DNA of 33,950 bases, taken from assembly GCA_030149025.1 (NCBI GenBank), contig JASBSH010000160.1, positions 1-33,950 on the forward strand. The letters run 5' to 3'. This document shows, piece by piece, positions 1 through 33,950 of this stretch; position 1 is the stretch's first letter, and every line of letters begins with the position of its first letter. The notes below the pieces were generated by a model. It was not told the DNA's origin, made no database searches, and saw only the letters and a program-made list of their open reading frames with translations. The translations under genes and the position numbers were made by a program. This DNA comes from Actinomycetales bacterium. GTDB lineage: Bacteria > Actinomycetota > Actinomycetes > Actinomycetales > BWSM-131.

Positions 1-116
1 GGCGGAGGGTCCCGCCCGCAACCGCGACAGTGCCGCCAATGGTCCCTACCTTGAGGGGTAGGAGGCCGCATGTTGGAGGAGGAGCGCCACGCCGAGCAGG
101 AAGCTTGCCTCCTCAG

Positions 117-521
117 GTGACGACTTTTCGGGCGCACGGCAACTGCCCGCTCGCGCCCCGTCTGATTGCGCCGTGCGGCGATCCGCTCGCGTTAGTCAGG
201 CGCTTCCTGCACGTGCCCTATGCGGCTCCCGCGGTGATGTCCCTTGCCCGCCTGCACCGCGCCGAGGAGACGCTGCAGCGATGGCGAGTCAAGGTCGCGG
301 ACTGGCGGGAGATGCCGTCGGCGCCCGCGCCGACCGAGACCATCGCGAGAATGCAAGAAGCCCTCGTTTCCCACGTCGACTCCGGGGCCGTTCTCATACA
401 GCTGCACCGCGTGGAGACGGACCTGCACCTGACATCGGGCGGCAAGTTCGATGTCTTCACCGGCATCGACAGGGTGCTCAGCCTCGACCTGCGTCATCTC
501 ATGGGCAGACGACCCCGATGA
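117..521 (+). CDS. hypothetical protein (GTG start assumed)
   Basis: ORF 30..521 trimmed to an in-frame GTG; no recognised domain; competing ORFs on both strands. Confidence 0.35.
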   Translation: MTTFRAHGNCPLAPRLIAPCGDPLALVRRFLHVPYAAPAVMSLARLHRAEETLQRWRVKVADWREMPSAPAPTETIARMQEALVSHVDSGAVLIQLHRVETDLHLTSGGKFDVFTGIDRVLSLDLRHLMGRRPR

Positions 522-540
522 GGGCGGACCGGCTCCGGTA

Positions 541-582
541 GGCCCGCTGGGCCCCACCGGCCTAGCGCCTGCTCAGCGGGCC
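541..582. terminator. inverted repeat GGCCCGCTG...CAGCGGGCC between convergent genes, possible terminator
   Basis: Perfect 9-nt arms 541-549/574-582 between a + ORF ending at 521 and a - gene ending at 642. Confidence 0.4.
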
Positions 583-624
583 CGGGGAGGAAGTTGACGA
601 ATGGGTCGCTGATCAGCCGACCGT

Positions 625-648
625 CATGCTCATGCTCATGCTCATGCT
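625..648. repeat. hexanucleotide tandem repeat (CATGCT)x4
   Basis: Read directly; overlaps the stop codon of the dynamin-like gene. Confidence 0.9.
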
Positions 649-2351
649 CGTGTCGCCTGTGAATCCGCGCTGCCGCCCATGCGATCGAGCAGATCCTGCA
701 GCCGGTCGACTCTTGCGGCGAGAGCTTCACCGTTCTCCGCGCCGGGCTCGCCGGAACCGAGCGCACTGACGACGTCGCGCAGGTGCCCCACGGTCTGTTC
801 CAGTTGACTGGCGAGGTCCCTGGTGAGTTCCTTCCCGACCTGCTCGAGGCGGTGCTGCAGCTGCGATCGTGCCCGTCCTAGTTGCCGTTCGCACAGCAGT
901 ACAACCTCTCGCCGTGCCGCTTCCCTGAGACGTGCACGTCGAACGGGCGCTGGCTGCAACCGCACCCAAGCGCCTTGCAACGGTGGCGCCCAGCCTACCG
1001 GGATGCTGAAGTCGTAGCTGAAGCCGGTCCCGGCGTGCAGGTTCACATGGGGAGCCTCGCTGTGGAGTGCGACGTCGAAGTGCTCGCGCACCGCGTGGGT
1101 GGCGAGGTCGAGTTGGGCCGCCAGATCGCGGGTCGCGTGCTCTGCGACGACGTTGAGCTCGCGTTCCAGCCAGCTGCCCGTGCGGTCCCGCCATCGGTCG
1201 ACGTTCGAGGTGATGACGGCGTGTTGCAGTTTGTGGACGGCGCTTGGAAGGCGATCCACCGGCTGCTCGGATAGCTCATCCCAGCGACTGGTGAACTCCT
1301 CCCGGCATGCTCGTAGAACATCGATCCGGGCCTGCTCAGCACGCTGATCCAGTTCCCGGCGCAATCGCCGCAGGGACCCGCTGCAGCGGTCCTCGATGTC
1401 CGGGTTCGTGCCGGCAATCCAGGTCAGGTGTGCTACTAGTTCCGTGACGGCTCGGTTCCGGCCCTCCATGAGCAGTTCGTGTGAGCGAAGGCGCAATCGA
1501 GCGTCGTCGAGCATGCGCTGCAGCGTGCGGTACACATGGTCATGGAGGGCGTAGTGGGAGTCCCGCGTCGCGTGGGTGGCCAGGTAGGCGGTCAGTTCGG
1601 CTCGCAACCGTGCGAGCCCGCTGTCCGCGATTCCCGATCGCGCCGAGCAGGGGAACACGCGCGCCTCCGTACCGGTCACCTCTCGGCAGACCTGGCGGGT
1701 GAAGGAGATCGCTTCCTCGAGCTCGTCGGCCGACAGGCGGTCCGTCTTGTTGAGGACGACGAACGTGTAGACGGACGTCTTGTCGATCTGTTGCAGCAGG
1801 TCCCGCTCTGAGGCGGTGATGGGCGGGTCTCCGCTGAGCACCAGGATCGCGGCGTCGAGCGTCTGCAGGGCGGCGCGAGCCTCGGCCGTGTTGTGCTCGT
1901 AGATCGAGCCAATGCCCGGGGTGTCGACGAGCTCGACTGCGTGCTCGGTCAGCAGCGGTACGTGAACTCGAACCCGCACCTCTTGCGCGCCGCGGATGTT
2001 GTTCGGGTTTCCCTGCTCGGTGACGTAGTCGGCGACCTCGTTGAGCGGCAGCCGCAGCCGACGGCCGTTTGCCAGCGTCACCACCACGTGTTCGTTGTCC
2101 GGGGCGTCGGCCGGGCTGACCGTGGTGCTGACCGCCGTCACCGGCGTGACGCCGGTGGGAAGCAGGGTGCGTCCGAGCAGGGCGTTTACCAACGTGGACT
2201 TGCCACGCTTTGCCTCACCGGCCACCAGCACGCGGAGCCGCAGATCGCGGGCCCGCTGGGCAAGCTGCTGAAGACGCTTTAGGTCCTCGCCACTGGCCAG
2301 ATGAACAGCCTCAGTCAGCACGCCGCTGAACGACATCATCGGGGTCTCCAT
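642..2351 (-). CDS. dynamin-like GTPase (dynamin family)
   Basis: P-loop GEAKRGKST, DTPG (VDTPGIGS), NKTD G4 motif; long helical C-terminus. Confidence 0.88.
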   Translation of the reverse strand: METPMMSFSGVLTEAVHLASGEDLKRLQQLAQRARDLRLRVLVAGEAKRGKSTLVNALLGRTLLPTGVTPVTAVSTTVSPADAPDNEHVVVTLANGRRLRLPLNEVADYVTEQGNPNNIRGAQEVRVRVHVPLLTEHAVELVDTPGIGSIYEHNTAEARAALQTLDAAILVLSGDPPITASERDLLQQIDKTSVYTFVVLNKTDRLSADELEEAISFTRQVCREVTGTEARVFPCSARSGIADSGLARLRAELTAYLATHATRDSHYALHDHVYRTLQRMLDDARLRLRSHELLMEGRNRAVTELVAHLTWIAGTNPDIEDRCSGSLRRLRRELDQRAEQARIDVLRACREEFTSRWDELSEQPVDRLPSAVHKLQHAVITSNVDRWRDRTGSWLERELNVVAEHATRDLAAQLDLATHAVREHFDVALHSEAPHVNLHAGTGFSYDFSIPVGWAPPLQGAWVRLQPAPVRRARLREAARREVVLLCERQLGRARSQLQHRLEQVGKELTRDLASQLEQTVGHLRDVVSALGSGEPGAENGEALAARVDRLQDLLDRMGGSADSQATRA

Positions 2352-2352
2352 A

Positions 2353-3651
2353 TCAGCCTCGAAGTCTCTGGCCGGTGCTGACCGCGACGGCGAGCAGCAT
2401 CCAACCGGCGGCGTAGGCGAACGCGGCGGTAGGGCTGAAAAGAGTCCACAGAGCGCCGACGATCACTGACGCTCCCAGATCGCCGAACGACTGAACGAGG
2501 CCGAGCACCCCGAACCCGTTGCCACGCAGCTCGTCGGGCAAGGCCAGAGCGACCCGGGCGGTTTCGGCGGTCTCGGCCGTCCCGATGCCGGCCCCGGCCA
2601 GGACGAAGGCCACCAGGAGGACCGGCCATGTTGCCTGCGGTAGCGCGAACCCGGCGTATGCGATCGCGTACAGGCCGGCGCCGAGGGCGAACACGGGCAG
2701 TGGCCCCCGACGGTCGATGCCGCGCCCACCGAACAGCGCCGTGAGCGCCGCGGCCGCGTTGTGCCCCGCGTACATCAAGATCGCGACGCTCGTCGCGGCG
2801 GTGAGGGACCGGCTGCCGGTATACAACAGCTCCGTGGCTCTCAGGATGAGCAGGGTGGCGGCGACGTTACCGAGCTCGAACGGCAGGATCGGCGCCAGAA
2901 CCCGGGCGAGCCCGGCGCGGCGCAGCTGACCGAGGTTGAGGCTGAGCCGTTGGCGTGCGGCGGCGGTGGTCACGACGCGTTTGGCTTCCCGACCGGCGAC
3001 GGTGATGGCGGCAGCGGCGAACAGACCTGGGATGACGGCGAACAGCATGGCCACCCTGATGCTGGTGACGCTGATCAGAGCCGATGCCAGCAGTGGCCCG
3101 ATCAACGCCCCGAGGTTGTCGCCCGCCCTTTCCAATCCGGCGGCACGCCCGAAGGCTCGCCGGGGCACGAGCGAGACCAGCAGCGCGTCCCGGGCCGGTG
3201 ACCGCAGACCGCGCGAGACCCACGCCGCAGCCCGCAGGGCGCCGGCCTGCCAGACGGTAGCGGCCAGGGCGATGGCGCCGGTCGCCAGAGCCGTGAACAG
3301 GTAACCGCCGACGGCCAGGCGGGCGCGGCGGTCCCGGTCGGCGCTGAGCGGTCCGCCCGCGAGCTTGCTGAGCCCGACGAGGGCGTCGGCGACGCCCTCG
3401 ATCGCTCCGAGAGCCGCCGGTCCGGCGTGCAGCGTGGAGGTGAGGAACGTGGGCAGCAGGCTTGTGGTGAGCTCATGGCCGGCGTCGCTGCCCAAGGACG
3501 CGGCGCCGACGGACAGCACCCCCGGGGTCAACCAGGTTCGGGACCCGTCAGCGTCGTCCCCCGTGGTGGCCGCGTGATCGGGCTCAGCACTGATGGGAAC
3601 CCGGTCTTCGCCCGGGTCCGGCGTCAGATGACGGCGCTGGTCAGAGCCCAT
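2353..3651 (-). CDS. MFS transporter
   Basis: Multiple hydrophobic helices and MFS-like loops (SRGLRSPARDALL, GRAAGLERAGDNLGALIGP); start trimmed to MGSDQRRH, overlapping crcB by 28 nt. Confidence 0.8.
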   Translation of the reverse strand: MGSDQRRHLTPDPGEDRVPISAEPDHAATTGDDADGSRTWLTPGVLSVGAASLGSDAGHELTTSLLPTFLTSTLHAGPAALGAIEGVADALVGLSKLAGGPLSADRDRRARLAVGGYLFTALATGAIALAATVWQAGALRAAAWVSRGLRSPARDALLVSLVPRRAFGRAAGLERAGDNLGALIGPLLASALISVTSIRVAMLFAVIPGLFAAAAITVAGREAKRVVTTAAARQRLSLNLGQLRRAGLARVLAPILPFELGNVAATLLILRATELLYTGSRSLTAATSVAILMYAGHNAAAALTALFGGRGIDRRGPLPVFALGAGLYAIAYAGFALPQATWPVLLVAFVLAGAGIGTAETAETARVALALPDELRGNGFGVLGLVQSFGDLGASVIVGALWTLFSPTAAFAYAAGWMLLAVAVSTGQRLRG

Positions 3652-3995
3652 GACCCGGTGGCGGTGAGAAGGCCGACGACGAGACTGAGGGACGCGTTCA
3701 CGGCGGCCTCCAGGAGGGAGCCTTCCTCGAGCAGGCGGACGGTCTCGAAGCTGAATGTGGAGAAGGTAGTCAGAGCACCGGACAGGCCGGTACCGAGCAG
3801 GGCCAGGGACCATCCCGGCGCAGCGCCGGACGCAGTGGCTGCTGCTACGGCCCCGAGGAGGGCGGAGCCGGCAACGTTGACGCTGAACGTGCCCCAGGGG
3901 TAGACGCTGTCGTGCCGGGTCTGAATGAACCGGTCGGTTAGGTATCGCATTGGGGCTCCCACTGCCCCACCGACGATCACCAGGAGCAGAGTCAC
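3624..3995 (-). CDS. crcB: fluoride efflux transporter CrcB/Fluc family
   Basis: [34 protein letters not shown] motifs typical of CrcB. Confidence 0.92.
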
Positions 3996-4348
3996 GACGG
4001 TTGGTGTTCCGTCGTGACGGCGCCCACGTACTTGACGACGTCAACAGGGTCGAGCATGACCAGGCCCTCGGTGATGAGCTCATCGATCTGCGGGAGGAAC
4101 GCCCGGATCCGGTCGTCGGCGTCCACGATGACGATCGACACCGGCAGGTCCTCCGACAGGGACAGCAGCCGGGTGGTGTGGATCAGGCTCGACTTGCCGT
4201 AGCCCTCCACCCCCCGGAAGACGCTCGCGCCGGCGAGGCCGAAGCGGTGCGCGCGGTGGACGATTTCGGTGTACACCGGCCTGTGGTGCCATTGGTCTGA
4301 CTCCCTGACCAGGACGGTGAGTCGCAATGCCGGGCCTTGCAGAGTCAT
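3992..4348 (-). CDS. DUF190 domain-containing protein
   Basis: [43 protein letters not shown] is the typical DUF190 signature; ATGA overlaps both sides. Confidence 0.9.
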
Positions 4349-4890
4349 CGCTTCCTCCCTCGGTTATCCGCGACGTTCCGTCGCAGTTCTCGCGTCTTCG
4401 CGCCGAGCCGTCTGGAGGCGCTCACCAGGAGCCGGCCGGTGAGCAGGCCGCTCCACAGCGCCAGCAACCCGACGATCAGCGTTCCGCCCAGATACATCGC
4501 TGCAACACCGGGCTGGCCGTGGCCGATCAGGGTCCACGTATCGAGCATGTAGGCGGAGAAGGTCGTGAAACCGCCAAGGACACCCACTCCGAAGAACGGC
4601 CGCAGGTACCGACCCGGTTGCCACACCTCCAGCACGAAAACCATGAAGATGCCGAGCACTGCGCTGCCCAAGACGTTCACCGCCACGGTGCTCCACGGCA
4701 GTTCGCCTGGGGCGTGAGGCAGCAACCCCGAGATGCCGTACCTGGCGGCGCTGCCCAGCGCGCCGCCGAGCGCGATGACGAGCAGGATGTCCCACCGGTG
4801 CCGCACCGCCCTGGCGCCTGCACGAACCCGAGTCGTCGCGGTGGCTGGCTGCTGGACTGGCAGCGTCCTGGAGGACGGCCCGGCCGTCAT
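4345..4890 (-). CDS. crcB: fluoride efflux transporter CrcB/Fluc family (second copy)
   Basis: [38 protein letters not shown]. Confidence 0.92.
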
Positions 4891-4979
4891 GCCAACTCCC
4901 GGACGCCTGTGCGGACGTCAACCCGGTTCGGCATGACGTCGGCGTACATGGGACGGCGCGATGCGCTGATGGTTGGCAT
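4887..4979 (-). CDS. candidate 30-aa leader peptide [30 protein letters not shown]
   Basis: ATG preceded by AGGGAG with 4-6 nt spacing; stop TGA overlaps the crcB ATG (ATGA); below the ORF-track length cutoff. Confidence 0.55.
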   Translation of the reverse strand: MPTISASRRPMYADVMPNRVDVRTGVRELA

Positions 4980-4996
4980 AACTCTCCCTACCCGTT

Positions 4997-5050
4997 GGAT
5001 AGGGACTGTTGGCGACTTCGTCGCGGTTGTCGGCGAGCCCCACCGCCGTC
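4997..5050 (-). ncRNA. fluoride riboswitch-like aptamer (crcB motif)
   Basis: Minus strand GGCG-GUGGGGCU-CGCC-GACAAC-CGCGACGAAGUCGC-CAACAGUCCCUAUCC: P1 GGCG/CGCC, hairpin GCGAC-GAA-GUCGC, 6-bp pseudoknot GGGGCU/AGUCCC, immediately upstream of the crcB operon. Confidence 0.75.
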
Positions 5051-5056
5051 GAGATC

Positions 5057-5062
5057 AGATTA
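5057..5062 (-). promoter_or_regulatory. candidate -10 element TAATCT
   Basis: TAATCT on - strand about 7-10 nt before the aptamer 5' end; no convincing -35. Confidence 0.35.
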
Positions 5063-5128
5063 CCGGACCCGGGCCGGCCGGCCCCATCGCGCGGCTGCGC
5101 TGGATGAGCGGTCAGGCGGGGCGAGTCG

Positions 5129-6631
5129 CTATGCGGTGGTCTGCTCAGCCCCGAACACGGTGTCCCATAGATCCACCGCGTGACTCGTGGCCGCCGGGCT
5201 GCCCGGCAGGATGCGGAAGGTTCGGGTGCCGTCGTCGCTGCGCTCGGCATGCAGCGGCAGGACACGCGCGTCTTCTGACTCGGTGAACGCATGCGCCAGG
5301 GCGTACATGTGGGTCACGTACGCCACACGGACCGCCCGGTCCATCAGAGCGGTGACCACGTCGGTGGCGATCGCAGTTCCCTCGTGTTCGTAGGTGGAGG
5401 CGAACGACTCGTTGAGCAGCACCAGGCCCCCGGCAGGCAGCCTGTCGACCAGGCCACTCATCCGCCGCAGTTCCTCGTCCAGCTTGCCGCTGGTCATCGA
5501 GGCGTCCTCCTCGCGACGGAAATGCGTGAACACCCCGGTGCGAAGATCGAGGGTCGCCTGCTCGGCGGCCACCGGCATCCCTGCCTGCGCCATCATCTGA
5601 GCCAGGCCGAGGCTACGCAGGAACGTGGACTTACCGCCGCTGTTGGCGCCCGTGATCAGCAGCAGCAGCTTGCCGTCTCCTTCCACATCGTTGCCCACCA
5701 CAGGACCACCGGTCCGGAGAGCCAGGGCCGGGTCCCGGAGCCCGCGGGCGGTCAGCCGACCATCGCCGGCCGGTGTGACGGTGGGCAGGCAGGTCGGAGT
5801 GCCGGTGTCGACCAGTGCCTGATCCAGGTTGACACAGCCGAGGTAGAAGGCCGTTTGCGTTCGCAGCTCGGTCAGCCAGCCGAGGATGTGGCGGGCGGAC
5901 CGGTCCAGCACCTCGGCGACCTGCCCCACGGACCGGTCCCGCATGGCGGACAGCGCGTCCGCGCCGGCGTCGTCGCGCGGTGGGATGACGAACGTGTAGG
6001 CGTGCCCCAGTGGTGGAGGGGCCAGCTCCTTCCAGGGTCGGTGGGCTGGAGGCCGGTGCAGCTCGTATCCCCGCACTGAGTTCCACTTACCGAGGTGGGC
6101 GTCTACCGAGATTGCCTCGGAGCGCAGCGCTCGCAGGTACTCCGAGACCTCGTCCAGGTAGTCCTCCGCGAGGTCGTGCGCCTGGCGCTCCAGCAAGCCC
6201 TGCAGGGGGGCGGACTGCACGAGGTCGCGGTTGTCCTCGGCCAGCCGACGCAGCTCTCGCAGGTGATCCATCAGCACGCTGACCACGTCGACCGCGCGCC
6301 GCAGGGCCGCGGTGGAGTGGGTCTGGGTGAACCAGGAGCGCCGTACCCCACGCTCGGCCTCGAGCGCCTCCACGGTGCACCGGTACAGGTCGCGGATCAG
6401 GGCAGGCTGGGCCAGCACGTCGGTGAGCACCTGGTGCCGGTGCTGAACCTGCTCCACCGTCGTGGCTGGGTTTAGCAGAGCGTTGCTGACCACATCGGCG
6501 ATGAAACGATCACCCGAAGCAGCTGCGTTGATCACCACGTCCAGGCCTAGGTCCTGAACGAGGTCGTTGGCGTGGCTCGGCACGGGAAGGTGGCGGGTCT
6601 CCTCGCCCGGGTTCATCAACTGCACCTTCAC
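5129..6631 (-). CDS. MutS-like ATPase (MutS domain V family protein)
   Basis: GANSGGKST Walker A, SGKLDEELRRM, LVLLNESFAST Walker B region, THMYALAH. Confidence 0.85.
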   Translation of the reverse strand: MKVQLMNPGEETRHLPVPSHANDLVQDLGLDVVINAAASGDRFIADVVSNALLNPATTVEQVQHRHQVLTDVLAQPALIRDLYRCTVEALEAERGVRRSWFTQTHSTAALRRAVDVVSVLMDHLRELRRLAEDNRDLVQSAPLQGLLERQAHDLAEDYLDEVSEYLRALRSEAISVDAHLGKWNSVRGYELHRPPAHRPWKELAPPPLGHAYTFVIPPRDDAGADALSAMRDRSVGQVAEVLDRSARHILGWLTELRTQTAFYLGCVNLDQALVDTGTPTCLPTVTPAGDGRLTARGLRDPALALRTGGPVVGNDVEGDGKLLLLITGANSGGKSTFLRSLGLAQMMAQAGMPVAAEQATLDLRTGVFTHFRREEDASMTSGKLDEELRRMSGLVDRLPAGGLVLLNESFASTYEHEGTAIATDVVTALMDRAVRVAYVTHMYALAHAFTESEDARVLPLHAERSDDGTRTFRILPGSPAATSHAVDLWDTVFGAEQTTA

Positions 6632-8229
6632 GTCTGGATCCTCTCGGTCAGCTGCGCGTACCTGAGCCCGTACCGGGAGGCCAGGGCCAACGCGTGGGCG
6701 GTGCCGTTGGCAGGTCGCCTGGTGACCTTGAACGTCCGCACCGTCGGGTCGCGGGGGTCCACCTCCGCCAGCATGCTGACGGTCGCGGGACCCAGCTCGC
6801 TCAGAGCGTCCAGGAAGGTCACGTAGACGGTGGTGATCCGCCGTTCGACCAGGTTGGTGAGGACCCGCCGGCCCAGCTCCAGGGCGTCGGTGAGGGATGT
6901 AGAGGTGAAGATCTCGTTGATCACCACCAGGCTTCGAGGTGTTGCCCGCTCGAGCAGGCTCTTGAGCCGGCGTAGGTCGGACTCCAGCTTGCCGCTCGGG
7001 TCGCTCAGGTCCTCAGCCTGCTCGAAGTGGGTCAACACAGCATCGACGAGCGGGACGGTGACACGCCGTCCCGGCACAGGCACCCCGATCGCCGCCAGGT
7101 GATGGACCTGTCCGACCATTCGGGCGAAGGTGGTCTTTCCGCCCTGGTTGGGGCCAGTCACCACCAGCACCCGTTCTGGCCCGGTCAGCTCGGCGTCGTT
7201 ACAGACCACCTCACCTCCCGTCGATGTCGACTTCGCAGCCAGTGCCAGGTCGAACGAGTCGGTCAGGCACACCTCGGCTCCCCCGGCACGGACCTCCGGG
7301 TAGCAGAACGGCATGCCGACTCGCGTCAACGGGTTGATGAAGTCCAGGTAAGACAAGAAGAACCGCAGCTCTTCGTCCCATCGCCGCACCCGCTCGTCGA
7401 TGAAGTCCTGGTGCTCCAGGCAGTGCTCTGCGAGTGCTCGGAATGGCTCCGGGTGCAGGCGCGCCACGAGGTTGACGACCTGGGCTTCCACATGGGTTGT
7501 ACCGGGGTCCTTGACGGGATCGACCCCGGCACTCGAGGTATCGCCCTCCATTCGGAACCGGTCGAACAGCTCCTCGACCTCGGCCGGGAAGTCCCTGCCG
7601 CCGATCGGCGGCACGACCGTCACCCGGTCGGTTCGCAGCCGCATCCCGAACCGCACATCAGCAAGGTCGGCCAGCACCCGTGCCGTCTGCTGTGTCATCG
7701 TTCGAAAGCCCGGGGAGTCCACGTACCCGCCCAGTTGCTCACGCACCAGCTGGAGGGCCACCGAGCGCAGGTTGGCCCGGGTGAGGGCGACGGACAGACG
7801 CGTCGTGGCATCGCAGTAGCCATCGATCGCCTCCACGTGCCAGCGACGAGCGTGCCAGCGGAACCAGTCACTCGCGCGCCGTTCCCGCTGCAGGGCCAGC
7901 CGCACCGCCGCCATGTTGTCCCGGAACCGACGCAGCGCTTCCTGCAGGTCCTCGTCCTCCAGGTCGCGAAACACATCCTGACGCCAAAGAACCTGATCAA
8001 CATCAGTGAGCACGCGACTCAGGAGGTCGTGAAGTGGGGTGTCCGAACGACCACCCACGATCGTGCTGAGCACCTGATCGAGGTTCAGATCGACCAACGT
8101 CGCTCGGAACGCCGCGGAGCCGGACGATGCACCAGGCGACGTCAGCAGACTTGCGACAGAGTCGTTCTCACGCCCCTGCTCGGCTTCCTGATCGGTGACT
8201 CTTACCCACTCGACTGCACCAGATCCCAT
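6628..8229 (-). CDS. MutS-like ATPase (second paralogue)
   Basis: GPNQGGKTT Walker A, SGKLESDLRRLKSLL, LVVINEIFTSTS; ATGA overlap with the downstream paralogue. Confidence 0.85.
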   Translation of the reverse strand: MGSGAVEWVRVTDQEAEQGRENDSVASLLTSPGASSGSAAFRATLVDLNLDQVLSTIVGGRSDTPLHDLLSRVLTDVDQVLWRQDVFRDLEDEDLQEALRRFRDNMAAVRLALQRERRASDWFRWHARRWHVEAIDGYCDATTRLSVALTRANLRSVALQLVREQLGGYVDSPGFRTMTQQTARVLADLADVRFGMRLRTDRVTVVPPIGGRDFPAEVEELFDRFRMEGDTSSAGVDPVKDPGTTHVEAQVVNLVARLHPEPFRALAEHCLEHQDFIDERVRRWDEELRFFLSYLDFINPLTRVGMPFCYPEVRAGGAEVCLTDSFDLALAAKSTSTGGEVVCNDAELTGPERVLVVTGPNQGGKTTFARMVGQVHHLAAIGVPVPGRRVTVPLVDAVLTHFEQAEDLSDPSGKLESDLRRLKSLLERATPRSLVVINEIFTSTSLTDALELGRRVLTNLVERRITTVYVTFLDALSELGPATVSMLAEVDPRDPTVRTFKVTRRPANGTAHALALASRYGLRYAQLTERIQT

Positions 8230-8390
8230 CGGTCCACCTGCACGCTCGTGTCGTGTCAGGGACCGTCAGCGGTGCTCCGCGGTGTCCGGCGAGCCCCATC
8301 GCCGCATCAACACGGTACGACAGTGACCTGACCGGTGCCAGTCGACGGGATCGACGGCGCCTCACACGCCACTGACCTGTGAAAATGTGG

Positions 8391-8464
8391 GGTGAGTGAC
8401 GGGACTTGAACCCGCGACATCCTGGACCACAACCAGGTGCTCTACCAGCTGAGCTACACCCACC
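8391..8464 (-). tRNA. tRNA-His (GTG)
   Basis: Cloverleaf with anticodon loop TTGTGGT, T-arm GGGTTCAAGTCCC, extra G-1 opposite C73, followed by encoded CCA (8388-8390). Confidence 0.95.
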
Positions 8465-8525
8465 ACGCCCCGGACCCGGCAGAGAACTGGCTCAACGGAG
8501 CCCGAGCGCAGAACGAGTGTAGCGG

Positions 8526-9155
8526 TCAGCTCTCGGTGCTCTGCACAGCGCCGGTGTGCTTGGCAGCGATCTTCTTAACGGTGTCGCTGTCGGGGCCGGG
8601 CGCAGGCACGAAGATCGCCTCCCGGTAATACTTCAGCTCGGTGATGCTCTCCCGGATGTCGGCGAGCGCCCGGTGCCCGCCCTTCTTCTCCGGAGCGGCG
8701 AAGTAGGCCCGGGTGTACCACCGCCGTGCCAGCTCCTTCACGCTGGAGACGTCGATGATCCGGTAGTGCAGCCAGCGCTCGAGCTCGGGCATGTCTCGCG
8801 CCAGGAAGCCGCGGTCGGTGCCGACCGAGTTGCCGGCCAGCGGCGCGCGCAGCGGCTCGGGCACCCACTCCTTGACGTACTCCAGGACCAGCCGCTGCGC
8901 CTCCTCCATCGACACACCCTCCGGCAGCTCGTCCAGCAGCCCCGACTCCGTGTGCATCTCGCGGACCACGTCCTGCATCTGCTCCAACGCGGCGTCCGGC
9001 GGGCTGATCACCACCTGCACCCCGTCGCCCAGGACGTTGAGCTCGGAGTCGGTGACGAGTGCCGCGACCTCGATCAGCGCGTCCGCTGCCAGGTCCAGAC
9101 CTGTCATCTCGCAGTCGATCCAGACGATCCGCTGAGCGGAGACTGAGGAGTTCAC
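8526..9155 (-). CDS. orn: oligoribonuclease
   Basis: IVWIDCEMTGLD, DRGFLARDMPEL, YRIIDVSSVKEL, HRALADIRESI; GTG start. Confidence 0.93.
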   Translation of the reverse strand: MNSSVSAQRIVWIDCEMTGLDLAADALIEVAALVTDSELNVLGDGVQVVISPPDAALEQMQDVVREMHTESGLLDELPEGVSMEEAQRLVLEYVKEWVPEPLRAPLAGNSVGTDRGFLARDMPELERWLHYRIIDVSSVKELARRWYTRAYFAAPEKKGGHRALADIRESITELKYYREAIFVPAPGPDSDTVKKIAAKHTGAVQSTES

Positions 9156-9165
9156 GCGGGACAAT

Positions 9166-9498
9166 CTATGCGGAAGTGGCGTCGCGGCCCGGCTCCCCAG
9201 CCTCGGCTGTGGATGCGTCGTCGGTGCGCTCTTCCGTTCCGATCGAGGACCTGGACGGCGCGGCGCCGGGTGCGGCGACCACGCTCGCTGCCCAGACGAC
9301 GGCGAAGACGGCGGCGATGAGCAGGCCGACCCCGATGGCAACCAACCAGCCGACACCGAAGAACACGAGCGCGACCGCGCAGGCAGGCGCCGTGAACGCG
9401 GCCCAGCCCAGCAGCTCCACGTTCCCCGCGGACCGGCCGCGGTCGGGTGGAGCGGCCCGATGCCGACCCATCGACCTATCACTCCCTGTGTGCCGCAT
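9166..9498 (-). CDS. hypothetical membrane protein
   Basis: MRHTGSDRSMGRHR... with hydrophobic segment FTAPACAVALVFFGVGWLVAIGVGLLIAAVFAVVWAA; start could be 9471. Confidence 0.6.
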   Translation of the reverse strand: MRHTGSDRSMGRHRAAPPDRGRSAGNVELLGWAAFTAPACAVALVFFGVGWLVAIGVGLLIAAVFAVVWAASVVAAPGAAPSRSSIGTEERTDDASTAEAGEPGRDATSA

Positions 9499-9588
9499 AT
9501 GCGTCTGTCCCGGCGGCCCAGCACGTCCGGGACCGCCCAGTGCACAGTGTGCGCTGTCGCGCCAGCACATCTCGTTAGGCTCACCGGT

Positions 9589-10851
9589 ATGAACGCACCC
9601 ACCCCGGGCGGCTGGCCCCCGCACGGGCCGGGTCCGCAGTTCCACCCGCCAGCCACGCAGTGGCCGCAGCCGGATCCGGAGCCGCTGCCCGTCGTCCCCG
9701 TCCTTGAACAGCCGCGGTTCATCGCACCCAAGCGACCCGGTCAGTCGCCGCTGAAGGCCCTCGGCTGGGTCTGCATCTGGCTCTTCTTCGCGGTCTCCGG
9801 GCTCCTGACGATCCTGGCGATCGCTCTGGAAACCGGTGTGACGGGCCTGGTCGTCGGGCTCGTTCTCGCGACACTGCCGGTGGCCGTCGTCGTCTCGGTC
9901 TTCCTCTGGCTGGACCGGCACGAGCGCGAACCCTGGTCCCTCCTCCTGTTCGCCTTCGGCTGGGGAGCCTCCGTTGCGACCCTGATCTCGCTGATCCTGA
10001 ACACCGCCTCGACCGCGGTTCTGCAGCAGTCCGGCGGTGACCCGAACATCGCGATGTTCACCATCGCGCCCATCGTCGAGGAGTCCACCAAGGGCCTGGC
10101 CGTCCTCGGGGTCCTGCTCCTGCGCCGCCGGGAGTTCGACGGCGTCGTGGACGGCATCGTCTACGCCGGCATGGCGGGCATCGGCTTCGCCTTCGTCGAG
10201 AACGTCCTGTACTTCGGGCGCACGTTCGTGGAGGCGGGCGGCGGTGGTGTGGCCGCCGTCTTCGTGATGCGAGGCGTCTTCTCCCCGTTCGCACATCCGC
10301 TGTTCACCATGGCGATCGGCATCGGGATCGGTCTCGCCGTCTCGCGCCGCAGCACCGCGACGAAGATCCTCGCTCCGATCGGCGGGTGGCTGGTCGCGGT
10401 CGTGCTCCACGCCGCCTGGAACGGCTCCACCCTCCTGGGTATCCAGGGCTTCTTCGGCGGCTACGTCTTCCTGCAGGTGCCGATCTTCGTCGCGGCGGTC
10501 GCGATCGCACTGCTTGCACGACGCCGTGAAGCGAGGCTGATCAGCCGGCACCTCCACGTGTACGCCTCGAGCGGGTGGCTCACCCAGGCAGAGGCGGGCA
10601 TGCTGTCGTCGCTGACCGCGCGCAGGCAGGCCCGGGACTGGGCAGGGCGCAATTTCGGCCCGCCCGCCCGCAACGCCATGCGCGACTTCCAGGAGCTGGG
10701 CAGCGAGGTCGCCTTCCTGCGCGAGCGGATGGTCCACGGCACCGCGCCGCCGGATGCGCGCCAGACCGAGCTGCAGATGCTCGAAGGCATGTGGCTGCTG
10801 CGGCAGTCCTTCACCCCGCCGAGCGGTTACGAGGTCGCAGCGATCCGCTGA
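9589..10851 (+). CDS. PrsW family intramembrane metalloprotease
   Basis: APIVEESTKGLAV, GIVYAGMAGIGFAFVENVLY, HPLFTMAIGIGIG, HAAWNGS. Confidence 0.9.
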   Translation: MNAPTPGGWPPHGPGPQFHPPATQWPQPDPEPLPVVPVLEQPRFIAPKRPGQSPLKALGWVCIWLFFAVSGLLTILAIALETGVTGLVVGLVLATLPVAVVVSVFLWLDRHEREPWSLLLFAFGWGASVATLISLILNTASTAVLQQSGGDPNIAMFTIAPIVEESTKGLAVLGVLLLRRREFDGVVDGIVYAGMAGIGFAFVENVLYFGRTFVEAGGGGVAAVFVMRGVFSPFAHPLFTMAIGIGIGLAVSRRSTATKILAPIGGWLVAVVLHAAWNGSTLLGIQGFFGGYVFLQVPIFVAAVAIALLARRREARLISRHLHVYASSGWLTQAEAGMLSSLTARRQARDWAGRNFGPPARNAMRDFQELGSEVAFLRERMVHGTAPPDARQTELQMLEGMWLLRQSFTPPSGYEVAAIR

Positions 10852-10859
10852 CGACCTCT

Positions 10860-11741
10860 CTACGTCTGGCGCGGACGCCGCGCCGCGAAGTCGTCGGCGA
10901 TCTGGTCGAAGGTCAACCACGTGATCCCGTCGTGCCCGTTGATGTGCTCGATGAGGCGCTCGAGCATGAGCAGCACCTGAGCTCGGCCGGACACGTCGGG
11001 GTGGATGGTCATGGTGAAGACCGCGTACTCCATCTCCCGGTAGACCCAGTCGAACTGATCCCGCCACAGCTGCTCGATGTCGCGTGGGTTGACGAAACCG
11101 TGGCTGTTCGGGCTGGTCTTGACGAACATCATCGGTGGCAGGTCGTCCAGGTACCAGTTCGCGGGAATCTCGATGAGGTCGGTCTCCTCCCCACGCACCA
11201 GTGGCTTCATCCACTCCCGGGCGTCCTTCTCGTAGTCGATCTTCGACCAGCTGTCCCCGACGCGGACGTAGTACGGCTCGAAGTCGCGGTGCATCAGTGA
11301 GTGGTCGTACTTGATGCCCCGCTCGAGCAGCAGCTCGTTGGACACCTTCGAGAACTCCCACCAGGGAGCGACGTAACCGGTCGGTCGCCGGCCCGCGCGC
11401 TTCTCGATGAGCTCGATGCAGTAGTCGAGGATCGTCGCCTCCTGCTCCCGGCTCATCGCGATCGGGTTCTCGTGGCTGTAGCCATGGACGCCGATCTCAT
11501 GCCCCGCGGCCACCACGCGGTCGAACTGCTCGGGGAAGGTCTCGATGGAGTGGCCCGGCCAGAACCAGGTCGCGGAGAGGTCGTACTTCCTCAGCATCGC
11601 CTCCAGACGCGGGACACCTACCTCACCGGCGAACATGCCGCGGGAGATGTCGTTCGGGGAGTCCTCACCCCCGTACGAGCCGAGCCAGCCTCCGACGGCG
11701 TCCACGTCGATGCCGAACGCGACGAAGATCTCTTTGGCCAT
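10860..11741 (-). CDS. polysaccharide deacetylase family protein
   Basis: [50 protein letters not shown]. Confidence 0.9.
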
Positions 11742-11890
11742 TGATGCGTCTCCCTTCTTGAGGTCGCCGACCGGCTCTCGGACGGCGCAGGGGCATTCAG
11801 CGCTTCCAGCCGCGGGTGAAGCGGGCGATCGCCTCCTGGTCGATCCGTTCTCCCGTCGCCAGCAGGAGGGCCAGGAGGAGACGAGCCTGG

Positions 11891-12787
11891 TTAGAGCGGG
11901 ACGTCGTCCAGGACGACGGCGCCGGCATTGACGAAGTCCACCGCGCCACCGTTGCCGTACATAGGAACTACGGGGCCCTCCGGGACGCGGGTGGAGAGCC
12001 CGACCACGACGCCCGATGCGATGGCCTCCTGAGCCCAGTCGAGCAGGGCATGGTTACCGTTGCCGGCCCCCGTGCCCGCCAGGACGACGGCTTCGGCCCC
12101 GGCGGCGACGGCGGCGCGAGGAAGTGTCCCGTCCGCGCCGGGGTGGACGCTCACGACGTCCACGCGAGTGCTGTCGAAGCTGCCGTCGGGGAGCGGGAGC
12201 GTCGGTCCCCGGAACGGCCGAGCCCACACCTGCGCCTCTCCGGCACCCACTCTGCCGATGGGGCCACCGTCGGCAGTGTGGAAGGCGTCGAGAGCAATCG
12301 TGTGCTGCTTTCGCGTGCCCCGTGCCGCGAACACGCGGCCGGCGAACCCGATGAGCGCCCCGCAGCCGCGAGCCTCGAAGGAGGCCGCCACGGTGACGGC
12401 GTCCCGAAGGTTGCGCGGCCCGTCGGCGTCGAGTTCGTCCGCTGCCCGCTGTGCGCCCGTGAGCACTACCGGCTTGTCGGACTGGTGAACAAGGTCCAGC
12501 AGGTAGGCGGTCTCTTCCATGGTGTCGGTGCCGTGCGTCACCACGACACCGTCGACGTCATCCCTGACCGTGTGCTCGGCAACCGCCTCGGCGATCAGCC
12601 GCAGCTCTCGATGACCGAAGAGATAGGAGCCCAGGCTGAAGAGATCCTGCGCCTCGATGTCGATGTCTTCGAAGTTCATCCCCTGCATCAACTGGCCGGC
12701 GTCGTGCTGTGCGACCGCACCGCGTCCCTGCCCCGCGGAGGCGGAGGCGATCGTCCCCCCGGTGGCTATGACCACGACGCGACGCAC
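11891..12787 (-). CDS. asparaginase (C-terminus truncated by apparent frameshift; continuation to 11797)
   Basis: [42 protein letters not shown]; the next ~30 residues [29 protein letters not shown] lie in another frame. Confidence 0.88.
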
Positions 12788-13161
12788 CTCGAGGCTCCTC
12801 CCGTCCGACGGCTCAATGCATCACCGTGGCGGAGATTGGGCTCGTGCGCCTCCGGAGAGCCGTCGTTCAGCGACCAGGTGGGCCGCCGTGCCTTGCCCTA
12901 GGACGAGGTCACGCCTGCGACGTGGTGCAGCCCGCCGCCGCGACCAGGAGGAGCGCCCGGGCCAGGCCGCGCGAAAGTTCTCGACCCACCGGCACAACCA
13001 CACGTGGGTTGAGCGAGAGCGCCGACGGCATCAATCCGCGGCACATAGGCCGCTCAACCACGCTCAAGGTCCGAAGAGTCGGCAATCGCGGCATGCCAGA
13101 AGTAGTCATGAGCAAAGATGGGCCCGTGCCCGACACGATGTGAGACCGACTCGAAGAATGT

Positions 13162-13449
13162 GTGCAGCTCCTTTCGGAGCCATTCCGCGCGTCGGAGATC
13201 GTGGGCTGGCTCCGCGGTCACTGCCCGGACGTGAAAGAGCAGTCGCTTCGGGCCCACATCCAAGTCGCAACCTCCAACGCCCTGCTGCATCGCGCGCTTC
13301 GACGACCCGGACGGGCGGATCAGGGCCGCTGTCCGGCTCGAGGCCATCGGCACGGAGCGACTTCTCACAGAAGAAGTGCCGGGCGACCCCAGGTTCGTGA
13401 CGGCGCTCCGGGTCGAATCACCCTGCGGGAGGATCCCGCCCCTCCATAG
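13162..13449 (+). pseudogene. possible fragment of a winged-helix/HTH-like protein
   Basis: VQLLSEPFRASEIVGWLRGHCPDVKEQSLRAHIQ reads as a domain-like N-terminus; rest is low complexity. Confidence 0.25.
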
Positions 13450-13461
13450 GGGACGGGCGGG
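13435..13461. terminator. GC-rich hairpin CCCGCCC...GGGCGGG downstream of the PIN gene
   Basis: Inverted repeat 13435-13441/13455-13461 with partial inner pairing. Confidence 0.45.
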
Positions 13462-13519
13462 CATTCCTTGTGTCCCGTCGTGTCCCGTTCGGGAGGACCG
13501 GTGGCGACAAAGCGGCGCC

Positions 13520-14061
13520 TCAAGACTCCAGCCACTTGTTGAACGACGCTCGGTCATACACACCGCGAGGAGCGCCCCGCTTCGCTCGGCGCAGGGTCTG
13601 TACGTAGCCCCACAGCGTGTCGTCATCGACCCAGCCCTTCTTGTGCGCCATGGGAGCAAGACCCAGGTCGACGCGACCTTTACACCGTGCTTGGCCGCCA
13701 GTCGCTGCGCCTCACGGTCGTCGGTGACGAAGAAGCCGTTGACCCGTCGCCGTAGCATGATCGCCAGGGTCTCGGCCTCGCCGAGGTGCTTCGTGTGACT
13801 GTCACCGGGGCTTGCGAGTTCCTGCCGCAACATCTTGGTGTCGAGGTGCTCGGCCCCCTGCGGAAACCACGGGGAACCAAAGATGGCCTCCGCTTGGCCG
13901 AGGGCCTCAAGGCCGGGCTCAGCGGCAGATGCGGTGCACTCCTGCGCCACCGTGGCGCACCAAGCGCCGTTGCCGTTTGCAAGGCGCTCAAGGAGGTCCA
14001 TCCTGCTGATGATCGCGAAGTTCACAAGAACCGTGTTGTCGGGGAACAGCAGGACTGCCAT
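13520..14061 (-). pseudogene. PIN-domain-like nuclease (toxin-like), frameshifted near 13650
   Basis: FPDNTVLVNFAI, HLGEAETLAIML, GFFVTDDREAQRLA; then MAHKKGWVDDDTLWGYVQTLRRAKRGAPRGVYDRASFNKWLES in another frame. Confidence 0.7.
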
Positions 14062-14066
14062 CGGCG

Positions 14067-15158
14067 TCAGAGCCCCAGGGCTTCAGCGAGGTCATCCGCC
14101 CTGACCTCTGGCACATCAGGAGCGTCGACCTCCAGCGAGTCAGGGTCGATGCCGAGCATCCAGGCAAGGGTTCCCTTCCCCAGTGACCCGACTGCGATGC
14201 CCGCGAGGTGCGCTTCCTGGAGGTGCACCGGGAACCGACGCTGGGCAGCCTCGTCCATCCGCTGGGTGATTGCGTCGTCACCCATGTGATCAGGCATGAG
14301 GAAGCGACGAAGCAACCTCTGCGTCGGGACACCGGCCCAGGATGCCACCGGCGACGGGACGTATCCGTTGACGTGGTTCAGGCGCCGAGCAAGCGCGTCC
14401 GTCGAAACGCCGAGCCGCCAGACAGCGTCGGCAAGCTCCCGGTCACTGATGTTGTCCCAGTCGAACTCCTTCAACACCTCCTTCGGCAGGAGCAGGTCGG
14501 CAGCGAACGCGTTGGCGGAAGCCTCATGCTTCTCTGACACATCTGCGGCGAGCCCCTCGTCATGGTGGCCCATCGCGAGGTGTCCCAGTTCGTGTGCCAT
14601 CGACCAGTTCTCCCGGAACCAGTTCCCCGTCGCGGGGATCGTGATGACGCGCCTGCCGCCGATGGTGAAGGAGTATGCGGTCGACAGCTCCGGAACCCGT
14701 ACCACGTCCACGCCCAGGCGCTGCTCGAGCCGGTCTGCAAAGGTACGCACGAAGTCGTCCTCCAGGACCTCGCGGGCCTTAGAGGCGTGGTCAGGGAGCG
14801 CGACAGGGGTCTCCGGTTCCCGGTATGCCTGGCGGTACGCCAGGGCGATGTTCTGGATGGTCGCCTCGTCGCCCTCCCGGCCGGGCACGTCCCGCTCACC
14901 CGTCTGGTGGTCAAAGTTGTGGCGAGCAGCCACAGTCAACCGGTTCGGGTCCGTGTTGCCTGTGATCAACCAGTGGAGATCTGCGTCGAGCCGCTCGGCG
15001 AGGCGAGCCAGTTCGATCGACGAAAACTGCCGCCTGTCTCGGAGGGCACGCGAAAAGGCATCGGGAGTCATCCCGACGTCCTGAGCGATGTCCCTGTGCA
15101 GGTCATCCGGGCACATCTGGTTGATCCGCGCCAGCACACGGGAACCAATGCTGTGCAT
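14067..15158 (-). CDS. XRE-like HTH + ImmA/IrrE family metallo-endopeptidase
   Basis: N-terminal HTH-like DIAQDVGMTPDAFSRALRDRR; HELGHLAMGH zinc motif; EHEASANAFAADLLLP-type segment. Confidence 0.88.
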   Translation of the reverse strand: MHSIGSRVLARINQMCPDDLHRDIAQDVGMTPDAFSRALRDRRQFSSIELARLAERLDADLHWLITGNTDPNRLTVAARHNFDHQTGERDVPGREGDEATIQNIALAYRQAYREPETPVALPDHASKAREVLEDDFVRTFADRLEQRLGVDVVRVPELSTAYSFTIGGRRVITIPATGNWFRENWSMAHELGHLAMGHHDEGLAADVSEKHEASANAFAADLLLPKEVLKEFDWDNISDRELADAVWRLGVSTDALARRLNHVNGYVPSPVASWAGVPTQRLLRRFLMPDHMGDDAITQRMDEAAQRRFPVHLQEAHLAGIAVGSLGKGTLAWMLGIDPDSLEVDAPDVPEVRADDLAEALGL

Positions 15159-15299
15159 GCATGGATCGTACACGTCGGTTGGGAAAATCCCAAGAGTCGA
15201 CGCTGCCCACCTCGCTTCCCAGAGGCGTGTGGGCTCAGGGATAGAGGCGTGTGGACTCAGGGATAGGCGTACTGACGGCGCACTCCGTGGGCGCGCCTC

Positions 15300-15550
15300 G
15301 GGCTTGGTGACGAAAGCCGAGCTGCCGGGCGCGACCTCGCCTGCGCTTGGGTTGTGCCGAGGTGCGGTGCGCCAGAGGGTTGACGACCGGGACGGGCGAT
15401 GCGTCGCCCGAGCCGGGCGCTGGGATCTGGCCGTTCTCGACCGCGCGGTAGGCAGCGTCATGACCAATGCCGAGCACTTGGCCGGCTGCCGGACAGCACA
15501 CGTCACGCGACCAGTCAGGTCGTCGAGCGTGAGGGGGCGTTCGCTCACCC
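15300..15550 (-). pseudogene. decayed excisionase-like helix-turn-helix gene
   Basis: LTLDDL / AAGQVLGIGHDAAYRAVENGQIP / RLGRRIARPG in three different frames. Confidence 0.45.
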
Positions 15551-15589
15551 CAGGCAGCCGCAACGACGACAGCCACAACCAGGTCCGCC

Positions 15590-15775
15590 ACGGCCGGATC
15601 GACAGACGGCAAGATCACCCTGCGCTACGGCGGGCACCTCTACAAGATCGGCATTGGACGAACCCCCGCCGGAACCCACGTCATCGTCCTGGTCCAGGAC
15701 CTGCACGCTCGCATCGTCGACGCAGCCACCGGCGAACTCTTGTGCGAGCTGACCCTCGACACAACCAAGCGCTGA
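15590..15775 (+). mobile_element. C-terminal fragment of IS481-like transposase
   Basis: DGKITLRYGGHLYKIGIGRTPAGTHVIVLVQDLHARIVDAATGELLCELTLDTTKR* resembles the C-terminal end of IS481-type integrase-core transposases; no start or catalytic core. Confidence 0.65.
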
Positions 15776-15818
15776 GAAGGCACCGGCAGGCCACCCGGCC
15801 CCTCCGGCTGAAACCACA

Positions 15819-15851
15819 ACGGCCGAACCCACGAATCGTGGATTCGGCCGT
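15819..15851. terminator. 16-bp inverted repeat ACGGCCGAACCCACGA-A-TCGTGGATTCGGCCGT
   Basis: 15/16 pairing with minimal loop, downstream of the transposase fragment. Confidence 0.6.
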
Positions 15852-15877
15852 CCGGGACGTCCTGAGACAGCACAGAG

Positions 15878-15950
15878 CGCCCCCGAGAGGATTCGAACCT
15901 CCGACCGTCGGATTAGAAGTCCGCTGCTCTATCCGCTGAGCTACGGGGGC
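15878..15950 (-). tRNA. tRNA-Arg (TCT)
   Basis: Acceptor GCCCCCG/CGGGGGC, anticodon loop CTTCTAA, T-arm GGAGGTTCGAATCCTCT. Confidence 0.95.
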
Positions 15951-16092
15951 GAGAGTTCCGCGGTCTGGTCCAGCGAGCGGTCCAGGGAACCCTGCACGGA
16001 AGTATGCCGTCCCTGGGGCAAGAACCCACATCTGGGACGCGAGCGGCGAGGTCGCGGGACAGGAGGCTCTCCTCAGGTTACGAAACCGTCTG

Positions 16093-16548
16093 CTACTGCA
16101 GCGGGAACGTCTGCCCACGCTCGGACTCCGGCCGCGGGCCATGGATGCGGCGTTCGGACTCCTCGATCGGCACGTCGTTGATGCTCGCCTCACGACGACG
16201 CATGTAGCCCTCGTCGTCGAACTCCCAAAGCTCGTTGCCGTAGCTTCGCCACCACTGACCGTCGGCGTCGTGGCACTCGTACTGGAAACGGACGGCGATC
16301 CGGTTCTCGCTGAAGGACCAGAGGTCCTTGCGCAGCGAGTAGTCCAGCTCCCGAGCCCACTTGCGCCGCAGGAAAGCGACGATCTCCTCACGTCCCTTGA
16401 TGAACTCCGAACGGTTGCGCCACTCCGAATCGACCGAGTAGGCACCGGCCACCTTCTCTGGGTCGCAGGTGTTCCACGCATCTTCTGCCGCCTGCACCTT
16501 CTGGCGTGCGGTCTCCTCGGTGAACGGCGGCAGTGGTGGGCGGGTCAT
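16093..16548 (-). CDS. DUF1348 / nuclear transport factor 2-like protein
   Basis: [59 protein letters not shown]. Confidence 0.9.
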
Positions 16549-16635
16549 CAGCTCTCCTGACGTTCGATTGCCGGAAGTCTGCCGCGTCTGCTGACAGTCA
16601 TCGACCCCTTCGTGTGCAGTCGCGTCAACGACAGA

Positions 16636-17039
16636 AGTTCGTCGACCTGGTTGTTCGGACCGCTCTCGCAGCCGAACGAGGCGAGGCGCGCCTGCGCGCG
16701 CTGTTCGACGCGTGGCTGGTCTGGTCCCAGGAGGCATTGGCCGGCGGTTGCATCTTCGTAGCGGCGTCCGTGGAGCTGGACGACCAGCCAGGCCCCCTGC
16801 GGGACGCGCTGGTCAAGACCCAACGCGACTGGCTCGAGCTCATCGCCAACGTGGCCGCCAGCGCCGTCGCGGAAGGCGAGTTCCGCGAGGACCTCGATAC
16901 CGAACAGCTCGCCCACGACCTCTACGGCGTCATGCTGGCGCACCACCACACAAGCCGCCTGCTGCATGACCCCCGTTCGGAGGAGCGCACACGTCAAGCC
17001 TTCGAGGCCCTGGTCGCAGCGGCACGATCGAGCGGTTGA
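16636..17039 (+). pseudogene. TetR-family regulator C-terminal domain, HTH missing
   Basis: [30 protein letters not shown]...[23 protein letters not shown] fits TetR C-terminal ligand domain; no HTH upstream. Confidence 0.65.
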
Positions 17040-17099
17040 GCCGAACAAAGACGCCAGCAAGACCTCGTCCAGAAGTCCCCGCACGAACGACCCCGACAG

Positions 17100-17745
17100 C
17101 CGAAGCGACACGCCTGTGGCTCACCCTTCCACCCCGACAACCGCCCCGAAGCTGCCAGACGGTGGGACGGCGTTCGGCGTCAGCTCTGCGGGGCGAACCA
17201 TGCATGGCAGCTACTGGGGGGACGGCCCGGTCGTCTACCACGCCGTCATCGCGCACTCGATGGGCGCCATCTCCACCCTGTTGACGCTGAGGTCCGGTTG
17301 GCTCACCACGGAGCGCCTGGTGCTGCTGGCGCCGCTCACCAGCTTCTCCGTGCAGTTCCGCAGCGTCGAGCAGGCGCTAGCCATCGGCCCCCGGACGCAC
17401 AGCCACGTCAAGGAGGTCACCCGTCGGCGCGTCGGACTCTCGATCGAAGGGCTCGACCTGGATGCCCTGGTCGTCGGCATGGACCCCGTGCCGATGCTCG
17501 TCGTCCACGACCGCGACGACCGCCAGACCTCCTTCGCCGCCTCGCAACGTCTCAGCGCCGCGTTGCCTCAGTTCAGGCTTCGTTCATCGCCACCCGCGGA
17601 CTGGGGCACCAACGGCTGCTCCGGGACCCCCACGTCACCCGAACCGTGGTGGACTTCGTGGACGGCGACCCGCTCGTTTCCGCTGCCAGCACCCTGGACG
17701 ACGTGCTCACCACCGCAACGCCGGCTCCCTCAGCCGACTCGCCGT
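17100..17745 (+). pseudogene. alpha/beta hydrolase remnant
   Basis: RLWLTLPP (frame 2), PDGGTAFGVSSAGRTMHGSYWGDGPVVY...AVIAHSMGA...LVVHDRDDRQTSFAAS (frame 1), FIATRGLGHQRLLRDPHVTRTVVDFV (frame 3). Confidence 0.7.
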
Positions 17746-17796
17746 CCTCGCCCAACAGGCGCACACTGCCGAAAAGGGACAGGAGGCGGACCCTGC

Positions 17797-18273
17797 ATGA
17801 CACAACGGGCCAGGTCGGACACACCGGAGATGCCGAGCGACGTCAGCAGCCGCGTCACAGGGTTCGACAAATTCGCCGGCTACGCCTCGAAGCTTGCCAG
17901 CCGCGCCTGGTTCTTCACCTTCTGCGTGCTCCTCGTGGTGATCTGGGCGCCGTCGTTCTTCCTGCTCAAGAACATCGACACCTGGCAGCTGATCATCAAC
18001 ACCGTGACGACGATCGTCACGTTCCTCATGGTGGCACTGCTGCAGAACAGTCAGACCCGTGCCGACCAGGCGGTGCAGCACAAGCTGAACGCCATCGCGG
18101 ACGCCCTTGCCGACCTGATGGAGCACGTCGCTCAAGAGACGCAGGCGGACGACCGGAAGACCGACCTGCAGCACGACATGACGGAACTGAAGGACGCGGT
18201 CGGTCTGGAGAACCGCGAGAGCACCTCGAACAACAGCCGGCAAGCCGAATCCAGCGGCGCTTCACCCCGCTGA
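17797..18273 (+). CDS. low-affinity iron permease family protein
   Basis: FDKFAGYASKLASRAWFFTFCVLLVVIWAPSFFLLKNIDTWQLIINTVTTIVTFLMVALLQNSQTRADQAVQHKLNAIADAL; AGGAGG upstream. Confidence 0.88.
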   Translation: MTQRARSDTPEMPSDVSSRVTGFDKFAGYASKLASRAWFFTFCVLLVVIWAPSFFLLKNIDTWQLIINTVTTIVTFLMVALLQNSQTRADQAVQHKLNAIADALADLMEHVAQETQADDRKTDLQHDMTELKDAVGLENRESTSNNSRQAESSGASPR

Positions 18274-18297
18274 CCCGGGCTGCAGCCGCCGCACGTA

Positions 18298-19947
18298 TCA
18301 GCCCGGCTCCCGCACCACCTCGAGCAGGTCGTTCTCGTCGATCAGCTCGCGCGAGAGGGTGCGGTACCCCTCGGTCTCGAACAGCACCGTGATCCGGTCG
18401 TCCTCATGGCTCATGACCACCCCGGCGCCCCACTCGACGTGCCGCACATGGGACTGCAGCGGGAACGGCTCGTCACCCACCGGCTCCTCCCCTGCCTCCT
18501 CCTCGTACGCCGATCCCGACGCGCACGTGTCACAGTTGCCGCAGGACTCCGGCAGGTCCTCACCGAAGTACCCCAGCAGGAACACCCGCCGACAGCCCAG
18601 CGTCTCGGCGTAGCCGCGCATCATCTCGATACGCGACTGGTCGATCCGCTGGCGCGTCTGTGCCGCCTCCACGGCGCCCCTCACGGCGTCCTCGGCCGAC
18701 GTCGACCGGCTGCCCCGCACTCCCCTCTTCGACGAGGTGACGGCCCCGGCCTCCTCGAGCAGGTTGACCAGCCCGGTCACCTTTCGGCCGGACAGGCCCG
18801 TCTGGTCCGCAAGGTCCTTGAGCCGCAACGGTTTCTCCGAGCCCCGCAGCACCGAAAAGACCTTCCCCAGTGCCTCCTCGTCCGGCTTTCGGCCCGTGAA
18901 GAACCTCCGCAGACCGAGGTCTTCGGGCCGGTAGTGGAGGACGGCGACCGCGGGCTCCCCGTCCCGGCCGGCCCTGCCGATCTCCTGGTAGTAGCTGTCG
19001 ATGGAGTCCGGGACCGACGCGTGCACCACGAAGCGCACGTTCGGCTTGTCGATACCCATTCCGAAGGCCGAGGTCGCGACGACGACCTGCGTGTCGTCGT
19101 CCATGAAGCTCTTGTGCACGTGCCGACGGTCGGCGGCCCTCATGCCGGCGTGGTAGGCCGCAGCCCGCAGACCCCGGTCGCACAGCTCCTGCGCGTACTG
19201 CTCGGTGTCCTTGCGGGTGGCGACGTAGACGAGGCCGGCACCCTCCGACCCCGCGACCTGCTCGATCACCCCTTCGCGTTTGGACCGGTCCTCGATGTGC
19301 CGCACCACTTCCAGGCGCAGGTTCGGACGGTCGAACCCCCGGACGACGACACGCGGCTCGCGCAGGCCCAGTCGCGTCACGATCTCCTCCCGAACGGGAG
19401 GCGAGGCAGTGGCTGTCAGGGCCACCACCGTGGGGTGCCCGAGACGCTCGATCACGGATCCAAGGCGGAGGTAGTCGGGTCGGAAGTCGTGACCCCAGGC
19501 GGAGACGCAGTGCGCTTCGTCGACGACGAACAGGGACGGCTTCAGCCCCCGCACCCGTTGGACCACATCGTCTTTCGCCAGCTGCTCCGGTGAGAGGAAC
19601 AGGTACTCGGCGCCGTCCCTACTGACCGCCTTCCACGCCTCGTCGGTCTCCCCCCGGCCCTGCGCGGAGTTCACCGCAACCGCGTCGGGCGCGTCGTCGG
19701 CGGCGTCGATACCGGCGACCTGGTCGCGCTGGAGCGCGATCAGCGGGGAGACCACGATCGTCGGGCCGTCGAGCAGCACCGCCGGCACCTGGTAGATCGC
19801 GGACTTGCCGTGGCCGGTCGGCATGACGGCAAGGGTGTCGCGGCCCTTGAGCACCGCCGTCATCGCGTCGAGCTGGCCGGGACGCAGCCTCTCCCAGCCG
19901 AACGACTCGCGCGCGACCTTGCGCAGCGCCTCAGATTCCTGGCTCAC
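18298..19947 (-). CDS. recQ: RecQ family ATP-dependent DNA helicase
   Basis: [62 protein letters not shown], Cys cluster CGNCDTC. Confidence 0.92.
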
Positions 19948-19985
19948 GGACGCCTCTTACCCAGCGCGAAGCGGTGCAACTGCCC

Positions 19986-21347
19986 TCACCTCGCCCGAAG
20001 TCGCAGCGGCAGCCCGCCACGGGGCCGCATGGTGACCAGCGCGTCCACCTCTACCGGCTTACCGGCGTCCGGACCCACCGGCTCGACGATGTGGCCGCGC
20101 AGCAGTGTGGCGAGCATGAGCACCGACTCGACGAGCGAGAAGTCCCGGCCGATGCACAGCCTCGGGCCGGCACCGAACGGCAGGTACGAGCCGCCGGCCG
20201 CACGGGCAGCCCGGTTACCGCGGCGGTCGCCGCGCTCCAGGAAGCGGGCCGGGTCGAAGACCTCCGGCTGGGGCCAGTCCTGCTCACGACGGTGCAGCAG
20301 CCAGGGGCTGATGATCACGAGAGTGCCTGCCGGGATGGGGATCTCGTCGAGCACATCCTCCGCAACGGCCTTGCGGCTGACCACCCACGCCGGTGGGTAG
20401 AGGCGCAGGGACTCGTCGACCACGGCACGGGTCCAGCGCAGCTCGCCGAGGTCAGCCCACCCGGGGTCCCGGCCCGCCGCGGCTGGGCCGAGCACATCGT
20501 CCAGCTCGACGTGCAGCCTTTGCTGCACCTCCGGATGCGTGGCCAGCAGGTGCAGGGTCCAGGCGAGCGACGTCGCGACGGTCTCGTGCCCGGCGATCAC
20601 CATGGTGACGAGCTCGTCGCGGAGCTGGCGTGCGTCGATGAGCCCCTCGTCGACCGCGACCAGCAGCAGGCCGAGCAGGTCGTCGTCCCGCTGCCCGGTC
20701 GCAGACCGGCGCTCAGCCACGAGACGCGCGCTGGCGTCGTCCAGAGCCGAGTTCGCCTGCGCCAGAGCACGATTGCCGGGCGTGGGCAACCAGCCGGGGA
20801 CGGGCAGCGGTGTCCTGACGCGCTGCACGACTACGTCGAGGGCGCCGAGCACGGCCTGGATCAGGTCGTCTCCGCGACCGTGCAGGTCGGAGCCGAACAG
20901 GGTACGCCCGATCACCGCCATCGTGGCTGCCAGGCATGCCTGCTCGACGTCCACGACGCAGCCGGGTGCAGCCGTCCACGTCGCCCGCAGCGCACCGGCG
21001 GCCGTGACGGCCGCGCGCGCGACGACGTCCAGAGTGCTGTGGTGGAACGCCGGCTGAGCGAGCCGGCGGGACCGGCGCCAGACGTCACCGTCCGACGTGA
21101 GCAGGCCCTGGCCGGTGACCAGGGACAGCGAGGAGTACTGGGCCGTGTGCTTGGTGTAGCCACGGTGGCCGGCAACGAGCACCCGGTGAGCCGCTGACGG
21201 GGTGTTCGCCAGCAGCACCGGGGTGCGGGGCATGGGGAAGGCGACCAGGTCGCCGTACCGCGCCACCGTCCGGGCCAGGAACGCGAGGGGGTCGCGCCTG
21301 ATCTCGGGGACCGCCCGGACCATCTCGCCCGGAAGCGGGCCGTCCAC
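19986..21347 (-). CDS. cytochrome P450
   Basis: AGHETVATSL I-helix, ESLRLYPP ExxR, FGAGPRLCIGRDFSLVE heme-binding loop. Confidence 0.93.
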   Translation of the reverse strand: MDGPLPGEMVRAVPEIRRDPLAFLARTVARYGDLVAFPMPRTPVLLANTPSAAHRVLVAGHRGYTKHTAQYSSLSLVTGQGLLTSDGDVWRRSRRLAQPAFHHSTLDVVARAAVTAAGALRATWTAAPGCVVDVEQACLAATMAVIGRTLFGSDLHGRGDDLIQAVLGALDVVVQRVRTPLPVPGWLPTPGNRALAQANSALDDASARLVAERRSATGQRDDDLLGLLLVAVDEGLIDARQLRDELVTMVIAGHETVATSLAWTLHLLATHPEVQQRLHVELDDVLGPAAAGRDPGWADLGELRWTRAVVDESLRLYPPAWVVSRKAVAEDVLDEIPIPAGTLVIISPWLLHRREQDWPQPEVFDPARFLERGDRRGNRAARAAGGSYLPFGAGPRLCIGRDFSLVESVLMLATLLRGHIVEPVGPDAGKPVEVDALVTMRPRGGLPLRLRAR

Positions 21348-21379
21348 TGGCAGGACGGTGTAGCGGGCGTTGCGCCGTG

Positions 21380-21751
21380 TCAGAGGTACAGCCCGGTCTG
21401 GCCGTCGGAGGCACGCGGGCTGGCGAGGGCATGGATGTCCCGCTCGCGCAGCAGCAGGTAGTCCTTGCCGTCGAGCTCGACCTCGCCACGGTCCTCCGGG
21501 TCGAACAGGACCCGGTCCCCGACCTTGACCTGGCGAACGTGCTGTCCCGCGGCCACCACCTCGCCCCAGGCCAGTCGCTTGCCGACGGAGGCCGTGGCCG
21601 GGATGACGATGCCCGCGGACGACCGCCGCTCCGCGGACTCCTCGCTCAACGAGACCAGCACGCGGTCGTGCAGCATGCGGATGGGGAGCCGGTCTGGTTC
21701 GGCTCGGTCGGATCGTTGCGATCCCGCTCCGGTGGTCGTACTCACCCGCAA
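21380..21751 (-). CDS. GroES-family co-chaperone
   Basis: IRMLHDRVLVSLSEESAERRSSAGIVIPATA, VKVGDRVLFDPEDRGEVELDGKDYLLLRERDI. Confidence 0.88.
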   Translation of the reverse strand: MRVSTTTGAGSQRSDRAEPDRLPIRMLHDRVLVSLSEESAERRSSAGIVIPATASVGKRLAWGEVVAAGQHVRQVKVGDRVLFDPEDRGEVELDGKDYLLLRERDIHALASPRASDGQTGLYL

Positions 21752-21755
21752 GACG

Positions 21756-22064
21756 CTACCGGGCGTGCTTGGCGCGCTTGCGGCTGCGCCTCCACACCAC
21801 CAGCGCGATGTACGCGCTGATCAGGGCGACGACGGCGGCGATGCGCTCCGCCCGCAGCGACCCGTCCTCCCGCGTCACCGCGTTCTGCGCCTTGCGCTGG
21901 GCGTCGTCGGCGATCTGCCGGCCGAGCACCTTCGGCTGCAAACGGTGGTTCAGCTCGTCGACGGTGGCGGCCAGCCGGCGCTGGCGCTCGGCGATGGCGG
22001 CCTGGATCGCCACCGGGTCCTGCGGGATCGGCGCCTGAGCGGCGGGGCCTGGCGTGATCGTCAT
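21756..22064 (-). CDS. DUF3618 domain-containing protein
   Basis: IQAAIAERQRRLAATVDELNHRLQPK plus one TM helix. Confidence 0.82.
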   Translation of the reverse strand: MTITPGPAAQAPIPQDPVAIQAAIAERQRRLAATVDELNHRLQPKVLGRQIADDAQRKAQNAVTREDGSLRAERIAAVVALISAYIALVVWRRSRKRAKHAR

Positions 22065-22249
22065 GGGGTGGACGCTACCGCGGTCTAGATCGCGAGGCAC
22101 CCGGCACCGACGAGGATCGAACCCGTACGGCAGCTCGAGCCGGTGCTCTGGCATGAGGTTGCGGTCCGCGAGCAGGTCCCTGATCGGGAGTCCGCGACGA
22201 TGCGGCCTGCGCCCATGAGCACGGACCCTCACACAGCTAGCCTGACGGC

Positions 22250-22729
22250 ATGACCGAGACCACGACCGGCCTGTCCGTGGGCGACACCGCACCCGACTTC
22301 ACCCTGCCGACCGACGACGGCGGCACCTTCACGCTGTCCGACCACCGCGGCAAGCACGTCATCGTGTACTTCTACCCCGCCGCGATGACGCCGGGCTGCA
22401 CCACGCAGGCCTGCGACTTCCGGGACAGCCTGTCCTCGCTGCAGGCCCAGGGGTACGAGGTGGTGGGCATCTCCCCCGACACCCCGGAGAAGCTCGCGAA
22501 GTTCCGCGAGCGCGACGCCTTGACGTTTCCCCTGGCGAGCGACCCGGACAAGAAGGTGCTGAACGCGTACGGCGCGTGGGGTGAGAAGAAGAACTACGGC
22601 CGCACGGTGCAGGGCGTGATCCGGTCGACGGTTGTCGTGGACCCGGACGGCAAGGTCGAGCACGCCGCGTACAACGTGAAGGCGACCGGGCACGTGGCCA
22701 AGCTGCGGAGGGATCTCGGCCTGGACTGA
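22250..22729 (+). CDS. bcp: thioredoxin-dependent thiol peroxidase (peroxiredoxin, Bcp)
   Basis: [36 protein letters not shown]. Confidence 0.95.
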
Positions 22730-22768
22730 CCAGACGGATGCAACGCGGTCACGTAAAAGGTCGCGGAG

Positions 22769-23005
22769 TCAGGCCGCAGGGTGGCGAGGCTGGTCCAGAC
22801 GGTTAGCGATCCAGACCTTGATGACGGACTGTCGTGTGACACCGAGCCGCCGTGCCTCTCGGTCAAGGGCGTCGACCATCCATGCGGGAAAGTCGACGTT
22901 GACCCGGCGCTGCTCGTGTCCGGGCCGGCGTGCCTTGTCCAGGTCGAGGTCGGCAGTGATGTCCTCTCCCTGATCGAACCGGGTGTCGAACTGTTCAGCC
23001 TTCAT
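22769..23005 (-). CDS. brnA: BrnA-like antitoxin
   Basis: RRVNVDFPAWMVDALDREARRLGVTRQSVIKVWIANRL ribbon-helix-helix; overlaps brnT. Confidence 0.85.
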   Translation of the reverse strand: MKAEQFDTRFDQGEDITADLDLDKARRPGHEQRRVNVDFPAWMVDALDREARRLGVTRQSVIKVWIANRLDQPRHPAA

Positions 23006-23255
23006 AGATCGCCGCTTCCTCCTTCCGTGCTCGGCGAACCGAGATCAGCCTGACCCGATCACCTCGGTAGGTGATCACCGCCGAGTAGCGGATTTCGTTG
23101 ATGGAACCGATGACTAGCCACCGGGGCTCGTCCTCGGTCCGTGCGGGCACTTCGACACGGTCGGGGTCGTCCCACAACGCTTGCGCGTCGACGAAGCCGA
23201 TGCCGTGCTTGCGCTGATTGGCGTCGCTCTTGTCGGGATCAAACTCAAACTCCAC
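22995..23255 (-). CDS. brnT: BrnT family toxin
   Basis: EFDPDKSDANQRKHGIGFVDAQALWDDP...YRGDRVRLISVRRARKEEAAIY; GTG start. Confidence 0.9.
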   Translation of the reverse strand: MEFEFDPDKSDANQRKHGIGFVDAQALWDDPDRVEVPARTEDEPRWLVIGSINEIRYSAVITYRGDRVRLISVRRARKEEAAIYEG

Positions 23256-23273
23256 CGATCAGTCCCTCTTCTG

Positions 23274-23288
23274 GTATAGAAACTATAC
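23274..23288. promoter_or_regulatory. palindrome GTATAG-AAA-CTATAC, candidate brnTA operator
   Basis: Perfect 6-nt inverted repeat about 20 nt upstream of brnT. Confidence 0.5.
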
Positions 23289-23369
23289 GACTTCGCCAAG
23301 CCGATCATCGAGTCGATCGCATTCGTCGAGAGGAGAGTTCGCGCCAGAGTGGGCGGCAACACACCTGGG

Positions 23370-23451
23370 TGCGGGAGGCGGGAATCGAACCCGCACGCCG
23401 TGAGGCACAGAATCCTAAGTCCTGCGTGTCTACCTGTTCCACCACTCCCGC
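23370..23451 (-). tRNA. tRNA-Leu (TAG)
   Basis: GCGGGAG/CTCCCGC acceptor, loop CTTAGGA, long variable arm, T-arm CGGGTTCGATTCCCG. Confidence 0.95.
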
Positions 23452-23467
23452 GAGCAGACGCAGACTA

Positions 23468-23491
23468 CCCGGCGGGTCCTCCCCCGCCGGG
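23468..23491. terminator. hairpin CCCGGCGGG-TCCTCC-CCCGCCGGG
   Basis: Perfect 9-bp GC stem between the dadA stop and tRNA-Leu. Confidence 0.6.
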
Positions 23492-23520
23492 GAGTGCGTG
23501 GTCCGCTGGTCTGCCGAGGT

Positions 23521-24783
23521 TCAGCGCAACGGGTCGAACGGCGCGAGCTCGAGCGGCCGGCGTCCGGTCGCAATCTGTTCCGCGAGCAGCTGCCCAGTCA
23601 GCGGGCCGAGCGAGATCCCCCACATCCCGTGCCCGCCAGCCACGTACACGCCGCGCTGGGCCGTGGCGCCGATCAGCGGCAGACCGTCGGCGGTGCAGGG
23701 CCGCGAGCCCACCCACTCGTCGTGACGGTCGTCGAGATTCACACCGGCGAGCAGCGGCCGAGCGGCGTCGACGATCGCCTTGATCCGCCGCGGGTCGAGA
23801 GCGGCGTCGGGCGAACGGAACTCCATCATCCCCGCGACGCGCAGCCGGTCACCGAGCGGTGTGCAGGCCACCCGCTGCGCCGGGAAGTAGATCGGCGCCT
23901 TCACCGGCTGCGGAACCGCGACGCTGAAGCTGTAGCCGCGCCCCGCCTGGACGATCCGCTTCACGCCCAACGGTTTCGCGAGCCGGTTCAGCCAGGCGCC
24001 GGTCGCCACGACGACGGCGTCGTAGGTCTCGGGGCCGGCCGACGTCCACACCGCGGGGGCGTTGTTGTACTGGTCGACCCGTGTGATCTCCACGCCCTCG
24101 GTGACCTTGCCGCCGCGGCTGCGCACCGAGTCGGCGAGGGCGTTGACGAACTCGCCCGGGTTGATGAACCGCTGCCCGTGCAGCAGCAGCGCGGCCTTCA
24201 CCTCGCTCGAGAGCGCCGGCTCGGCCGCGCGCGCCTCCTCCCCCGTCACGACGTCGACCTCGATGCCCTGGCCGGCCGCGCGGATGTGCTCGAGCTCCTC
24301 GAGGAGGACCTTGCGCTCCTCCTCGCTGCGGTAGGCGGCGATGAACGGCTCGGCGGGCCGCGTCTGCGACTTCACCCCGTTCTCGGTGAGGGTGTCGAAG
24401 GCGGCGAGCGCCAGGCGGTTCACCGGCACCAGCTGGTTCATCGCCCGCTGCCAGGCCTTGGTCGTCGAGTGGCCGACGAACCCGAGCAGGAAGCGGATGA
24501 GGCTGGGATCCGCCTTGGGCGGCACGTACACCGGCGAGGAGGGGCTCACCACTGCCTTGATGCCGTATCTCAGGACGGCCGGTTCCGGCAGCGGCGTCGT
24601 GATGCCGGGGGTCAGCCAGCCGGCGTTGCCCCACGAGGATCCCGCCGCCACGTGGTCGCGTTCGTAGACGGTCACCTCCACGCCCCTCTCCTGCAGGAAC
24701 CATGCGGTCGCGAGACCGACCATCCCGCCGCCGATGACGGCGACCCGGGACGGGGACGGCGAGGGGCTGGGTTGGGTGCTCAT
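23521..24783 (-). CDS. dadA: D-amino acid dehydrogenase / FAD-dependent oxidoreductase
   Basis: VAVIGGGMVGLATAWFLQERGVEVTVYERD, SSWGNAGWLTPG, GRGYSFSV, WVGSRPCTADGLPLIG. Confidence 0.88.
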   Translation of the reverse strand: MSTQPSPSPSPSRVAVIGGGMVGLATAWFLQERGVEVTVYERDHVAAGSSWGNAGWLTPGITTPLPEPAVLRYGIKAVVSPSSPVYVPPKADPSLIRFLLGFVGHSTTKAWQRAMNQLVPVNRLALAAFDTLTENGVKSQTRPAEPFIAAYRSEEERKVLLEELEHIRAAGQGIEVDVVTGEEARAAEPALSSEVKAALLLHGQRFINPGEFVNALADSVRSRGGKVTEGVEITRVDQYNNAPAVWTSAGPETYDAVVVATGAWLNRLAKPLGVKRIVQAGRGYSFSVAVPQPVKAPIYFPAQRVACTPLGDRLRVAGMMEFRSPDAALDPRRIKAIVDAARPLLAGVNLDDRHDEWVGSRPCTADGLPLIGATAQRGVYVAGGHGMWGISLGPLTGQLLAEQIATGRRPLELAPFDPLR

Positions 24784-24914
24784 CTGGCGGTACGTCCTCC
24801 GGCACGAAGTGGGTGAGGTCCTGCTCACACCATGGGCGGGGCGACCTGCGATGTCATCATTCTGAGAAGACAAAGCAGCCGGCGCAGGTTGGCCTGACAG
24901 CACAAGGAGGTTTC

Positions 24915-26492
24915 GTGGCGACGGTTCGTGAGCTCGTGAACGCCGTGGGGCCCGCCCTGCTGGGGGTCGCCCACGGTGAGGGTGGCGAGAACGTGCGTGA
25001 CGTCGTCCTCGTCCCGGTCGGCGAGGACGGGAGCGCGAACGGCGAGCCCGGCGACCTCGTGCTGTGCATGGGGTCGGACGCCGGCGATGCGCTGCTTGAG
25101 ACCCTGCGGCAGCTCGCGGGGGCGGGGGTCGCGGCGGTGGCGGTCGCCGCTGATACGGCGGGACGACCGGACGTGATCGCGCTCGCCGAGGAGAAGAAGC
25201 TGTGCCTGCTCTCGGTGCCGGCGGGCGCCGGCTGGGCACAGCTGGTGTGGCTGCTGATCGGGTTGCTGGAGGCGGCGCCGGACAGGCCACAGGAGGGACC
25301 AGCCAGCAGCTTCGGGGAGCTGTTCACGCTCGCCGACGCGGTGGAGGGCGTGCTGGGCGGTCCGGTGACGATCGAGGACGCCGCGTCGCGGGTGCTGGCG
25401 CACTCGGCGCGGCAGGAGGGGGCGGACCCGGCGCGGCTGTCGACGATCGTCGGGCGACGCGTGCCGGCCGAGCTGACGGAGCGGTTCCGGTCGACCGGGG
25501 TGCTGCGGGCCCTCCAGCGGTCGGACGAGCCGGTGCTCGTGCCCTCGTGGGGGCCGGGGATCTCGCCGCGGCTCGTCATCCCGATCCGGGCCGGCCGAGA
25601 ACTGCTCGGCTCGATCTGGGCGGCGGTCGACCACGACGTGCCGCCGGGGGGTGCGGCCGAGCTGCAGCGCATGGTGGCGCTGCTCGCGCTGCATCTGCTC
25701 CGGCTGCGCGCACAGGAGGACCTCGTCGGGCGGTTGGAGGCCGAGCGGCTGCGGGGGGCGCTCACCGGCGGTTCGCCGTCGGGTTGGGCACCCCCCGGGG
25801 AGGCGCCGTGGCGGGTGGTGGCTCTCGCCGAGAACACCAGGACGCCGAGCCTCGGCCACGCCGAGCGGTGGCGCTCGGTGCTGCGCTGGAACGGTTGGCG
25901 CACACCGCTTGTCGCGGAGGTGGACGGCCTCGCCTTCGCCCTCGTCTACTCAGGGAGCGGGGCGACTCCGGGCAGCTGGGACTGGCTGGTGCGCACCACG
26001 GCGACCGGGCTCGTGGCTGCTTCGTCGCCGGTGCGGGCAGCCGGTGGACTTGTCGAGGCCCGCGCTGAGGCCGCTGAGGTGATGCAGCTGCTGCGTGCCG
26101 GACCGATGGGGCTGGACCGGGGTGGTGGTGGTGGGCAGGAGCGGCAGGTCGTCGCAGCGGAGGACGCCTGGGCGGCGCTGGTGGTGTCGAGGGCGGTGGC
26201 GACGGTGGGTGATGCCGGCGCCTCGGCGGGGTCCGCCGTTGCCGGTGGGCCGCTGAGTCGCCTGCTGGCCCATGATGCTGCGAACGGGACCGACCTGGCC
26301 CGAACGCTGGCCGCGCACCTCGCTCACCCTGGCGACCCACGTGCGGCGGCCGGGCGCCTTCATGTGCATCCCAACACGTTTCGCTACCGGATGCGCAAGA
26401 TCGCCGAGATCGCTCCGATGGACCTGGACGACGAGCTGGTCCGGTTGGCGGTCCAGCTGCAGCTTCTCGCCGCGCTCCGCCCTCTGCGCTGA
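24915..26492 (+). CDS. PucR family transcriptional regulator
   Basis: C-terminal HVHPNTFRYRMRKIAEIAPMDLDDELVRLAVQLQL HTH typical of PucR; GTG start after AAGGAGG. Confidence 0.88.
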   Translation: MATVRELVNAVGPALLGVAHGEGGENVRDVVLVPVGEDGSANGEPGDLVLCMGSDAGDALLETLRQLAGAGVAAVAVAADTAGRPDVIALAEEKKLCLLSVPAGAGWAQLVWLLIGLLEAAPDRPQEGPASSFGELFTLADAVEGVLGGPVTIEDAASRVLAHSARQEGADPARLSTIVGRRVPAELTERFRSTGVLRALQRSDEPVLVPSWGPGISPRLVIPIRAGRELLGSIWAAVDHDVPPGGAAELQRMVALLALHLLRLRAQEDLVGRLEAERLRGALTGGSPSGWAPPGEAPWRVVALAENTRTPSLGHAERWRSVLRWNGWRTPLVAEVDGLAFALVYSGSGATPGSWDWLVRTTATGLVAASSPVRAAGGLVEARAEAAEVMQLLRAGPMGLDRGGGGGQERQVVAAEDAWAALVVSRAVATVGDAGASAGSAVAGGPLSRLLAHDAANGTDLARTLAAHLAHPGDPRAAAGRLHVHPNTFRYRMRKIAEIAPMDLDDELVRLAVQLQLLAALRPLR

Positions 26493-26536
26493 TCATGAAA
26501 CTCCGGTTCACGGTCTGTACCGGATTTTCATGATCA
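26490..26536. repeat. 18-nt inverted repeat TGATCATGAAACTCCGGT...ACCGGATTTTCATGATCA
   Basis: 17/18 arm complementarity, 11-nt spacer, between convergent genes. Confidence 0.85.
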
Positions 26537-26585
26537 CCGCGTTATGCTCGCCGCGATCGGGCTGGGATCACCGCAGCGGGATGGG

Positions 26586-28160
26586 TCACGTGACGGTGAC
26601 CGTGCGGGTGTGCCACCCGGTCGCGCCATCGGGGGCCAGGGGCGCCTCGCGACCCGTTTGAACCTGACCCGTCCCGTCAATGGCCCGCACGGTCAGCCGG
26701 TGCTCTCCGGGTGTCGCGGCCCAGGGGAACCACCACTGCCGCCATGTGTCGGGACCAGGCACCTGCGCGAGCCGGGCGCGTTGCCAGCTGTCGTCGTCCA
26801 CCTTGATCTCGACCGCCTCGATGCCGCGGTGCTGCGCCCACGCGACCCCGGCGATCGTGACCGGGCCGGCTTGCACGGTCTCGAACCGCCCTGGCACGTC
26901 GATGCGCGAGGCGGTCTTCACGGGTCCGCGAGGCGCCCAGCCACGGTCGGTCCAGTAGGCGGTGCGGTCAGCGAACCGGGTGACTTCGAGGTCGACCACC
27001 CATTTCGTCGCCGAGACGTAGCCGTAGAGACCGGCAACCACCATCCGCACCGGGTAGCCGTGCGCGACCGGCAGGGGCTGACCGTTCATGCCGATGGCCA
27101 GCAGGGCGTCGCGGCCGTCGAGGAGGACGTCGAGCGGCGTGGAGGCGGTGAAACCGTCGGCGCTGGTGGACAGCACCATGTCGGCGTCTGGGTGGGGCCC
27201 GGCCTGGCGGAGGACGCGGGCGATCGGATAGCCCAGCCACTTGGCGTTGCCGGCGAGGTTGCCGCCGACCTCGTTCGAGACGCAGGTGAGCGTCAGGTAG
27301 GTCTCGACCAGGTCAGCGGCGAGCAGGTCGTCGAAGGTAAGCTCGACCTCCCGGTCGACGAGGCCGTGCACCTTCAGCCGCCACCCGGCTGCATCGACCT
27401 GCGGCAGGGCGAGGGCGGTGTCGACCCGGTAGAAGTCGTCGTTGTCCGTGATGAAGGGTGTGAGGCCGGAGATCTTCACCGAGGCCCCGGCGGGAAGCGG
27501 TGCGGCAGGGCGGACCGGTGCCGGCAGGCTGAGTGCGGCGCGGGCGCTGGCGACGGTTCTGGATGCGGTGCTGACGGTACGGGCCGCGGCCCACGTGAGC
27601 CCGGCGCCGAGAGCGACAAGCGTTGCGTTGGTGAGGAACTCGCGTCGGTTGGGGGCGCGGGCGACTTGCTGGGCGCTGGTGGCGCGTCGGTCGTCGGCAG
27701 GCTGCCGAACCGGGGCGCGGCGCAGTAAGAAGCGGAGCACAAGGAGCCCGACCACCGTGCCGAGCAGGGTCGGGGCGACGTCAAGCGGTCCGGCTGCCGG
27801 CCGGGTCGCCGCGGCCGTTGCAGCGACGAGACCGAGGATGATCGCGAGCGCCGCTCCAGCAGCCCATCGCCATGCCGCGAGGACGCCGGCCGCTGCCGAG
27901 AGGAGCGCGACGACGAGCACGATGGCGATGGTCAGGACGAGCTTGTCCTGGGTGCCGAACGTCCTGATCGCGAAGTCCTTGAGCCACGGTGGCGTGAGGT
28001 CGACGAACGCTCCCCCGACAGCGATCAGCGGGGCGGACGTGGGTGAGACGAACGCCGCGGCGAGCTCCGCCGTCGCGATCGTTACGGCACCCGACAGCAG
28101 ACCGGCCAGTGCTGCGAAGGGACGTGCGGTTGGTCCCACCCGCTCAGTCTTGCACCGCAC
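26586..28160 (-). CDS. membrane-anchored molybdopterin-dependent (sulfite oxidase-like) oxidoreductase
   Basis: N-terminal TM region; LTLTCVSNEVGGNLAGNAKWLG Moco motif; GYPVRMVVAGLYGYVSATKWV; C-terminal dimerisation-like domain. Confidence 0.88.
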   Translation of the reverse strand: MRCKTERVGPTARPFAALAGLLSGAVTIATAELAAAFVSPTSAPLIAVGGAFVDLTPPWLKDFAIRTFGTQDKLVLTIAIVLVVALLSAAAGVLAAWRWAAGAALAIILGLVAATAAATRPAAGPLDVAPTLLGTVVGLLVLRFLLRRAPVRQPADDRRATSAQQVARAPNRREFLTNATLVALGAGLTWAAARTVSTASRTVASARAALSLPAPVRPAAPLPAGASVKISGLTPFITDNDDFYRVDTALALPQVDAAGWRLKVHGLVDREVELTFDDLLAADLVETYLTLTCVSNEVGGNLAGNAKWLGYPIARVLRQAGPHPDADMVLSTSADGFTASTPLDVLLDGRDALLAIGMNGQPLPVAHGYPVRMVVAGLYGYVSATKWVVDLEVTRFADRTAYWTDRGWAPRGPVKTASRIDVPGRFETVQAGPVTIAGVAWAQHRGIEAVEIKVDDDSWQRARLAQVPGPDTWRQWWFPWAATPGEHRLTVRAIDGTGQVQTGREAPLAPDGATGWHTRTVTVT

Positions 28161-28276
28161 GCCGCCACACAGGCGAGCCCATCCGGGCTATGGACGAGTG
28201 GTCATCCGCGGCGGAACATGGACCGCGGTACGGCCCGGCGAGCCCTCCGGGCGGCCAGGAAGAAGGATGGAGCCCC

Positions 28277-28573
28277 ATGAGTGTGCTTATGACGCTTCGG
28301 GTGACGGCAGACGCGAAGGCTATCGAGAGCACCGACGCAGCCACCCTCCAGGCGTTCGCCGAGCGAGCGAAGTCCTTCGGGGTCATCTCTCACCACTTCT
28401 ACGGCAACGGCAGCGAAGTTCTTGTCGTTGACGAGTGGCCCGACGAGCAGTCGTTCCACAAGTTCTTCCAGTCGAGCCCTGACGTCAGTCAGATGATGGA
28501 GAGGGCGGGCGTCACTGCCGCGCCGACACCGGAGTTCTGGCGCCGCCTGGACGTGAACGACAGCGTCGGCTGA
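28277..28573 (+). CDS. hypothetical protein (dimeric alpha/beta-barrel-like)
   Basis: 98-aa ORF from ATG after GGATGGAG; fold guess from pattern only. Confidence 0.65.
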   Translation: MSVLMTLRVTADAKAIESTDAATLQAFAERAKSFGVISHHFYGNGSEVLVVDEWPDEQSFHKFFQSSPDVSQMMERAGVTAAPTPEFWRRLDVNDSVG

Positions 28574-28610
28574 ACGCCCCTCAGCGGGGACTCGGCTCCG
28601 GCGCGGGGAC

Positions 28611-29291
28611 TCAGTTCCTGCTCACTCCGCGCCCCTTGGGTGCAGTAAGCACCGCGACCAGGGCCGGGGCCAGTTTGCGCACGGCCCTGGCGCGGTGGCT
28701 GATCGCGTTCTTCTCGTCGTCCGGCAGTTCGGCGACGGTGCGGGTGTCGTTCTCGACGCGGACGATCGGGTCGTAGCCGAAGCCGCCGCTCCCCCGGGGC
28801 GCCCGCTCCAGCCAGCCGGCCAGCTCCCCGTGCTCCACCCGCTCGTGACCGTCCGGGGTCACCAGCGCGGCGGCGCAGACGAACTTGGCTGCCCGGTGCT
28901 CGTCGGGCACGTCGGAGAGCTGATCGAGCAGCAGCTCCAGGTTCGCCGTGTCGTTGCCGTGGCTGCCGGACCAGCGTGCCGAGAAGACGCCCGGCGCACC
29001 GCCCAGCACCTCGACGGCGAGCCCCGAGTCGTCCGCCACCGAGGGCAGACCCGTTGCAGCACAGACAGAGTGCGCCTTCAGCAGCGAGTTCTCGGCGAAC
29101 GTCACACCGCTCTCGACGACGTCCTCGACGCCCTCGATCTCCGCTGCGCCGATCACCGCGTGGTCGAGGTCGACGTCCGCGGCGTGCTCCCCCATCACCT
29201 CGGCCAGGATCTGCCGGAGCTCCCGCACCTTGTGGGCGTTGCGGGTCGCGAGGACCAGCCTCGCCCCCTTCGGGACGCGCCCCGCGCTCAC
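28611..29291 (-). CDS. rdgB: non-canonical purine NTP pyrophosphatase (RdgB/HAM1)
   Basis: [60 protein letters not shown]. Confidence 0.93.
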
Positions 29292-30028
29292 GGCCGGGCC
29301 GCCGGTGCCTCCGCGAGCGCGGCGGCCTGGATCTCGGCCAGCTGGACGCACCCGGCCACCCCCAGGTCGAGCAGGGCGTTCAGCTCCGACCGGTCGAACG
29401 GGGCGCCCTCGGCCGTCCCCTGCACCTCCACGAACAGCCAGCGCCCGGTGACGACGAGGTTCATGTCGGTTTCGGCCTTGACGTCCTCGGCGTAGTTCAG
29501 GTCGAGAACCGGTGTGCCGTCGAAGATTCCGACGCTCACCGCGGAGATGGAGTCCAGCAACGGGTCCTTGGAGACGAGCCCCTTCTCACGGGCCCACCTC
29601 ACGGCGTCGACGAGAGCGACGTACGCGCCGGTGATCGCCGCCGTTCGCGTGCCGCCGTCCGCCTGCAGCACGTCGCAGTCCAGCACGATCGTGTTCTCCC
29701 CCAGCAGCTTCGTGTCGATCACCGCACGAAGGGAGCGGCCGATCAGCCGCGAGATCTCATGCGTCCGACCGCCGATCCTGCCCTTGACGGACTCCCGGTC
29801 CGACCGCGTGTGCGTCGCCCTCGGCAGCATCGCGTACTCGGAGGTGACCCACCCGAGACCGGATCCCTTGCGCCAGCGCGGGACTCCCTCCGTCAGGGAG
29901 GCGGCGCACAGCACCCGTGTGTTGCCGAACTCGACGAGCACGCTGCCTTCCGCGTAGTCCAGCCACTGGCGGGTGATTCGCACGTCGCGAAGCTGGTCGG
30001 GTGCACGTCCATCGGGTCGGTTCGTCAT
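29288..30028 (-). CDS. rph: ribonuclease PH
   Basis: [53 protein letters not shown]. Confidence 0.95.
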
Positions 30029-30053
30029 GGCAGGCGAGCCTAACGACCGACGG

Positions 30054-30842
30054 TCAGAGGACGTGGACGGCGCCCGGCTGGGCCAGCTCGATCGGCCCGC
30101 CGAAGGCGCCCCTCGCCTCCTCGACCGTCAGGGCGGGGTCGTTCCACGGCGGGAGATGGGTGAGCACGAGGCTCTTCACGTCCGCCTTCGCCGCCAGCTG
30201 ACCGGCTCGCAGACCGGTCAGGTGGATCCCCCGGGTCGTGTCCCTGCCCTCGTGGAAGGCGGCCTCGCTGAGCAGCAGGTCTGCCGCCTGGCTGAGCTCC
30301 TCCACCTCCGCGCAGCTGTCTGTGTCCCCCGTGTAGGCGAGGGTGCGCCGCTCCCCCGGCTCGGCGGTGGACGGGCCCTCCACCCGGAACCCGTACGCCT
30401 CGACAGGGTGGTTCACACGCCGGGGCAGGATCCGCAGCGGTCCGATGTCGACGTGCGTGGCGTCGTCCAGGGTCCTGAAGTCGAACTCCTCGGACATCCC
30501 GGGTGAGGGGTGCAGGTCGTACGCGTGCGCCATCCGGCGGGCCGTCCCCTTCGGCCCCCACACCGGGATGCGGCCGTCTCGCGGCCCGAGGGGGTCGTAC
30601 TTGAGGGCGACGTAGTAGCCACACAGGTCGAGGCAGTGGTCCGCGTGGAGGTGGCTGAGCAGGACCCCGTCGACGTCCTGCAGCCGCACATGCGCCTGCA
30701 GCGGCCCCAGGGCGCCGTTGCCGAGGTCGAGGACGACGCTCCAGGTCCGGTCGTGCTCGTCCTCGGCCTGCAGCAGATAGCTGGACGCCGGCGACTCCGG
30801 TCCCGGGAAGGACCCAGAGCAACCGATCACCGTCAGTCTCAT
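30054..30842 (-). CDS. MBL fold metallo-hydrolase
   Basis: [37 protein letters not shown]. Confidence 0.9.
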
Positions 30843-31657
30843 ACCGGCACCCCCGCGGCCTCCGCCATGGCGACCTCGGGACCGAGGAAGCGGCGAGCGA
30901 GGTGCGAGAACTGGCCCGGGTCGCCGGTGGTGAGGAAGCGGTGCTGCGGCTGGGGCAGGTCGTCCGGACGGTTGAGGCCGCGGCGGGTGAGCTGGCGGTA
31001 GACCTCCTGCGCCGTCTCCTCCGCGCTGCTGACCAGGGTGACGGGCTGGTCGGGGTTGAGCTCGTCCATCACGTAGGAGACCACTCCCGTCAGCAGGGGG
31101 TAGTGGGTGCAGCCGAGGACGAGGGTGTCGACACCCGCCTCGGCGACGGGGCGCAGGTAGTCGCGGGCGACGTCGAGCAGCTCCGGCCCGGAGGTGACGC
31201 CAGCCTCGACGAACTCGACGAACCTCGGGCAGGGCTGGGTCACGACCCGGACCTGCGGGGCCGCGGCGAAGGCGTCCTCGTACGCACCCGAGGTGGCTGT
31301 GGCCACGGTCGAGATCACGCCGACCTTGTTGTTGCGGGTGCTGGCGGCGGCGCGGCGGACCGCGGGCCGGATCACCTCGATCACCGGGACGTCGTACCGC
31401 TCTCGCGCGTCGTGGAGGACCGCGGCACTGGCGGAGTTGCAGGCGATGACGAGCAGCTTCACCCCGTGCTCGACCAGCTCGTCCAGGCACTGCAGCGCGA
31501 ACTCGCGGACCTCGGCGATCGGGCGCGGACCGTACGGCTGGCGTGCGGTGTCGGCGAAGTAGAGCACCGGCTCGTGCGGGAGCTGGTCCAGCACGGCTCG
31601 GGCCACCGTCAGCCCGCCGAAGCCGGAGTCGAAGATCCCGATCGGCGCGTCGTTCAC
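30839..31657 (-). CDS. murI: glutamate racemase
   Basis: [43 protein letters not shown] start chosen (ATG at 31687 possible). Confidence 0.93.
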
Positions 31658-31757
31658 GCGGAGAACCCTACGTGTGGGGTGCGTCATGGTGCTCTTCTGT
31701 GTTGTGCGTCCTTGGCCACACCAGCGAGAGCGCGTCCTCAGGCCCGGGCTTACCTTG

Positions 31758-31831
31758 CGCAGACCGCGACGTTCTGCTGGTGGAATCCGGTCTCTGAGCA
31801 CGAGGACTCCGGCAGAAGGTCGCGGTCTGCG
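31758..31831. repeat. imperfect 23-nt inverted repeat CGCAGACCGCGACGTTCTGCTGG...CCGGCAGAAGGTCGCGGTCTGCG
   Basis: 21/23 arm complementarity, 28-nt spacer, upstream of murI. Confidence 0.85.
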
Positions 31832-31858
31832 GGATGGGGTGGGTGCTAAGGCGACCCC

Positions 31859-32428
31859 TCACTTGGACAGCGCGTGCACGAGCGTCTCCTGCAACCAGGT
31901 CAGGAAGTCGTACACGGCCGCGAGCCAGGCGCGGGGGTCCTCGTCGTCGGCGTCACTGTCCTCGAGACCACCCTCGAGCAGCTCGTGGACGGCCTCGGCG
32001 TCCGCGTCGGTCCTGATCTCGAGGCGCTCGGCGAGTACCAGGCGCACATCGGTCAGCGCGGTGAGCCACGCGGCCGAGCTGGCGTCGTCCAGCACGACGT
32101 CGTCACCCGCCGCGAGCGTGGCTGCCGCCGTCCGGAGGTTCTGCGACTTGCGCTGCCGCAGCCCGATCTCGGTGAACCGGCGGAACTCAGCGGCGGCCTC
32201 GTCGTCCTCGGTGCTGGCCACCGGCAGCAGGCGGGCGACCGCGGGGTCGTCGGGCACAGTGGCATCCGAGGCGATCCCGACCATGGCCACCAACGGGTCG
32301 CTGTCGTCGGGCAGGCCGTCCTCGAGCAGCTCGGCGACGTCGAGGAACAGCCGGGTCAGCAGGTCGCGCTCGGACTCGTCGAGGACCGCGGTGATGCCGT
32401 GCCGGGTCCGTTTGAAGGCAGTGGCCAC
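31859..32428 (-). CDS. DUF2017 family protein
   Basis: Acidic helical protein directly downstream of clpS, usual actinobacterial order. Confidence 0.8.
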   Translation of the reverse strand: MATAFKRTRHGITAVLDESERDLLTRLFLDVAELLEDGLPDDSDPLVAMVGIASDATVPDDPAVARLLPVASTEDDEAAAEFRRFTEIGLRQRKSQNLRTAAATLAAGDDVVLDDASSAAWLTALTDVRLVLAERLEIRTDADAEAVHELLEGGLEDSDADDEDPRAWLAAVYDFLTWLQETLVHALSK

Positions 32429-32431
32429 TTC

Positions 32432-32761
32432 TCAGCCGCTCTTGTCCTGCATGAAGGTGGCCCACAGGCCGTAACCGTGCATGGCCTCGGTGTCGCGCTC
32501 CATCTCCTCACGGGTGCCGGACGACACCACGGCCTTGCCCTCGTTGTGCACCTGCCGCATCAGCTTCTCGGCCTTGGCCTTCGGGTAGTTGAAGTAGGTC
32601 TGGAAGACGTAGGTGACGTAGGACATCAGGTTCACCGGGTCGTTCCAGACGATGGTGACCCAGGGGTGCTCGGGCTCCACCGACGTCTCAGCGTGCGACT
32701 GCCGCTCCTTGACCGGTGCGGTCGTCGCGCTGACCGGGGCCGCCACCGCGGCCGTGATCAT
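32432..32761 (-). CDS. clpS: ATP-dependent Clp protease adaptor ClpS
   Basis: [50 protein letters not shown]. Confidence 0.93.
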
Positions 32762-32800
32762 CCCGAGTGACAGCACGGGACCCACTCTAGGGTTGGCACC

Positions 32801-33950
32801 GTGAACGATGCGCCCTCCCCCGACGGGTTCAGCGGATACTCCACCGCTCTGCTCACCGACCGTTACGAGCTGACGATGCTCCAGGCCGCGTTGCGGAGCG
32901 GTGCGGCGGACCGGCGCAGCGTCTTCGAGCTGTTCGCCCGCCGCCTGCCGGACGGTCGCCGCTACGGCGTGGTCGCCGGCACCGGGCGGCTGCTGGAGTC
33001 GCTGTCCAGCTTCCGCTTCGGCGACGCCGAGCTCTCCTGGCTGGAGCAGCAGAAGATCGTGGACGACGCCACCCTGCGTTGGCTCGCCGGCTACCGGTTC
33101 ACCGGGTCGATCTGGGGGTACGCGGAGGGCGAGTGCTTCTTCCCCGGGTCGCCGATCCTCGTGGTCGAGGGCACGTTCGCGGAGGCGGTGCTGCTGGAGA
33201 CCCTGGCCCTGTCCGTACTCAACCACGACAGCGCGATCGCCTCCGCGGCGTCGCGGATGACCTGCGCAGCGGGTGGCCGGCCGCTCGTCGAGATGGGGTC
33301 GCGGCGCACGCACGAGCGGTCCGCCGTGGCCGCTGCCAGAGCCTCGGTGATCGGCGGTTTCGACACGACCTCGAACCTGGAGGCGGGCCGGCGGTTCGGG
33401 CTCGCCACAGCAGGCACCGCCGCGCACTCCTTCACCCTCCTGCACGACGACGAGAAGGCGGCGTTCGCCGCGCAGGTCGACTCGATGGGCACCTCGACGA
33501 CGCTGCTGGTCGACACCTACGACGTCGAAGCCGCGGTGCGCACGGCGATCGAAGTCGCCGGCACGTCACTGGGCGCCGTCCGGATCGACTCGGGCGACCT
33601 CGTCACCCTCGCTCAGGAGGTGCGCGCGCAGCTCGACTCCCTCGGCGCCACGAACACGAAGATCGTGGTGACCAGCGACCTCGACGAGTACGCCATCGCT
33701 GCCCTGGCAGCCGCCCCGGTCGACGCCTACGGGGTGGGCACCTCCCTGGTCACCGGCAGCGGCCACCCCACCGCCGGACTCGTCTACAAGCTGGTGGCGC
33801 GCGAGGGCCGGGCCGGCGAGATGGTGAGCGTGGCAAAGGCATCCGCGCACAAGGTCAGCCTCGGTGGGCGCAAGTACGCCATGAGGCGACGCAACGAGTC
33901 CGGTATCGCACAAGCCGAGGTGATCGGCATCGGCCGGCCGCCGGTCGACG
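32801..33950 (+). CDS. pncB: nicotinate phosphoribosyltransferase (truncated by window end)
   Basis: [56 protein letters not shown]; open to the window edge so absent from the ORF track. Confidence 0.93.

Follow-up and report, generated by a model that had tools for sequence, protein, structure and literature searches.

In the crystal structure of the T. petrophila fluoride aptamer (PDB 4ENC), A6-U38 is paired in reversed Watson-Crick and A40-U48 in reversed Hoogsteen geometry (PMC11586693). Studies of the B. cereus riboswitch reported fluoride-dependent protection of the reversed Watson-Crick pair and a linchpin role of A40-U48 (PMC10687018; PMC8752731). The known fluoride-riboswitch genes include mutS, enolase, pyrophosphatase, and formate hydrogenlyase (PMC2864571; PMC11139923).

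We analyzed a 33,950-nt stretch (positions 1 to 33,950, hereafter the window) of contig JASBSH010000160.1 from an Actinomycetales bacterium (GCA_030149025.1). The aptamer RS1 is located 106 nt upstream of crcB1, within the 238-nt gap between this gene and a MutS-domain gene, and is followed by the fluoride-resistance genes crcB1-DUF190-crcB2 (Table 1). RS1 is very probably a fluoride riboswitch of an Actinomycetes-wide variant in which G6-C38 takes the place of A6-U38, A that of G39, and usually C that of U41, and which would act in the manner proposed below.

Table 1. Positions of the aptamers, their elements, and the neighboring genes in the window
Feature	Position	Strand	Remarks
RS1, G6/C38-type fluoride aptamer	4997..5051	-	RF01734 and R2 matches, alignment, covariation
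RS1 P1	5048-5044 with 5035-5031	-	
RS1 P3	5024-5020 with 5016-5012	-	GAA loop
RS1 pseudoknot	5041-5036 with 5002-5007	-	six pairs
RS1 key positions	6 = G5043, 38 = C5011, 39 = A5010, 40 = A5009, 41 = C5008, 48 = U5001	-	
Competing hairpin	4985..5005	-	UCCCUAUCC-AAC-GGGUAGGGA, 9 pairs; pairing read from sequence
Leader ORF	4887..4979	-	30 codons; TGA overlaps crcB1 ATG (ATGA)
crcB1	4345..4890	-	Fluc fluoride channel family, CRCB PF02537, E 1.5e-25
DUF190 protein	3992..4348	-	PF02641; between crcB1 and crcB2
crcB2	3624..3995	-	PF02537
Two MutS domain V genes	8229-6628 and 6631-5129	-	between RS2 and RS1
RS2, canonical A6-U38 aptamer	8254..8307	-	RF01734 26.7 bits, below cut-off; upstream of the two MutS_V genes
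Third aptamer-like match	1..51	+	G6/C38 with U7 changed to A; 5' end lost to contig start

Anatomy of RS1 and its match to RF01734

At a relaxed threshold, the Rfam model RF01734 matched RS1 at 5056-4993 from end to end (model positions 1-64), with a score of 22.9 bits against the gathering score, the Rfam cut-off, of 34 bits. The E-value was 9e-4 for 1.1 kb searched with 4227 families and 5.9e-4 for the entire 2.96 Mb genome. Covariance model R2, which was made from 15 homologues with the window sequence excluded, gave RS1 67.7 bits (E 1.3e-20), while the fourth-best site of the window scored only 15.6 bits; a chance match was thereby ruled out. The core of RS1 carries the changes G39A, U41C, and G42A, and the conserved UGAUG at positions 38-42 reads CAACA in RS1 and CAACR in most members of its type. 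By cut-off and by core identity, RS1 is not a formal member of RF01734. Its fold, covariation, and context mark it as a homologous variant that most likely works in the same way.

The first-pass annotation had described a divergent fluoride riboswitch on the minus strand, and the sequence it quoted was found there at 5047-4997. As it stated, P1, the second hairpin, and the pseudoknot are retained. The three changes that it called paired are real (G-C at 6/38, G-C at 9/46, and U-A at 13/42), A40 and U48 are unchanged, the core does differ, and the low score that it anticipated for the standard model was obtained. At the third aptamer-like match (plus strand), a CCUACC/GGUAGG hairpin over AGGAGG lies downstream and is followed by a 16-codon ORF.

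Covariation and distribution of the G6-C38 form

A protein-based search of genome contigs yielded only 3 loci, with both aptamer types among them. Model R1, which included RS1 and RS2 among its sequences, was searched against a class-wide sample of 396 genomes, where strong matches were present. A total of 87 matches were aligned, and discarding duplicates and two poor matches reduced this set to 83 aptamers; the L116 and L107 matches were excluded as misaligned or false. Because the search model contained P1 and P3 only, the counts for the pseudoknot and for pair 6-38 are independent of it.

In the aligned homologues, 98.9% of cells were paired and 12 of 17 pairs had changed on both sides; none of 500 shuffles reached the observed values on any measure. 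P1, P3, the pseudoknot, and pair 6-38 covaried beyond both the shuffles and slid controls. Cells were paired in 98.1% of cases in P1 (3 of 5 pairs changed on both sides), 99.1% in P3 (4 of 4), and 99.4% in the pseudoknot between the P1 loop and the 3' strand (4 of 6). The compensatory changes suspected in the first-pass annotation, a reading that depended on covariation in homologous leaders, are thus supported by the alignment.

Among distinct rows, pair 6-38 was G-C in 66, A-U in 16, G-U in 1, and another combination in 1, and A40-U48 was A-U in 83 of 85. Counted by aptamer, 66 of the 83 had G6 (65 with C38, 1 with U38) and 17 had A6 (16 with U38, 1 with C38), giving 65 G6-C38, 16 A6-U38, 1 G-U, and 1 A-C; A40 was present in 82 of 83 and U48 in all 83. 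The aptamers fell into an A type with A6, U38, and G39, and a G type with G6 and C38, in almost every case accompanied by A39 and C41. Within the G type, pair 13-42 was C-G in 35, U-A in 20, and U-G in 10. With 66 G-type aptamers found, the idea of RS1 as a lone divergent copy was discarded. The tree of downstream CrcB proteins needed 3 changes between types, at least 2 of them forced by well-supported branches; because switches between the two types are few, the 6-38 counts mostly reflect inheritance and not independent events.

Read against the crystal structure, the change from A6/U38 to G/C would exchange this tertiary pair as a unit. Such a swap from A-U to G-C is chemically sensible given the reversed Watson-Crick geometry named for A6-U38 (PMC11586693). 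In natural aptamers, the A-U tertiary pair that the solved structure shows at the fluoride site appears to be replaceable as a whole, and evolution thus tests the crystal-structure model. Coordination of the magnesium ions that bind fluoride comes from backbone phosphates near positions 6-8 and 41-42, and a base change therefore need not abolish binding. The single changes at 6 and 38 together with the double change offer a ready mutant set for measurement. Some G-type aptamers have A instead of U at position 7, a core position adjoining the ion site; this sub-variant was observed in L051, L063, L096, L101:3186-3238, L103:556-613, and window 1-51.

In a phylum-wide sample, all 22 aptamers fetched from other classes were A-U, which suggests that the G type arose within Actinomycetes. 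Named carriers among plasmid records were Streptomyces sp. F8 pFRL5, S. nigrescens HEK616, and Embleya sp. NBC_00888, and no Rfam match at cut-off was present in the carrier stretches of these three. In 40 genomes carrying the G type, no G-type aptamer was at or over the RF01734 cut-off, and the other G-type members with a listed score ranged from 17.1 to 28.9 bits. No RF01734 match of any kind exceeded the cut-off in 37 of the 40; the other three genomes had nine such matches, none of them at a G-type site. The over-cut-off matches that were inspected all had A6, one of them with C38 instead of U38. At the level of sequence, the G6-C38 form is a class-wide variant of the fluoride riboswitch that lies under the Rfam threshold. 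No prior description of it was found in the openly readable literature. About 15% of Fluc genes are reported to be under riboswitches (PMC11139923), and because Rfam misses the variant, this share is probably too low for Actinomycetes, Streptomyces included.

Genes downstream of the two aptamer types

The gene context of RS1 is conserved: crcB was located downstream of 55 of the 66 G-type aptamers, commonly as crcB1-DUF190-crcB2. Other G-type aptamers preceded MFS transporters, dynamin-like GTPases, and one divergent CRCB-family protein (L090:3055-3441, plus strand; 36.8 bits, cut-off 32.9), which lies directly downstream of its aptamer. A-type aptamers of the same class mostly preceded genes other than crcB, namely those for pyrophosphatase, enolase with NUDIX, NADHdh-type subunits, MutS, an ABC-F-like ATPase, and Usp. 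Seven genomes carried both types; where the gene was identified, the G type preceded crcB, MFS, or dynamin genes, and the A type mainly enzymes. Comparison of aptamer type with crcB or other genes gave a Fisher p of 6e-8, uncorrected for kinship, and for this reason the partition of the two types by downstream gene is a lead, not proof.

In genomes with several aptamers (L090, L101, L103, L115, L092, L106), the G type was found on transporters and the A type mostly on enzymes, and threshold tuning is possible there. We tentatively consider, as a rather doubtful extension, that Actinomycetes run G6-C38 on exporters and A6-U38 mainly on fluoride-sensitive enzymes and repair genes, so that different thresholds would switch on export and damage repair in order. 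In the window, genes for an MFS protein and a dynamin-like GTPase come after the crcB operon (4083-642, minus strand). The same families directly follow G-type aptamers elsewhere (L092, L096, L059, L094, L108), and because of this, both genes may be part of the fluoride response.

Expression platform and comparison with known systems

The 3' end of RS1 is complementary to the Shine-Dalgarno region that follows it. Strand 5005-4997 can pair with 4993-4985, which takes up the 3' pseudoknot strand and U48, and the resulting hairpin occupies most of the Shine-Dalgarno AGGGAG (4989-4984) ahead of the ATG at 4979. Across the homologues, the aptamer tail fitted its own Shine-Dalgarno region better than swapped ones at 63 of 76 loci (Wilcoxon p 3.6e-8), and at least 3 of the last 5 Shine-Dalgarno bases were covered in 61 of 76. 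A minimum-energy hairpin pairing positions 44-48 downstream was obtained for 64 of 83 native sequences versus 47% of shuffles; because a masking hairpin is also common in shuffled GC-rich sequence, the swap control alone is informative, and the shuffle test was set aside in its favor. A simple fold of the RS1 leader had a z of -1.2, which is uninformative alone. No terminator was found near RS1, and the sole terminator-like site in 3500-8600 lies elsewhere, which argues against an intrinsic terminator for RS1. Since the aptamer 3' end pairs with the Shine-Dalgarno site and no terminator is seen, the expression platform is likely one of fluoride-dependent translational activation.

At most loci, the start codon nearest downstream of the Shine-Dalgarno site shares the crcB reading frame. 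In the window, L038, and L040, this codon instead opens a short ORF, of 30, 24, and 21 codons, respectively, that overlaps or abuts crcB1; L038 and L040 are two Thermomonosporaceae records in which the leader ORF likewise runs up to the crcB1 start. This arrangement suggests translational coupling. No sigma-70 promoter match was found for RS1; TAATCT at 5062-5057 is a suggestive promoter element at most, and the placement of TANNNT across all loci gave loose peaks only.

In the proposed working, fluoride, the presumed ligand, would together with its magnesium ions stabilize the pseudoknot and the A40-U48 pair. The stabilized pseudoknot would hold the CCCU strand and leave the Shine-Dalgarno AGGGAG free; without fluoride, the CCCU strand would enter the 9-pair hairpin with the Shine-Dalgarno region, and initiation would be blocked. 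With the Shine-Dalgarno freed, the ribosome in this genome would translate the 30-codon leader ORF, pass to crcB1 via the overlapping ATGA, and continue to DUF190 and crcB2.

The G type might have kept the fold and changed its ligand or affinity, responding to another ion or to a fluoride threshold unlike that of the A type. Four core positions differ together, and in the seven genomes that carry both, G-type aptamers stand, where the gene was identified, before crcB, MFS, or dynamin genes and A-type aptamers mainly before pyrophosphatase, enolase, NUDIX, NADHdh-type subunit, and MutS genes. However, crcB, of the fluoride channel family, is by far the most frequent downstream gene, and A-type aptamers also precede crcB in L038, L040, and order relatives such as L009 and L020. 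We consider such a change improbable overall, and a changed ligand unlikely.

Transcriptional control through a leader terminator, intrinsic or Rho-type, has precedents, as the best-studied fluoride riboswitch, that of B. cereus, uses antitermination (PMC10687018) and terminators often overlap crcB motifs (PMC2864571). At RS1, however, no U-run follows the hairpin, the one terminator-like site lies away from the leader, and in most loci the hairpin ends on the Shine-Dalgarno site, all of which make this mode quite improbable. The low Rfam score could also suggest a decayed, non-functional former riboswitch or a chance resemblance, but 65 further G-type aptamers share its sequence core, with covariation and a crcB context, and the probability of this reading is negligible. 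A functional fluoride riboswitch acting on translation thus remains our preferred reading of RS1.

RS1 has the topology and the A40-U48 reversed Hoogsteen pair in common with the T. petrophila aptamer (PDB 4ENC, PMC11586693), whereas the reversed Watson-Crick pair, A6-U38 in T. petrophila, would be G-C in RS1. Compared with RF01734, RS1 shares P1, P3, the six-pair pseudoknot, A40-U48, the AACCGC linker, full-length alignment, and the crcB and mutS context; RS1 and the G type differ from it in G6-C38 for A6-U38, A for G39, and mostly C for U41. The B. cereus crcB riboswitch resembles RS1 in aptamer fold, long-range tertiary pairs, and gene, but it works through a terminator, while Shine-Dalgarno masking is predicted for RS1. 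The Levitt pair 15-48 of tRNA, a reversed Watson-Crick tertiary pair that occurs as G-C or A-U, parallels 6-38; as it belongs to a different RNA, the likeness is an analogy for the tolerance of the swap, not kinship.
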